DNA of 64,000 bases from Comamonadaceae bacterium (GTDB taxonomy: Bacteria; Pseudomonadota; Gammaproteobacteria; Burkholderiales; Burkholderiaceae_C). Shown here in pieces: positions 1 through 64,000 of the stretch. The stretch is taken from contig CANBWY010000001.1 in the NCBI GenBank assembly GCA_947373245.1, positions 43,944 through 107,943 of the forward strand, written 5' to 3'. Each line of letters begins with the position of its first letter. Within the stretch, counting starts at the first letter, position 1. The position numbers and the translations under genes are program-made. Under the pieces are notes generated by a model, which worked only from the letters and a program-made list of their open reading frames with translations, made no database searches and was not told the DNA's origin.

Positions 1-350
1 AGTTGCACCGCATCGTCCACACCCAAGGCTTTGGGCAAGGGCTTGGGGGCTTTAGGGGCGCGCACGTCTTGCACAGGGTTGCTGAGCACCTTGCCTTCGC
101 GGCCCAGCCACACATAAAAACCGCGCCAGCCCGACAAGATGAGCGCAATGCCGCGCCCGCTGCGTCCACCGCTGTGCATCTGTGACACCCAGCGTCGGAT
201 GTGCGTGTTTTGCACCGCCTCTAGCGCCACGTTGGCTTGGGCGGCGTACTCGGCGAGCTTTTGCAGGTCTAAGGTGTAGAGGGCCAGCGTGCGCTCGGCC
301 AAGCGCTTTTCAAAGCGAACGTGGTCGAGGTAGCGGGCGACCAAGCTCAT
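1..350 (-). CDS. xerC: Tyrosine recombinase XerC, N-terminal part (truncated by window edge)
   Basis: Reverse-strand translation from 350 gives MSLVARYLDHVRFEKRLAERTLALYTLDLQKLAEYAAQANVALEAVQNTHIRRWVSQMHSGGRSGRGIALILSGWRGFYVWLGREG..., a XerC-type core-binding domain; adjacency to DUF484 and dapF is the usual context. Confidence 0.85.
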   Translation of the reverse strand, partial: MSLVARYLDHVRFEKRLAERTLALYTLDLQKLAEYAAQANVALEAVQNTHIRRWVSQMHSGGRSGRGIALILSGWRGFYVWLGREGKVLSNPVQDVRAPKAPKPLPKALGVDDAVQ

Positions 351-373
351 GGTGTGATTGACCGCAAGTGGTT

Positions 374-1081
374 TTAACGCAGGTGTGACAACGCCGCGCT
401 GGCTAAGTCGCCCATGCGTTCGATGATGGTGGTGCCCATGCCCTCGTAGTAGCGCTGCGGGTCGGGCGAGGCCAACACCAACAAGCCAATCACAGGTTGC
501 TGCGCAGCGGTTTGCGGGGTGTCTTCTGGGCGCGTGGCGCGCAAAGCGATGAATGCCACCGACTGCGCGGCGGCGGGGTCAGCCAGCCACTGCACGGCAT
601 CGAAATTGTTTCTGATGCCCACATACGGCGTGGTCAAGGTGGCTGCGAAGTCTTTGATGGGGTCGATCACGCTTTGTGCAAAGGGCTCAATCTGGAACGC
701 CTCACTCACGCCCCACACCTTGATGGCCACTTGCGGCACCATGAAGTCGTGTTGGATGTGGTCGGCAATGGTGTGTGGCAAGTCGCGCGCGTTGCTGGTC
801 ATGAGCAAGGTTTTGACCCAGCGCTGCATGCGTTCAATCAGCACCTCGTTTTCCGTGCCGTGGCGCATCATGTCCATCATGCGCAGCTCAAGGGCACGAA
901 TTTTCTCGCGCATCATTTCAGCTTGGCGCTCTTGCAGGCTCACGGCGCGGTGGCTGTGCGGGCTGGTGAGTTTGACCGTGGCCAACAACTCAGCGTGGCG
1001 CTCAAAAAAATCAGGCGTGTTCACCAAAAAATTGGCGATGTCGTCTTCGGTGATGGGGTTCATCGCTGCGTTGTGGGTCAT
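374..1081 (-). CDS. DUF484 family protein
   Basis: [53 protein letters not shown]... typical DUF484; the upstream part of the supplied ORF overlaps dapF and is not counted. Confidence 0.88.
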
Positions 1082-1965
1082 AGGGTGTCCGGTATCGTGA
1101 TTTCGCCTTGGAAGACGGTGGTGGCTGGGCCGGTCATGCGCACCGAAGTGTCGCCGCCCTGCCATTCGATGAGAAGTGTGCCGCCGTGGGTCTGCACGCG
1201 CACACTTGCGTCCAGCAAGCCCCAGCGTATGCCGGTCACCACTGCCGCACAAGCGCCCGTGCCGCACGCCAGCGTTTCGCCGGCGCCGCGCTCGAACACG
1301 CGCAAGCGCACCGCGCCGCGGTTGAGCACTTGCATGAAGCCCGCGTTCACGCGTTTGGGGAAGGCGGCATGGTTTTCGATCAAGGGGCCTTGCTCAAGCA
1401 CAGGAGCGGTGTCCACATCGGCCACCACTTGCACGGCGTGCGGGTTGCCCATGGAGAGCACGCCGACTTTGGGCATGTCGCCGTTGCTCAGGGGCAGTTG
1501 CCACACCTGCGCGTCAGCAGCGCTGGCGGGTTGACCGGCCAGACCCAAGGGTGTGGCGTGCGCGGCGTTAAACGGCACTTGGGGCAAGTCAAACACGGGC
1601 GCGCCCATGTCAACGCTCACTTGACCGTCTGGCATTTCGTGCAAGGTGATCACACCGCCGTGCACTTTGACGCGCACGGTGGTTTTGTCGGTCAGGCCTT
1701 GCTCGCGCACAAAGCGCACAAAGCAGCGCGAGCCGTTGCCGCACTGTTCCACTTCACCGCCATCGGCGTTGTGGATGAGGTATTCAAAGTCGACGTCGGA
1801 CTGGGGCGCGGGGCGCACGGTCAGAATTTGATCTGCCCCCACACCAAAGTGGCGATCGGCCAGAAAACGGTACTGGGCGGGCGTGAGGTTCAGCGGTTGC
1901 GCGGTCTCGTCCAAGACCACAAAGTCGTTGCCTGCGCCCTGCATTTTGGTGAAGCGGATTTGCAT
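1078..1965 (-). CDS. dapF: Diaminopimelate epimerase
   Basis: [20 protein letters not shown]..., ...[16 protein letters not shown]..., ...[17 protein letters not shown]... active-site motifs. Confidence 0.97.
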
Positions 1966-2065
1966 GCCCCGATTATCGAGCACGTCGCTGTCGCGAAGTG
2001 GGCAGACCGTTCAAGCGCTTGCGTTTATGCTCGCGCCTTCTTTGAACTGAACCTGAGACACCAAC

Positions 2066-2623
2066 ATGCGCATTCCTGCTTGGACCCCCGAACAAAAACA
2101 CCAACCGCAAGATTTGGTTGACGCCATCCTCGCCCGTCGCGGCGGCGAACTGATCAACCTCGACACCGCATTGCTGTGGAGCGAGCCCGTGGCACGGGGA
2201 TGGAATGTGTATTTGAAAAACGTGCGTACGGGCCTGCCCACCAGTCGCAAGCTGTGCGAGCTGGGCATTTGCACTGTGGCACTGCTGACCGGTGCCACCT
2301 ATGAGTACCACCACCACGCACCCGACTTTTTACATGCCGGAGGCACACAGGCCGAGCTAGACGCCTTAAACCGCGTGGTGCAAGGTGATGCCCGTCAACC
2401 CGTGACCGATGCCGCCCTGGGTGAGATTGAACGTTTGGTGGTGCAATACGCCGCGCAAATGACACGCGACGTGAAAGTGGAAGACGCGTTGTTTGCGGCC
2501 CTGCAAACCCGCTTCACCACCACCGAGTTGGTGGAGTTGACCATCGCGATTGCCACCTACAACATGGTGGCCCGCTTTTTAGTCGCTTTGCAAATCACGC
2601 CAGAGGGTGAACCCGCGCGTTGA
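2066..2623 (+). CDS. Carboxymuconolactone decarboxylase / AhpD-like family protein
   Basis: 185-aa all-helical protein with ...RKLCELGICTVALLTGATYEYHHHAPDFLHAGGTQAELDAL..., ...TTTELVELTIAIATYNMVARFLVAL pattern. Confidence 0.7.
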   Translation: MRIPAWTPEQKHQPQDLVDAILARRGGELINLDTALLWSEPVARGWNVYLKNVRTGLPTSRKLCELGICTVALLTGATYEYHHHAPDFLHAGGTQAELDALNRVVQGDARQPVTDAALGEIERLVVQYAAQMTRDVKVEDALFAALQTRFTTTELVELTIAIATYNMVARFLVALQITPEGEPAR

Positions 2624-2626
2624 CCC

Positions 2627-3607
2627 TCAGTCAACCTTGATGCCGTTTTCCTTCACGACCTTGGCCCAAACGGTCATCTGTTTGTCGATGAAGGTGCTGG
2701 CGTGGGCCACGCTGCCGCCAGACACGTCAATGCCTTGCGCGTCGAGCTTCTTGGCCACCTCGGGGTTCTTCAGCACCTTGTTGAGCTCTTCGTTCATGCG
2801 CTTGACGATCTCGGGAGGTGTTTTGGCCGAGGCCAACACCGCCCACCACGCCGGCGCGTCAAAGCCGGGGTAGCCGTTTTCAGCAATCGTGGGCACATTG
2901 GGCAAATCGGCCGCACGTTGGGTGGTGGTCACCGCCAAGGGCCGCATGCGACCGCTGTCGATGTGGGGTTTGGTCAAGAACACCGTGCCGATGGACAAAG
3001 GCACATGGCCCGCAATCGCATCGCTCATCATCGGACCGCCGCCTTTGTAGGGCACGTGCGTCAATTCCACGTGCGTATCTTTGGCCAGCAGCGCCATCGC
3101 CAAATGGCCCAAGCTGCCGTTGCCAATCGAGCCAAAGCTCACGTTCTTTTTGGCTTTTGCAGCGGCCATCACGTCAGCAAATGTTTTGTATTCGGAGTTC
3201 ACATTGGTGGCCAACACCATGGGCGATGTGCCCACCAGCACCAAAGGAATCAAGTCCTTCTTGCTGTCAAATGGCATATTGGGGTTAAGGCTGGGGTTCA
3301 CGCCATGTGTGTCAAACACCACCGCGAAGGTGTAACCATCCGCCGGCGCTTGCACCACGGCTGCCGTGCCAATGACGCCCGATGCGCCACCCCGGTTTTC
3401 CACAATCACCGTTTGTCCCAACTGCTGTTGCAAGGGCTGCGCAAGAATGCGTGCCACTTGGTCCACCGAGCCGCCCGGGGGGAACACGGCCACCAGTTTG
3501 ATGGGCTGCTTGGTGGGCCACGCTTGCGCAGTGGCCAGCTGCGGCAGGCTGAGGGCGGCCAAAGTCAGGGCCAGACCGAGTGCGGATTTGAAATGACGTG
3601 GTTGCAT
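2627..3607 (-). CDS. Bug-family (tripartite tricarboxylate) periplasmic substrate-binding protein
   Basis: Signal peptide, then WPTKQPIKLVAVFPPGGSVDQVARILAQPLQQQLGQTVIVENRGGASGVIGTAAV: canonical Bug/TctC N-terminus. Confidence 0.93.
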   Translation of the reverse strand: MQPRHFKSALGLALTLAALSLPQLATAQAWPTKQPIKLVAVFPPGGSVDQVARILAQPLQQQLGQTVIVENRGGASGVIGTAAVVQAPADGYTFAVVFDTHGVNPSLNPNMPFDSKKDLIPLVLVGTSPMVLATNVNSEYKTFADVMAAAKAKKNVSFGSIGNGSLGHLAMALLAKDTHVELTHVPYKGGGPMMSDAIAGHVPLSIGTVFLTKPHIDSGRMRPLAVTTTQRAADLPNVPTIAENGYPGFDAPAWWAVLASAKTPPEIVKRMNEELNKVLKNPEVAKKLDAQGIDVSGGSVAHASTFIDKQMTVWAKVVKENGIKVD

Positions 3608-3746
3608 GCTTTAAATCTCCAAAACGTTTTGTCTTAGTCAAATTGTTGATGCAAGCCCGTCGCAAATGCATGCGGCTTCTACGCAAGGGTAAACACGAGG
3701 CATTCATGACACGGCCACCGCATCCGTGCCTCCCCATAATGTGCAG

Positions 3747-5414
3747 ATGGTCCGATCTACCCAACTCATTCACCCGCAGCGCGAACCCGCCCGCGTGCTT
3801 CCCGCTGCCACCGTTTTGTTACTGCGCGATGGCGCGCAAGGCCCAGAAGTCTTGATGACGCGCCGCGCCATGACCGCCAGCTTTGCCCCCGGCGCCTATG
3901 TGTTTCCGGGCGGCGGCATCGATGCAGCTGACGCGCTGGCCCATCCGCACGCCAAGCGCCGCAGCACGCAAAGCGATTTGCATCTCACGCAGGCCATCGC
4001 AGCCATTCGCGAAAGCTTTGAAGAACTCGGCATTTTGTTGGCCCGTCATGCCAACGGGCAAATGGCCAGCGCCGCAGACATTGCCGCCCTCGACCGCCAT
4101 GCCCCCCAAGGCGACTTTGCTGCGCAGTGCGCTGCACGTGGCCTCACACTGGCCGCCGACGAGGTGTTTTTACTCACCCACTGGGTGACCGACCGCGATC
4201 TGCCACGCCGCTTTGACGTGCCCTTTTTGGTCACCCGCATGCCCGACGCACAAACCCCCGTGGCCGACGAGAAAGAACAGTTCGACCCGGTGTGGGTGCG
4301 CCCTGCCGAAGCCTTGGCGCGCCACGCCGAGGGCAACTTCTTCATCATCTACCCCACCATCCGCACGCTCGAGCGCTTGCAAAGCTACGCCACCGTCAAC
4401 AGCATCTTGGCCGATTGCCAGAGCGAGCAACCGTGGTTCACTAGCTGCCCGCGTGCGGGCTGGCTAGGCGGCAAAGAAGCCCGCTACATGGAGCACGAAG
4501 CGCCCTTTGGCGAATTGGCGTTGACCTGCCCTGATGGGCAAATGCTGCACCACCTCGATTGGGTGACCGACCAAGCGGTGCTGCTGCTGAAAAACGTGCA
4601 ACGCCTCACCGCCCCCAACCCAGGCGTGATGACCGGGCCCGGCACCAACAGCTATTTGGTGGGCGACCCCGACAGTGGCTATGCCGCCATCGACCCCGGC
4701 CCGGCGGACAGCGAACACCTAGACCGCTTGTGGCGCGCCGCAGGCGGCAACATCCGACTCATCGTGTGCACCCACTCACACCCCGACCACTCGCCCGGCG
4801 CGGCACCGCTGCAAGCCTTGTGCGCGCAACACGGCCACCAGCCGCCCATCCTCGGCTTAGCCTCGCACGCCTCAGCGCGTGCCGCCAGCGCCTTCACGCC
4901 GGACCGTGAGGTACGCGATGGCGAACGGCTGGTGCTGCAAGGTGCAAATGCCACGCATAGCCTGCGCGTGCTTCATACGCCGGGCCACGCAGCCAACCAC
5001 CTGTGCTTGGTGTTGGAGGAAGACGGCTTGTTGTTCAGTGGCGACCATGTGCTCAACGGCAGCACCACCGTCATCGACCCGCCCGACGGCGACATGAACG
5101 ACTACTTGAACTCGCTGGACAAACTCCTGGCAGCGTGTGAGCAAGACCGCATTGACTTCATCTTGCCCGCCCACGGCTACGTGCTGGGCAATCTGTGGGA
5201 TGCGCCGCACGACGCGCGTGCGTGCATCCGCCACCTCCAAGCGCATCGTCTCAAACGCGAAGCCAAAATCTTGAAAGTCATGCAACAACACCCCGACGCC
5301 AGCATGGACGATTGGGTCAGACAAGCCTACGACGACGTGCCCCCGCGTCTGTGGCCCGTCGCCATGCGCTCGCTGTTGGCGCATGTGGCGCGCATTCGCA
5401 GCTTGGCGTCATAA
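3747..5414 (+). CDS. Fusion protein: NUDIX hydrolase domain + metallo-beta-lactamase-fold hydrolase (LACTB2-like)
   Basis: N-terminal FAPGAYVFPGGGIDAAD...AIRESFEELGILLA (Nudix-box-like) and C-terminal VCTHSHPDHSPGA...HTPGHAANHLCLVLEEDGLLFSGDHV (MBL HxHxDH and later metal ligands) in one ORF. Confidence 0.85.
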   Translation: MVRSTQLIHPQREPARVLPAATVLLLRDGAQGPEVLMTRRAMTASFAPGAYVFPGGGIDAADALAHPHAKRRSTQSDLHLTQAIAAIRESFEELGILLARHANGQMASAADIAALDRHAPQGDFAAQCAARGLTLAADEVFLLTHWVTDRDLPRRFDVPFLVTRMPDAQTPVADEKEQFDPVWVRPAEALARHAEGNFFIIYPTIRTLERLQSYATVNSILADCQSEQPWFTSCPRAGWLGGKEARYMEHEAPFGELALTCPDGQMLHHLDWVTDQAVLLLKNVQRLTAPNPGVMTGPGTNSYLVGDPDSGYAAIDPGPADSEHLDRLWRAAGGNIRLIVCTHSHPDHSPGAAPLQALCAQHGHQPPILGLASHASARAASAFTPDREVRDGERLVLQGANATHSLRVLHTPGHAANHLCLVLEEDGLLFSGDHVLNGSTTVIDPPDGDMNDYLNSLDKLLAACEQDRIDFILPAHGYVLGNLWDAPHDARACIRHLQAHRLKREAKILKVMQQHPDASMDDWVRQAYDDVPPRLWPVAMRSLLAHVARIRSLAS

Positions 5415-5451
5415 CTAGCGAGAAGCGAAAGAATCGCTACTGGCCTTGACG

Positions 5452-6210
5452 CTACGCCTGTGGCTTGGCTTGCGTGGCCAAAAATGTGCGCGCCACGCTA
5501 GGCGAAATTTGCGCCCACGCCTCATCGCTCAAGTGCGCGGGCTTTTTTTTGTTAAACGTGATTTTGGTGTCTTTAGAAAAACCGTTCATGGCAAACACCA
5601 CGCAGTTGGTCGTACCCGGTGCGTTCACCACCCACAAAGCGCCGTCAAAGGCCGACTCGATTCGGTCCACATACACATCGCGGTAGGGGCTGAAGCGGTG
5701 CAGGTTGGCAACGGCCACGCCGCCCGGTGTCAGCACACGGCGGCAATCGGAATAAAACTGGGGCGAGCACAGCTGCTCTGGCATACCTTGCGGGTCAAAG
5801 CCATCGACCAACACCACGTCAAAGGTTTGCTCGGTGTGGGCCATGAAGTCAGCGGCGTCCATTTGCAGCACTTGAAACCGCGCATCGTCATCGGGGATGC
5901 AAAAGCTTTGGCGCAAGGCAATGACGTGCGGGTTGATTTCCACCACCGTGATGTGCGTGTCGGGCAAATGCTTGTAGCAAAACTTGGCCAGCGAGCCGCC
6001 GCCCAAGCCCACCATCAACATACGTTTGGGCTGCGGGTGAAACAGCAGCACGCCCATCATCAAACGCGTGTATTCAAACTGCAACTCGTCGGGCCGCGCC
6101 ACGCTCATGCGGCTTTGGATGTCAATGTCTGAAAACACCATCGACTTGGCTAATGCCGTTTCGTGCACGATGGGTTTTTCAAAATCGTCGCTGGGCGTTG
6201 GGTGTGACAT
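5452..6210 (-). CDS. Spermidine synthase-like / SAM-dependent methyltransferase-fold protein
   Basis: MLMVGLGGGSLAKFCYKHLPDTHITVVEINPHVIALRQSF...DVVLVDGFDPQGMPEQLCSPQFYSDCRRVLTPGGVAVANL. Confidence 0.8.
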   Translation of the reverse strand: MSHPTPSDDFEKPIVHETALAKSMVFSDIDIQSRMSVARPDELQFEYTRLMMGVLLFHPQPKRMLMVGLGGGSLAKFCYKHLPDTHITVVEINPHVIALRQSFCIPDDDARFQVLQMDAADFMAHTEQTFDVVLVDGFDPQGMPEQLCSPQFYSDCRRVLTPGGVAVANLHRFSPYRDVYVDRIESAFDGALWVVNAPGTTNCVVFAMNGFSKDTKITFNKKKPAHLSDEAWAQISPSVARTFLATQAKPQA

Positions 6211-6277
6211 CTCGGTCTTTCAAAGTGAGATGCACGTCAGCCAAAGCCAACCGAAAAAATCTCGAAACAAATAAAAG

Positions 6278-6600
6278 TGTGAAGCTCGCCGATACGCCGG
6301 ATTCTGTGCACGCGGGTTGCCCCACGCGTGACCGTCATTAATCTGGGCCGAGGGTTGCCCACTCGGCTCGGTGCTACCTACCCGCCAACTCAGCGAACCG
6401 CCTCAACGTTGGCCTACTTGGTATTGCTGCGCGTAGAGATTGCCCGTTTCACCCGAACTAAATCGGCTCGTCTCTGTTGCTCTGATCCTCACCTCACGGT
6501 GGAGAGGTGTTACCTCTTACGCTGTCCTACGCAGTCCGGACGTTCCTCCAGTGCCTGGTTTCCCAGATTGCACCAGCGACGGCCTAGCGAACTTCACGCG
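6278..6600 (-). ncRNA. rnpB: RNase P RNA (bacterial type A)
   Basis: Reverse strand: GTGAAGTTCGCTAGGCCGTCGC...GGGAAACCAGGCACTGGAGGAACGTCCGGACT...GAGGATCAGAGCAACAGAGA...GGGTAGGTAGCACCGAGCCG...GCGTGGGGCAACCCGCGTGCACAGAATCCGGCGTATCGGCGAGCTTCACAC; conserved CR-I/CR-V core. Ends approximate. Confidence 0.95.
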
Positions 6601-6707
6601 GTGATTATCGCTAATGCGCGAGTCCTGATCTTTGAGAGCCAAACTCAGCAGCATCACAAGCGTCCTGCTGACAATGCATTCACACTGAAATCTTGAAAGG
6701 GGCATGT

Positions 6708-6977
6708 GTGAATCAAAAGCGCCAACAAACATGGTGGTCCCCCTTGGTGCACTTTGGTGTTCATGTCGTGGTGGGCTCATTGATTTTTGTGTTGATCTCA
6801 CTCCCCGCTTTTGGACTGGGCTTAGTGGTTCAGTACTTAGCAGTCAATGGGACGGCGCCCTATGTCATTCAAGTGCTGACTTTATTAGAATATGCCATCT
6901 TCACCATTGATGCCATGGCTTTCTTGGCTTATCTGGTGATTACCGGCATTCATGCTGTGAGGGAGATGACGGAATGA
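6708..6977 (+). CDS. Small hypothetical membrane protein (two predicted hydrophobic segments)
   Basis: GTG start with upstream GAAAGGGG; VNQKRQQTWWSPLVHFGVHVVVGSLIFVLISLPAFGLGLVVQYLAV...LLEYAIFTIDAMAFLAYLVITGIHAVREMTE; stop overlaps the next ATG (ATGA). Confidence 0.6.
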   Translation: MNQKRQQTWWSPLVHFGVHVVVGSLIFVLISLPAFGLGLVVQYLAVNGTAPYVIQVLTLLEYAIFTIDAMAFLAYLVITGIHAVREMTE

Positions 6978-7141
6978 ACAAGCTCTTATATGAAATGCAA
7001 GTGGCGGCAAAGCAGGCACCTAGGCTTTACTTTGCGCCATTTGTGGGTGCCGTGACGGCCATGAAAAAAGAAGTCCGCGCCCTTCGCCGAACAACAGCGC
7101 AAACAACCACCAAAGAGTCAAACAGCAAAGTACCTGTTTAA
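6974..7141 (+). CDS. Small hypothetical protein (55 aa), translationally coupled to preceding ORF
   Basis: ATGA overlap; MNKLLYEMQVAAKQAPRLYFAPFVGAVTAMKKEVRALRRTTAQTTTKESNSKVPV; followed by an intrinsic terminator. Confidence 0.55.
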   Translation: MNKLLYEMQVAAKQAPRLYFAPFVGAVTAMKKEVRALRRTTAQTTTKESNSKVPV

Positions 7142-7159
7142 TTTCAAAAACTCACGCAA

Positions 7160-7179
7160 CCCGCCGCTGGCGGGTTTTT
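7160..7179 (+). terminator. Intrinsic terminator
   Basis: CCCGCC-GCT-GGCGGG followed by TTTTT just after the 55-aa ORF. Confidence 0.75.
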
Positions 7180-7222
7180 CAATCTCCAACATGACTGCCC
7201 GATCACCACGGGCCACACGCTT

Positions 7223-9082
7223 GTGATTCGACTCTCAGAACTCAAACTCCCGCTGTCTGCTCTTCCCCTTGAAGAACGCCGCGCCGCCGATGCGCCCGCC
7301 GAAACCGAGGCAGACCGCCAGCTCCCACCTCACCCGATTGATGCACTGCGCGCTTTAGCCGCTGAGACTTTGGGGGTTTCAACAGACGCCATCGCCACGC
7401 TAGAGGTGTTCAAGCGCAGCTTTGATGCGCGCAAGCAAAACTTGCTGGTGGTCTACATCGTGGACATCACCTTGACCGACACATCGCAAGAAGCCGCGCT
7501 GCTGGTCAAGTACGAAAAAAACTCACACATTCAGCCCACGCCAGACATGACGTGGCACGCGCCCGCACACGCGCCGGGTGATTGGGGCACGGCATCTTCA
7601 ACAGGTGCAGGCGAACGCCCTGTGGTGGTGGGCTTTGGCCCCTGCGGTATTTTTGCGGCACTGGTATTGGCGCAAATGGGCTTCAAGCCCATCGTGATTG
7701 AGCGTGGCACCCCCATGCGCCAACGCACGAAAGACACCTGGGGCTTGTGGCGTAAAAAGATTTTGAATGCGGAGAGCAACGTGCAGTTCGGCGAAGGCGG
7801 TGCAGGCACGTTCTCGGATGGCAAGCTGTACAGCCAAATCAAAGACCCACGCCACTTGGGCCGCAAGGTGATGCACGAGTTTGTGCGCTTTGGTGCGCCT
7901 GAAGAAATTTTGTTTGCCGCGCACCCGCACATCGGCACGTTCAAGCTGGTGAAAGTGGTGGAAGGGCTGCGCGAAGAAATCATCCGCTTGGGCGGCGAGG
8001 TGCGCTTTGAGCAACGCGTGGTGGATATTGAATATGAAGAGACCACTGGCACCAAATACAACACGACCAACGCGTCATCATCCAGAGCCATCCAAGCCCT
8101 GCACATCTTGAACAACGCCACGGGCGAGCGCTACACCCTACCCGCCCACCATGTGGTGATCGCGCTGGGCCACAGCGCGCGCGACACCTTCACCATGCTG
8201 CACCGCCATGCCGTGGCGATGGAAGCCAAGCCGTTTTCGGTGGGCGTGCGCATTGAACACCCCCAAGGCGTGATTGACCGCGCACGTTGGGGCCAGCACG
8301 CGGGCCACCCGCTGCTAGGCGCTGCCGACTACAAACTGGTGCACCACGCTGAAAACGGCCGCGCCGTGTACAGCTTTTGCATGTGCCCCGGCGGCACCGT
8401 GGTGGCCGCCACCAGCGAAGCCGGCCGTGTGGTGACCAACGGCATGAGCCAGTACTCACGCGCCGAGCGCAACGCCAACGCGGGACTCGTGGTGGGCATT
8501 GACCCGAGTGACTACCCCACCGACCCCGCCGCCTTTGAAGCCGAGTTAGGTCAAGCGCTAGGCAATACCGTGCGCCACACCACACACGATGCGCCCGGTG
8601 GCTACCACCCGCTGGCAGGCTTGGTGTTGCAACGCCAACTCGAAGCCCACGCCTACACCTTGGGTGGCAGCAGCTACGAAGCCCCCGCACAGTTGGTGGG
8701 CGACTTTGTGGCCGACCGTGCTTCCACCGCCTTGGGCAGCGTGGCACCTTCGTACAAACCGGGCGTGAAGATGGGCAGCCTCAACAGCGCATTGCCCCAC
8801 TACGCCATCACCGCCATGCGCGAAGCGCTGCCCGTGTTTGGCCAAAAAATCAAAGGTTTTGACATGCATGACGCGGTGATGACCGGTGTGGAAACTCGCA
8901 CCTCATCGCCCCTGCGCATTGCGCGTGAAGACGACACGCTGCAAAGCCCGACGCTGTCGGGCTTGTACCCAGCGGGCGAAGGTGCTGGCTATGCCGGCGG
9001 CATTTTGTCAGCGGGCGTAGATGGCATTAAAGTAGGCGAAGCCGTCGCACGACACATCATTTCTTCAAGGAGCAACCCATGA
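7223..9082 (+). CDS. NAD(P)/FAD-dependent oxidoreductase (uncharacterised FAD-dependent dehydrogenase family)
   Basis: [30 protein letters not shown] dinucleotide-binding motif; C-terminal [32 protein letters not shown]. Confidence 0.88.
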
Positions 9083-9996
9083 AAGCCCACAGCGTTTTAG
9101 ACACCATCGGCCACACGCCTCACATCCGCATCAACCGCCTGTTTGGCAACACACATCAGGTGTGGGTCAAGTCTGAGCGCGCCAACCCCGGTGGCTCTAT
9201 CAAAGACCGCATCGCGTTGGCGATGGTGGAAGACGCTGAGAAGTCTGGTGCTTTGAAGCCAGGCGGCACCATCATCGAGCCGACATCGGGCAACACAGGC
9301 GTGGGCTTGGCCATGGTGGCCGCCGTCAAAGGCTACAAGCTGGTCCTGGTCATGCCCGACAGCATGAGCATCGAGCGCCGCCGCTTGATGCTGGCCTATG
9401 GCGCCTCGTTTGATTTGACGCCACGCGAAAAAGGCATGAAGGGCGCCATCGCCCGCGCCGAAGAACTGGCCGCACAAACACCCGGCGCGTGGATTCCACA
9501 ACAGTTTGAAAACCCAGCCAATATCGACATTCACGCACGCACCACGGCGCAAGAAATCATCGCTGACTTCCCCGAAGGCGTGGACGTGCTCATCACGGGC
9601 GTGGGCACGGGCGGCCATTTAACGGGCACAGCCAAAGTGCTCAAAGCCAAGTGGCCTAAGCTCAAGGTGTACGCCGTCGAGCCTTCGGCCTCACCCGTCA
9701 TCTCTGGCGGCGCACCGGCACCCCACCCCATCCAAGGCATTGGCGCTGGTTTTATTCCTAAGAACTTAGACACCACGTTGCTAGACGGCGTGATTCAAGT
9801 CGAAGCCGACGCGGCCCGCGAAATGGGTCGTCGCAGTGCTGCCGAAGAAGGTTTGTTGGTGGGCATTTCGTCGGGCGCCACGCTGGCCGCGATTGCACAA
9901 AAGTTGCCAGAGATTGCAGCGGGCGCTACGGTGCTGGGCTTTAACTACGACACGGGCGAGCGTTACTTATCTGTGGATGGCTACTTACCTGTTTAA
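9079..9996 (+). CDS. cysK: Cysteine synthase (O-acetylserine sulfhydrylase)
   Basis: [58 protein letters not shown]-fold motifs. Confidence 0.9.
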
Positions 9997-10012
9997 GCGA
10001 AAGGCGTCTGGC

Positions 10013-10459
10013 ATGTCCAACCGCACCATTCATCTTCACCGCGTCCTCAAAACCTCACCCGAAAAAGTCTATCGCGCTTTTCTGGAAGGCAGCGCTTTGG
10101 CCAAGTGGTTGCCGCCCTATGGCTTCACGTGTACCGTGCATCACCTCGAGCCACAAGTGGGTGGCACCTTCCGCATGTCGTTTCACAATTTCGGCAGCGG
10201 CAACGGCCATTCGTTTGGTGGCGAGTACCTTGAACTCGTGCCCAACCAACGCATCCGCTACACCGACAAGTTTGAAGACCCCAACTTGCCCGGCGTGCTG
10301 GAGGTGACGGTGTCACTCACACCCGTAATCTGCGGTACGGAGGTCAACATCAGCCAAGCCGGCATTCCCGATGCCATTCCGCTGGAGATGTGCTACTTGG
10401 GCTGGCAAGAATCATTGGAACAATTGGCCAAACTGGTTGAGCCAGATATTCCGGGCTAA
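10013..10459 (+). CDS. SRPBCC/AHSA1 family protein
   Basis: MSNRTIHLHRVLKTSPEKVYRAFLEGSALAKWLPPYGFTCTVHHLEPQVGGTFRMSFHNF...GWQESLEQLAKLVEP. Confidence 0.88.
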   Translation: MSNRTIHLHRVLKTSPEKVYRAFLEGSALAKWLPPYGFTCTVHHLEPQVGGTFRMSFHNFGSGNGHSFGGEYLELVPNQRIRYTDKFEDPNLPGVLEVTVSLTPVICGTEVNISQAGIPDAIPLEMCYLGWQESLEQLAKLVEPDIPG

Positions 10460-10482
10460 CAGGTCAGAAGTTCAAAGTTTTG

Positions 10483-10509
10483 CAGCGCCCCTCAGAGGCG
10501 CTGTTTTTT
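10483..10509 (+). terminator. Intrinsic terminator between convergent genes
   Basis: CAGCGCC-CCTCAGA-GGCGCTG followed by TTTTTT. Confidence 0.8.
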
Positions 10510-11599
10510 ATCGGTACAGCAACCGATCCAAATCCGTCAACTCTGCCCGCGCCTCTTTGGCCAATTGGGCTTGTTCTTTGAGCCAGCGCTTGAGCTCCGC
10601 TTCGTTTTGAATGCGACGCAAGTCGCGCTCTAGCGCGTCGACCTCATGCGCTTTGTTGCGCAGCTGGATAGCCAGCGCACGGGCCAAGCTCTCGGCGCTG
10701 ATGTGGTCTAGCTCGCTCACGCCGAGGTAGTGGCGAATTTCAAACTGGGCTTGCGCTTCGTCCTCTTGCAGCGCGTCGACTTGCTCTTTGAGCAGCAAGC
10801 ACATGGCATTGAGTTTGTCGTCAGCAATGCGGCTCAAAGCAGCGCTGTCGATTTGGGCCAACTGCAATTGCAGCTTGAGCAACTCCGACAAGTTTTTGCG
10901 GTCATACGCGGCGTTGACTTCGCTCATCAACGCGGTCTTGCGCACGCGCTCAGCCTCGTCGGGTTCGCGGTCAGGGTGCAGGGCGCTAGCGAGCTGGCGA
11001 TACACCGTGCGCAGCGCAGTGTTGGCATCCATGGTTTGCTGCGCGTCTTTGAGCTGACGCGCCGCTGGCTTTTTCTTAGCCTTCTTGGCTTGGCGTTTGT
11101 CTTCGAGGCGCTGTTGCTGTTCGCGGTATTGGCGCAGGCCCGCTTCAAACACGGCTTTTGCGTGCTCAGCACCGGCGCGGGCTTCTTCGGCCAAGGCTTG
11201 TGCGTCTTCTTCGCTATGGTGCTGGTTGAACACCGCTTGCACTTGCGCGTCGTTCTTGTGCTCAAGCGCTTCGCAAAGGCCAAGGATGATTTGCATCGCG
11301 CTGCGTCGGTGCGTGGCGGTGAGCTCGGCTTGGTGCAAACGAGCATCCAAAAACAGCAACAAACTTTTGCGCGCTGCGTCTTCTTGGCGCTGCAAAGCAG
11401 ACATCGCCGTCAGGTGGCTGCTGCGGTGCTGCGTGGACAAAGCCTCTAGCGTGGCGATGGACTCTGACAGCTGCGACACACGCGCCAACAAGGTGTTGAA
11501 ACGTTTTTGTGCAGGCGTGAGTTCAGCGGTAGGCTGAATGGCGACGGTGGCCACGGCTTGCGCACGGGCGACCGTCCAAGGGGATTGCGGCGCGTTCAA
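10508..11599 (-). CDS. J-domain-containing (DnaJ-like) protein with long coiled-coil region
   Basis: TALRTVYRQLASALHPDREPDEAERVRKTALMSEVNAAYDRKNLSELLKLQ: J-domain HPD motif; remainder is charged and helical. Confidence 0.8.
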   Translation of the reverse strand: MNAPQSPWTVARAQAVATVAIQPTAELTPAQKRFNTLLARVSQLSESIATLEALSTQHRSSHLTAMSALQRQEDAARKSLLLFLDARLHQAELTATHRRSAMQIILGLCEALEHKNDAQVQAVFNQHHSEEDAQALAEEARAGAEHAKAVFEAGLRQYREQQQRLEDKRQAKKAKKKPAARQLKDAQQTMDANTALRTVYRQLASALHPDREPDEAERVRKTALMSEVNAAYDRKNLSELLKLQLQLAQIDSAALSRIADDKLNAMCLLLKEQVDALQEDEAQAQFEIRHYLGVSELDHISAESLARALAIQLRNKAHEVDALERDLRRIQNEAELKRWLKEQAQLAKEARAELTDLDRLLYR

Positions 11600-11602
11600 G
11601 GC

Positions 11603-12475
11603 CTACTGCGCCGCTTGCAACGCAGCAATGCGTTCTTCCAACGGTGGGTGCGAGGCAAACAACTTACCCAAACCGCCGGTGATGCCCATGGCCGCCACAC
11701 TGGGTGGCAAGTCGCCAGCTTGCATGCTGTTTAAGCGGGCCAAGGCGTTGATCATGGGTTGTTTGTTGCCCAAGAGCTGTGCAGAGCCTTTGTCTGCACG
11801 GAACTCGCGCTGGCGGCTGAACCACGCCACGATCATGCTGGCCACAAAACCGAGCACGATATCCAGCACAAAGCTGGTGATGTAGTAGCCCATGCCAGGG
11901 CCTGTGGATTCGTCGTCTTTGCTACGCAACATGTTGTCGACAAAGTAGCCAATGACGCGACTCAAGAACACCACAAAGGTGTTGAGCACGCCTTGAATGA
12001 GTGTGAGCGTGACCATGTCGCCGTTCGCCACGTGAGCCATCTCGTGGCCCAACACGGCTTCGATTTCTTCGCGGGTCATGCCTTGCAGCAAGCCGGTGGA
12101 CACCGCGACCAAGGCTGAATTTTTAAACGCCCCTGTGGCAAAGGCGTTGGGCTCGCCTTCGTAAATCGCCACTTCGGGCATGGTGATGCCTGCGCGTTCA
12201 GACAGGCGCTGCACCACACTGACCAGCCATGCTTCATCTGGGTTGCTGGGCTGGTTGATGACGTGTGCGCCGGTGCTCCATTTGGCCATAGGCTTGCTCA
12301 TCAAGAGCGAAATGATGGCGCCGCCAAAACCCATGATGAGCGAGAAGCCCAAAAGGCTAGACAAGCTCAAGCCGTTGGCCGTGAGGTAGCGATTGACGCC
12401 CAGCAAACTGGCGACGACCCCCAGCACCACCATGACGGCGAGGTTGGTGAGAACGAACAGAAGAATGCGTTTCAT
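11603..12475 (-). CDS. htpX: Membrane zinc metalloprotease HtpX
   Basis: [26 protein letters not shown]..., [35 protein letters not shown]. Confidence 0.96.
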
Positions 12476-12575
12476 GATTTCCTTTTCAGCGGTGAATACA
12501 AAGGACCGCAAGTTTGGCATGGTAGAGGTGAATTCTTGGCATTCAATCCAAGGACCTCAAAAAGCCACATGAAAA

Positions 12576-13457
12576 CTAGGCCACTTCGCGCTTGGCGCGA
12601 AACACCTGTGTGTCTTCGTAAAACGCCCGCTCGGCGTTCGCGGGCCACCAGCCGGGCACGCCCAACACGGGCAAGGGTTCGTAGGGCTTGGTGGCCAGCT
12701 TAGCGGGTTGCAAGTCTTGCACCAGCCAGGCATCCAACGCAGCTTCATCGTGCGGGTTCACATCATTCGCCAGGCGATACACATGGCCCGTGATGGACTT
12801 GTAAGGCGTGACGAGTTTTTCAAGCAAGGCATGGCCAAACAACACAAGGTGCACGTGCTGCCATCGCGCGCGCAAGTCGACAAAGAGTGTGAGCCAATCA
12901 CGTGCTTGCAATGCGGCCCACACGTCATCAGGCGCATGCATGAGGACGACGTTTTCATCAAACAAGGTGAGTGCGTCGCGCACGGGGCCGCGAGTGGCGC
13001 GAATGCCTTGGGATTCAATTTCCGCGGCTTGCAATTGGTTCAAGCGATGTTTGGCGCGTGGGAAGCGGTGCCAGCACAGGCCGTTGAAGAAGTCGTGCAG
13101 ACCGTCTCTTGTGGGGACTTGGGCCGTTTTAAAAATGAAGTCTTCGTAGGCTTGGTTCTCGGGCAATGCGGCCTGGGGAACGAACTTCACCTCTTTGACA
13201 ACGCCAAGCGCGAGGGGCGCACTGTTCGTGCTCATACTCGCTTCGCTCGCCAAATCGCCCGAGCCAGTGCCCCTCTCTCGCTTGGCTGCGTGCGTTATTT
13301 TATTGAGCGCTTGGGCCACATTGTGCTGTTGCAAGGCTTGCATTGCGATCGGTTCGCCTAAGTCGCGCCACGGGGTGAACCACGGCTGCGACCAATCAAT
13401 GTCGGCCAACACGGCCCCTGCAAAGCCCTCAGTTTGCAAGCTTAAACCACGCGCCAA
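12576..13457 (-). CDS. DUF3025 domain-containing protein
   Basis: ...[56 protein letters not shown]..., ...[54 protein letters not shown]. Confidence 0.85.
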
Positions 13458-14485
13458 GGCAAGGCCTCGCCAGAGCGCAAAGGCTTCAACTCAGCTTCAC
13501 CAAAGGCAAAGCTCTCGGGTGGTGTCCAGCTCTCGCGACGCAACGTGAGCGTGCCGGTGTTGCGTGGCAGACCGTAGAAGTCGGCGCCGTAGAAACTGGC
13601 GAAACCTTCGAGTTTGTCGAGCGCGCCTGCGTTGTCAAACGCTTCGGCGTACATGGGCATGGCTGCGTGTGCGGTGTAGCAACCAGCGCAACCTGTGGCG
13701 TGTTCTTTCAGATGGGCGGGGTGTGGTGCGCTGTCGGTGCCTAAAAAGAATTTAGGCGAACCGCTGATAGCCGCTTTCACCAACGCTTGGCGGTGGGTCT
13801 CGCGTTTGAGCACAGGCAAACAGTAGTAATGCGGGCGAATGCCGCCCGTGAAAATGGCGTTGCGGTTGTAAAGCAAATGGTGCGCGGTGATGGTGGCGCC
13901 CGTGTACTTGTCGCTCGCAGCCACGTAGTGCGCAGCTTCGGCGGTGGTGATGTGCTCAAACACAATTTTGAGTTCGGGAAAGTCTTTGCGCAGCGGAATG
14001 AGCTGGGTATCAATGAACACGGCCTCGCGGTCAAACAAGTCAATGTCGGGGCTGGTCACTTCACCGTGCACCAACAGCAACATACCCGCCTTTTGCATGG
14101 CTTCAAGTGTTTTGTAGGTTTTACGCAGATCGGTCACGCCGGCATCGCTGTTGGTGGTGGCACCGGCTGGGTAGAGCTTGGCGGCGACCACCCCTGCGTC
14201 TTTGGCGCGGACGATTTCGTCGGCGGGCAAGTTGTCGGTGAGGTAGAGCGTCATCAAGGGCTCGAAGTGCACGCCCCCCTCGGCATTTTTGGGCACAGCG
14301 GCCAAGATGCGTTGTTTGTACGCCAGCGCCTGCGCCGCCGTAGTGACGGGCGGCCTGAGGTTGGGCATGATGATGGCGCGGCCAAATTCGGCGGCGGTGT
14401 GGGGCACCACGGTGTTCAGTGCAGCGCCGTCGCGCACGTGCAGGTGCCAGTCATCGGGTCTTGTGATGGTGATTTCTTGCGTCAT
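13442..14485 (-). CDS. pyrC: Dihydroorotase
   Basis: [47 protein letters not shown]...[15 protein letters not shown]. Confidence 0.97.
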
Positions 14486-14520
14486 GCTGTTGATTGTCTT
14501 CGGTTTTTTTGCTGAGCTCG

Positions 14521-14598
14521 CTGCGGGCGGAGGCAGTGGGCAGGTTCCTCATGCTGGGGTACCAGAAATCGTCACCTGCCCACTGCCTCCACCCACAG
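14521..14598. repeat. Long intergenic hairpin A (17-bp perfect stem, extendable to 25 bp with 2 mismatches; 28-nt loop)
   Basis: GGAGGCAGTGGGCAGGT (14529-14545) pairs exactly with ACCTGCCCACTGCCTCC (14574-14590). Confidence 0.9.
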
Positions 14599-14730
14599 AC
14601 TGCGGCTGACAGAAGTTAGATTGGGACATTGGTATGCCAACAAGGCATCTGCAAAGAGAGTGACTGTTAGCCTGCAGCTAGCGCTAGTCATCGCATATGT
14701 GAACTAAAAATAGTTCAACCTGAAACAGTT

Positions 14731-14802
14731 GCGCAGCTTGGGTGCGGCGGCTGGCGATTTCTGGTACCCCAGCATGCGTCAGCCGCCGTACCCAAGCTGC
14801 GT
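14731..14802. repeat. Long intergenic hairpin B (about 22-bp stem with one G.T; 26-nt loop)
   Basis: CGCAGCTTGGGTGCGGCGGCTG (14732-14753) pairs with CAGCCGCCGTACCCAAGCTGCG (14780-14801). Confidence 0.9.
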
Positions 14803-14828
14803 AGCCCCATCCGGCGAGAAAACAAAAA

Positions 14829-15566
14829 TCAATGCGCCAAGATTTTGTTCAAGAACTCTTTGGTGCGCGGTTGACGGTTTTCGGGGTGGTTGAAGAACTC
14901 GTCTTTTGAGCAATCTTCCAACACCTTGCCGCCCACATCCATGAAGATCACGCGGCTACCGACTTTGCGGGCAAAGCCCATTTCGTGCGTGACGCACATC
15001 ATGGTCATGCCCTCGTTGGCCAAATCCACCATCACGTCCAGCACCTCGCCTACCATCTCGGGGTCGAGTGCCGAAGTGGGCTCGTCAAACAACATCACGA
15101 TGGGGTCCATGCTCAAGGCACGGGCGATCGCGACGCGTTGTTGTTGGCCGCCTGAGAGCTGGCCTGGGAACTTGTCTTTGTGCGCCATCAGGCCCACACG
15201 CTCTAGGTATTTCAAACCATGGGCGTGCGCTTCTTCTTCGCTGCGGCCCAACACTTTTTGCTGCGCGAGGGTTAGGTTTTCGGTCACCGACAAATGCGGA
15301 AACAACTCGAAGTGTTGAAACACCATGCCCACTCGGCTGCGTAGTTTGGGCAAGTCGGTATCTTTGCCGTGCACCGCAATGCCATCTACAAAAATCTCAC
15401 CTTGCTGAAAAGGCTCCAAGGCGTTGATGGTTTTGATGAGCGTGGATTTGCCTGAGCCAGAGGGACCGCAGACCACCACCACTTCGCCTTTTTCAATCTT
15501 AGTGGAACAGTTGTTCAGCACCTGCACGGGGCCGTACCACTTAGAAACATTTTTTAATTCGATCAC
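14829..15566 (-). CDS. gltL: Amino acid (glutamate/aspartate-type) ABC transporter ATP-binding protein
   Basis: GTG start [52 protein letters not shown]...[19 protein letters not shown]. Confidence 0.92.
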
Positions 15567-15583
15567 AGCAAACTCCAACGCAT

Positions 15584-16258
15584 TCAGCGAATGATGGCGA
15601 TACGCGCTTGCAGGCGACGCACGGTGGCCGAGAGGCCGAAACAAATCACAAAATAAGCCAAGGCCGCCAAGATGTACACCTCTTCTACGCGACCATAAAT
15701 CTTGCCTGCGGTCACGAACCCCTTGAGCAAGTCATACGCACCAATGGCGTAGACCAACGAGGTGTCTTGAAACAAGATGATGGTTTGCGTCAGCAGCACG
15801 GGGATCATGTTGCGAAAAGCTTGTGGCAACACGATGAGGCGCATGTTCTGCCCATACGTCATGCCCAAGGCTTGACCGGCCATGACTTGGCCACGCGGAA
15901 TGGACTGAATGCCCGCACGCATGATCTCGCTGAAGTACGCCGCCTCAAAAGCCACAAAGGTGATGGTGGCCGACAGCTCCGCACCGATAGAGCGGCCAAT
16001 CAAAAACGGGATCAGCAAGAAGAACCACAAAATCACCATCACCAAAGGAATGGAGCGCATGCCGTTCACATAGATGACGGCAGGCAGTTCTAAAACTTTT
16101 TTACCCGACAAGCGCATGAGCGCTAGCAAGGTGCCAAACACAATGCCGCCCACCGTGGCAACGACGGTCAACTGCACGCTGAACAACATGCCCTTCAACA
16201 CAAACTTGCTGAAGATGTCCCAGTCGACAAAAGAGAAATCAAGTGCGCCCATGCTCAA
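15584..16258 (-). CDS. gltK: Amino acid ABC transporter permease
   Basis: HisMQ-type permease: [22 protein letters not shown]..., [46 protein letters not shown]. Confidence 0.9.
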
Positions 16259-16989
16259 TGCCCCCCGCCCACATTGCCGGCCACCACGAGGCCAGGAATT
16301 TGCATGCGACGCTCGACCAAGGCCATGGCTCGGTTCACCGCAAACGCCGAGAGGGTGTACAGCGCCGTCACGGCCAGATACACCTCAACCCCACGTGAGG
16401 TTTCTTCTTGCACTTGCATGGCGTACATGGTGAGTTCGGCAATTGACACGGCAAACGCCACCGACGAGTTTTTGAGCAAGTTCATCGACTCGCTGGTGAG
16501 TGGCGGCCAGATGGTGCGAAACGCAATGGGCAGCAACACATAGCGGTAGGTCTGCCAAGTGGTAAAGCCCATGGCCATGGCCGCATAGCGCTGGCCGCGT
16601 GGCATGGCTTGAATACCGGCGCGCAGCATCTCGGCCACACGCGAGGACGTGAAGAAGCCTAGGCCCAACACCACCAACACAAACCCCGGCACTTGTTGCA
16701 TGGCCGGAAAAACCTTGGGCAACACGAAGTACCAGAGAAAAATTTGGACCAACACGGGGATGTTGCGAAACAGCTCCACCCACACGTTGGCGAATCTCGT
16801 TAACCAAACATTCAAACGCGTCTCTTGTGGCAAGGTGCGCAGAATGCCCATGAGGCACCCCGACACCATCGCTACCACCCAAGCACTGCCCGCGACAGAC
16901 AGCGTCCAGCCCCAAGCTTCAAACATCCACTCGAGGTAGGTTCGTCCCCCGCCATCGTCTTGAAGAAAAACCTGCCAATCGAGTGCCAT
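16255..16989 (-). CDS. gltJ: Amino acid ABC transporter permease
   Basis: Second HisMQ-type permease, EMLRAGIQAMPRGQRYAAMAMGFTTWQTYRYVLLPIAFRTIWPPL. Confidence 0.9.
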   Translation of the reverse strand: MALDWQVFLQDDGGGRTYLEWMFEAWGWTLSVAGSAWVVAMVSGCLMGILRTLPQETRLNVWLTRFANVWVELFRNIPVLVQIFLWYFVLPKVFPAMQQVPGFVLVVLGLGFFTSSRVAEMLRAGIQAMPRGQRYAAMAMGFTTWQTYRYVLLPIAFRTIWPPLTSESMNLLKNSSVAFAVSIAELTMYAMQVQEETSRGVEVYLAVTALYTLSAFAVNRAMALVERRMQIPGLVVAGNVGGGH

Positions 16990-17008
16990 GTGTGTTGTCT
17001 TTTAAAAA

Positions 17009-17908
17009 TTACTTCTTGGCGTAGGCTTCGACAGGCTTGTCGTTCAAGTTCTTCCAAGCGTCCTTGTTGGCATCGCTGGCGGGCATGCCCAACTTGATGT
17101 TCTTTGGAGGAATGGCTTGTGTGAACCACTTGTCATACAACTTGGCGAGTTCGCCCGATTTGGCCATGGCCGCGATGGTGTCGTCCGCCAACTTCTTGAA
17201 AGCAGGATCGTCTTTGCGGAACATGATGGCAATGGGCTCGACGTTCAACACTTCGCCCACGATTTTGAAATCGGCTGGGGCTTTGGAGTTGGCAATGTTG
17301 CCAGCCAAGATTTGACCGTCCATCACAAACGCGTCAGCGCGGCCTGATTCGAGCAACAAGAAGCTGTCTGCATGGTCTTTGCCGAACACTTCTTTGAAGT
17401 CCACACCCGTCGCGCGTTCGTTCTTGCGCAACAGTTGCACAGAGGTAGTGCCTGTCGTGGTCGCCACATTCTTGCCATTCAACTGGGCGATCGACGTGAT
17501 GCCCGAGTTGGCACGCACCGCGATACGCACTTCTTCCACGTAGGTGGTGTTGGCGAAAGCGACTTGCTTTTGGCGGGCTTCGTTGTTGGTGGTAGAGCCG
17601 CACTCGATGTCGACCGTGCCGTTCTCAACCAAAGGAATGCGGTTTTGCGAAGTCACAGGCGTGTACTTCACTTCCAGTTTTTTGCCCACTGCTTTTTCAA
17701 GGTTGGCGATGATGTGCTGGCAAATCTCAACGTGGTAACCCACATACTTGCCGTCACCTAAGGTGTAAGACAAAGCGCCAGACGAGTCGCGCACACCCAT
17801 GGTGATGGCGCCAGCGGCTTTGACTTTGGCGATGGTGTCATTGGCTTGCGCGAACGCGGTGCCAGCCAACAATGTGGCCACAGCCAAGGTAACGAACTGC
17901 TTTTTCAT
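17009..17908 (-). CDS. gltI: Glutamate/aspartate-type ABC transporter substrate-binding protein
   Basis: Signal peptide; NDTIAKVKAAGAITMGVRDSSGALSYTLGDGKYVGYHVEICQHI... SBP family 3. Confidence 0.92.
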   Translation of the reverse strand: MKKQFVTLAVATLLAGTAFAQANDTIAKVKAAGAITMGVRDSSGALSYTLGDGKYVGYHVEICQHIIANLEKAVGKKLEVKYTPVTSQNRIPLVENGTVDIECGSTTNNEARQKQVAFANTTYVEEVRIAVRANSGITSIAQLNGKNVATTTGTTSVQLLRKNERATGVDFKEVFGKDHADSFLLLESGRADAFVMDGQILAGNIANSKAPADFKIVGEVLNVEPIAIMFRKDDPAFKKLADDTIAAMAKSGELAKLYDKWFTQAIPPKNIKLGMPASDANKDAWKNLNDKPVEAYAKK

Positions 17909-18119
17909 GCGGAACTCCGATTCAGGTTAAGGAAGCCAAAATTAGTATTCTAGAGAGTGTTTCGATGACGCCAATCGCCAAGAACCCTCATTACTCAAAA
18001 CGACACAGCGTGGTAAGACTATAAATTTTCACTTCAGGGAAAGCCCCTACGAATGCACCAAAACGAACATGAACAATCCGCGACGGAGCATTTTCCAAAT
18101 CAACTAGGCAAGGGTCCGT

Positions 18120-20015
18120 GTGCGCACTTCTACAAAAAACCAGCTGACATCGTTGTTTGGTGTGTTGACCTGTTTGGCAATGGCGGGATGCCAGTCGACC
18201 CCGACTATGCCAAGTGAGGCAGTTTCGAAACAAAAGGCGTGCGACGAATCGCTTGGCGCCGCTTTCCAAGCAGACCCTTTGACAAGCCTGATTTCAGCAA
18301 AGGCCTACCAAAAGGGCGACAAAGTTTTCGTCTCTGACTCTGCGGTGCCTGTCACTTTGGCCGCCGACGTTTGCCTCGTCAAACTCAAAGTAGGACCTGG
18401 CAATCCTGGCCCAGCCAATGCGCGATCGACCTCCGATGGCATTGGGATAGAAGTTTGGCTGCCGTCCCATCAAAACTGGAATCACCGAATCCGCAACTAC
18501 GGTGGCGGTGGTTTTGTGGGAGGAAATCACATCTATTCAGAAAGCGATGGCTCAACGATTCAAAAAGCCGTTGGCTCTAAGTTTCCTGCGCCTGTGATTG
18601 CAGGTATGGGATATGCAACAGCAACCACGGATGCGGGTCAGCGCTGGTCTCAGAATGGCTCATTCATCTTCTTGCCTGATGGCAAACTCAACTCCGTTTT
18701 GTTGGCTGATTTTTCACACAGAAGTTTGGTTGAACAAGCCGTCAAGTCCAAGCAGCTGGTGGCGTATTTTTATGACCAACTCCCCGCTTACTCGTATTTT
18801 GACGGGCACTCCACGGGGGGACGTCAGGGCTGGAAAATAGCTCAAGAAAATCCTGATTTGTACGACGGCTATTTATTAGCGGCACCTGCCATCAGCCAAT
18901 CTAAATTTTCGACCAATGCTTTTTATCCACAAGTCGTGATGAAGATGGATCTGGGATTCACCTCCGCTGACCCATTATTTACATCGACGCATTTCAAGCA
19001 AAAAGTGACCTTGGCCAATCAACGCGCCGTTGCGTCATGCGACAAGGAAAAGTTAGGTTTTTTGATCGATCCATTTGCCTGTGATTACGACCCGGCCAAG
19101 GACACCTCGCTTTTGTGTCAAGGCGTCAAACATCAAGGGCTTGCAGGGAAAAACAAAGCACCTGACCTCTGCTTAAGCCTCATTGAAGCCAATGCCATTC
19201 ATAAGTTTTGGTACGGTATCTCATCGGATGGCTCGTTTGATGCCAAGCAAACGGCGCAAGCACGCAGTGGCAAATCGCTGGGAAACAAACAGCTTTGGTG
19301 GAGCTATCCCCAAGGGGCGAATTGGGGGGCCTTGGTTTCAGACGTGAATGATGCAGAGCGCGTTGCCATGATTCTCAAAGACGTGCGTTACGCACCCTCA
19401 AAGCAAGTCAATCCTAAAGTTGATATTCAAAATGCGTCGACGCAGGAACGCGACAAGTGGCGAGAGATTGATTACGCCGCCCTGGCCCAGGTGTATGCCA
19501 AGGGGATTGAGATGCAGCCAGAATTGGCAAACATCAACACAGACAAAGCGGACTTGCATCAGCTCAAAGCGCTGGGTCGTAAAGTCATCACCTATACCGG
19601 TCTGGCCGAAGATGCCATCCCTCCTGCAACGTCCGTGAACCATTACGAACGCGTGGCGGCAACGATGGGGGGCGCAGCCTCGGTGAATGAGTTTTTGCGT
19701 TTGTACCTGGTGCCCGGAAAGGCACATAGCTCGCAAGGCCGTGGCTATACGGTGGCATCCGCCACGGACCCTGCGAAAAACAACACTGTTCCGTTGCCCA
19801 AACTCCCGGGTGTTGGCAATCAAACGCCAACCGAGTCACAAGATCAAATGTTCACAGCGCTGCGCGATTGGGTAGAACACCAAGTTGAGCCTGAAGCCAT
19901 CACGCTGACATCACGCGACAACACGGTGAGTTACCCCATTTGTGTTTACCCAAAAAAAATCACTTGGGATGGGGTTGGATCTTCCAAGTCAGCTGAGAGT
20001 TATGCGTGCCAATAG
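18120..20015 (+). CDS. Tannase/feruloyl esterase family lipoprotein
   Basis: GTG start; lipobox LAMAGC; RNYGGGGFVGGN, YSYFDGHSTGGRQGWKIAQENPDLYDGYLLAAPA (GHSTGGRQG nucleophile motif of tannase family). Confidence 0.87.
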   Translation: MRTSTKNQLTSLFGVLTCLAMAGCQSTPTMPSEAVSKQKACDESLGAAFQADPLTSLISAKAYQKGDKVFVSDSAVPVTLAADVCLVKLKVGPGNPGPANARSTSDGIGIEVWLPSHQNWNHRIRNYGGGGFVGGNHIYSESDGSTIQKAVGSKFPAPVIAGMGYATATTDAGQRWSQNGSFIFLPDGKLNSVLLADFSHRSLVEQAVKSKQLVAYFYDQLPAYSYFDGHSTGGRQGWKIAQENPDLYDGYLLAAPAISQSKFSTNAFYPQVVMKMDLGFTSADPLFTSTHFKQKVTLANQRAVASCDKEKLGFLIDPFACDYDPAKDTSLLCQGVKHQGLAGKNKAPDLCLSLIEANAIHKFWYGISSDGSFDAKQTAQARSGKSLGNKQLWWSYPQGANWGALVSDVNDAERVAMILKDVRYAPSKQVNPKVDIQNASTQERDKWREIDYAALAQVYAKGIEMQPELANINTDKADLHQLKALGRKVITYTGLAEDAIPPATSVNHYERVAATMGGAASVNEFLRLYLVPGKAHSSQGRGYTVASATDPAKNNTVPLPKLPGVGNQTPTESQDQMFTALRDWVEHQVEPEAITLTSRDNTVSYPICVYPKKITWDGVGSSKSAESYACQ

Positions 20016-20037
20016 TGCACACGTCAAACCATTTTTC

Positions 20038-20616
20038 TCAACTGCCAAAGCGCCAATCAGGCAAACCGCGCGCCACGGTGTGAACCACGGTGGCACACAA
20101 GGCGCACTTGATCAAGTCGCCGGGCACAAACACCAAGGTGCCTAGGATGGCTTGTTCCCACGACAGGTTGGCAATTTTCACCAAGCCCACCACGCCAAAC
20201 ACATGCACCACCAATAAGCCGCCCAAGGCCGACGCCACAAAGGCGCTGATGGCGGCGCTGCGTGGGGACTGTTTGGGCAACAGCGTCATCACCCAGCCTG
20301 TCACAAACGCCCCGACGGGCCAGCCCAACAAATAGCCACTGGTTGGCGCAAAGAATGCACCCACCCCACCGCGACCGCCTGACAACAAAGGCAGGCCTAA
20401 GGCGACCGCTGCCAAAAACAACAGCAAGGCCTGCAACGCTCGCTTAGGGCCCAACATGCAACCCGCCAACATCACGCCCAAGGTTTGCAGGGTGATGGGC
20501 ACGCCCAAAGGCAAATCAATTTTAGGGATCAGGCCTAACACGGCAATCAAGGCCGCAAACAGCGAGACCAAAGCCATCGACAAGGTGGATGAAGAAGAGG
20601 ATTCAGAAGTGTTCAT
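20038..20616 (-). CDS. bioY: Biotin transporter BioY (ECF S component)
   Basis: PKIDLPLGVPITLQTLGVMLAGCMLGPKRALQALLLFLAAVALGLPLLSGGRGG: BioY signature. Confidence 0.95.
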   Translation of the reverse strand: MNTSESSSSSTLSMALVSLFAALIAVLGLIPKIDLPLGVPITLQTLGVMLAGCMLGPKRALQALLLFLAAVALGLPLLSGGRGGVGAFFAPTSGYLLGWPVGAFVTGWVMTLLPKQSPRSAAISAFVASALGGLLVVHVFGVVGLVKIANLSWEQAILGTLVFVPGDLIKCALCATVVHTVARGLPDWRFGS

Positions 20617-21221
20617 AAATCAGACCGTGAACGGCGCAAGCGCAGGTGCAAAGTGTCCGCCACTCGGCGGGCGGTCACCAGCATCTGAATGGTGAGGGGA
20701 GCGAGTATTTTAAAACCGCCAGACTTGCCCGTGCGCAGCCGATAGGCATCGTCCAAACGACGCCACACGACAAAAAAATGTTCGGTAAACCGCAACATCA
20801 ACGCCAACTGCAACGCCAGCCGCTCGGGGTGCATGCCCAGCCAACGCAAGGGCGAGAGCACCTGTTCAAACACATGCAGCAAATCGGTGTGACGGGTGGT
20901 CAACGTGAGCGCGATGCCCATCAACGTGGCACTGAGCAAACGCAGCACCGTCACAGCCGCCAGCAGGGGTTGGTGCATGAGCCCATGAAAACCCGCCAGC
21001 AACCCACAAGCCACCAACAGCCCAAACACCAAGGGCTTGAGGCGCAACACGGCGCGCCCCAGCGAGGCGAAGACCCCAGCACACAGCACCGCAACAGCCA
21101 ACAAAACCGGCCATTGCGCCACCCCATACAAACCAACACCCAGCACGGCCAAGCACAGCAACTTGAAGGCCGCTGACACGCCGTGCAGCCAAGTGTGTTG
21201 TTCGCTGTAAAGGCTGCCCAT
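20613..21221 (-). CDS. bioN: Energy-coupling factor transmembrane protein (BioN-like)
   Basis: MGSLYSEQHTWLHGVSAAFKLLCLAVLGVGLYG...; membrane protein between bioY and an ECF ATPase. Longer ORF start overlaps bioM and is not used. Confidence 0.85.
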   Translation of the reverse strand: MGSLYSEQHTWLHGVSAAFKLLCLAVLGVGLYGVAQWPVLLAVAVLCAGVFASLGRAVLRLKPLVFGLLVACGLLAGFHGLMHQPLLAAVTVLRLLSATLMGIALTLTTRHTDLLHVFEQVLSPLRWLGMHPERLALQLALMLRFTEHFFVVWRRLDDAYRLRTGKSGGFKILAPLTIQMLVTARRVADTLHLRLRRSRSDL

Positions 21222-21223
21222 GT

Positions 21224-21931
21224 TTAATTCAGGGCAGTGCGCAAGGCCACGTCTGCCTCGTAGGCGGCACACACATCCACACCTAAACCATCGGCACGCA
21301 CGCGGCCACGGTCTAGCCAAATCACGCGTTCGAAATGGCGCACATGTCCCAGCACATGGGTAGACACCATGATTTGCGGCTGGGCACGCGTCAGATCTTG
21401 GCGCAGCAAAGCTTGGCTGGGCAAATCCAAACTGGCAAACGGTTCGTCCAACAACAACACGCGGTGCGACGCCAACATCAATGCCAGCCAACACACATGC
21501 TGGCGCTGCCCTTGGCTGAGGCTGCCAATGGCACGCGGCGCCCAGTGTGCCAAGCCCCGTGCGTGCAGCCAGTCGCGCACCTGTTGCTGCGCCTGCGCGC
21601 GGGGCAAACGCAAGTGTTGCAAGCTCAAAGCCAACTCTTCTTCGACTGTGGGGAAGATGATTTGATCATCCGGGTTTTGAAACATCATGCCGACGGGCTG
21701 CTGCCCATCGGGCACACACACACGCCCGGACTGCGGCTGGTCTAGGCCACTGATCAACCGAAACAAACTGCTTTTGCCTGCACCGTTGTCGCCAATCACG
21801 CCAATACGTGGCTCGTTGAGCTGCAAGCTCAGGGCCTCAAACACGGGGGTGCTGCCGCGCTGCAAAGTCACGCACTCCAGCGCCACGCCTTGGGAAGGGG
21901 TAAGAGAAGGGAGGGTCAAAGCCTGTGGCAT
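21224..21931 (-). CDS. bioM: ECF transporter ATP-binding protein (BioM-like)
   Basis: IGVIGDNGAGKSSLFRLISGLDQPQSG...IGSLSQGQRQHVCWLALMLASHRVLLLDEPFASLD. Confidence 0.87.
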   Translation of the reverse strand: MPQALTLPSLTPSQGVALECVTLQRGSTPVFEALSLQLNEPRIGVIGDNGAGKSSLFRLISGLDQPQSGRVCVPDGQQPVGMMFQNPDDQIIFPTVEEELALSLQHLRLPRAQAQQQVRDWLHARGLAHWAPRAIGSLSQGQRQHVCWLALMLASHRVLLLDEPFASLDLPSQALLRQDLTRAQPQIMVSTHVLGHVRHFERVIWLDRGRVRADGLGVDVCAAYEADVALRTALN

Positions 21932-21987
21932 GTGCGTGCGTGCGTTCCAAGAGCCTTTGATTATCGGTGCAGCCACGCAGGCAGCAA

Positions 21988-22020
21988 AAACCCCGCCACT
22001 CTTGCGAGTTGCGGGGTTTG
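21988..22020. terminator. Intrinsic terminator downstream of ompW
   Basis: Reverse strand AAACCCCGCA-ACTC-GCAA-GAGT-GGCGGGGTTTTT; GCAA tetraloop. Confidence 0.85.
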
Positions 22021-22063
22021 AATGTCTCTCACCCTTTGGCTGATAGCCTCAGCGTGGATTTTT

Positions 22064-22663
22064 TTAGAAGCGGTAGCCGACGCCAACGCCCAACATGACG
22101 GGGTCGAGTTTCAAAGTACCCAAGCTAGCGCCTGAGTTGCTGTACAACGCGGTCTGAATGTTGACTTTTTTCACATCCACGTTCAACGACACTTGCTTGG
22201 TCAAAGGCAAGTCCACACCTGCTTGGAAGGCGTAACCATAGCTGTGGTCATCCAAGGTGTAAGGACCTGAAGGCAAATTGACTTGACTGATCTTGGTGTA
22301 GTTCAAACCAGCGCCTACATAAGGGGTGAAGCCGTTGAAATTGGTGAAGTGGTATTGAGCGGTCAAAGTGGGAGGCAAGTGTTTGAACGTACCCACGTTG
22401 GCACCGCCTGCTGCACCCGCAGAGACTTGCTGCTGTTGTGGCACGGTCAAGACCAATTCGGCTGACACGTTCTTGTTGAAGAAATAAGTCACATCCACCT
22501 CAGGAATCGTTTTGTCATCCACGCTCAAGCCCAAAACTGTGGCGTCATGGTTGGCCATACTCAACTTGACAGCACGTGCGCGCACCAACCAAGGGCTTTC
22601 CTGTGCGGACACTTGACCTGCAACCAACATACCAACAGCAGCGGCAATGAGAATTTTTTTCAT
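22064..22663 (-). CDS. ompW: OmpW family outer-membrane protein
   Basis: Signal peptide then SPWLVRARAVKLSMANHDATVLGLSVDDKTIPEVDVTYFFNKNVSAELVLTVPQQQ...; C-terminal GVGVGYRF. Confidence 0.93.
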   Translation of the reverse strand: MKKILIAAAVGMLVAGQVSAQESPWLVRARAVKLSMANHDATVLGLSVDDKTIPEVDVTYFFNKNVSAELVLTVPQQQQVSAGAAGGANVGTFKHLPPTLTAQYHFTNFNGFTPYVGAGLNYTKISQVNLPSGPYTLDDHSYGYAFQAGVDLPLTKQVSLNVDVKKVNIQTALYSNSGASLGTLKLDPVMLGVGVGYRF

Positions 22664-22767
22664 GATTTTTTTCCTTGGGTTTACTCGGGTCTATTCCCGT
22701 GCTGTGAATTTCACTGCATCGTGACAAGCGATACATTGATTCACCTCAAACCCGCGTCAGCCGACCA

Positions 22768-22781
22768 TTGATGTATGTCAA
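22768..22781. promoter_or_regulatory. FNR/ANR-type box candidate upstream of ompW
   Basis: TTGATGTATGTCAA (reverse TTGACATACATCAA), one mismatch to TTGATnnnnATCAA, about 105 bp upstream of the ompW start. Confidence 0.45.
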
Positions 22782-22900
22782 CAAACGGTTGCACAGCAGA
22801 AGCAACGCCCAAGTTCTGTTCTGCCATTTAAAATTTATTTTTTATCAGCATGTGGCCTTAGGTTCAACCCATCCACGCCCTGCCCTTAACCATCGCGCAC

Positions 22901-24889
22901 ATGAACACCCCCCTCAAGCCCCCAGCTACCTCTCACGCCCTCAGTGCGAGGCCTTCGCCTGATCAATTGTTCCAGCAAGCCCTATCGCACCATCGGGAAG
23001 GGCGGCTCTCAGATGCCATTGGCCTTTACGAACAAGCACTCAAGGCGCGCCCAACCTTCTTTGATGCGATGCACATGCTGGGCGTGGCTTGTTACCAAGA
23101 GGGGCAGCCAACCCGTGCCGTAGCGCTCATTTCACAAGCGATTCAACTGCGCCCCCAAATACCCCAAGCCCATAACAATTTAGGTAACGCCCTAGTTGTG
23201 GCCGGGCGCACGCGCGAAGCCATCACCGCGTACGAGAATGCTGTGAAACTCAAAGCGGACTACGCCGAGGCCTACTACAACGCCGGATGCGCATTGGCCC
23301 AGCTTGAGGAGTTCCCAATGGCGGCGGCCTGCTACGACAAGGCGATCGAGATTGAGCCGAGACACATCCCTGCCTACGCCAACCGTGGCCTTGCGCTGGA
23401 GCGCTTGTTCAAGCACGAGATGGCAGCCGAGAACTACCGCGCAGCGCTACTCGTAGACCCGCAGAACACCGACCTAAGGTTCCGACTGGGTCACATCTAC
23501 TTTGAACTGTGCGATCTGACTGCTGCGCTTGGCGAATACCTTCAGGTTCAAGCTGCGAGGCCAGATATGCCATATGTCCTGTTGCAGATACACATCCAGA
23601 TGTGCGATTGGAAAGACTGGCAAGCCTCCTTCAACGCCATGAATAAATTGATTGCATCAGGGAACCGAAAAGCCAGCCATCCATTTCATGTGGTCAACTA
23701 CCTAGACGATCCACAAGTTCAGCGCCATATCGCTGAAGATTGGGTTGCAATGAACCATAACCAAGTCCTGCCTCGGCCTGCGGTGGCTCCTCCGCAAGAA
23801 CGGATACGCGTAGGCTTCTTTTCGGCTGATTTTCGGACTCATCCCGTTTCACAGTTGCTGCTCGAATTTTTAGAGACCCACGACCGCAACCGCTTTGAGT
23901 TCATTGCTTTTTCATTTCGCAACTCAGAAGACGCGATACAAGATCGCCTCAAGCAGGCTTTTGCACGCTTCGTGGACGTCGAATCCATGGGCGATTTGGC
24001 AGTTGCGGCATTGGCACGAGAGATGGGGCTGCACCTAGCGGTAGACCTAGGGGGCTACACGAAAGCCAGCCGCATGGGCATATTCGCGCAACGCGCTGCG
24101 CCTGTGCAGGTGAGCTTCCTAGGCTATCCGGCCACGACAGGGGCTTCCTTCATGGATTACCTCATTGCTGACCCGCAGGTGGTTCCGCACGAAGACGAGG
24201 TGCATTACACCGAGCAAATTGCACGCCTGCCACACAGCCTGCTGCCACGCGATACTCGGGTGCGTCCTTCAGGCGCTTCGTTCACGCGTGCCCAGTTTGG
24301 CTTACCAGAGGCGGGCATGGTTTATTGCTGCTTCAACAACCACGTGAAGTACGTGCCTGAAGTGTTTGCCTTGTGGATGCAGGTGCTCCAGCAAGTGCCT
24401 GGCAGTGTGCTATGGATGGCGTCGCCACCGGCGGTCGTCCGTAACCACCTGCTGGCGGCTGTAAAAGACGCTGGCGTAGACCCAACTCGGCTCGTATTTG
24501 CTTCGCGCATGGACCGACTTGAAGACCACCTCCAGCGGCTCACGCTAGCCGACCTGTTCCTTGACACGTGGCCCTACAACGCGCACACCACCGCCAGCGA
24601 TGCACTGTTTGTGGGGCTGCCTGTGCTCACACGCATGGGCCGCACCTTTGCTGGGCGGGTGGCCGGTAGTTTGCTCACCACGCTGGGCGTGCCTGAGCTC
24701 ATCACCCACACGCCCGAAGCGTATCTCTGCGAGGCGGTCCGCTTAGGTACCGACAAGCAAGCGCGCCTGACGGTGCGCGCCAAGGTAGAGGCACAGCGCA
24801 TGGCCTCACCACTGTTTGACAGCACCGCTTACGGCCGCGCTCTGAGTGACCTCTTGGCTTCGCTCGCTGCCAACCGCGTGCTAGACTGA
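22901..24889 (+). CDS. TPR protein with SPINDLY/O-GlcNAc-transferase-like glycosyltransferase domain
   Basis: N-terminal TPR repeats (AHNNLGNALVVAGRTREAITAYENAVKLKADYAEAYYNAG), C-terminal RIRVGFFSADFRTHPVSQLLLEFLE...GFPATTG-like GYPATTGASFMDYLIADPQVVP. Confidence 0.92.
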   Translation: MNTPLKPPATSHALSARPSPDQLFQQALSHHREGRLSDAIGLYEQALKARPTFFDAMHMLGVACYQEGQPTRAVALISQAIQLRPQIPQAHNNLGNALVVAGRTREAITAYENAVKLKADYAEAYYNAGCALAQLEEFPMAAACYDKAIEIEPRHIPAYANRGLALERLFKHEMAAENYRAALLVDPQNTDLRFRLGHIYFELCDLTAALGEYLQVQAARPDMPYVLLQIHIQMCDWKDWQASFNAMNKLIASGNRKASHPFHVVNYLDDPQVQRHIAEDWVAMNHNQVLPRPAVAPPQERIRVGFFSADFRTHPVSQLLLEFLETHDRNRFEFIAFSFRNSEDAIQDRLKQAFARFVDVESMGDLAVAALAREMGLHLAVDLGGYTKASRMGIFAQRAAPVQVSFLGYPATTGASFMDYLIADPQVVPHEDEVHYTEQIARLPHSLLPRDTRVRPSGASFTRAQFGLPEAGMVYCCFNNHVKYVPEVFALWMQVLQQVPGSVLWMASPPAVVRNHLLAAVKDAGVDPTRLVFASRMDRLEDHLQRLTLADLFLDTWPYNAHTTASDALFVGLPVLTRMGRTFAGRVAGSLLTTLGVPELITHTPEAYLCEAVRLGTDKQARLTVRAKVEAQRMASPLFDSTAYGRALSDLLASLAANRVLD

Positions 24890-24930
24890 ATCCATGGGCT
24901 AACCATGCCAGCAACGAGGCACATATAAAA

Positions 24931-24962
24931 AAACCCATCACTCTTGCGAGTGATGGGTTTTT
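24931..24962. terminator. Bidirectional intrinsic terminator between SPINDLY-like gene and porin
   Basis: AAACCCATCACTC-TTGC-GAGTGATGGGTTT with A/T tracts on both sides. Confidence 0.88.
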
Positions 24963-25002
24963 AAACTTTTAAATCCTAAACTGGCTTACGCCAGCGTGGG
25001 GA

Positions 25003-26169
25003 TTAGAAGCCGATACGGATACCCAAGGCTGTACGAGCAAACTTCGTGTCAGTACCTTTGATCTGTGCAGGTGTGATGGCTGCGTTCATTGCACCAGCTT
25101 TGTCGTTGATAGACTCAGCACGGAAGTAAACAGCAGTCATTTTGCTCAAGTTGTAATCAGCACCGAGGCCAACCAATGAAGACTTGGTGTTGGTTTTGTC
25201 AGTCAAAGAACCAGCTTGAGCCATCAACACAGTTTTACCCATGGTGTATGTGGCAGAAGCTGTCAGAGCACGGTTGTTCACACCAGTCGTGTCAGTCTTG
25301 GTGGTCTGAGTCAACAAACCAACCTTAGCTGCACCAACGGTGTAAGCACCAGCCAAAGTGTTCACTGTGTACAAAGCAGTACCAGCGGCAGCACCGCTAG
25401 AGTTCAGAGCAGAAATACCAGCGAAGTCTTGCTTCAAGTTGCTGAAAGATGCTGCAAATGGACCTTGTGCGTAGTTCACGCCGATTTCTTGCGTACCGAT
25501 TTGGTCGTAAGCGCCAACAGATGTGCTGAATGCGTTAGGTTGTGGAGTCAAACCTGTTGTAGTTGAGGTTGTACCCGCTGTAGCACCAGTTTGCTTGTTC
25601 GACTTGTACAAAGTGGCGTTGATGCCCATGAAAGCTGGAGACACATATTTCACTGCGTTTTCAGCGCGCACTTGTGATGTAGCTTGTGCATCGTTGATGT
25701 ACATGGTACGGAAGCCTGAACCGATGGCTGTACCGAAAGGTTGGCCGAGGGTGAAGGTGGTCAAGCTGTTGTAGTTCACAGCGCCAAAGTGGATTTGGCC
25801 GTACTGTTCAGACTCCAAACCAACGCGGATTTCGCCGTTGCCGAATGTGCCGCCAGCGCCGTTGATGCTGTTTGCAGCAGTTGTGGCGTTGGTACCAGTA
25901 GAAGTACCAGTGTTAGCGTAGTTAGAAACCATGTTCCAGTCGTTTTCAACGCGGAACGTAGCGCGCAAGCCACCGCCGAGGTCTTCATTGCCGCGCACGT
26001 TCAATTGTGAAGTGCTTGAACCGTTGCCGGCCACGCCTTTAACGGAGTTGCCTTTGTAGTTAACAGACTGGTAACCAGCGTCAACGATACCGTCCAACAT
26101 GACAGAAGATTGTGCGAATGCGCCAGTTGTGGCTGCGATTGCTGCGATAGCAACGAGGGTTTTTTTCAT
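25003..26169 (-). CDS. Gram-negative porin (Burkholderiales trimeric type)
   Basis: MKKTLVAIAAIAATTGAFAQSSVMLDGIVDAGYQSVNYKG...RATFRVENDW...GIRIGF terminal Phe. Confidence 0.95.
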   Translation of the reverse strand: MKKTLVAIAAIAATTGAFAQSSVMLDGIVDAGYQSVNYKGNSVKGVAGNGSSTSQLNVRGNEDLGGGLRATFRVENDWNMVSNYANTGTSTGTNATTAANSINGAGGTFGNGEIRVGLESEQYGQIHFGAVNYNSLTTFTLGQPFGTAIGSGFRTMYINDAQATSQVRAENAVKYVSPAFMGINATLYKSNKQTGATAGTTSTTTGLTPQPNAFSTSVGAYDQIGTQEIGVNYAQGPFAASFSNLKQDFAGISALNSSGAAAGTALYTVNTLAGAYTVGAAKVGLLTQTTKTDTTGVNNRALTASATYTMGKTVLMAQAGSLTDKTNTKSSLVGLGADYNLSKMTAVYFRAESINDKAGAMNAAITPAQIKGTDTKFARTALGIRIGF

Positions 26170-26430
26170 TTCAAGGTTCTCCAAAGTTTGAACAGGGGTT
26201 CTGAATTTCTCAGAACCAACCTCCGTTTTCGGGAAGTTGAAGGTATTGAACCAGACAGCCATGCGTTGAACCATGTCAAACGCCAAAAATACAGCTTTGG
26301 CGTTGCATCCATGCAACAAAACACACCCCCTCCTCTGGCAAACCCTTGAAATTCGATGAATTCAACAAAACCACCATGCCAAACAAGGCCAACCGCGACT
26401 TTCCACCCTGAGGTCTTAAACTTGGCCGCT

Positions 26431-27060
26431 ATGGATGCCCTTCTTACCGCCGCCGACAGCGCTTTGCGCACCGTGTTTGCCCGCCACCACGCCAACCGCC
26501 CCACGCCCATGTGGGCGGCCGAGGTGCCCGTCCCGCCCGCGCTGACCGAGGCTGAAAAGCGCGAAGCCGCCGCCTTGATGCGCGTGAACCATGTGGGCGA
26601 GGTGTGCGCCCAAGCGCTGTACACCGCCCAAGCACTTGCCACCCGAGACGCAGCACTGCGCCAACACCTGAGCGCCGCCTGCAATGAGGAAACCGACCAT
26701 TTGGCGTGGGTCGAGCAACGGCTACAGGCCTTGGGCGGGCGCACCAGCTGGCTCAACCCGCTTTGGTACGCCGGGGCGTTTGGCATTGGCTACGCCGCAG
26801 CCAAGCTGGGCGGCGACCGCGTGAGCCTAGGCTTTGTGGTGGAAACTGAGCGTCAAGTCGAAGCGCATTTAGAAAGCCACCTCGGGCTTTTGCCCGCCAA
26901 CGACGGGCCTAGCCGCGCCATCGTGGCGCAAATGAAGGTGGACGAAGCGCAGCACGCCAAAGAGGCACTGGCCGCAGGCGCGGCCGAGCTGCCAGCCCCC
27001 ATGAAAGCCCTGATGAAACTCGCCGCCAAGGTGATGACAACGGTGGCTCACCGGGTTTAA
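26431..27060 (+). CDS. coq7: 2-polyprenyl-3-methyl-6-methoxy-1,4-benzoquinone monooxygenase
   Basis: [52 protein letters not shown] di-iron motifs. Confidence 0.94.
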
Positions 27061-27079
27061 AGCGGCGGCGGCCTAGCGT

Positions 27080-27529
27080 TTAGGCCTCGACCAGCTCAAA
27101 ACTGGTGGTAATTGCCGCCGTTTTGCCCAGCATGATGGTGGCCGAGCAGTATTTGTCGTGGCTCATGGCAATGGCGCGCTCCACCGCAGCAGCAGGCACG
27201 CCTTGGCCCGTGACGGTGAAGTGCATGTTGATTCTGGTAAACACCTTGGGGTCTTCGGTGGCGCGCTCACTGCTGATCTTGACGGTACAGCCTTGCACGT
27301 TGTGGCGGCCACGTTTCAAAATCATCACCACGTCATAAGCGGTGCAGCCGCCTGTACCTGCCAAAAGCATTTCCATGGGGCGCGGCGCCAAGTTTTGGCC
27401 GCCGTTTTCGGGCTTGGCCGCATCGGGCGCGCCATCCATGGCCACCACGTGACCGCTACCGGTTTCTGCAATGAAGCCCATGCCTGAGCGGGTGCCAGAG
27501 TTGCCGGTCCAGCTGACGGTGCATTCCAT
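27080..27529 (-). CDS. OsmC family protein
   Basis: PMEMLLAGTGGCTAYDVVMILKRGRHNVQGCTVKISSERATEDPKVFTRINMHFTVTG. Confidence 0.92.
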   Translation of the reverse strand: MECTVSWTGNSGTRSGMGFIAETGSGHVVAMDGAPDAAKPENGGQNLAPRPMEMLLAGTGGCTAYDVVMILKRGRHNVQGCTVKISSERATEDPKVFTRINMHFTVTGQGVPAAAVERAIAMSHDKYCSATIMLGKTAAITTSFELVEA

Positions 27530-27637
27530 GTGTGTTCTCCAAAAAATTCTGACTGCGATTGTCATACAAATGTTGCACCGCAACAAAAATTGCATACACT
27601 AGAGCCTTGTCTCCTCCACCCTCAAAAGTGGATTCAG

Positions 27638-27668
27638 CCCCGAGTTGCAAAACTCGGGGTTTTTTTTC
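27638..27668 (+). terminator. Strong intrinsic terminator inside the ilvA leader (attenuator candidate)
   Basis: CCCCGAGTT-GCAA-AACTCGGGG-TTTTTTTT, ending about 28 nt before the ilvA ATG (27697). Confidence 0.9.
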
Positions 27669-27696
27669 GCCTTTTTTCTTAAGAGACAATCATCCC

Positions 27697-29274
27697 ATGT
27701 CTACCCGCACCCCCAAGGCGCGCGCGCTACAGCCCGCCGATTACCTGAAAAAAATCTTGACCGCCCGTGTGTACGACGTGGCGACCGAATCGGCGTTGGA
27801 GGTGGCGAAGAACCTCAGCCGCCGCATTCACAACACCGTGCTCTTGAAGCGCGAAGACCAGCAGCCCGTGCACAGCTTCAAGCTGCGCGGTGCGTACAAC
27901 AAGATGGCGCACCTCACGCCAGCCCAGCTGAAAAAGGGCGTCATTTGCGCCTCGGCCGGCAACCACGCGCAAGGCGTGGCCCTGGGGGCCAAGCGTTTGG
28001 GCACCCAAGCCATCATCGTCATGCCCACCACCACGCCCAGCGTGAAAATTGAGGCGGTCAAAGCCTTGGGCGGCGAGGTGGTGTTGGCCGGCGAAAGCTA
28101 CTCCGACGCTTACACGCACGCGCTCACGCTTGAGAAGAAAAACGGCATGACTTTTGTGCACCCGTTTGACGACCCCGATGTGATTGCAGGCCAAGGCACG
28201 ATTGCCATGGAAATGCTGCGCCAGCACCAAGGCCCGTTGGATGCCGTGTTTGTCGCCATTGGCGGCGGTGGCCTGATCAGCGGTGTGGCCAACTACATCA
28301 AGGCCGTGCGCCCCGAAATCAAAGTGATTGGCGTGCAAATGGACGACTCGTCCGCGATGATGCAGTCGGTGGCCAAAGGCAAGCGCGTCACCCTCAGCGA
28401 TGTGGGTTTGTTCTCCGACGGCACGGCGGTGAAGTTGGTGGGCGAGGAGACTTTCCGCATCGCCAAAAACTTGGTCGACAGCTTCATCACCGTGGACACC
28501 GACGCCGTGTGCGCCGCCATCAAAGACGTGTTTGTGGACACCCGCAGCATCGTCGAGCCCGCAGGGGCCTTGGCCGTAGCTGCCATCAAACAATACGTGG
28601 CGCAACACAAAACCAAGGGCGAAACCTACGCCGCCATTTTGTGCGGTGCCAACATGAACTTCGACCGCTTGCGCTTTGTGGCCGAGCGTGCCGAAGTGGG
28701 TGAAGAACGCGAAGCCCTGTTTGCCGTGACCATCCCTGAGCAGCCCGGTAGCCTGCGCCGCTTTTGCGAGCTGATTGGCAAGCTGCCCAGCTTTGGCGGT
28801 GCCAAAACGCCGCGCAATGTGACCGAGTTCAACTACCGCATGAGCGACCAAAACAAAGCGCATGTGTTTTTAGGCTTGACCACCGGCGTGAAGGGCGAAA
28901 GCGGCAAGATGGCCGCGCACTTCACCAAAAGCGGTTTTCATGCGATTGACCTGACGCACGACGAGCTGGCCAAAGAACACTTGCGGCACATGGTGGGCGG
29001 GCACTCTTCGCTGGCGTCCGAAGAGCGCATCTTGCGTTTTGAATTCCCCGAGCGCCCGGGCGCGCTGATGAAGTTCTTGCTGGCCATGCGCCCCGGCTGG
29101 AACATCAGCCTGTTCCACTACCGCAACCAAGGCGCGGACTATGGCCGCATCTTGATGGGCTTGCAAGTGCCCAAGACCGACAGCAAAGCGTTCACCGCGT
29201 TCTTGGATGGCTTGGGCTACCCGTATGTGGAAGAAACCAAGAACCCAGCTTATCGTTTGTTCTTGCAACGCTGA
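27697..29274 (+). CDS. ilvA: Threonine ammonia-lyase, biosynthetic
   Basis: MSTRTPKARALQPADYLKKILTARVYDVATESALEVAKNLSRRIHNTVLLKREDQQPVHSFKLRGAYNKM...; two C-terminal ACT-like regions. Confidence 0.97.
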   Translation: MSTRTPKARALQPADYLKKILTARVYDVATESALEVAKNLSRRIHNTVLLKREDQQPVHSFKLRGAYNKMAHLTPAQLKKGVICASAGNHAQGVALGAKRLGTQAIIVMPTTTPSVKIEAVKALGGEVVLAGESYSDAYTHALTLEKKNGMTFVHPFDDPDVIAGQGTIAMEMLRQHQGPLDAVFVAIGGGGLISGVANYIKAVRPEIKVIGVQMDDSSAMMQSVAKGKRVTLSDVGLFSDGTAVKLVGEETFRIAKNLVDSFITVDTDAVCAAIKDVFVDTRSIVEPAGALAVAAIKQYVAQHKTKGETYAAILCGANMNFDRLRFVAERAEVGEEREALFAVTIPEQPGSLRRFCELIGKLPSFGGAKTPRNVTEFNYRMSDQNKAHVFLGLTTGVKGESGKMAAHFTKSGFHAIDLTHDELAKEHLRHMVGGHSSLASEERILRFEFPERPGALMKFLLAMRPGWNISLFHYRNQGADYGRILMGLQVPKTDSKAFTAFLDGLGYPYVEETKNPAYRLFLQR

Positions 29275-29291
29275 AGCGCTTCTTGGCTGGC

Positions 29292-29777
29292 TTATTTTTT
29301 AGCCGGAAGTTCCAGCACCAAGGTCTGCGGCCCGTCCATCGTTGCGCCTAGGCTGATGCGACGGCCTTGAGCCGATTGCAGCACCAAGCCCTCGGCCACC
29401 AGAGCGCCCACACGGTAGGGCTTGGCAGGTTTGCCGTCGACCGCGATCAGTGCCGCGCCTTGCGAGGCATCACCCGTCAACACGCCTTGGAGCTGAAAAC
29501 GGCTGGCTAAGCTGGGGACCGCTGCGGCTTGTACGGGCGCTGCGCCCAAACTGCGGGCTGCGGCCACGGTGTCAACCTCGGGCAGCGCTTGGCCTGGCAA
29601 GGTGGCATTGCTGAGGGTCGCGTCCGTGGCAGACCAGCGCAAGCCCCACGTCACCGCGCTGAACGCCACAGCCCCCCACACCAACAGCGACGCCACAGGC
29701 AACAGCGCGCGCGAAGACGTGCTGAAAACAGTGGCCAATGAAGGGGGGTGGCGAAGCATCAGCGGATTATGATTCAT
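29292..29777 (-). CDS. gspC: Type II secretion GspC-like inner-membrane protein (short, no PDZ domain seen)
   Basis: Single TM then ...ASRFQLQGVLTGDASQGAALIAVDGKPAKPYRVGALVAEGLVLQSAQGRRISLG, GspC homology region; divergent to gspG. Start may be 29759. Confidence 0.78.
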   Translation of the reverse strand: MNHNPLMLRHPPSLATVFSTSSRALLPVASLLVWGAVAFSAVTWGLRWSATDATLSNATLPGQALPEVDTVAAARSLGAAPVQAAAVPSLASRFQLQGVLTGDASQGAALIAVDGKPAKPYRVGALVAEGLVLQSAQGRRISLGATMDGPQTLVLELPAKK

Positions 29778-29808
29778 CTATTGCCAGAGAACCTTTGAAA
29801 TACCCGCT

Positions 29809-30249
29809 ATGCCTACCCTTCAAACGACCCCCAAAACCAAATGCCAACGCGGCTTCACGCTGATCGAATTGATGGTGGTGCTCGCCATCATTGGCGTGCT
29901 CGCCGCCTTGGTGATCCCCAATGTGCTCAACCGCGCCGACGACGCACGCGTGACCGCCGCCAAGACCGATGTGGGCAACCTCATGCAAGCGCTCAAGCTA
30001 TACCGCTTGGACAACCAAAACTACCCCACCGCCGAGCAAGGCCTGAATGCCTTGGTGGTCAAACCCACCACGGGACCCATGCCACTCAACTGGAAGTCCT
30101 ACATCGACAAGCTGCCCAATGACCCATGGGGTCGTCCTTACCAGTACATGAACCCCGGCGTGAAAGGTGAAGTCGATGTGTTGTCACTCGGCGCAGACGG
30201 TCAACCCGGTGGGGAAGGCAAAAACGCCGACATCGGCAGCTGGCAGTAA
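29809..30249 (+). CDS. gspG: Type II secretion major pseudopilin GspG
   Basis: RGFTLIELMVVLAIIGVLAALVIPNVLNRADDARVTAAKTDVGNLMQALKLYRLDNQNYPTAEQGL. Confidence 0.96.
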   Translation: MPTLQTTPKTKCQRGFTLIELMVVLAIIGVLAALVIPNVLNRADDARVTAAKTDVGNLMQALKLYRLDNQNYPTAEQGLNALVVKPTTGPMPLNWKSYIDKLPNDPWGRPYQYMNPGVKGEVDVLSLGADGQPGGEGKNADIGSWQ

Positions 30250-30269
30250 ACCACGCGTACAAGCCAGCC

Positions 30270-30752
30270 ATGCAGCGCCAACGTGGCCTCACCCTGTTGG
30301 AGCTGTTGGTGGTGCTGGTCATCATCGGTGTGGCCATGGCGGGTGTCAGCCTCTCGCTGCGCGACAACGCACAGGCCCAACTGGAACGCGAAGCCCAGCG
30401 CTTGGCAGCGGTATTGGAAGCGGCCCGTGCCCAATCGCGCACCAGCGGCATCGCACTGATTTGGCAAGCCACGCCAGAAGGCTTTGTGATCCGGCCTGCA
30501 CAAGCCCCCGCGAACAACGCGCCAAACGCCATCGCCACGCGACATGAAGCGTGGTTGACCGAAAGCACACAAGCGCAGCTCAACACCGCGACCAACCAAT
30601 TCGTGGTGCTGGGCCCCGAGCCCATCCTTGCCCCCGCGCGCATCACGCTCAGCCAGGCCGCTGCCACACGCAACGCACAGCCCGCGCCATCGCCATCCCC
30701 ATCGCTGACGGTGGGCACCGATGGTTTGCGCCCCTTCCAAGTGTTGCCATGA
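30270..30752 (+). CDS. gspH: Type II secretion pseudopilin GspH
   Basis: RGLTLLELLVVLVIIGVAMAGVSLSLRD prepilin motif; position in operon. Confidence 0.85.
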   Translation: MQRQRGLTLLELLVVLVIIGVAMAGVSLSLRDNAQAQLEREAQRLAAVLEAARAQSRTSGIALIWQATPEGFVIRPAQAPANNAPNAIATRHEAWLTESTQAQLNTATNQFVVLGPEPILAPARITLSQAAATRNAQPAPSPSPSLTVGTDGLRPFQVLP

Positions 30753-31105
30753 AAAAAGCACGTGGTTTCACGCTGATTGAGGTCTTGGTGGCCCTCGCCA
30801 TCGTGGCCATCGCCTTGATGAGCGGGCTCAAAGTCAGTGGCGCGCTCACCCGCAACGCACAGCGCCAAAGCGATGTGCTGCTCGCGCAAATGTGCGCAGA
30901 CAACGCCCTAGGCCAATTGCGCCTGTCGCAACAGCTGCCAGGCGTGGGCGACTCGCGTGTGCCCTGCAAAGAAGCCGAGCGCAACTTTGAGGTGGCGCTC
31001 ACGGTGCGCACCACACCCAACCCCGCGTTCCGTCGCGTGGACGCCCAGGTGTTTGACGCGGCCACGCCCATCCTGAACATCACCACGGTACTGGGGCGTT
31101 ACTGA
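30749..31105 (+). CDS. gspI: Type II secretion pseudopilin GspI
   Basis: MKKARGFTLIEVLVALAIVAIALMSGLKVSGALTRNAQRQSDVLLAQMCADNAL. Confidence 0.9.
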   Translation: MKKARGFTLIEVLVALAIVAIALMSGLKVSGALTRNAQRQSDVLLAQMCADNALGQLRLSQQLPGVGDSRVPCKEAERNFEVALTVRTTPNPAFRRVDAQVFDAATPILNITTVLGRY

Positions 31106-31758
31106 TGCACAAGCAACGCGGCTTCACCCTGATTGAGTTGCTCATCGCCATCACACTCATGGCGGTGCTGGCAGGCTTGAGCTGGCGTGGTTTGGATGGC
31201 CTGATGCGCAGCCGCGACATCACCCAAGCGCAGGTAGAAAAAGTCGCCGTGCTGCAAACCGTGCTGGCGCAATGGCAAGCTGACCTGAACGCGGTGCAAC
31301 CCTTGCCCAGTCTGAACGACGCAGGCGTGGCGTGGAACGGCCGCACCCTGCGCCTGACCCGACGCGCCACCGCTTGGCGTGCCGATGGTGGCGACGCTGG
31401 CGTGTGGGTGGTGGCTTGGACGCAGCGCAACCAGCAATGGCTGCGCTGGCAATCCAGCCCCGTGCAAACGCGCGCAGCGTGGCAACAAGCGTGGGCACAA
31501 GCCGAGCGCTGGGGCCAAAACCCAAGCAGCGACGATGCGGCGTTTGAAACCCCTTTGATGGCCCTCGACGCGTGGCAAATCACCTACTTCCGCGGCAATG
31601 CGTGGACCAACCCGCTCTCCAGCGCGGGCAACACCACAAGCCAAGACACCTTGCCCGACGCCATTCGCCTGCAAATTGACCTGCCCGCCAGCACTGGTGT
31701 GCGTGGCCGAATCACCCTCGACTGGGTGCGACCCAACTTCAGCAACACCAAAACATGA
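31105..31758 (+). CDS. gspJ: Type II secretion pseudopilin GspJ
   Basis: RGFTLIELLIAITLMAVLAGLSWRGLDGLMRSRD; position between gspI and gspK. Confidence 0.88.
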   Translation: MHKQRGFTLIELLIAITLMAVLAGLSWRGLDGLMRSRDITQAQVEKVAVLQTVLAQWQADLNAVQPLPSLNDAGVAWNGRTLRLTRRATAWRADGGDAGVWVVAWTQRNQQWLRWQSSPVQTRAAWQQAWAQAERWGQNPSSDDAAFETPLMALDAWQITYFRGNAWTNPLSSAGNTTSQDTLPDAIRLQIDLPASTGVRGRITLDWVRPNFSNTKT

Positions 31759-32735
31759 AGCACGTCGCACGCACGCGCAACTTGACGCATCGACGCACAC
31801 CGCAAAAGCAAGGCGGCGCAGCGCTGTTGGCGGCCATGTTGACGGTTGCCTTGGTCGCCACCTTTGCCGCAGGCGCGCTTTGGCAGCAGTGGCGCAGCAT
31901 TGAAGTCGAAAGCGCAGAACGCCAACGCAGCCAAGCGCGCTGGCTGCTCACGGGTGCGCTGGACTGGGCACGCGTCATCTTGCGCGAAGACGCGCGAGCG
32001 GGCGACACCAGCGCGCCTGTGGACCACTTGGCCGAGCCTTGGGCTGTGCCGCTGCAAGAAGCGCGTTTGTCCAGCTTCTTGGCCGCGCTGCCCGATGGCA
32101 CAGGCAACACGGTGGACGACGACAAACTGGCCCAACAAGTGCTGCTGTCTGGCCAGATCAATGATGTGCAAGGCCGACTGAACGTGGCCAACTTGCTGCA
32201 AGGCGATCAACTGGACGCCAAAGCCGTACTCGCCTTTGAACGTTTGTTTGACGCACTGGGCGTGCCAACCGCACAACTCAGCCTGCTCACCCAAGGCCTG
32301 CTTGCCGCCCAAAAACAAAGCGCTAGCGCGCCCTTGATGCCGCAACGCGTGGGCCAACTCAGCTGGCTGGGCCTGTCGCCGCAGGCGCTGCAAACGCTCA
32401 GCCCCTACATCACGGTGTTGCCCACGCGCACCCCCGTCAACCTCAACACCGCCAGCGTGCAAGTGCTGTACGCCAGCGTGCTGGGCTTGGGCATGTCTGA
32501 CGCGCAGCGCTTGGTACAGCTACGCGAGCGCCAGCATTGGGCCAGCGTGGAGGCGTTTCAAAAAGCCTGGGGCCGCACTGTCAGCTTAGAGGGCACGCAC
32601 AGCGTGTCGACGCGTTATTTCGAAGTGCTGGGCCGCCTGCGCATGCCGCAAACCACCCTGCAAGAACGCTCGTTGGTGCAGCGCGACGCGTCTGATTTGA
32701 AGGTGTTGTGGCGCGATTCTGGCTCTCTACAATGA
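31755..32735 (+). CDS. gspK: Type II secretion GspK
   Basis: KQGGAALLAAMLTVALVATFAAGALWQQWRSIEVE...TPVNLNTASVQVLYASVLGLGMSDAQRLVQLRE. Confidence 0.9.
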   Translation: MKHVARTRNLTHRRTPQKQGGAALLAAMLTVALVATFAAGALWQQWRSIEVESAERQRSQARWLLTGALDWARVILREDARAGDTSAPVDHLAEPWAVPLQEARLSSFLAALPDGTGNTVDDDKLAQQVLLSGQINDVQGRLNVANLLQGDQLDAKAVLAFERLFDALGVPTAQLSLLTQGLLAAQKQSASAPLMPQRVGQLSWLGLSPQALQTLSPYITVLPTRTPVNLNTASVQVLYASVLGLGMSDAQRLVQLRERQHWASVEAFQKAWGRTVSLEGTHSVSTRYFEVLGRLRMPQTTLQERSLVQRDASDLKVLWRDSGSLQ

Positions 32736-33940
32736 CCATTCTCATGTTGATCATCGCGCTCCCCCACTCTGCCAACGACGCCGCCGCGGGTTACGCCCAC
32801 GTCCACTCGGATGGGCACAGCGTTTTACGCAGCGCCACGGGGGCCGCTGCCACCTTGTCGGCCCATGCGGGCGAGGTGGTGGCGGTGGTGCCACACAGCC
32901 GCTTGTCGTGGTTACGTGTGCAACTGCCCCCCGCCAGCCATGGCCCGCGTTTGCAAAACGTGCTGCAAGGTTTACTAGAAGACCGTCTGCTGGATGACCC
33001 ACAACAACTGCACCTCGTGCTGGCCCCTGACGCGCAAGGCGTGGCCCGCACCGGTGGCGAAGCGCTGGTGGCCGTGTGCCACAAGCAATGGCTGCGCGAT
33101 GCCCTTGCCCCCCTGCAAGCGGCTGGCCTGACGGTGCAACGCCTTGTGCCCGAGTTGTCGCCCAGCGACACACCGGTGCTGCATGTGCTGGGTCAGCCAG
33201 AGCATTCACAAAGTCTGCTCAGCCAACCTCATGGCGTGACGCTGCTGCCGCCCAACACCGCGCATTGGCACGCCTTTGCCGCGCTGAGCCAAGACGAATT
33301 ACAAATCCAAGCCGAGCCCGCCATGGTGGCCCACGTGCAAAGCGTGCTGCAGCGCCAGCCCAGGCTGCAAAACGCAGCGCAGCGATGGGTCGAATCCAGC
33401 CAATCGGCGTGGGATTTGGCGCAAGGCGAATGGGCGCAAGGTCGCGCCCAACGCGTGCAGCTGCTAGCGCTGTCCGCGTGGCAAAGCTGGCGGCACGCGC
33501 CTGCTTGGCGACCTGTGCGCTGGGGCGTGGTGGCTTTGGTCGTCTTGCAAGTGCTGGGGCTCAACGCCTTGGCTTGGCGCGAGCGCAACGCTTTGAACGC
33601 ACAACAAGCCTCGCTGCAAAGCATTTTAAAAACCACCTTCCCATCGGTCACGTTGGTCATCGACGCGCCGCTGCAAATGCAACGCGAGGTGGATGTGCTG
33701 CAACAAAAATCTGGCGCCGCCGCCAGCACCGACTTGGAGCCTTTGTTGGCGGCGTTAGCGGGCGTGTTGCCTGCGGGCCAACTGCCTTCGCAAATTCATT
33801 TCGCCAACCACGCACTGCGGGTGCAGGGTGTGGCCCTTGATGCCAATGGATCCAACACGGCACGCCTCCACGCGCAAGGCCTGAGCCTGAGCCAAGACGC
33901 CAATGACAGCTGGGTGTTGCAAGCGGAGGGCGCGAAATGA
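32732..33940 (+). CDS. gspL: Type II secretion GspL
   Basis: Operon position; GspL-like cytoplasmic domain, TM (RWGVVALVVLQVLGLNALAWRER) and periplasmic tail. Confidence 0.82.
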   Translation: MTILMLIIALPHSANDAAAGYAHVHSDGHSVLRSATGAAATLSAHAGEVVAVVPHSRLSWLRVQLPPASHGPRLQNVLQGLLEDRLLDDPQQLHLVLAPDAQGVARTGGEALVAVCHKQWLRDALAPLQAAGLTVQRLVPELSPSDTPVLHVLGQPEHSQSLLSQPHGVTLLPPNTAHWHAFAALSQDELQIQAEPAMVAHVQSVLQRQPRLQNAAQRWVESSQSAWDLAQGEWAQGRAQRVQLLALSAWQSWRHAPAWRPVRWGVVALVVLQVLGLNALAWRERNALNAQQASLQSILKTTFPSVTLVIDAPLQMQREVDVLQQKSGAAASTDLEPLLAALAGVLPAGQLPSQIHFANHALRVQGVALDANGSNTARLHAQGLSLSQDANDSWVLQAEGAK

Positions 33941-34470
33941 GCGCACTGAACGACATCCGCACACAAGCCCACGCGCGCTGGCAGGCGCTGTCCGTGCGCG
34001 AACAACGCGGTGTGTCTGTGTTGGGTGCGCTGTTGGGCGTGTGTTTGTTTTGGTCCATCGCCATCGCCCCCGCGCTGCACACCCTGCGCGACAGCGGCCA
34101 CCGCCGCGCCCAAATCGGGCAGCAGCAAGCGCACATGTTGGCTTTACAGCAGCAAGCCCAAACACTGCAAACGCGCACACCACTGTCGCGTGACGAAGCG
34201 CTGCGCAGTTTGCAAAGCCTCACGCCCAGCGCTCAGATTCAACTTCATGTGCAAGGTGCACGTGTGAGCGTGGAGTTCAAGGGCGTGCCGGCCCCAACCT
34301 TGGCCAACTGGTTGGCACAAGCGCGCAGCCAAGCGCAAGCCTTGCCAGTGGAAGCACACCTCACGCGAAGCAACGCCACCGTTTCAACCAATGCCCCCAC
34401 CACCTCACCGGCCGTGATGTGGGACGGCAGCATGGTTTTGACCTTGCCCAACCGTGGCGCTGCGCCTTAA
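33937..34470 (+). CDS. gspM: Type II secretion GspM
   Basis: Single-TM protein RWQALSVREQRGVSVLGALLGVCLFWSIAIAPALHTLRDSGHRRAQ; position after gspL. Confidence 0.82.
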   Translation: MSALNDIRTQAHARWQALSVREQRGVSVLGALLGVCLFWSIAIAPALHTLRDSGHRRAQIGQQQAHMLALQQQAQTLQTRTPLSRDEALRSLQSLTPSAQIQLHVQGARVSVEFKGVPAPTLANWLAQARSQAQALPVEAHLTRSNATVSTNAPTTSPAVMWDGSMVLTLPNRGAAP

Positions 34471-34476
34471 CCCCCC

Positions 34477-35337
34477 ATGCAACGCCTCACGCCACACAGC
34501 ACCCGAAGCGCCAACACACGCTGGGCATGGGCATGGGCGTGGGCATGGACGGGTGTGGGCTTGGGTTTGGTGTTGGCCTTGGTCACCCAAGCGCCCGCGC
34601 ATTGGCTCACGCATGCCATAGAACAGGCCAGCGGCGAACGCGTGTTGCTGCAAGACCCGCAAGGCACCGTGTGGAACGGCTCCGCCCAATGGGTGCTCAA
34701 CGAAGGGCCGCTCAATGTGGCGGCAACGCCCAACACCGCGCGCCCCGCCAACACCACCGCACTGCCCACGCCCCTGACATGGCAACTCGCACCCCGCTTT
34801 GACTGGACCCACACGCGCTTGGCCCTCAGCGCCACCGTGGCCTCGGCGTGCTGCACGCCACAGCCGGTGCGCGTGGATGTGTCGCCTTTGTGGCGCGGCG
34901 TGCGCGTGCTAATCAGCGACCACACCTCCACATGGCCCGCGTCTTGGCTGGTTGGCTTAGGTGCGCCATGGAACACCGTGCAGCCCGAGGGCCAGTTGCA
35001 ATTGCAAACCCACAGCCTGCAATGGACACAACAAGCCGGCGTGGCGCAACTGCAAGGTGACGCCGAGTTGCAGCTGCAACAACTCGCCACGCGCTTGTCC
35101 ACACTGCGCCCCCTGGGCAGCTACCGTGTGCGTGTGCAAGGCGGTGACCCCATCGCGCTCACGCTGGACACACGCGAAGGCAGTTTGCAACTCACAGGCA
35201 GCGGCCAATTGGTGAACGGGCGCGTGCACTTCAACGGCGAGGCCTCTGCCGCACCCGACGCAGAAGCCGCGCTGTCTAATTTATTGAACATCCTTGGCCA
35301 GCGCCAAGGGAACAAGTCGATTTTGAAAATGGGTTAA
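34477..35337 (+). CDS. gspN: Type II secretion GspN
   Basis: VTQAPAHWLTHAIEQASGERVLLQDPQGTVWNGSAQWVL: GspN family N-terminus. Confidence 0.85.
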   Translation: MQRLTPHSTRSANTRWAWAWAWAWTGVGLGLVLALVTQAPAHWLTHAIEQASGERVLLQDPQGTVWNGSAQWVLNEGPLNVAATPNTARPANTTALPTPLTWQLAPRFDWTHTRLALSATVASACCTPQPVRVDVSPLWRGVRVLISDHTSTWPASWLVGLGAPWNTVQPEGQLQLQTHSLQWTQQAGVAQLQGDAELQLQQLATRLSTLRPLGSYRVRVQGGDPIALTLDTREGSLQLTGSGQLVNGRVHFNGEASAAPDAEAALSNLLNILGQRQGNKSILKMG

Positions 35338-35342
35338 CGCGT

Positions 35343-37487
35343 ATGGCGAAGCAACACACTTATCTCTACCCCTCCGTCTTGGCGCTTGCGCTGAGCTTGA
35401 GCATGGCCCCTGCGCTGCTGGGTGGGTCGCGCGCAGAGGCGGCACAACCTGCCAAAAAAACAGCGTCCACGCAGCCCATCACGCTCAACTTTGTGAACGC
35501 TGAAATCGAGTCGGTCGCCCGCACGCTGGCCACGCTGTCGAATCGCAATCTGGTGGTCGACCCACGCGTCAAAGGCACGATCAACCTCAGCACCGAGGTG
35601 CCCGTGTCGCCCAACGAAGCGTGGAGCCAGTTTTTGGCCGTGCTGCGCTTGCAAGGCTTTGCGATGGTCGATACCAAAGGCCTCTACAAAATCGTGCCCG
35701 AGGCCGATGCCAAGCTGCAAGGCGGCAATGTTCAAGAAATTGAAAAAACAGGCGGCGGCTCGGGCAACGGCCAAATCGTCACGCACATTTTCAAACTCAA
35801 CTTCGAACAAGCCAACAACTTGGTGCCCGTGTTGCGCCCGCTCATCAGCCCCAACAACACGCTCAACGTCAACCCCGGCAACAACTCGATCATCATCACC
35901 GACTACGCCGACAACTTGCAGCGCATGGCGCGCATCATTGCCGCGTTGGATGTGTCCAACGCCAGCGATGTGGAAGTGATTCAACTCAAACACGCCATCG
36001 CGGTTGATTTGGCTCCCTTGGTCTTGCGCTTGATTGAATCGGGCAGTGCCACCAATGCAGGGGCAGCAACGCCAGCCCCCGGCCAAACCGGCGCCGACTA
36101 CAAAACCACCTTGCTGCCCGAGCCACGCAGCAACGCGCTCATCTTGCGCGCGGCCAACCCCGCGCGCGTGGCGCTGGTGAAATCACTGGTGGCCAAACTG
36201 GATCAGCCCAGCGACACCAGCCCCAGCGGCAACATCCATGTGGTGTATCTGAAAAACGCAGACGCCACCAAATTGGCCACCACGTTGCGTGCCGCCGTCA
36301 GCGGCCAAGCCACGGGCATTGGCAGCAACATAGCAACAAGCAACTCGCCCCTCGCATCCACGCCCAACGCGATGGCGACCACCACCTCAGGCAGCACCTT
36401 GGGCGGCACCACGACATCGACAGGCGCGGCCACCGGTGGGCAAATTCAAGCCGACACGGCCACCAACTCGCTCATCATCACCGCGCCCGAGCCGCAATAC
36501 CGTCAACTGCGTGCGGTGATTGACATGCTTGACCAACGTCGCGCACAAGTGATGGTGGAAAGCTTGATCGCCGAGGTGAACGCCGACAAAGCCGCGCAGA
36601 TGGGCATTCAGTGGCAAACGGCTACTGGTCAAGCGGGTGGCACGGTGGGCATCATTGGCACCAACTTCAACAACACGATCAGCAACACCATTGGCCAAGG
36701 CAACATCATTGGTGCATCAGGTGGGGCAACAGCGCTTGGCGCACTCAGTGGCGGGCTCAACATTGGCACCGCCAAACAAATCAACGGCACCTATGTGCTG
36801 AGCAGCTTGGCCACGTTCTTGCAACAAAACGGCGATGGCAATGTGCTGTCCACGCCCACGCTGCTGACGCTGGACAATGAGGAAGCCAAAATCGTGGTGG
36901 GCCAAAACGTGCCCTTCGTTACCGGCCAATACACCAACAACAACACCACCAATGGCTCGGTCAACCCCTTCCAAACCATCGAGCGCAAAGACGTGGGTTT
37001 GACGCTCCGGGTGAAACCCCAAATTAGCGAAACGGGCACCGTCAAGTTGGCGATTTTTCAGGAAGTGTCCAGCGTCGTGGCCAACTCGGTGGGTTCAACC
37101 TCGGGCTTGATCACCAACAAGCGCAGCATCGAGTCCAACGTGTTGGTAGACGACGGCTCCATCATCGTGCTGGGCGGATTGCTGTCTGACGAATACGCCG
37201 GCGCCACCAGCCAAGTGCCGGGCTTTGGCGACATTCCCATTTTGGGCTGGCTGTTCAAGAGTGAAAGTCGCACGCGCAGCAAGAAAAACCTGATGGTGTT
37301 CTTGCGCCCCGTGGTCGTGCGTGACGCTGCGGCGTCTGACGCACTCAGCAACAACCGCTACCAACAAATGATGGGCTTGCAGCAAACGGCTCAGCCCGGC
37401 TTCAACCCCATCTTGGGCTCGGGCAACTCGCCCGTGTTGCCGCCCGCGCCAGTGCCGGCACCTAAGCCTGAACAACCCGCGCAATAA
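35343..37487 (+). CDS. gspD: Type II secretion outer-membrane secretin GspD
   Basis: ITLNFVNAEIESVARTLATLSNRNLVVDPRVKGTINL...VMVESLIAEVNADKAAQMGIQW...VPGFGDIPILGWLFKSE secretin motifs. Confidence 0.96.
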   Translation: MAKQHTYLYPSVLALALSLSMAPALLGGSRAEAAQPAKKTASTQPITLNFVNAEIESVARTLATLSNRNLVVDPRVKGTINLSTEVPVSPNEAWSQFLAVLRLQGFAMVDTKGLYKIVPEADAKLQGGNVQEIEKTGGGSGNGQIVTHIFKLNFEQANNLVPVLRPLISPNNTLNVNPGNNSIIITDYADNLQRMARIIAALDVSNASDVEVIQLKHAIAVDLAPLVLRLIESGSATNAGAATPAPGQTGADYKTTLLPEPRSNALILRAANPARVALVKSLVAKLDQPSDTSPSGNIHVVYLKNADATKLATTLRAAVSGQATGIGSNIATSNSPLASTPNAMATTTSGSTLGGTTTSTGAATGGQIQADTATNSLIITAPEPQYRQLRAVIDMLDQRRAQVMVESLIAEVNADKAAQMGIQWQTATGQAGGTVGIIGTNFNNTISNTIGQGNIIGASGGATALGALSGGLNIGTAKQINGTYVLSSLATFLQQNGDGNVLSTPTLLTLDNEEAKIVVGQNVPFVTGQYTNNNTTNGSVNPFQTIERKDVGLTLRVKPQISETGTVKLAIFQEVSSVVANSVGSTSGLITNKRSIESNVLVDDGSIIVLGGLLSDEYAGATSQVPGFGDIPILGWLFKSESRTRSKKNLMVFLRPVVVRDAAASDALSNNRYQQMMGLQQTAQPGFNPILGSGNSPVLPPAPVPAPKPEQPAQ

Positions 37488-37490
37488 GCC

Positions 37491-38900
37491 ATGCGTCGCC
37501 CGCTGCCCTACGCCTTTGCCCGCACCCACCAGCTGTTGCTGGAGGACGATGGCCACACGCTCACGCTGTGGCACAGCGACGCGCCTGATCTGAGCGCATG
37601 GAGCGAAGTCACACGCCGCCACGCCGTGCAGTCGTTTGAGTACACCGACAAAGCCACGCTGGCCAAACGCATCAGCGAAGCCTATGCCCAAGCCGACAGC
37701 AATGCGGCGGCCGTGGTGAGCGAGGTTGAAAGCGATGCCGACCTGACACGCATGATGCAAGAGCTACCCGCCGTGGAAGACTTGCTGGAAGCCGCCGACG
37801 ACGCGCCCATCATCCGCATGCTCAACGCACTGCTCACGCAAGCCGCACGCGATGGCGCGAGTGACATTCACATCGAACCCTACGAGCGTCACTCCAGCGT
37901 GCGCTTTCGCGTCGACGGCACGCTGCGAGAAGTGGTGCAGCCCAACCGCGCCTTGCATGCCGCGCTGATTTCGCGCTTAAAAATCATGGCCGAGTTGGAC
38001 ATTGCCGAAAAGCGTTTGCCGCAAGATGGCCGCATTTCGCTGCGCCTCGGCCAACGTGCGATTGACGTGCGTGTGTCCACCTTGCCCAGCGCCCACGGCG
38101 AACGCGCCGTGCTGCGTTTGCTCGACAAGAGCGAGAGCAAAGTCACGCTGCAAGCCGTGGGCATGGAAGGCGACACGCTGCAACGCTTTGAAGCCTTGGT
38201 CAAACAACCCCACGGCATCATTTTGGTCACTGGCCCCACAGGCTCGGGCAAAACCACCACGCTGTACGCCGCGCTGCAAGGGCTGGACGCCACGCGCAAC
38301 AACATCATGACGGTGGAAGACCCGATTGAATACGAGTTGGCCGGTGTGGGCCAAACGCAGGTGAACCCAAAAATTGATTTGGACTTTGCCAAAGCCCTGC
38401 GCGCCATCCTGCGCCAAGACCCCGACATCATCATGATTGGCGAGATTCGCGATTACGAGACCGCACAAATCGCCATCCAAGCCTCGCTCACCGGCCACTT
38501 GGTGTTGGCCACGCTGCACACCAACGACGCGGCCAGTGCCATCACGCGTTTGACCGACATGGGCGTGGAGCCCTTCTTGCTCAGCTCATCTTTGCTGGGC
38601 GTGTTGGCCCAACGCCTGCTGCGCAAAACATGCACGCATTGCGCTGATCACCGTGGAGAAGCCTACGGCTTGGGTTGCGTCGAATGTGGTCATACCGGCT
38701 ACCAAGGCCGCACCGGCATTTTTGAATTGCTCACCACCAACGACGCCATCCGCGCCCTCATTCACAACCGCGCCAGCGAAGCGCAGTTGCGCGACGCTGC
38801 TTTGCGTCACGGCATGACCTTGATGCGCGATGATGGTGAGCGCTTAGTGCGCCTGGGGGTTTCCACCCGCGAAGAGCTAGTCCGGGTGACGCGCGACTAA
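37491..38900 (+). CDS. gspE: Type II secretion ATPase GspE
   Basis: GIILVTGPTGSGKTTTLYAALQ, DPDIIMIGEIRDYETAQIAIQASLTGHLVLATLHTNDA, CTHCAD...CVECGHTGYQGRTGIFELL. Confidence 0.97.
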   Translation: MRRPLPYAFARTHQLLLEDDGHTLTLWHSDAPDLSAWSEVTRRHAVQSFEYTDKATLAKRISEAYAQADSNAAAVVSEVESDADLTRMMQELPAVEDLLEAADDAPIIRMLNALLTQAARDGASDIHIEPYERHSSVRFRVDGTLREVVQPNRALHAALISRLKIMAELDIAEKRLPQDGRISLRLGQRAIDVRVSTLPSAHGERAVLRLLDKSESKVTLQAVGMEGDTLQRFEALVKQPHGIILVTGPTGSGKTTTLYAALQGLDATRNNIMTVEDPIEYELAGVGQTQVNPKIDLDFAKALRAILRQDPDIIMIGEIRDYETAQIAIQASLTGHLVLATLHTNDAASAITRLTDMGVEPFLLSSSLLGVLAQRLLRKTCTHCADHRGEAYGLGCVECGHTGYQGRTGIFELLTTNDAIRALIHNRASEAQLRDAALRHGMTLMRDDGERLVRLGVSTREELVRVTRD

Positions 38901-38919
38901 GCGCTGAAGCAAACAAACC

Positions 38920-40134
38920 ATGCCCGCCTATTCCTTCGAAGCCCTAGACCCCCAAGGCCAAACACGCCGTGGCGTGTTGGAGGCAGACACGGCACGCACC
39001 GCACGCAGCCAGTTGCGTGCGCAAGATTGGGTGCCGCTCAAGGTCGAGCCCGTGCAACGCACCAGCCAAGGCTTTGACACGGTCATTTGGGAAAGCAAGG
39101 TGTTCAGTCGCACCGCACTTGCCGTGTGGACGCGCCAGTTGTCGGGGTTGGTCAGCGCGGGCTTGCCGCTGGAACGCGCCTTGAGTGCCTTGGCCGACGA
39201 AGCTGAAACGCCGCGCCAGCGCGATGTGGTGTCGGCCCTGCGCACCGAAGTGAATGCAGGCGCTCCGTTTGCCAAAGCGTTGAGCCAGCACCCGCGTGAG
39301 TTCAGTGCCATCTTTACCGCCGTGATTGGCGCGGGCGAGCAAAGCGGCCACTTAGGCTTGGTGCTAGAACGCTTGGCCGACGATTTGCAAGAACAGCAAA
39401 ACCTGCGCGGCAAGTTATTGGCCGCTGGCCTGTACCCCGCCATCGTGAGTGTGGTGGCTTTGGTTATCGTGTTGTTTTTGCTGGCCTATGTGGTGCCGCA
39501 AGTGGCCCAGGTATTTGGCAGCAACCAGCAAAAGCTGCCTGCGCTCACCAGCGTCATGTTGGCCTTGAGTGCCTTCGTTCAAGACTTTTGGCTATGGGGC
39601 GTGCTGCTGTTGATCACCCTCAGCATGGCAGGACACATGGCCCTCAAGCAAGCCGCCACACGCGAGCGCTTTGATGCGGCTTGGTTGCAGCTACCCCTCG
39701 TTGGCCGCTTGGCCCGTGGCTACAACGCCGCGCGTTTTGCCAGCACGCTGGCCATGCTGGCCACCGCGGGCGTGCCCATTTTGAAAGCCCTGCAAGCCGC
39801 CGCCGACACGCTGCACAACACCGCGCTCAAACGTGACGCCCAAGAAGCCTTGGTGCTGGTGCGCGAGGGTGCGCCGCTGGCGTCGGCCTTGGCGCAGCAC
39901 CCACGCTTTCCACGTTTGCTGGTGATGTTTTCGCGCTTGGGCGAACAAACCGGCACGCTGCCCACCATGCTGCAACGTGCCGCGAGTCAGCTGAGCGAAG
40001 AAGTGCAACGCCGGGCTTTACAACTGGCGACTATCCTTGAGCCGCTGCTCATCGTGGTGATGGGCGCGATGGTGATGCTCATCGTGCTGGCGGTCATGCT
40101 GCCCATCATTCAACTCAATCAATGGGTGAGGTAA
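38920..40134 (+). CDS. gspF: Type II secretion inner-membrane protein GspF
   Basis: MPAYSFEALDPQGQTRRGVLEADTARTARSQLRAQDWVPL...LPIIQLNQWVR. Confidence 0.96.
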   Translation: MPAYSFEALDPQGQTRRGVLEADTARTARSQLRAQDWVPLKVEPVQRTSQGFDTVIWESKVFSRTALAVWTRQLSGLVSAGLPLERALSALADEAETPRQRDVVSALRTEVNAGAPFAKALSQHPREFSAIFTAVIGAGEQSGHLGLVLERLADDLQEQQNLRGKLLAAGLYPAIVSVVALVIVLFLLAYVVPQVAQVFGSNQQKLPALTSVMLALSAFVQDFWLWGVLLLITLSMAGHMALKQAATRERFDAAWLQLPLVGRLARGYNAARFASTLAMLATAGVPILKALQAAADTLHNTALKRDAQEALVLVREGAPLASALAQHPRFPRLLVMFSRLGEQTGTLPTMLQRAASQLSEEVQRRALQLATILEPLLIVVMGAMVMLIVLAVMLPIIQLNQWVR

Positions 40135-40137
40135 TCC

Positions 40138-41046
40138 ATGGGTGTTTCTCTGGACGGTAAATTGGTGGTGGCAATTTCGTCACGCGCCCTCTTCGACTTT
40201 GAAGAAGAAAACCAAGTCTTCGAGCAAGGCGACGACCGCGCCTACATGAACTTGCAACTCGACCGCCTCGAAACCCCCGCCAAACCCGGCGTGGCGTTTT
40301 CGTTGGTGCAAAAGCTGCTGGCCTTCAACACGCCTGAAGCGCAACGCGTAGAGGTGGTCATCCTCTCGCGCAACGACCCGGTCAGTGGCATGCGCGTGTT
40401 CCGCTCCGCCCAGCACTACGGCCTGCCCATTCAGCGCGGCAGCTTCACGCGCGGGCAATCGCCTTGGCGCTATTTGCGGCCACTCAACGCCAACTTGTTT
40501 TTGTCCACACATTTGTCAGATGTGCGCTCGGCGCTGGACGCGGGTGTGCCCGCCGCGCAGGTGTACCCGCACTCGGCCCATGCATCAGAAGCCAACCCAC
40601 ACGAAGTGCGCATTGCCTTTGACGGCGATGCGGTGTTGTTCAGCGACGAGGCCGAGCGCGTGTACCAAGCCCAAGGCTTGGACGCGTTTCAACAGCACGA
40701 AAAAACAAAAGCTGCACAGCCTTTGTTAGCGGGCCCGTTCAAGCCCTTGCTCGCGGCACTGCAAGTGCTGCAACAAGCGGGCACGCCGCACATGCGCATT
40801 CGCACCGCGCTGGTCACGGCCCGCAGCGCACCTGCGCATGAGCGCGCCATTCGCACCCTGATGAACTGGAACATTGAGGTGGACGAAGCCATGTTCTTAG
40901 GCGGCCTTGAGAAAGGCGAGTTCTTGCGCGAGTTTGAACCCGACTTTTTCTTTGACGACCAAACCGGCCACATCGAATCCGCAGCCCGCCACGTCCCCTC
41001 CGGCCATGTGGCCAGTGGCGTGCGCAACAGCAACACCGAAGTTTAA
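40138..41046 (+). CDS. 5'-nucleotidase family protein
   Basis: LVVAISSRALFDFEEENQVFEQGDDRAYMNLQLDR...VVILSRNDPVSGMRVFRSAQHYGLPIQRGSFTRGQSPWRYLRPLNANLFLSTHLSDVRSAL. Confidence 0.88.
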   Translation: MGVSLDGKLVVAISSRALFDFEEENQVFEQGDDRAYMNLQLDRLETPAKPGVAFSLVQKLLAFNTPEAQRVEVVILSRNDPVSGMRVFRSAQHYGLPIQRGSFTRGQSPWRYLRPLNANLFLSTHLSDVRSALDAGVPAAQVYPHSAHASEANPHEVRIAFDGDAVLFSDEAERVYQAQGLDAFQQHEKTKAAQPLLAGPFKPLLAALQVLQQAGTPHMRIRTALVTARSAPAHERAIRTLMNWNIEVDEAMFLGGLEKGEFLREFEPDFFFDDQTGHIESAARHVPSGHVASGVRNSNTEV

Positions 41047-41052
41047 AAACAC

Positions 41053-42888
41053 ATGAACGCATTTAGAAGCGTCGCCAACAACGTGGCGACGAATTGGCAA
41101 AAAAGCCGCCTGCAACTCAGCCGCGTCTGGGCTTTGTCGCTGCCTTATTTCCAGTCCGAAGAAAAGTGGCGCGCCCGTTTGTTACTCGGCGCCTGTGTGG
41201 GCCTGAACCTCGGCATGGTTTACATGATGGTCTTGCTCAACGACTGGAACCGTGTGTTCTACGACGCGCTGCAAAACCGCAACGCCGAGGTGTTTTGGCA
41301 CCAGCTCGGTGTGTTCGCCATGCTGGCGACCTGCTTCATCATCGTGGCGGTGTACCGCTTCTACCTCACGCAACTGTTAGAGCTGCGTTGGCGCGCCTGG
41401 ATGACGCGCGACTACTTACAACGCTGGCTCAAGGGCCATGTGTTCTACCAACTTGAACTGCAAAGTAAAAACGGCACAGACAACCCCGACCAACGGATTC
41501 AAGAAGATGTGCAGCAATTCACGTCTGACACGGTGGGCTTGGCCTTGGGGCTGCTGGACGCCACCGTCACGCTGCTGAGCTTCATCGGCATTTTGTGGAA
41601 GCTCTCGGGCGGCTTTAGCTTTGAGGTGGCAGGCAGTCCCTACAACATCCCCGGCTTCATGGTGTGGATGGCGCTGAGTTACGCGCTGGCGGGCAGCTTG
41701 ATCGGTCACCTGATTGGCCGCTCCATGGCCTCGCTCAACTTTGCGCAGCAGCGCCTCGAAGCGGATTTTCGTCATCACCTGATGCGCGTGCGCGAGTACA
41801 GCGAAGCGATTGCGCTCGACCGCGGTGGCAAGGTGGAACGCCTGTCGCTGCAAGAACGCTTCGCCCAAGTGCTGGACAACTTCATGCGCTTGCTGCGTGT
41901 GCAAAAGCGCTACACCTGGTTCAACTCCGGCTACGGCCAAGCGGCCGTGGTGTTCCCCATGCTGGTGGCGTCGCCGCGCTATTTCAGTGGCGCGATTCAA
42001 CTGGGTGAGTTGATGCAAATCTCATCGGCGTTTGGCCAAGTGCAAGAGTCGCTCAGCTGGTTCATCAGCAACTACAGCCGCTTGGCATCGTGGCAAGCCA
42101 CCACGCTGCGTTTGACGAGTTTCCAAGACCAAATGCTGGCGGTCACAACGCCCGATGCGCCAGAGCCTGTGGCGCCGCCTTTGTCGTTCACAGGGGCCAC
42201 AGCAGGCATCAACGCCTTGCACACGAGCCCCTTGACAGTGTCGCTGCCCAACGGCGACGTGTTACTGGCCGATACCTCACTCAACGCCGCCGCAGGCGAC
42301 ACCGTGCTGATTCGTGGGCCATCGGGCTGCGGCAAGTCAACCTTGCTGCGCGTGCTGGCCGGCATTTGGCCGCATGTCACCTCGCCCACCCATGACCGCC
42401 ATGGCGACCCCATCACCGACGGTCCCGTGGTGTTGCCCGAGCGGTGTGTGTTCATGCCGCAGCGCCCGTACTTCCCCGAAGGCAGCTTGCGCCAAGCACT
42501 GGCCTACCCAGAGAGCACCGAGCACTACACCGACGAGGCCTTGAAGAACGCGCTGCACGATGCGCTGTTGCCGCATTTAGCCAGCGAACTCGACATGACA
42601 GGCCAGTGGACGCAACAACTCTCAGGCGGCGAACAACAACGCTTGGCTTTGGCGCGTGTGCTGCTCAAACGCCCACGCTGGGTGTTTGCCGACGAAGCCA
42701 CCAGTGCGTTGGATGAGGCCGCTGAGAAAGTGCTGTACGGCAAGCTGCTGACCCTTGTGCGTGAAGAAGGGGGGGGCTTGGTGTCCGTCGCCCATCGTCC
42801 TAGCGTGGCCAGCTATCACGAAACGCAATGGCAGTTTGTGCCCGCGCCCGAGGGCAGCGTGGCGAAGTTTGTTTTAGAGATGAACTAA
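41053..42888 (+). CDS. ABC transporter ATP-binding/permease protein (SbmA/BacA-YddA-like)
   Basis: [26 protein letters not shown]...RQRIQEDVQ-like [42 protein letters not shown]-terminal [21 protein letters not shown] / [16 protein letters not shown]. Confidence 0.9.
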
Positions 42889-43598
42889 GCCCTCCAGCGC
42901 AGCCAACCCTTGGCGCGCAAATCACACGCGGGGCAGGTGCCGCAGCCATAGCCCCAATCGTGGCGATGCGTGCGGTCGCCCATGTAGCAGGTGTGGGTGT
43001 GCTCCACGATGAGGTCTACCAACTGGTCGCCGCCGTTGGGCTGTGCTTTTTGGCCAAGGTCGTAGGCCAGCTGCCAGGTTTGCGCTTTGTCGATCCACAT
43101 CAACGGGGTCTCGATCAACAAACGGCGGTCTAGCCCCAACGACAGCGCAATTTGCATGGCTTTCATGGTGTCGTCGCGGCAGTCGGGGTAGCCCGAGAAA
43201 TCGGTTTCACATACGCCGGTGACGATGACATCTAAATCGCGGCGATAGGCCAGCGCAGCAGCCAGCGTGAGGAACAACAAGTTGCGCCCCGGCACAAAGG
43301 TGTTGGGCAAGCCCGAAGCTTCCATCTTGAACGCCATGTCGCGCGTGAGCGAGGTCTCGCTCACCTGCCCCAGCACGCCGAGGTCAAGCAAATGGTCCTC
43401 GTCCAGCTTGTGCGCCCACTGTGGGAATTGCGCGCGCACTTGCGCCAGCACTTGCAGGCGCGCCTCCAGCTCCACCGCATGGCGTTGGCGGTAATCGAAC
43501 GCCAAAGTCTCCACCCGCTCGTAGCGTGAGAGGGCGTGCGCCAAACAGGTGGTGGAATCTTGCCCACCCGAAAACAATACCAGTGCGTTGCGATGCAT
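42885..43598 (-). CDS. queC: 7-cyano-7-deazaguanine synthase
   Basis: [36 protein letters not shown]...CVGDRTH-like [29 protein letters not shown]. Confidence 0.96.
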
Positions 43599-43624
43599 AA
43601 CTTAGAGACACTAAACTCAGCGAC

Positions 43625-44185
43625 ATGCTGTACCAAATATTTTCCCTTATCTTGCAGCTCGCCACCGGCTTGGTGGCTGGTACCTGTTTGCTACGCATGT
43701 ATATGCACTTGCAGCGCATCGACCTGTCCATCCGCGGGGGCAACCCGTTGGCGCCATTTGTGTTTGCCGTGAGCAACTGGATTGTGTTGCCCGTGCGGCG
43801 CTACGTGCCCAGCCTGGGTCGCCTAGACCTTGGCAGCTTGGTGGCGGCCTATGCCGTGTTGCTGGCCAAGTACGCGCTGCTGTGGCTGCTGGCGGGGGCC
43901 ACCGCCCATTGGTTGAGCTTGGTCACACAAGCGGGTTTCGATTTGGTACACGTGGTGCTTTCTAGCCTCATGTGGTTGGTGATTGCGTATGCGGTGGCGT
44001 CGTGGTTCAACATCGGCTCAGGGGCGCGTTATTTCTTGGCGCAATTGGTGGAGCCGCTGCTGCGCCCCCTACGTCGCGTGCTGCCGCACATGGGCGGGGT
44101 GGACCTGTCGCCGATTGCCGTGATGCTGTTGCTGCAAATTGCCGAAATCGTGCTGCAAAGCCTGCAAGCCCAAGTTGTTTTTTAA
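43625..44185 (+). CDS. YggT family membrane protein
   Basis: RGGNPLAPFVFAVSNWIVLPVRRYVPSLGRLDLGSLVAAYAVLLAKYALLWLL...LLRPLRRVLPHMGGVDLSPIAVMLLLQIAE. Confidence 0.9.
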   Translation: MLYQIFSLILQLATGLVAGTCLLRMYMHLQRIDLSIRGGNPLAPFVFAVSNWIVLPVRRYVPSLGRLDLGSLVAAYAVLLAKYALLWLLAGATAHWLSLVTQAGFDLVHVVLSSLMWLVIAYAVASWFNIGSGARYFLAQLVEPLLRPLRRVLPHMGGVDLSPIAVMLLLQIAEIVLQSLQAQVVF

Positions 44186-44195
44186 AGGAAGCGCC

Positions 44196-44405
44196 GTGAA
44201 AGTCAAACAAATTCTCACCGACGTGCAGCTGGTCATTGCCGACCTCGAAGTCCCTTTGAATGGCGCGTTACGCAGCAGTCCCACGCTGTGCGCCTTGATT
44301 CCCGCGGCGAATGGCCATGCAGAAAAGATCGTGCCGCTCAACACGCCCGATGGACGGCCTATTTTCATGAACCTTGAAAACGCCATCACGCCGCAAGCCG
44401 ACTGA
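44196..44405 (+). CDS. Small conserved-looking hypothetical protein
   Basis: GTG start after AAAGGA; VKVKQILTDVQLVIADLEVPLNGALRSSPTLCALIPAANGHAEKIVPLNTPDGRPIFMNLENAITPQAD. Confidence 0.5.
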   Translation: MKVKQILTDVQLVIADLEVPLNGALRSSPTLCALIPAANGHAEKIVPLNTPDGRPIFMNLENAITPQAD

Positions 44406-44431
44406 GCCTCAAGCTGAACCCCAAGCTCGGG

Positions 44432-45322
44432 TCAGGTTTGTGTTTTTTGGCGCAGCTCATACACCGTGAGCAAGCCGCCAGCGGTGCCACAGAGGGCAAT
44501 CAGACCAATGCCCATCATGGACCAGTGATCGGGCACATGGTCAAACACCCACCAGCCCCCTATCATGGCAAAGCCGATTTGGGCGTACATGTAAGGCATC
44601 AATGTGCCAGCCGGTGAGCGCTCAAAGGCCATGATCAACATGAAGTGGCCCACACAACCCGCCACGCCCATGAGCACCAACTCCACCAGCACCCGTGTGT
44701 CGGTGACGGGCACCCAAAACCAGTACAGCGGAACAGAAGCCAACGCCGTGCCCACCCAAGTGGTGTAGAACTGCGTGGTCATGACGTCTTCGGTGCGCGT
44801 CATCTTGCTGGTCAGCAGCTGGAACGCGGCGTTCAAGATGACCAGCGCCAAGGGAATGAGCAAGGGCCACCCAAACACCGCCGTGCCCGGACGCACGATG
44901 ATGAGCGTGCCCACAAACCCACCACACACCAGCCACAGGCGCTGCGTGGACACATGCTCGCCCAACATACGTGCCGCCAACAAGGTGACCAGCAAAGGCA
45001 CGACCATCACGATGGCGGTGAATTCCCCGACAGGTAAGAACGTCAAACTGGAAAATGCCAGTCCCGTGACCAAGGTCAACAACAGACCGCGGGTGATTTG
45101 CATGCGCGGATTTTTAGTTTTGAAAACATCCAAACCTTTGATGGGCAACACCACGGCGGTGGTGAGCAAGGCTTGAAAAAAGTAACGCGCCCAAATGGCC
45201 ATCAACACCGGCACCACCGTGGTCACGCGCTTGGTGGTGGTGTCCAAAATGGCGAAGCACGCCATGGCGACCAGCAACAAACTGATGCCCAGCAAAGCCG
45301 ATTGTGGTTTTTTATGCGCCAT
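44432..45322 (-). CDS. DMT/EamA family transporter
   Basis: Ten-TM-like hydrophobic pattern; MAHKKPQSALLGISLLLVAMACFAILDTTTKRVT...VGEFTAIVMVVPLLVTLLAARMLGEHV. Confidence 0.88.
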   Translation of the reverse strand: MAHKKPQSALLGISLLLVAMACFAILDTTTKRVTTVVPVLMAIWARYFFQALLTTAVVLPIKGLDVFKTKNPRMQITRGLLLTLVTGLAFSSLTFLPVGEFTAIVMVVPLLVTLLAARMLGEHVSTQRLWLVCGGFVGTLIIVRPGTAVFGWPLLIPLALVILNAAFQLLTSKMTRTEDVMTTQFYTTWVGTALASVPLYWFWVPVTDTRVLVELVLMGVAGCVGHFMLIMAFERSPAGTLMPYMYAQIGFAMIGGWWVFDHVPDHWSMMGIGLIALCGTAGGLLTVYELRQKTQT

Positions 45323-45551
45323 CGGTCCGTGTCGTCTTAGCTTTGGCATGCCGCTGGTTGTTGCAGCGGTCATGGCTGATGGCCAAGTTTTCTTGGTGGC
45401 TGTTGCCGCCTTCGCTCAACGGTTGGATGTGCTCCAGCGTGGCATCGGCGTACGCCACAGGCTCACCACAGACCCAACACGGCACCACGCCATGCAATTG
45501 ACGTGCGACCGTTTTGTAGATCTTGTCACGGGTGAGCTTGAGGCTGGTCAA
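45312..45551 (-). CDS. Small HNH endonuclease-like protein
   Basis: CWVCGEPVAYADATLEHIQPLSEGGNSHQENLAISHDRCNNQRHAKAK: HNH pattern with Cys pair. Confidence 0.72.
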   Translation of the reverse strand: MTSLKLTRDKIYKTVARQLHGVVPCWVCGEPVAYADATLEHIQPLSEGGNSHQENLAISHDRCNNQRHAKAKTTRTDGA

Positions 45552-45558
45552 GACGCAG

Positions 45559-46842
45559 TTACTTCAAACGCGCCATCAAGGCCACAGCGTAAGCATCAAA
45601 GTCTTGGATGGGCCGTTTGGCCACACCCGAGGCGTGCGCCGCGCGTGCCACCGCAGGCGAAATGCGCAGCATCAAGCGTGTGTCAAACGGCTTGGGGATG
45701 ATGTTGTCCACACCAAACGCCAAATCCACGCCGGGGTAAGCGGCGGCGACTTCAGGGGTCACCTCGAGTTTGGCCAAGTCGGCGATTTCGCGCACACACG
45801 CGATCTTCATCGCGTCGGTGATCTTGGTGGCACCGCAATCGAGGGCGCCACGGAAGATGTAGGGAAAGCACAACACGTTGTTCACTTGGTTGGGGTAGTC
45901 CGAGCGGCCGGTGGCAATGATGCAATCGGGGCGCACGGCTTTGGCCAATTCGGGGCGAATTTCAGGCTCGGGGTTGGCCAGCGCCAAGATGATGGGTTGG
46001 TCGGCCATGGTCTTGACCATGTCTTGCGTCAACACGCCGGGGGCGGAGCAGCCCAAAAACACGTCAGCGCCGTTGACCGCATCGGCCAAAGTGCGCGTGT
46101 CTGTCTTTTGTGCAAAGCGGGCTTTGGAGGCGTCGTAACCACCGGGGCGGCCCTCGTAAATCACGCCTTTGGAGTCGCACACAAAAATGTGCTCAGGCTT
46201 GACACCCAAACCCACGAACACGTCCAGACAAGCCAAGGCCGCAGCGCCTGCGCCAGACACGGCCACTTTGATATTCGCCACATCTTTGCCGACCAGCTCC
46301 AAACCGTTCAACATGGCCGCAGCCGAGATGATGGCGGTGCCGTGTTGGTCATCGTGGAAGACCGGAATGTGCATGCGCTCGCTGAGCTTTTGCTCGATGT
46401 AGAAGCACTCTGGCGCTTTGATGTCTTCGAGGTTGATGCCACCAAAGGTGGGCTCCATGGCGGCAATGATGTCCACCAGTTTGTCAGGGTCGCGCTCGTC
46501 GAGTTCGATGTCGAACACATCAATGCCTGAGAATTTTTTGAACAAACACCCCTTACCCTCCATCACCGGCTTGCCAGCCAAGGCCCCGATGTCACCCAAG
46601 CCCAACACCGCCGTGCCGTTGGTGATGACGCCCACCAAGTTGCCGCGACTGGTGTAGTCGTAAGAAGTTTGGGGGTCTTTTTCGATCTCCAAGCAGGGGT
46701 AGGCCACGCCGGGTGAGTAGGCCAAGCTCAAGTCGTACTGGTTGTCCAAGGGGTGTGTGGGCTCAACGCGAATCTTGCCCTTGGTGGGCACGCGGTGGTA
46801 GTCCAGCGCGGCGGTGCGCAATGTTTGTTCTGCGGGGGTCAT
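45559..46842 (-). CDS. maeB: Malic enzyme (short form without phosphotransacetylase domain)
   Basis: [45 protein letters not shown]...[13 protein letters not shown]...[17 protein letters not shown]. Confidence 0.92.
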
Positions 46843-46881
46843 GAAAGCGGGCTCCGAATTATTTTAAAAATGGGGGTCATC

Positions 46882-48084
46882 CTACTCACTCTGTGAGGGG
46901 GCTTCTGACGTGAGGGTAAGCAAGCCCCCTATGGCCAACAACGACAGGGCGGCCGAGCAAGCAAACGCCCAAGTAGGCGCAAGCGTCCACAAGGCCCCCG
47001 CCATCAAGGAGGCGGGTAAATACAAAACACCGGTGACAAAGCCATACACCCCCATGGCCGAGGCGCGTCGCTGCGGCTCCAAATCGGCAATGTAGGCCTT
47101 GCTTTGTGATTCATCGATGGCATAAAACAGACCGTACACGGCCAACAGAGCCATCATTTCCCAGCGCGTGCTGGCGACCATCAGACACAGGCTCATGCCC
47201 CCATACAACGCATAGCCCAGCAGCACAATGCGGCGTCGCCCCACCTTGTCGCCCAGCTTGCCCACCCACGGCGCAGACAGCACGCAAGTGATGTTGAACA
47301 GGGCGTAGAGCAGCACGATCTCGGTCACCCCAAACCCCAGCGCATGGGCCTTGAGCAAAATAAAGCCAAGGCTGAAATAGCCCAAAGCAAATATGCCTGC
47401 GGGCCACAAGAAACGCTTGAAGCCCACGCTCAGCTGCTGCCAGTTCTCGCGCAGCGGCTCGCGCACATGCGCCGGGGCCGCTTGTTCGGGGATACGCGTG
47501 AGCACCCACACGCTGAGGACCGCCGGCACAAACGCGACCATGAATAAGGTGGCGTATGCACTGGCCGATTCCCCCAACCAAGACAACAAGGCATAGGCCA
47601 CCAGCGGCCCCAGCACAGCGCCTGCTTTGTCCAAGGCCTTGTGCACGCCAAAGGCATAGCCCCGCGTGGCTTGGCCGGCAATAGATGACAACCACGCGTC
47701 ACGCGGCGCACCCCTAAAGCCTTTGCCCAAGCGCTCAAGGATGCGAAACACCGCCAAGCCCGCAATAGACGAGGACACCAACAAAATCAATTTGGCCAAC
47801 GTGGAAAAACCATAGCCCGCGATGGCAAAGCCTTTGCGCTGGCCGCTTCGGTCCGACAGCCAGCCCGCCAAATAGGTGAGCGACGAGGCCGACAAGTCGG
47901 CCATGCCCTCGATGAGCCCTAGCAACGCAGCGGACGCGCCCGCGATGGTGGTGAAGAAAATGGCGAACACCGAGAAAATCATCTCTGAACTCAGGTCGGT
48001 GAGAAAACTCACCACACCGAGCTTGATGATGTCGGGGTGCAGCTTCGAACTTTCGGGTGGCGTAGGCGTGTTCATAAGACGCAT
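46882..48084 (-). CDS. MFS transporter
   Basis: 12-TM pattern; GVVSFLTDLSSEMIFSVFAIFFTTIAGASAALLGLIEGMADLSASSLTYLAGWLSDRSGQRKG. Confidence 0.9.
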   Translation of the reverse strand: MRLMNTPTPPESSKLHPDIIKLGVVSFLTDLSSEMIFSVFAIFFTTIAGASAALLGLIEGMADLSASSLTYLAGWLSDRSGQRKGFAIAGYGFSTLAKLILLVSSSIAGLAVFRILERLGKGFRGAPRDAWLSSIAGQATRGYAFGVHKALDKAGAVLGPLVAYALLSWLGESASAYATLFMVAFVPAVLSVWVLTRIPEQAAPAHVREPLRENWQQLSVGFKRFLWPAGIFALGYFSLGFILLKAHALGFGVTEIVLLYALFNITCVLSAPWVGKLGDKVGRRRIVLLGYALYGGMSLCLMVASTRWEMMALLAVYGLFYAIDESQSKAYIADLEPQRRASAMGVYGFVTGVLYLPASLMAGALWTLAPTWAFACSAALSLLAIGGLLTLTSEAPSQSE

Positions 48085-48146
48085 CCATTATGAGATACAT
48101 ACACTTAGCCCCTCCCAAACGCCCTAGCTTTTTGCTACTTCACACC

Positions 48147-49124
48147 ATGCAAGCCCTGCTCCATGCCATTGCCACGATGGCCCTGCCTACTGACGCACAG
48201 CGCGTTTTTCATGGCCGTGGCGGCCTGTACCCGGGCTGCGAACCATGGGCTTTAGATGCTTTCCCGCCCGTGTTGGTGTTGACCAGTTTTCAAGCGGTCA
48301 CTGAGGACGAACTGACCACCGTGGACGCAGCGCTGTCTGCACGTTGGGCGCAGATCGCCCCAGACCAGCCGCTGAATTGGGTGTTTCAGTGCCGCGCCGA
48401 AGGCCACATCGACACCCGCTTGATGCGCGGCACCGTGCCCGACCCGCATGTGGTGACTGAAAACGGCGCTCGCTTTCGCGTGCATGTGCTCAAAGGGCAA
48501 AACCACGGTTTGTTCCTCGACATGGCCGAGGGGCGCGAATGGGTGCGGCAATTCGTGCACGCTTACCCTGCCACACAGCCGCGCCTGAAGGTGCTCAACT
48601 TGTTTGCCTACACCTGCGCGTTCTCAGTGGTGGCCCTGCAAGCCGGTGCCAAACAAGTGGTGAACGTGGACATGAGCCACGGCGCGATGGCCATTGGCCA
48701 ACAAAACCACCCACTCAACGGCATCAGCACGGGCGCGACTTTTTTGATGCACGATATTTTTAAAACGTGGGGCAAGATCACGCGCAGCGGGCCTTATGGC
48801 TTGGTCATCGTGGACCCGCCCAGCTACCAAAAAGGCAGCTTCATCGCCACCAAAGACTACGCCAAACTCATGCGCCGTTTGCCCGAGTTGCTGGCCCCCG
48901 GCGGCTACGCGCTGCTGTGCCTCAACGCCCCCGAGCTGGGCTTGGCCTTCTTGCAAGACCAAATGCAAGCACTGGCCCCTGAGTTGAACTTCGTGCAACG
49001 CGTGGCCAACCCGGCGGCGTTTGCCGATGTGTCGCCCGAGCGTTCGCTCAAAGTGCTGGTGTATCAGCTGCCGCCCTTGCCAGCATCATCGCCCGCTTCC
49101 CCTGTTGCGTCGGAGGGCACATGA
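48147..49124 (+). CDS. Class I SAM-dependent methyltransferase (RlmI/RlmK-like C-terminal domain)
   Basis: RVLNLFAYTCAFSVVALQAGAKQVVNVDMSHGAMAIGQQNHPLNG...LVIVDPPSYQKGSFIATKDYAKLMRRLPELLAPGG. Confidence 0.88.
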   Translation: MQALLHAIATMALPTDAQRVFHGRGGLYPGCEPWALDAFPPVLVLTSFQAVTEDELTTVDAALSARWAQIAPDQPLNWVFQCRAEGHIDTRLMRGTVPDPHVVTENGARFRVHVLKGQNHGLFLDMAEGREWVRQFVHAYPATQPRLKVLNLFAYTCAFSVVALQAGAKQVVNVDMSHGAMAIGQQNHPLNGISTGATFLMHDIFKTWGKITRSGPYGLVIVDPPSYQKGSFIATKDYAKLMRRLPELLAPGGYALLCLNAPELGLAFLQDQMQALAPELNFVQRVANPAAFADVSPERSLKVLVYQLPPLPASSPASPVASEGT

Positions 49125-49525
49125 GGTCTCACATCGCCATCGTCGACGTCGACAACTGCGACTCTTGGACCCGCTACCGCAGCGGCCTGTGCAACACCTG
49201 CGCGGCCAACTGCTGCACCATGCCCGTGGAAGTCAAGCTAGCCGACTTGGTGCGCCTTGAGCTGGTGGACCCGTTTGAAGCCGAACACGAAGCGCCCAAG
49301 CAAATCGCCAAACGGCTGCAAAAAGCGGGGCTGATTGCGCACTTCAATTTCAAGAACAGCATCTTCACGTTGGCACGTCGCGCCAATGGCGACTGCGCCA
49401 ACCTCGACGCCAAAACACGGCGTTGCACCGTGTATGACAAACGGCCCAACACCTGCCGGCTGCACCCGCAGGTGGGGCCAAAACCGGGCTATTGCCCGTA
49501 TGGACAGGCGGTCCAATCCCGCTAA
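49121..49525 (+). CDS. YkgJ family cysteine-cluster protein
   Basis: CNTCAANCCTMPVEVKLADLVRLEL...CANLDAKTRRCTVYDKRPNTCRLHPQVGPKPGYCPYG. Confidence 0.88.
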   Translation: MRSHIAIVDVDNCDSWTRYRSGLCNTCAANCCTMPVEVKLADLVRLELVDPFEAEHEAPKQIAKRLQKAGLIAHFNFKNSIFTLARRANGDCANLDAKTRRCTVYDKRPNTCRLHPQVGPKPGYCPYGQAVQSR

Positions 49526-49568
49526 AAATTGTCAATTTAAAAGACATCTGATCTATGTAATATGCGGC

Positions 49569-50987
49569 ATGCAAATCAGACTCGCCACCCTTGCCCTGGT
49601 AGGACTTTACGGCTGCTGCATGCCGGTGCAAGCGCTGCCCTCCTTTGCCACGCAAACTGAGCAACCCTGTGCCGCCTGCCACTTGAGCATGGGGGAACTG
49701 ACACCTGCTGGTCGCCATTTCAAACTCACGGGATACACACAAGGCAAACGGGGCAACCCGCTGTCGGCCACCGCCACTGCATCGGTGACAAAGGTGAGAA
49801 ACACCGCCAGCAGCGCAGACGCGAGTGTGACGATGCCGCAAAACGGCAAACCCATTCCCGAAGCAGCCAGTCTGTTTGTGGCGGGCAAACTCTCCGAACA
49901 TATGGGTGGCAAAATCAAATGGACGGCCAACGCCGCCAACACCAACCCCATCTTCGCCAGCTCGGGACTTCAAACGGGCACACACGTCGGGAGCGATTTG
50001 TTTCTTGACGCCAGTGATGTGCGATTCGCCACACAAGATGATTTGGGCGATCAAGCGATCACTTGGGGCATCACCCTCAACAACGCCCCAGCCAGTCAAG
50101 ACTTGTGGAACACCACCCCCGTCCACGACTTTCCCTTCAAAAGCTCAAGCTTGCTCAATGCATGGGGGCTGGGCCAGTTTGGCCCCACATCCATGATCGA
50201 CGGTGGCACCGCATCTCAAACGCTTGGGCTTGGCGTGTATGCCATGCTCAACGACAGCATCTACCTTGAACTCAGCAATTACCAAAGCAGCCATCTGACG
50301 GGTGCCGCACTGCAACTGTCCGGATCAGTCAACACCTTCAACTCAAGCGCCAACCCCTACTGGCGCATGGCATGGAACAAGGTCAGTGGCAGCGACTCTT
50401 ACATGGTCGGCACATTCGGCATGGTGACCCGACTGGCCAGAGACCCTTTTGTGGTGGGCTCGGCCTCGGGCACCTACACAGACCTCGGCCTCGATGCGCA
50501 ATACCAGCACATCACAGACACCCACTCGGTGTCAGCCCAAGCCACATTCATCCACGAACAAGTCGACTGGGGCAATCGCTCTGTGGGCCGTAGCCACGAC
50601 AACGGCACAAGCAGCCTGAGGACCTTCAAAACAAAAGTCACCTACGACTATGCGCGAACGTATGGGGCCAGTGTGTTTCAATTCGCGTCCAATGGCAGCA
50701 CGGACCAGCTGTATTGGTCTTACAACGCAAACCCCAATGTGATCAATGGGGCCTGCAACCAAAACACGTCCTTGTTGGCGTATTGCTCAGCCACCGGGTC
50801 ACCCAAAACAAGCGGCCTTGGTTTCGAGCTTTACTACGTCCCGCAGCCGCACATTCGGTTGGCACTGCAGCAAACCTTCTATCGCAACTTCTTAGGTGGC
50901 CCCACCTTCATCGACAACTCCACTGGCAACACGCGGGCCGCGAGCGACAACAACTTGACTTACCTCTATGTCACCGTCGCGTACTGA
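49569..50987 (+). CDS. Secreted/outer-membrane protein with a single cytochrome c CXXCH motif
   Basis: Signal peptide then LPSFATQTEQPCAACHLSMGELTPAGRHFKLTGYTQG; beta-rich remainder ending in ...NLTYLYVTVAY. Confidence 0.75.
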   Translation: MQIRLATLALVGLYGCCMPVQALPSFATQTEQPCAACHLSMGELTPAGRHFKLTGYTQGKRGNPLSATATASVTKVRNTASSADASVTMPQNGKPIPEAASLFVAGKLSEHMGGKIKWTANAANTNPIFASSGLQTGTHVGSDLFLDASDVRFATQDDLGDQAITWGITLNNAPASQDLWNTTPVHDFPFKSSSLLNAWGLGQFGPTSMIDGGTASQTLGLGVYAMLNDSIYLELSNYQSSHLTGAALQLSGSVNTFNSSANPYWRMAWNKVSGSDSYMVGTFGMVTRLARDPFVVGSASGTYTDLGLDAQYQHITDTHSVSAQATFIHEQVDWGNRSVGRSHDNGTSSLRTFKTKVTYDYARTYGASVFQFASNGSTDQLYWSYNANPNVINGACNQNTSLLAYCSATGSPKTSGLGFELYYVPQPHIRLALQQTFYRNFLGGPTFIDNSTGNTRAASDNNLTYLYVTVAY

Positions 50988-51010
50988 GAGGCCAGCACAG
51001 CCTGCTCAGA

Positions 51011-51394
51011 TCAGTTGAGCCTGTCTAATAACGCTTGCGTGTCGCGGATGATGGGTTGCGCCAATTGCAGCAACACATGGCTATCGAGCGCTTGCTGTGC
51101 CCAGCGGTTGGAGGCCTCCAACACGGGGTGTGTGTGCAAATATTCAGGCACCTCAAACTCAGGCGACTCTTGTTTGAACGCCTCCAGCATGCTGAGATAG
51201 CCAGCGAAATACAGGCTGTACATCAGGGCGTTGGCCGCCTCTTGGGTGATTTCACGACGTCCCACCCATTGCAAAAACAAAGCCTTGGCTGTCTCAATCG
51301 TGGGCAGATCGTTGGCATTCAGTTGGAACTCTTCGTTCAAGGCTTGACAGGCCTTGTCCCATTGCGCTTGCGCCTCTGTCATTTGGTTCATCAT
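51011..51394 (-). CDS. Hypothetical protein
   Basis: MMNQMTEAQAQWDKACQALNEEFQLNANDLPTIETAKALFLQWVGRREITQEAANALMYSLYFAGYLSMLEAFKQ... uninterrupted helical ORF with no overlapping better candidate. Confidence 0.6.
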   Translation of the reverse strand: MMNQMTEAQAQWDKACQALNEEFQLNANDLPTIETAKALFLQWVGRREITQEAANALMYSLYFAGYLSMLEAFKQESPEFEVPEYLHTHPVLEASNRWAQQALDSHVLLQLAQPIIRDTQALLDRLN

Positions 51395-51406
51395 TTCAAA
51401 TTCTGC

Positions 51407-51940
51407 TTAAGCCAGCATCGTACCCTTGCACTTCTTCGCGCCGCAACGGCAGGCGTATTTGGCTCTTAACGCGTCGGTCAACGGTTCATCGCTGATGAGC
51501 CCGTAGTTGAACGTCAACTCCTCACCTGCCCACACGGGGCGGCGGGTTTTGATGAAGATGCGCCCCTGGATTTGGTCGGGCACGCAATTGGGGCGGCACG
51601 AGTGGTTGATCCAGCGCGAGTCATTGCCGCCGTGCAGGCCATCAATCACCCGCGTGTCGTCGATGTGAAAGTAAAACGTGTGTTCGGGATTGCTTGGGTC
51701 ATGCGGGTGGCGGCGCAGCGCCTCGGCCATCGAAATGACCTCGCCCACATATTCAATGACGGTTTCACCGGCCGCGATGTGGCTCAGGGCAAACACGCCT
51801 TGGCCATGCACCGTGGAGCGAGAAACGTAACAAGAAGGGCGTTGCAAATCAGACACATTCAAACCGTAACACACCCCTCTCCCCTCGCCATGAATATACA
51901 AAAAGCATTGAATATCTGCCAAATCCTCCCTAAAGTACAA
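51407..51940 (-). CDS. SET domain-containing (lysine methyltransferase-like) protein; start codon uncertain
   Basis: CYVSRSTVHGQGVFALSHIAAGETVIEYVGEVIS...DSRWINHSCRPNCVPDQIQGRIFIKTRRPVWAGEELTFNYGL: SET motifs; C-terminal CRCGAKKCKGTMLA post-SET-like. Confidence 0.9.
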   Translation of the reverse strand: MYFREDLADIQCFLYIHGEGRGVCYGLNVSDLQRPSCYVSRSTVHGQGVFALSHIAAGETVIEYVGEVISMAEALRRHPHDPSNPEHTFYFHIDDTRVIDGLHGGNDSRWINHSCRPNCVPDQIQGRIFIKTRRPVWAGEELTFNYGLISDEPLTDALRAKYACRCGAKKCKGTMLA

Positions 51941-51943
51941 AAT

Positions 51944-51965
51944 TTTTTGATAAACGTATCAAAAA
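51944..51965. promoter_or_regulatory. Palindrome upstream of fimbrial operon (site 1)
   Basis: TTTTTGATA-AACG-TATCAAAAA, 9-bp perfect arms. Confidence 0.55.
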
Positions 51966-51995
51966 CTACTATTTAGATGTAAACTTTAGATTGCA

Positions 51996-52014
51996 TTGAT
52001 ATTTAAAATATCAA
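51996..52014. promoter_or_regulatory. Palindrome upstream of fimbrial operon (site 2)
   Basis: TTGATATTT-A-AAATATCAA, 9-bp perfect arms. Confidence 0.55.
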
Positions 52015-52084
52015 TCAAAAACAAACATGCAAATTTATTCCCGCTCCAATTTGTGGGATTTTTAAAAACTTTGAAAGCTAAATC

Positions 52085-52714
52085 ATGCGTCTCAATTTTC
52101 GTAACAAATCAGCAGTGATGATCGCCCTCGGCCTTGGCATGATGCAATTGGCCCAAGCACAGGCGGCCGATGCCACCGTGACTTTTGCCGGTCAAGTGAC
52201 CGCCAACACTTGTACGCTGTCACTGACCGACGGTACCAACTCGGCCACCAACGGCAACCTCAACGTGGACTTTGGCAAGATTACGTTCGGAACAGGCGGG
52301 ATCACTACGGGAATGCTTCTAGGTTCCAGCAAAACCGTGACCCTCTCTGCCAAGAACGCCGCCGGAGCTGCCGCATGCGCCAGTTCCGGACTAACCGGCG
52401 AAAAAGCCAACTTCAACGTTTTGTTGGATTTGAGCGCCAGCCAAATCACAACTGTTGCTGGTAAGACTTACCGTACCAACGATCTGGCTGCCAATGGCAC
52501 CAATGCAGTGTTGGCTTTGGCCACGGGTACAACCATAACCAATCAGCTGAGCTTGACACCACGTGCAGGTGATACAGGCACGTTTGCAGCCGCAAGCTCG
52601 GTCGCTATTGCCACAGGCACCATTCCATTGACCGCACAGTTGGTGACCTCTGGGACAACTTTGACGGCTGGTGCATTCAGCGCCAGCATTCCCTTGTTCT
52701 TGGTTTACCAGTAA
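52085..52714 (+). CDS. Chaperone-usher fimbrial major subunit-like protein
   Basis: Signal peptide, then DATVTFAGQVTANTCTLSLTDGTNSATNGNLNVDFGKITFG...; paired cysteines and C-terminal ...ASIPLFLVYQ. Confidence 0.88.
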   Translation: MRLNFRNKSAVMIALGLGMMQLAQAQAADATVTFAGQVTANTCTLSLTDGTNSATNGNLNVDFGKITFGTGGITTGMLLGSSKTVTLSAKNAAGAAACASSGLTGEKANFNVLLDLSASQITTVAGKTYRTNDLAANGTNAVLALATGTTITNQLSLTPRAGDTGTFAAASSVAIATGTIPLTAQLVTSGTTLTAGAFSASIPLFLVYQ

Positions 52715-52797
52715 GCCTTGCGCGTGCTGAGGGCGCTGTCAAAATTTTTGTCGAATTTATTAATTTTTATTAGTAAAATGATATTTTCGAAAGAAAT

Positions 52798-53211
52798 ATG
52801 GCGCGCCCGATTGGCTTTGTCAAAAACCTGCTGTCACGTCTGACGGTTCTCGTTGGCCTGTGCTTTTTCCCACATGTACATGCTGAAATACTTGATGGCA
52901 GGTTGAGCTTTGAAGCTCAAATATCCCAGAGCACTTGTCTGCTGTCGTCGGACAACGATGACGGCCCCCCACCTACACGCATCACCTTTTCGTTGAACAC
53001 CGAAAAAGGCAAGCGTATGTGTATGAATTCAAATAACTTAAAAATATCGGTGGATTCACCACAGCGCCAAATGTCCGAATTGAATGATCGGTGGTACTTG
53101 GCCAATACTTTTGGAAGCGAAGCGTTCACGCTACAGAGCGTTCAGCGCAGCGGCATGAAGCCCATGCATGCGTTCGAAGCCAAATTGGCGTTGCTAGTGG
53201 ATTACCAATGA
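52798..53211 (+). CDS. Putative minor fimbrial subunit
   Basis: Signal-peptide-like N-terminus, two Cys (STCLLSS...RMCMNS), C-terminal AKLALLVDYQ resembling pilin donor-strand end; between pilin and chaperone. Confidence 0.62.
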   Translation: MARPIGFVKNLLSRLTVLVGLCFFPHVHAEILDGRLSFEAQISQSTCLLSSDNDDGPPPTRITFSLNTEKGKRMCMNSNNLKISVDSPQRQMSELNDRWYLANTFGSEAFTLQSVQRSGMKPMHAFEAKLALLVDYQ

Positions 53212-53942
53212 TGAAGTACTTTTTTGCACCATTCGTCTTAGCTCTGGTTTTGGCTGCGCCATGCGCGGTGGCCGAAATGATCATCGACACCACACGGGTG
53301 ATTTACCCCGAAGCTCGGCGTGAAGTCACCTTCAACGTCAGCAATGTGTCAAAAGAGAAACCATCGCTGATCCAGATGTGGGTGGACGACGGCGTGAACA
53401 CGGTGTCCCCCGAAGACGTGGTGACGCCCTTCAATATTTCCCCGCCGGTGGCGCGTGTCGGCGTCGAGGGCCGCCAAGTGGTGCGCATGGTCTACACCGG
53501 CGATCCGCTGGCCAGCGATCGCGAAAGTCTTTACTGGTTCAACATGTTAGAGGTCCCCCCCAAGTCCAATGCGGAAAACCGTTTGAGCTTTGCCATTCGC
53601 ACACGCATCAAATTGTTCTTCAGGCCCAAAGGGCTGAAAGGCGATCCGGGTCAAGCGATGGGCAAAGTCACGTGGAAAGTTGTGAAACAAGACAACGGTT
53701 GGGCCATTGAAGGCGACAACCCGACACCTTTTCACATGTCGTTTTTGAGCTTGAATCTAGGCGAACCTGATCAACTCATCTCCGTCACAGAGGGCGGCAT
53801 GCTCAAGCCCCTGAGCCATGCCAGCTTCCCCGTCACCATGACGGACAAACTGCCACAAAAATACTCGTTGCTCGTGGCTGACTTTATCAATGACTATGGT
53901 GGTGTGAATTCCACCTCGTTCACATTAGCCCCTGCCAAGTAA
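53208..53942 (+). CDS. Periplasmic fimbrial chaperone (PapD-like)
   Basis: EMIIDTTRVIYPEARREVTFNVSNVSKEKPSLIQMWVDDG...RLSFAIRTRIKLFFRPKGLKG: PapD family. Confidence 0.94.
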   Translation: MMKYFFAPFVLALVLAAPCAVAEMIIDTTRVIYPEARREVTFNVSNVSKEKPSLIQMWVDDGVNTVSPEDVVTPFNISPPVARVGVEGRQVVRMVYTGDPLASDRESLYWFNMLEVPPKSNAENRLSFAIRTRIKLFFRPKGLKGDPGQAMGKVTWKVVKQDNGWAIEGDNPTPFHMSFLSLNLGEPDQLISVTEGGMLKPLSHASFPVTMTDKLPQKYSLLVADFINDYGGVNSTSFTLAPAK

Positions 53943-53993
53943 GTCGTATCGCAACTGGGTCGGGGGTGACTCAAAACAAACACGTCGACACAC

Positions 53994-56663
53994 ATGAAGC
54001 CGTCAAATGCAGGGTTGCAAAGGCCAGCTCTTATGCGACGGCGATGGGTGATGATGTTTCTCATCATGACGCAGGCTGCGACAGCTTGGGCTCTGATTTC
54101 AGAAAATGCCAGACAGGCACCTGCCAGCACCGTATCGGTCTTGCCCACTGAAGCCCCAAACGCAGACGACATCGAATTCGATTCAGACTTTTTGCGCGGC
54201 AAGGGCTTTCGCAACATGAGCAATGCCGAGCTGAAAAAACTGGGCAATGTCCGTCCGGGCCCGTTGACGGTCGACATTTACCGCAGTGGCACCTCCATCG
54301 GCAAATCATCGGTGCTGTTCACCACGCCGCCGGGTGAGGAAAATGGCAACGCCAAGCCGTGCATCACGCGAGAGTTGTTCATGCAACTGAACGTCAAACC
54401 CAGCGCCGTCAGTACCCAAGGAATGGCGGTACTCAGCCCGCCGGATTCGGAATCTGCAACGCAAGACGCCAAAACCTGCTTGTATCTAGAGGACTAGGTC
54501 AATGGCGCGAGCGCTGATTTTGACAAAAGTGCGCTGCAGCTCAAACTGAGCATTCCCCAAGCCTATTTAACAAGGCAAAGCAACGCATCCGTTTCCACGA
54601 GCATGCTCACGCGAGGCGATAACGCGGGCATGCTCACGCGAGGCGATAACGCGGGCTTCGTCAACTACAACTTCAACCACTATCAAGCACAGGGGAACAC
54701 ATCAGACTACTTGGGCTTGAATTCGGGTTTGAACTTAGACGGTTGGCAATTGCGCCACAGCAGTTTCCTGACGCAAGGCGACAGCACAAACGGACAAAGC
54801 GCCCATCAGTACACGTCTGGCGAGACATTTGTGCGACGCCCTTTGATTGACTGGAAGTCCAGCCTGGCCTTGGGTGACACCAACAGTTTCAGCCCCATCA
54901 TCGGCGGCGTGCCACTGCGTGGGCTACGTCTGTCGTCTGAGGAAGGCATGATGAGCGATGACGAGCGGAGCTACAGGCCCGTGGTGCGTGGCATTGCCCG
55001 CACCAATGCACGGGTGCGCGTTATGCAAAACAACGTGGTGTTTTTTGAGCAGACCGTGCCCCCTGGCCCCTTTGAATTGAACGACATCAACCCACCCGCG
55101 GCGTTGGGGGATTTGGAGGTCATCGTGACCGAGGCGGACGGAGGGCAACAAAATTTTGTAGAGCCCTACAGCCTCAGTGCGGGCAAACTCAGCCCCGGGT
55201 CTTTGCGCTACAGCACGTCAGCGGGCAACTACAGACCTAACGCGACCAGCGTCAATCACGCAGCCGTGCTGCAAGCCTACGTACGCTATGGACTGAACAA
55301 ATGGGTGTCGCCCGGCGTGGAACTATTGATGGCGTCGAATTACCAAAACCTTGGCCTGCAAACGACCTTCAACAACCCTTGGGGAGGGCTGACCCTCAAC
55401 AGCCTTTATGCGCAAACAAAAGAACTAGCCTCCAACAGTACCGGACAAGCCTTCAACGTCAATTACACAGCCCCCGCCATGGGCCCGTTCCAATTTTATG
55501 GGGGCCTGAGTGAGCAATCACGTGCCTATGTTGCCCCCAACACCGCGCTGACGGGCATGCCCTTTGACGTCAATGGTTCGTATAACTTTAAAAGCAGCCG
55601 GTATTTCAGCTTGTCGCTGAGCATGCGTTCCTACGGCGGTGTTTCGTTGAGCATGGTGGATCAAAACACGTGGGCGACGAATAGCCAAAGCCGCCAACGC
55701 AGAGCGTCTTACTTTACAAATTGGCAGCGGATCAACCTGAATGCCTACTTAAGCCAAAGCAACTTTGCAGATGGCAATAAATCGACAAGCAGCGTGGGCT
55801 TCTCGATCGCCATTCCGTTGGAAAGCTCAGGCAAGTTAGGTTCAGTCAGCGCGAGCTATACGCAGTCCGACCAAAGCGATGCCACACGGTCCCTGTCCTA
55901 CTCGGGCAGCATGGGGCCCAACAACACAGCCTATTACAACCTGAACCACTCACAAACCGGGGCCGATAACAGCTCTGGCGGCTCACTCAATTACGCACAC
56001 CCTTGGGGCAACTTGGGGGGTAACTTGTCGTCCTCTAGCAGTGGCGCCGTGCAAACCGGTTTGAGCGCGTCAGGCAGTGTGGTACTCCACCGCGATGGGG
56101 TGATCATGGCCCCGCCCTTGGGTGGCACCTTTGCCATCGTCGAAGTCCCTCAGGGCGAAGGGGTGAGCCTGCAAGGCGGCAACGCACGCATCAACCAGCG
56201 CGGCTACGGCGTAGTGACCAACCTATCGCCTTACTACCTTAACGACGTGCAAATCAGCTTGGAGGGTGCGTCCGTTGACTTAGATATCGACAACGCTGGA
56301 CAAAAGGTTGCACCGGTGGAAGGCGCAATCGTGCGTTTGAAGTTCGACACCACCGTCGGACGCCCCTTGCTGTTAAAGCTATCGACCAGCAGCGGTGAGC
56401 GCATCCCCATTGGCGCGAACGTGACGAGTAGTCAAGGCGTCGACGTGGGCATTGTGGGCCAAGGCAGTCGCGCCTTGGTTCGCGTGAAAACACCCCGAGA
56501 CAAGCTCAACGTGGTGTGGGGAGAAAACGCCAACGAACACTGCACCACCCAATACGCGCTGGACGAAAAAATACCCAGTAACGCCAGTGGATTTACCCCA
56601 TTGCAACTCATGTGCGCCGTCGGCTCAGATGCGAACGACTTGCTAACTAGGTCACCTCCATGA
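53994..56663 (+). pseudogene. Fimbrial outer-membrane usher, interrupted by in-frame TAG at 54495-54497
   Basis: ORFs 53994..54497 and 54603..56663 share one frame; translation resumes directly after TAG as VNGASADFDKSALQLKLSIPQAYLTRQSNASVST...; usher motifs on both sides (FDSDFLRGKG... and SLSAGKLSPGSLRYSTSAG). Confidence 0.85.
54603..54656 (+). repeat. Exact 27-bp tandem duplication within the usher gene
   Basis: ATGCTCACGCGAGGCGATAACGCGGGC repeated twice (54603-54629, 54630-54656), encoding MLTRGDNAG x2. Confidence 0.97.
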
Positions 56664-57730
56664 ACACCCCATTTTTGAAACTGCTTTTGGTCTTTGTTTC
56701 AATGTTTGCTTTTTATGTGCCGACACATGCAACGACATGCAACTACACCACCTCATGGAGTTTGAATACAGCGCCCACTTCTGACAAAAATTTCACGTTT
56801 AGCGCGGACAACCAAACCTTAACGGTGAGCGCGAAGCCATCGAGAAGTTCATACCAAATGAGTGTCAATTTGGTCATCGGGTTTACAAGCATGAGCACCC
56901 CTGCCAACGGGGATTCTTGTTTGTTTTCTTTGATTCAAAACAACCAGTCGTTTTCCACACTGAACAACACATCGATTGCCTTTTCCAGAACACTGGCAGC
57001 GTCGGGTTCTAGTTGCGGCTTTAACTACCTGGGTCGTCCCAACATTGCAAGCACGTACAAAGGCGGGGCCTATTTAACCCCGATTGCGGCGGGACTTTTT
57101 ACGGACATCTATGAAATTTCAAATTGCGCCCCCTCTGCCACATTCTTACAAGAGCTCATCGTGACTGTGGCCCCAGGCGCCAAAGGTAACTTCATACTAG
57201 ACGCCTCCAAATTTGTCAGGGTCATGGCCGGACAGCACAACACCGATTTGAATGGCCTTGTCAGTTGGTCCTCGCCAAATGCGCAGGCGTTCATGGCATT
57301 TGCATTCGTGGGCAACCCCACATGTGCCGTCATCTCCCCCACGGTCACCCTGCCCACTTTGTCGCCCTCTGCAATTGGCTCATCTCTCGATCGAAGCGCG
57401 GATTTTTCACTCAAATTAAATTGCGGCCAAGGCAATGCATTCGCATACACAGTGACCCCCACTTGGTCATTTACACCCGCTTTTACAGGCTCTTCTATCA
57501 TTGCAAATACGGGGTCAGCCAGTGGCATTGGCGTCACGGTGACCAGTAAGAATGGGGCGGTGCCAGCGACCGTCACCAATGGTTACAACGCGGACACGGC
57601 AACCATCGCAGCAAACGCGACGGCGACCTCACAAACCTTCAATTACTCGGCAGCGTACGCAAAAAGCGCAACCACGGTGACGCCGGGCACAGTCAACGCC
57701 AGCGCATCCATCACGTTGTCCGTCCAATAA
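56660..57730 (+). CDS. Putative fimbrial tip adhesin / large terminal subunit
   Basis: Signal peptide; two-domain secreted protein downstream of usher with C-terminal pilin-like domain ending ...NASASITLSVQ. Confidence 0.7.
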   Translation: MNTPFLKLLLVFVSMFAFYVPTHATTCNYTTSWSLNTAPTSDKNFTFSADNQTLTVSAKPSRSSYQMSVNLVIGFTSMSTPANGDSCLFSLIQNNQSFSTLNNTSIAFSRTLAASGSSCGFNYLGRPNIASTYKGGAYLTPIAAGLFTDIYEISNCAPSATFLQELIVTVAPGAKGNFILDASKFVRVMAGQHNTDLNGLVSWSSPNAQAFMAFAFVGNPTCAVISPTVTLPTLSPSAIGSSLDRSADFSLKLNCGQGNAFAYTVTPTWSFTPAFTGSSIIANTGSASGIGVTVTSKNGAVPATVTNGYNADTATIAANATATSQTFNYSAAYAKSATTVTPGTVNASASITLSVQ

Positions 57731-57740
57731 GGCGGCGGAC

Positions 57741-57889
57741 CTACTCCACGGTAACTGACATAGGATGCAAGTGAGTAACTTTCGTATTCATTTTTATCCT
57801 CTGCCATCCTTTTTTTTTAACATTCACAGTGGTCGTATTTAACCCTTCGTAAAGGTCATAACGCTTTGCTCGTCTTCCATGACCTTCGT
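57741..57889 (-). pseudogene. C-terminal remnant of an unknown gene adjoining the IS3 element
   Basis: Open on the reverse strand from the IS edge: YEGHGRRAKRYDLYEGLNTTTVNVKKKGWQRIKMNTKVTHLHPMSVTVE*. Confidence 0.35.
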
Positions 57890-57920
57890 AGTGGCATTCC
57901 CCCAAACCTGTAGACACTTT

Positions 57921-58784
57921 TCATAGCGCAGTCTGACGCTGCCGCTCGAACTCATAGGGGCTGAGTTGATCGAGATGCTTGTGGCGTCGAACTCGATTGT
58001 AGAAACCCTCGATGTAATCGAAGATTTCTGACTTGGCTTCAGCCCGAGTTTGGTAAATCCGCTTCTTGATTTGTTCGCTCTTCAAGTTACTGAAGAACGA
58101 TTCAGCCACCGCGTTATCCCAGCAGTTGCCGCGACGACTCATGCTCGGGCTTAGTCGGTTGTCTTTGCACCAACGGTTGAATTCGTCGCTGCCAAATTGA
58201 CTGCCCTGATCCGAATGGATGATCACCGAGTCTTTTGGCCTTCTGCGCCACACCGCCATCGTCAGAGCATCCAGCACCAAGCTCGTTTGCATACTTTTAC
58301 CCATGCTCCAGCCCACCACTGCACGCGAGTGCAAATCAAGCACTACGGCCAAATACAACCAGCCTTCAAGTGTGCGGATGTACGTGATATCCGTCACCCA
58401 AGCGTTGTCAGGCTCATCGTGCTGGAACTGTCGCTGCAATCGGTTTGGCGCCACAAGTGCGGGCTTGCCCACTTTGTACCTAGGACGTTTGTAGCCACGT
58501 ACAGACTTGATCTGAGCGGCACGCATCAACCGCGCCACGCGGTTCTCACCGCAAGCCACGCCTGCTTCGCGCAAGTCACAGAAGATGCGCGGGCTCCCGT
58601 AAATGCCCATGCTCTGGTCGTAGAACTCTTTGATCTTTGCCGTCAACACCTCATTGGCTTTTGCCCTTGGCGATAGCGGCTCATGCAGCCAAGCGTAGAA
58701 GCCGCTGCGGTGAACTTTGAGAACGCGGCACATGCTGGTGAGTTTGAATTCTGATCGGTGGGCTTGAATGAATGCGTACTTCAC
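57921..58784 (-). CDS. IS3-family transposase OrfB (rve/DDE integrase domain)
   Basis: DNAWVTDITYIRTLEGWLYLAVVLDLHSRAVVGWSMG...SVIIHSDQGSQFGSDEF...GNCWDNAVAESFFSNLKSE. Confidence 0.97.
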   Translation of the reverse strand: MKYAFIQAHRSEFKLTSMCRVLKVHRSGFYAWLHEPLSPRAKANEVLTAKIKEFYDQSMGIYGSPRIFCDLREAGVACGENRVARLMRAAQIKSVRGYKRPRYKVGKPALVAPNRLQRQFQHDEPDNAWVTDITYIRTLEGWLYLAVVLDLHSRAVVGWSMGKSMQTSLVLDALTMAVWRRRPKDSVIIHSDQGSQFGSDEFNRWCKDNRLSPSMSRRGNCWDNAVAESFFSNLKSEQIKKRIYQTRAEAKSEIFDYIEGFYNRVRRHKHLDQLSPYEFERQRQTAL

Positions 58785-59068
58785 CCGGACTGTTTTGCAA
58801 AGTACGCGGCGGCCTTTTTTAGGATGTCGCGCTCCTCGGTAGTGCGTCTGAGTTCAGCCTTGAGCTTGGCCATCTCGGCTTGCATCAACTTGAGGTCACT
58901 GGACTGAGGTTCATCCGCCTTCTTGAACTTGCTGACCCACGTGTACAGAACGCCTTCAGCAATGCCTAGTCGCTTGGCTACATCGACAACTGAGTGGCCT
59001 TTATCGATGACTTGTTTGACAGCCTCGTCTTTGAACTCGGGGGCATATTTCGCTCGTTGCATTTGCAA
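58781..59068 (-). CDS. IS3-family transposase OrfA (HTH_Tnp_1)
   Basis: RAKYAPEFKDEAVKQVIDKGHSVVDVAKRLGIAEGVLYTWVSKFKKADEP...ELRRTTEERDILKKAAAYFAKQSG. Confidence 0.96.
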   Translation of the reverse strand: MQMQRAKYAPEFKDEAVKQVIDKGHSVVDVAKRLGIAEGVLYTWVSKFKKADEPQSSDLKLMQAEMAKLKAELRRTTEERDILKKAAAYFAKQSG

Positions 59069-59123
59069 TTCTCCATTTCAGTTTTGACATCATATTTGTC
59101 TACTGATTTGGGGGAATGCCACT

Positions 59124-59245
59124 GAGCCATCGCAGCTAACAAAAAAACCTTGCTGACCGTTAGGTGTTGTCATGGGTTTTACTGTGGGTGCCGCACAGCC
59201 AGCAAGAACAGCTGCTGCAATCAACACACTACAAATTGTCTTCAT
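59124..59245 (-). pseudogene. N-terminal part of a small lipoprotein truncated by the IS3 element
   Basis: Reverse strand MKTICSVLIAAAVLAGCAAPTVKPMTTPNGQQGFFVSCDGS then IS sequence; lipobox LAGC. Confidence 0.7.
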
Positions 59246-59484
59246 GCACAGCCCCTATAAATTATCAATTCAATCATTCTATTGCCCCACCCCAGCTAGC
59301 AAATGCTTAAATTAAATTAAACTTTTTATCTACCCACCGTTACCGCAGTCACGCTCGTTCAAACGAAAACAGCCGACAACACTGCTTCGTGCATTTGGGC
59401 AATACAGACTAGCTGGCGCGGGGTTGCAGCGCAGGTCAGCTGTTCTCTTGCAAATAATTAACTTAACCTTTTGCCAGCGCCAGC

Positions 59485-60780
59485 CTACCCACCCAACACT
59501 GTTGCTTTGACGCTGGGCGTTGCACTGCGCCCGTAGTACATCTCAATGTTTTGCACACTCGTGCCCATGTTTCGTGCGATATCCCATACGGGTACATTTT
59601 TTTGCAGCATACGCACCGCATAAAAGTGACGCAGGCTGTAAAGCGTGTAGACCTCACCGTATCTGTTTTTTTCAATGCCCAAATCTTTCAGGAACGCTTG
59701 GAACTGGTCTATGAGTGTTATGACTTGGTTGCCATCGAGCATCCGAAAGAACCACTTGTCCTTGTTGTCTACTTTGCGTTTGACTTTGATTTGCCCTGTG
59801 TAATGAGGCTGCATTTTGTTGCGCTGGATGACATGCAAGATGAAGTTACGGGATGAGACTCTTGGGATGACTACACGCGAGCCAGTTTTGCCCTTGACGT
59901 TGAATTGATAGTTGGGGCGGCCCAAGTCGTCTTTAAATTCAATCACATCGCTTTCATGCAGGTTGTTAGCCTCACCTACTCGCATACCACTCTTGGCAAG
60001 TATGTGTACGTAATCACGCAGCATTTCCCTGTTCCAGCGGCGTTCTTGGTCTCTCAATGGCACCGCACGTATCCATGCTCTAAAGCTCTTGTAAATCTGG
60101 GCCATGTCTGGGGATGTGAATGCAGGTCGCACAACCCGCTTCTCACTCTTAAAGCGCCATGTGGGTAATGCAATCCGTCCACGATAACCACGCTCATCAG
60201 CAAACTTCAACAGCGTTTTTGCCAGCGTCACTTCCCACTCAATCGTTTTATCTGCAGGGTTGAGCCTAGAGTTTTTGGGACGGTCTTTTTCGTCCATGCG
60301 GTGGTAGTAGTCCTTACGCCACGCTACGTAATCTTTCAGTACCGCGTTATCAATTTTGTCCACGGCTTTCTTGCCGCAGTACTCACGCCAAAACTTGACC
60401 ACTCGTTTGATTTGACGAAGCATGTAGATGCTGGTTTGCTCTTGGCGGGACGTATTGATTTTGTCCAGCTGCGCTCTGTCGTACTGCAATTGCCTCAACC
60501 GCACGTACTCATCAATCACATCGTTAAACGTAGTCTGTTGCAAGGGCAGGTCTTCGTCTTTACGAAATTCAATCTCGTAATAGAACTTCATTGCACTCTT
60601 GCGAGCGTCTGCTAACTGCCGTGTTTTGAGGGAGCGATGGATGTATTTGCGTGTGCCCTCGCCCTTGTACACACGTGCGTAAAAAATGCCGTTGCGTGAG
60701 TACAGGAGGACTTTGCCATCCTCCATGTACTCCTCATACTCAGTCGTTTGCTGTGTATTGTTTTTGTTCAACTTTTGCAC
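59485..60780 (-). CDS. Site-specific tyrosine recombinase / phage-type integrase
   Basis: C-terminal catalytic pattern SGMRVGEANNL ... LYSLRHFYAVRMLQKNVPVWDIARNMGTSVQNIEMYYGRS. Confidence 0.92.
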   Translation of the reverse strand: MQKLNKNNTQQTTEYEEYMEDGKVLLYSRNGIFYARVYKGEGTRKYIHRSLKTRQLADARKSAMKFYYEIEFRKDEDLPLQQTTFNDVIDEYVRLRQLQYDRAQLDKINTSRQEQTSIYMLRQIKRVVKFWREYCGKKAVDKIDNAVLKDYVAWRKDYYHRMDEKDRPKNSRLNPADKTIEWEVTLAKTLLKFADERGYRGRIALPTWRFKSEKRVVRPAFTSPDMAQIYKSFRAWIRAVPLRDQERRWNREMLRDYVHILAKSGMRVGEANNLHESDVIEFKDDLGRPNYQFNVKGKTGSRVVIPRVSSRNFILHVIQRNKMQPHYTGQIKVKRKVDNKDKWFFRMLDGNQVITLIDQFQAFLKDLGIEKNRYGEVYTLYSLRHFYAVRMLQKNVPVWDIARNMGTSVQNIEMYYGRSATPSVKATVLGG

Positions 60781-60867
60781 AACATTTGCCTTGTTTTATC
60801 ATTTGTGAAACAATTGTAAAACAGGATTTTGAAGTGTGCAACCTTTCTAAGTTGTTGATTTTATTAA

Positions 60868-63612
60868 CTAAACTAGAGCACCGTGGCAATGCTTGTATTT
60901 CTTACCACTGCCGCATGGGCAAGGCTCGTTACGACCGACAGTCGGCATTTGCGCTGCAAGACTTGTATCGTCAGTCGTGGTCACGGCTTGTCCGGATTCA
61001 TCAGGTGCGGTGTAGGTGACGTTGTGCAAAGTCTCTGCGCGGTCTTCCAGCTCGGTGGCGGCTTGTTCGATTTGTTCGTTCGATTCAATCTTGACTGTCA
61101 TCAACACGCGGGTCACTTCGTTCTTCACCAAATCAAGCAACTGACCGAACAATTCAAACGCCTCGCGCTTGTACTCTTGCTTGGGTTGCTTCTGCGCGTA
61201 ACCGCGCAAATGGATACCTTGGCGCAAATAGTCCAACGCAGCCAAATGCTCGCGCCAATGGCTGTCAATGTTTTGCAGCAACACCACGCGCATGAACGGC
61301 GTGAACTGCTCAATGCCCACGCGATCCAACTTGGCTTGAAAGGCCGCATGAGCAGCCTCAACCACCTTCGCCAAAATTTCTTCATCGGTGATGGCAGAGG
61401 CTTCTTGTACGGTGGCCTGCAAAGGCAATTCGATGAGCCATTCCTGCATCAAGGCGCGTTGCAAACCAACGATGTCCCACTGCTCTTCAACAGACTCTTC
61501 AGGCACATATTGACGCACCAAGTCGATGAAACTGCCTTCGCGCAAGCTGGCGATTTGAGCGGTCAAATCGCTGGCGTCCAAGATGTCGTTGCGCTGTTGG
61601 TAAATCACGCGGCGCTGGTCGTTGGACACATCGTCGTATTCGAGCAGTTGCTTGCGAATGTCAAAGTTGCGTGCTTCGACTTTGCGTTGCGCGCTTTCGA
61701 TGCTGCGCGTGACGATGCCCGCTTCGATCGCTTCGCCCTCTGGCATCTTCAAACGGTCCATGATGGATTTGACACGCTCACCCGCGAAGATGCGCATGAG
61801 CGAGTCATCCAAGCTGAGGTAGAAACGTGACGAGCCTGGATCACCTTGACGGCCTGAACGGCCGCGCAGTTGGTTGTCAATACGGCGTGACTCGTGACGC
61901 TCCGTCGCGATGATGCGCAAACCACCGAGGGCCTTCACCTCATCATGGTCTTTGGTCCACTGCACGCGCAAAGCATCGATTTGCTTTTGCTTCTCGGCAG
62001 CATCTAGCGCCTCATTCGCTTCGACGTCGGAAATTAATTTTTCAACGTTGCCGCCCAACACAATGTCAGTACCACGACCAGCCATATTGGTGGCGATGGT
62101 GATCATCTTGGTGCGACCAGCTTGCGCAATGATGTCGGCTTCACGTGCATGTTGTTTAGCGTTGAGCACTTGGTGCGGCAGTTTGGCCTTGTCCAGCATG
62201 TCCGCAATCAACTCGGAGTTCTCAATCGACGTGGTACCTACGAGAACAGGCTGGCCGCGTTCGTAGCATTCGCGAATGTCGTCAATCGCAGCTTTGTATT
62301 TCTCTTCTGTCGTCTTGTAAACACGGTCCAACTGATCGTCACGTTTGCTGATGCGGTTAGGCGGAATGACCACGGTTTCCAAACCGTAAATTTCTTGGAA
62401 CTCATACGCTTCGGTGTCAGCGGTACCGGTCATGCCACCGAGTTTGTTGTACAAGCGGAAATAGTTTTGGAAGGTGATGGAAGCGAGCGTTTGGTTTTCG
62501 GCTTGGATCTCCACACCTTCTTTGGCTTCCACCGCTTGATGCAAGCCATCGCTCCATCGGCGACCCGACATCAGGCGACCTGTGAACTCGTCAACGATGG
62601 TGATCTCGCCGTTTTGGTTCACATAGTGTTGATCGCGGTGATACAGATGGTTGGCACGCAGCGCGGCGTACAAGTGGTGCATCAAGCTGATATTGGCTGG
62701 GTCATACAACGATGCGCCTTCGGCCAACAAACCATTCGCGGCCAAAATACGTTCTGCATTTTCATGACCGCGCTCCGTCATGAACACTTGGTGTGACTTT
62801 TCATCCACCGTGAAGTCACCGGGTGTGATGACGCCCTCGCCTGTGTGCGGATCTTCTTCACCGATCTGGCGCGTCAGCAATGGCACCACGCGATTGATCG
62901 CGACATACATGTCGGTGTGGTCTTCGGCTTGACCGCTGATGATGAGCGGCGTGCGCGCTTCATCGATCAAGATCGAGTCCACCTCGTCGACGATGGCGTA
63001 ATTCAGTTTGCGCTGCACGCGGTCCGCGGCTTCGTAGACCATGTTGTCGCGCAAATAGTCAAAACCGTATTCGTTGTTGGTACCGTATGTGATGTCAGCG
63101 CGGTAAGCGGCCTGCTTTTCTTCGCGCGGCATCTGAGGCAGGTTGATGCCCACCGTCAGGCCCAACCAGTTATACAAACGCGACATCCATTTCGCATCAC
63201 GGCTGGCCAGGTAATCGTTCACGGTCACCACATGCACGCCGTTACCGGTCAGCGCGTTCAGGTACACAGGCAATGTGGCGGTCAACGTTTTACCTTCACC
63301 CGTGCGCATCTCAGAAATCTTGCCTTGATGCAAAGAGATGCCACCCAGCATCTGCACATCAAAGTGCCGCATCTTCATCACGCGCTTGGACGCTTCACGC
63401 ACCACAGCATAAGCCTCAGGCAACAAATCGTCCAACGTCTCGCCATTGGCAACGCGTGTTTTGAATTCGTCAGTTTTTGCACGTAACGCATCGTCACTGA
63501 GCTTCTCTAACGAAGGCTCCAACGCATTGATTTGCGCGACGGTTTTGCGGTATTGCTTGAGTAGCCGCTCATTGCGGCTGCCAAAAATATAAGTCAAGAA
63601 ATTGAGAGCCAT
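60868..63612 (-). CDS. secA: Preprotein translocase ATPase SecA
   Basis: [34 protein letters not shown]...[20 protein letters not shown]...[23 protein letters not shown]. Confidence 0.98.
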
Positions 63613-63724
63613 GCGAGCACTGCGGAGGTCCTGCTTCTACATAAAAACAAGGGCCGCAAAATCCTTTGTGAAAGGCTTAATAGAAGCTTCGAATTTTAAC
63701 CGTCCGCAGCCTCATAATTGCCTC

Positions 63725-64000
63725 ATGGCCACTCGTTCTACGCCTCATCCAGACACACTTGCTGCATATCGTGCGCTGGGCTACAGCACGCCCCCCAAAT
63801 CGCGTGTATCTGTACGGGGCAAGTCTCAAACGTTGGAGCAAGTGGTGGGCTCTGCACCTTCTTTGGCGCATCTCTCAGCCATTGCACAAGACACACAAAA
63901 CCGACTCAAAGCCATCGCGCCTTTGTTGCCTGTTTCGTTACGCGCACTGATTCAATCAGGAGGCGTTGAGGATGATGCTTGGTGCTTATTGGTGCCCAAC
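63725..64000 (+). CDS. DUF721/DciA-like protein (truncated by window edge)
   Basis: MATRSTPHPDTLAAYRALGYSTPPKSRVSVRGKSQTLEQVVGSAPSLAHLSAIAQDTQNRLKAIAPLLPVSLRALIQSGGVEDDAWCLLVPN; divergent from secA. Confidence 0.7.
   Translation, partial: MATRSTPHPDTLAAYRALGYSTPPKSRVSVRGKSQTLEQVVGSAPSLAHLSAIAQDTQNRLKAIAPLLPVSLRALIQSGGVEDDAWCLLVPN

Follow-up and report, generated by a model that had tools for sequence, protein, structure and literature searches.

Twin hairpins beside pyrC belong to an apparently new family of short DNA insertions, known to date only from a single bacterial family

The two long hairpins that lie between pyrC and a gltL-like gene in the 64,000-nucleotide stretch of Comamonadaceae DNA analysed here (the window) constitute one copy of a family of short DNA insertions that has apparently not been described before and that is known to date only from a single bacterial family. 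Members of this family have been inserted at the pyrC locus, have multiplied in one genus, carry a constant tip, and are under a strand-specific structural constraint at fixed loci. We consider them, with a probability of about 0.6, to be non-autonomous paired palindromic elements, similar to REPINs and MITEs and confined to one family of the Burkholderiales, whose tip would be recognised in the form of a folded single strand. What normally identifies a dispersed palindrome in bacteria is the conservation of its sequence. This family, with its nearly free stem, keeps only its composite tip, its stem length, and its pairing on one strand, at fixed loci across species.

The two hairpins and the exact inverted match of 22 nucleotides are present where the original prediction placed them (Table 1). 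The sequence CATGCTGGGGTACCAGAAATCG is found at 14550-14571 (+) and at 14755-14776 (-) with 0 mismatches between the two, while 100 shuffles yielded 0 matches at up to 3 mismatches. Both stems were likewise confirmed, with longer arms than had been given: hairpin A has 25 nucleotides per arm (92%; arms 14521-14545 and 14574-14598) and hairpin B a computed 33 (85%), a figure that includes part of the loop. On the strands that read CGATTT, hairpins A and B had folding z scores against shuffles of -7.8 and -9.6. At up to 3 mismatches this genome has 11 occurrences of the loop, many of them arranged as inverted pairs and carried by different stems, so that the two hairpins represent one member of a family. 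The loops do match as claimed, but they do so because both hairpins have the same tip, once in each direction; the complementarity follows from this inversion, and it is the individual hairpin, not the loop pair, that matters here. Hairpin A would act as the minus strand and hairpin B as the plus strand, both reading outward, an assignment that follows from the bias of G.U over A.C pairs described below. The flanking gltL-like gene has its best NCBIfam match to GlnQ (E 6.8e-90), yet this match stays under the curated cut-off.

Table 1. Features of the pyrC-gltL locus, in window coordinates
Feature	Position	Strand	Basis or remark
Inserted segment with both hairpins	14503-14827		Between pyrC and gltL-like gene; empty sites in G064 and G052
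Hairpin A	14521-14598	- (putative folding strand), reads CGATTTCTGGTACCCCAGCATGAGG	R1 model, 88 bits; fold; G.U/A.C bias
Hairpin A tip (complement strand of the loop first described)	14550-14571	-	CGATTT, inner stem CTGG-CCAG with TACC loop, CATG
Spacer between hairpins A and B	14599-14727		Weakly conserved
Hairpin B	14728-14805	+ (putative folding strand)	R1 model, 80.1 bits; fold
Hairpin B tip, CGATTTCTGGTACCCCAGCATG	14755-14776	+	22-nucleotide match to hairpin A tip
pyrC (dihydroorotase), flanking gene	13442-14485	-	TIGR00856, 456 bits
Amino-acid ABC transporter ATPase (gltL/glnQ-like), flanking gene	14829-15578	-	Start taken from the submission; reading frame open as far as 15644

Since gltL and pyrC nearly abut in relatives, about 325 bp has been inserted at this locus, and the insertion separates the gltL-pyrC gene pair. 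In two relatives (G064 and G052), the bases matching window positions 14502 and 14828 are joined with nothing between them, and the distance between the pyrC start and the gltL stop is 21 bp, against 346 bp in the window. With the gltL stop codon included, the distance from the pyrC start is 14 to 21 bp in six relatives and 259 to 443 bp in carriers of both hairpins. Four further genomes (G001, G029, G005, and G050) have one hairpin or remnants; across relatives the locus is thus found empty, full, with a single hairpin, or as a remnant. This loss of one or both hairpins argues against an essential host role at pyrC.

The main sign of recent multiplication comes from a genome of another genus (G142), where 62 matches form about 31 dispersed pairs with an offset that is nearly always 153 to 155 nucleotides. 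The twin-hairpin unit in that genome measures 232 bp, and its copies are 70 to 93% alike among best matches. Similarity mostly stops 2 to 5 bp outside the stems, with some copies sharing more flank. The suggestion of a 227-bp non-autonomous element with its ends buried in hairpins therefore came close, given the 232-bp repeated unit and the insertion of about 325 bp at pyrC. Bacterial MITEs (PMC10969869) are alike in being short non-coding units of constant layout that are multiplied in a genome, as in G142, where the unit ends at the stem bases in most pairs. The twin-hairpin unit differs from them in that its ends are long hairpins with an internal constant tip, that no parent IS was found, and that no target-site duplication was detected in 18 units, where the best repeats averaged 2.39 bp against 2.34 bp in shuffles. 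No autonomous copy or enzyme was found; the sequence between distant hairpins at two loci (L045 and L044) contains apparently ordinary cellular genes and no autonomous element, and recurrent ORFs beside hairpins look, by eye, like ordinary syntenic genes.

Further copies were recovered both with the 22-mer and with a covariance model built from 64 hairpins. The 22-mer has 11 matches in the window's genome at up to 3 mismatches (0 in a reversed control), which sit on differing, self-complementary stems, and it occurs in 19 of 85 genomes of the genus. With the covariance model, matches were obtained in 39 of these 85 (26 hairpins in G028 and about 16 in the window's genome) and in 49 of 251 sampled genomes, or 32 of 126 sampled genera, of the family. 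None was seen in other families among the genomes of the order that were sampled, nor in the plasmids, phages, and viral contigs searched. Database records with the motif, among the matches listed, belong mostly to Limnohabitans, Rhodoferax, Polaromonas, and other Comamonadaceae/Burkholderiales. One record titled Chitinophaga pinensis also carries the hairpin (L102, CALPRQ020000031.1) and is probably a mislabelled or contaminated bin. At gathering and relaxed thresholds, Rfam gave no match above threshold at the hairpins, where the relaxed search returned only weak long-hairpin matches far under the cut-offs. Its matches in the window are RNase P and a Betaproteobacteria toxic small RNA (RF02278; 27608-27667, +; 56.4 bits), both away from the hairpins. 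A literature search for the motif itself found no description, and a broader one gave REP and MITE work only.

The hairpins combine a constant tip with a stem of almost free sequence. Each consists of the stem (mostly 24 to 30 bp, mode 27), a C-G pair, an internal loop CGATTT/YATGAG, and a small inner stem-loop, so that the constant part on one strand is a tip of about 25 nucleotides that reads CGATTT, a small covarying stem-loop, and YATGAG. Within the internal loop, G.A, A.G, and U.U pairs may form and stack, judging from the sequence. In the window's genus, most inner stems are CTGG/CCAG around a TACN loop, whereas elsewhere other pairing sequences take their place, among them GTGG/CCAC, CGGG/CCCG, and CTG-CTCG-CAG; the inner stem reaches at least 3 bp in 36 of 42 distinct inner sequences, versus 8.8 expected. 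The ATG of the tip was considered as the start of a leader peptide and dropped, the frames in the g46 copies being interrupted when read by eye.

Covariation, a check named at the outset, is seen both in the long stems and in the inner stem of the tip. Stem cells are paired in 92.2% of cases versus 58.2% after shuffling, with 675 versus 185 two-sided changes; among orthologues, double changes kept pairing in 203 cases and broke it in 8, and single changes that kept pairing through G.U numbered 362, against 31 to A.C. These compensatory-change counts are pairwise and so are not phylogenetically independent. On the CATG strand of 249 hairpins, the non-Watson-Crick stem pairs comprise 395 A.C and 53 G.T, and the A.C excess therefore corresponds to G.U on the complementary strand. 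Counted over the 89 different hairpins from orthologous loci, G.U outnumbers A.C by 144 to 16. It is this predominance of G.U that names the strand that folds. The stems of the two hairpins had been called unrelated, which is not simply so, as the stems found at one locus in different species are orthologous and carry compensatory changes.

Selection on the hairpins is apparent at fixed loci. From 6-kb regions of seven genomes we obtained 13 orthologous loci, plus one in the window's own genome only. At five loci, substitutions per site were 0.013 to 0.175 in hairpins, 0.21 to 0.30 in spacers, and 0.23 to 0.33 in flanks; the hairpins were almost gap-free, and orthologous hairpins evolved 1.2 to 20 times more slowly than their own spacer. 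Single hairpins are conserved at several loci as well. A purely selfish element would not ordinarily be conserved so strongly at orthologous loci. The neighbour genes (pyrC, polA/thrB, glyA/nrdR, ppc/glk, panC/gpsA, and others) have no evident common pathway.

Possibly, a protein recognises the folded single strand, as single-stranded DNA or RNA, through the geometry of the tip together with stem length. The same putative protein might multiply the unit, which would travel as a non-autonomous passenger; a protein of this kind would account for hairpins staying under selection. We slightly favour action at the level of DNA, because hairpins with a folding strand antisense to both neighbour genes share the bias of sense hairpins (52:6, with orientation taken from home-made gene calls) while the spacer is unconserved. 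More tentatively, and with distinctly less confidence than in the element itself, we suggest a dedicated, family-specific recognition in which the CGATTT/YATGAG tip would be read in single-stranded DNA of a defined strand, whatever the sequence of the long hairpin that bears it; the hairpins would then be stem-independent, orientation-bearing chromosomal sites and would in addition have spread in the form of mobile twin-hairpin units. In G028, about 10 of 12 single, unpaired hairpins have their folding strand directed toward the replication origin, as do 7 of 9 in G030 and 7 of 10 in G001 by our own scoring, but this replichore bias is suggestive only: the genomes have loci in common, one locus is close to the terminus, and the comparison was conceived after the data had been seen.

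The strongest competing view, which we regard as possible but doubtful, is that of a structured RNA of ancient spread and present-day cis-regulatory role: a read-through transcript from either direction would end with one correctly oriented hairpin, on which an RNA-binding protein would act to affect UTR stability or termination. G.U-tolerant pairing on one strand is a classical sign of RNA, the stems covary, both hairpins are predicted to fold strongly as RNA, and many loci lie, by the same home-made gene calls, between convergent genes, near stop codons. The bias of antisense hairpins, the lack of conservation in the spacer, which is the expected place of a promoter, the absence of a shared pathway among the neighbour genes, and the absence of an Rfam family speak against it. 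Mutually exclusive folds, which had been proposed for such an RNA, find no support in the predicted minimum-free-energy structure of a 329-nucleotide RNA, which retains both local hairpins and contains no loop-loop helix.

Mobilisation as REP/REPIN sequences by a resident RAYT (Y1 transposase) seems improbable. GTAG and CGTC REPs with their dimers (PMC3733652) and REPINs (PMC3116915) resemble the present family in their intergenic palindromes, frequent inverted dimers, some intragenic copies, and lineage-specific expansion; the pairs of the present family consistently have the same arrangement, and a Y1_Tnp gene is present, mostly as a single copy, in 68 of 85 genomes of the genus. As described there, REPs and REPINs share their whole sequence, whereas the present family combines a composite tip that stays constant with a stem that is free to vary, shows compensatory changes between orthologues, and has no tag, no RAYT link, and stems two to three times longer than the 5 to 13 bp of GTAG REPs or the 8 to 9 bp of CGTC REPs, among which RPE-4 and RPE-6 are classed (PMC3733652). 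No tag reaches a majority of the 308 hairpins, GTAG being found at 8 + 8 feet and CGTC at 4 + 0. By our own count, Y1_Tnp genes occur in 38 of 49 hairpin-positive and 151 of 202 hairpin-negative genomes of the family, and two genomes (G151 and G179) have hairpins without Y1_Tnp. In 20 loci the Y1_Tnp gene is not flanked by hairpins, the nearest lying about 4 kb off, and the inverted repeats near these genes differ in sequence from the hairpins.

An invertible segment or recombination cores, as suggested by identical inverted 22-mers on both sides of a spacer, is very improbable: hairpin A lies on the pyrC side in all orthologues with both hairpins, no inversion was seen, and single hairpins are conserved at several loci. 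Unrelated terminators or repeats with loops alike by chance, to which stable, G+C-rich hairpins near stop codons might point, can practically be dismissed given zero chance matches in shuffles, a whole family of copies, and no T-run past the hairpin on the folding strand; a lack of conservation with coincidental loops is excluded.

In integron attC sites, too, one strand folds and structure outweighs stem sequence. The paired palindromic elements described here share these traits and differ in that the constant part is the tip and not the base and that no cassette arrays or attC boxes were recognised. Rickettsia palindromic elements are likewise palindromic repeats able to sit within coding sequence, but no kinship with them in sequence or tip is known. 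Hairpin pairs about 1.7 to 2 kb apart occur inside UvrA-family ORFs of 1,826 to 2,329 amino acids in two genera (L298:3842-10831, -; L297:4532-10012, +; L311:3034-9360, +), between ATPase modules according to our reading of match positions. The family amounts to a natural covariation experiment on folded single-strand recognition, with the tip as bait for finding the factor.

Triple hairpins within about 400 bp, with folding strands -,+,+ or -,-,+, are present at five loci (L042, L069, L072, L074, and L082). A gene beside the purN hairpin (L182:3072-3629, -) partially matches IscB/Cas9d models, far below their cut-offs. Some tip hairpins are nested within a longer palindrome, GGGGTCAGATCAACATTAATTT...AAATTAATGTTGATCTGACCCC (L044:5640-5790, also L075 and L097), which is similar to the inverted repeats (GGGGTC/AATTAATT) found close to Y1_Tnp in L319 and forms a composite repeat.

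Follow-up and report, generated by a model that had tools for sequence, protein, structure and literature searches.

A premature amber codon in the only usher gene of a betaproteobacterial genome bin: probable recent loss of a chaperone-usher fimbria

The window analysed here, a stretch of 64,000 nucleotides, stems from the genome bin of a freshwater-type betaproteobacterium (2.29 Mb, 112 contigs, 84% complete) and carries a chaperone-usher fimbrial operon on its plus strand. A major pilin-like protein (52085..52714) has a weak NCBIfam FimG match and is 52-56% identical to 1728-2390 of the nearest related locus, L069 (CAMCUN010000095.1, from a bin labelled Polaromonas sp. YR568); there is one such major pilin gene here versus three tandem paralogues at L069 (1066-3052). 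Next come an open reading frame for a small protein that looks secreted and may be a minor subunit (52798..53211), for which neither Pfam nor NCBIfam gave a match and related loci offered no clear relative, and an intact PapD-type periplasmic chaperone gene (53208..53942; PapD_N, E 6e-39; PapD_C, E 6.4e-11). The usher gene (53994..56663) is followed by an intact gene for a fimbrial or tip adhesin-like protein (56660..57730; PF00419, E 7.4e-11; 63% identity to L069). The open reading frames, together with the Pfam matches of the chaperone and the downstream fimbrial/adhesin genes, bear out the original prediction that the chaperone, pilin and adhesin genes around the usher are intact. Usher and chaperone are the only ones of their kind in this 84%-complete bin, 53208..53942 being the sole PapD_N match in the genome.

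When translated, the usher frame comprises 889 codons and a terminal stop; a TAG at 54495-54497 is its sole internal stop, and the frame is the same on either side of it. This confirms that the two open reading frames noticed earlier, 53994..54497 and 54603..56663, lie in the same frame and are split by one amber codon. Pfam placed PapC_N on both sides of it (model positions 1-83 upstream and 96-140 of 146 downstream), so that we are dealing with one gene; two separate genes were ruled out, as the TAG sits inside a single Pfam domain. The 721 codons past the stop (54498..56663) are open and comprise the remainder of the N-terminal domain, the barrel, the plug and PapC_C. Besides matching Usher (E 1.5e-108) and PapC_C, they can be aligned over their full length with ushers from other genomes (42-67% identity), which means that the similarity to ushers upstream and downstream is not due to chance and that the continuation of the usher past the TAG had been predicted correctly. 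In comparison with the solved FimD, whose alignment spans residues 85-858 of the read-through frame, the amber codon is located in the periplasmic N-terminal domain, the second of whose two cysteines precedes it by six codons. PapC_N, the Usher barrel and PapC_C, by which a FimD/PapC-type usher is recognised, thus follow each other in order and in one frame across the TAG. Such an usher should also have an uninterrupted coding sequence, which the TAG at 54495-54497 denies to this one, and we therefore file 53994-56663 as a disrupted usher gene rather than a working usher. Its true start is likely to be 54036, which would provide the signal peptide MRRRWVMMFLIMTQAATAWA.

The position 54603 is merely the first in-frame ATG past the TAG, while homologous coding sequence resumes directly at the stop codon. 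The open reading frame finder reported this ATG because it opens an exact, in-frame tandem duplication of 27 bp (54603..54656, MLTRGDNAG twice, zero mismatches), 105 bp downstream of the amber codon and situated past the N-terminal domain but ahead of the first barrel strand. The duplication had been overlooked in the original prediction. None of the aligned relatives has a second copy of the unit, nor are there further copies elsewhere in the genome. It is a second private change, separate from the TAG, and being in frame it leaves the reading frame intact. For the same reason a change in copy number of the unit would not switch the frame, and phase variation by slippage was ruled out, the lesion being a substitution and the nearby duplication being in frame. 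The ATG at 54603 and its duplicate at 54630, just past the truncated domain, would be suitably placed for a two-piece usher, in which the N-terminal fragment would cooperate with a barrel translated from a restart. Yet the TAG cuts inside the PapC_N domain, the barrel piece would be devoid of a signal peptide, and the split occurs in no relative; we regard this arrangement as extremely improbable.

Downstream of the operon, about 190 bp past the adhesin gene, lies an IS3-family transposase in two open reading frames on the minus strand (57921-59068), a 93% identical copy of which is found at a contig end on another contig. A tyrosine recombinase (Phage_integrase, 59485-60780) sits between this element and secA. 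In six related genomes, the sequences taken from next to secA contain no fimbrial, IS3 or integrase genes, for which reason the segment with the fimbrial genes could be a mobile island. Besides, the usher is nearer to that of L069 (67%) than to that of any genus member (about 54%), while SecA is about equidistant to both (78-81%), which makes a horizontal transfer of the operon possible.

How the codon at 54495-54497 reads in other ushers was assessed with 18 distinct relatives, taken from genus members and other betaproteobacterial bins. The stop column is covered by 17 of them and is a sense codon in each; 15 share one aromatic residue, and two have a different hydrophobic residue. The column belongs to the best-conserved fifth of the usher. 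This comparison had been proposed along with the original prediction. When the read-through protein was searched against 84 genus genomes, matches were obtained in 20 (the source genome counted), roughly twelve of these being close matches. No in-frame stop was present anywhere in the matches from other genomes, the whole-genome search reporting '1 TAG' in the source frame only. A second genome collection gave 16 loci, including L069, when its contigs were scanned with the alignment as query; the same scan with a single protein as query gave no match. Since all relatives that cover the column have a sense codon, the stop is a derived, private state, and intact orthologues in relatives alongside a private lesion are what a recent pseudogene would display.

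The remainder of the gene shows little or no further decay, again in the manner of a recent pseudogene. Against L069, dN/dS was about 0.25 for the usher (0.32 before the TAG and 0.24 after it), 0.16 for the chaperone and 0.15 for the adhesin, values that are rough given a dS near 0.9. Relative-rate counts revealed that changes confined to the window's usher never exceed those confined to the L069 usher (e.g. 50 versus 75 with L070 as outgroup), and of 208 columns in which the other sequences are invariant, the window departs from them in 6, as few as any. By this analysis, the downstream 721 codons were under purifying selection in the past. They contain no further stop, an outcome that under simulated neutral change of these codons has a chance of about 50% at 1% divergence, 20% at 2% and 2% at 5%. 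The lesion should be young, because there is no excess change and few simulated outcomes stay free of further stops at the higher divergences. The substitution patterns indicate that the usher has been normally constrained until very recently, or is constrained still; an undecayed usher, however, suits an assembly error or read-through equally well.

The main rival to a recent inactivation is a consensus error, that is, a sequencing, assembly or strain-mixture artefact in which the population has an intact usher, with a consensus base that is erroneous or derived from a minority strain. We infer the reality of the TAG in the organism from the consensus of an assembly of 112 contigs and 84% completeness, and an artefact would suit a genome so fragmented, the perfect frame on either side of the TAG, the lack of relaxed constraint and the exact 27-bp duplication as a second oddity 105 bp away. 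On the other hand, a scan of the 64-kb window turned up no other candidate for a stop-broken gene; the other same-frame neighbours separated by a single stop look like adjacent operon genes with TAA or TAG ends. Likewise, none of the 67 ABC-domain matches genome-wide contains an internal stop. Consensus errors are more typically indels than substitutions, which also makes the present lesion less typical of them. Taken together, we consider an artefact unlikely.

A stop that is real might nonetheless be bypassed, in a programmed manner or by a suppressor, giving some full-length usher and limiting fimbria production as in CS3 pili. There is direct precedent for this in a chaperone-usher operon, at least as CS3 is presented where the original report is cited (Jalajakumari et al. 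1989, via PMC6681793, PMC1914089, PMC6540521), and Stg fimbriae are apparently functional despite a stop in stgC (PMC4494162). The purifying selection in the downstream usher frame would suit a bypass, too, and about 16% of the genome, tRNAs included, is unseen. However, conservation of the stop, used as a filter for true read-through genes in 191 prokaryotic genomes (PMC1914089) and asked for here in two or more species, is lacking, as no relative has the TAG. The genome encodes RF1, and none of the 27 tRNA genes found in its 84% has the anticodon CTA. Several ordinary genes in the window, secA among them, end with TAG, and in most of them another stop comes soon after; behind one, the following gene is by chance in the same frame. 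A genome-wide reassignment of TAG was ruled out by RF1, by these normal TAG ends and by the uninterrupted ABC-domain matches. The classical leaky stop context is CAR-YYA, unlike the GTC AAT that follows the amber codon, and a private duplication so close by points to relaxed constraint more than to a tuned switch. In the light of CS3 and stgC, a bypass would be a legitimate but low-probability reading, and we hold it to be very unlikely. That a free-living betaproteobacterium would limit its fimbriae by partial amber bypass in its only usher, as an independent parallel to CS3, seems even less probable.

We thus judge it highly probable that the window carries a very recent nonsense allele of the sole usher, which would abolish the fimbria. 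Out of inactivation, read-through and sequencing error, the three options originally left side by side, the first is favoured and the other two are less likely, because all covering relatives have a sense codon, the gene has not decayed, RF1 is present and no suppressor tRNA was seen; ordinary recent inactivation, rather than some novel way of decoding, is the most likely account. On this account the usher of the chaperone-usher operon was very recently inactivated by one nonsense substitution within its N-terminal periplasmic domain. The ribosome would terminate at the amber codon and leave a secreted product of about 150 residues (signal peptide included), with an incomplete and probably unstable chaperone-binding domain and lacking a barrel. 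Within the 721 codons behind the stop, 54603 is the earliest in-frame ATG, and as a signal peptide is lacking, any restart product would not reach the outer membrane. As the assembled genome has no second usher, chaperone-bound subunits would not be assembled at the outer membrane and no fimbria should form. Judged by the known role of FimD/PapC, loss of the fimbriae is the most likely consequence. If real, this would be an adhesion system caught at the moment of loss, its sole usher dead and its chaperone, pilin and adhesin intact. Such a loss fits the patchy presence of this usher in the genus (matches in 20 of 84 genomes), yet would have little wider consequence unless bypass of the TAG were shown.

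Disrupted fimbrial coding sequences, some of them ushers, are known from Salmonella (PMC9238391, PMC4494162). The stgC usher gene of Salmonella Typhi resembles the present one in its single internal stop and its otherwise intact operon. It differs in that the published phenotype suggests function (PMC4494162), though there other S. Typhi ushers could substitute, whereas here a single usher was seen. CS3 pili of enterotoxigenic E. coli, described as 'bypassing an amber codon' (Jalajakumari et al. 1989, as cited in PMC6681793 and PMC1914089), share with our locus an amber codon in a chaperone-usher operon; as far as these citing papers portray CS3, the difference is that no suppressor or conserved stop was found for the usher here. 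Compared with FimD/PapC ushers (PF13954, PF00577, PF13953), all three domain models and the operon partners are present, but the frame is interrupted by TAG and a nine-residue duplication precedes the barrel. The L069 operon has the same gene order, and its usher, 67% identical over the downstream piece, is intact and without the duplication, in an operon with three major pilin paralogues.
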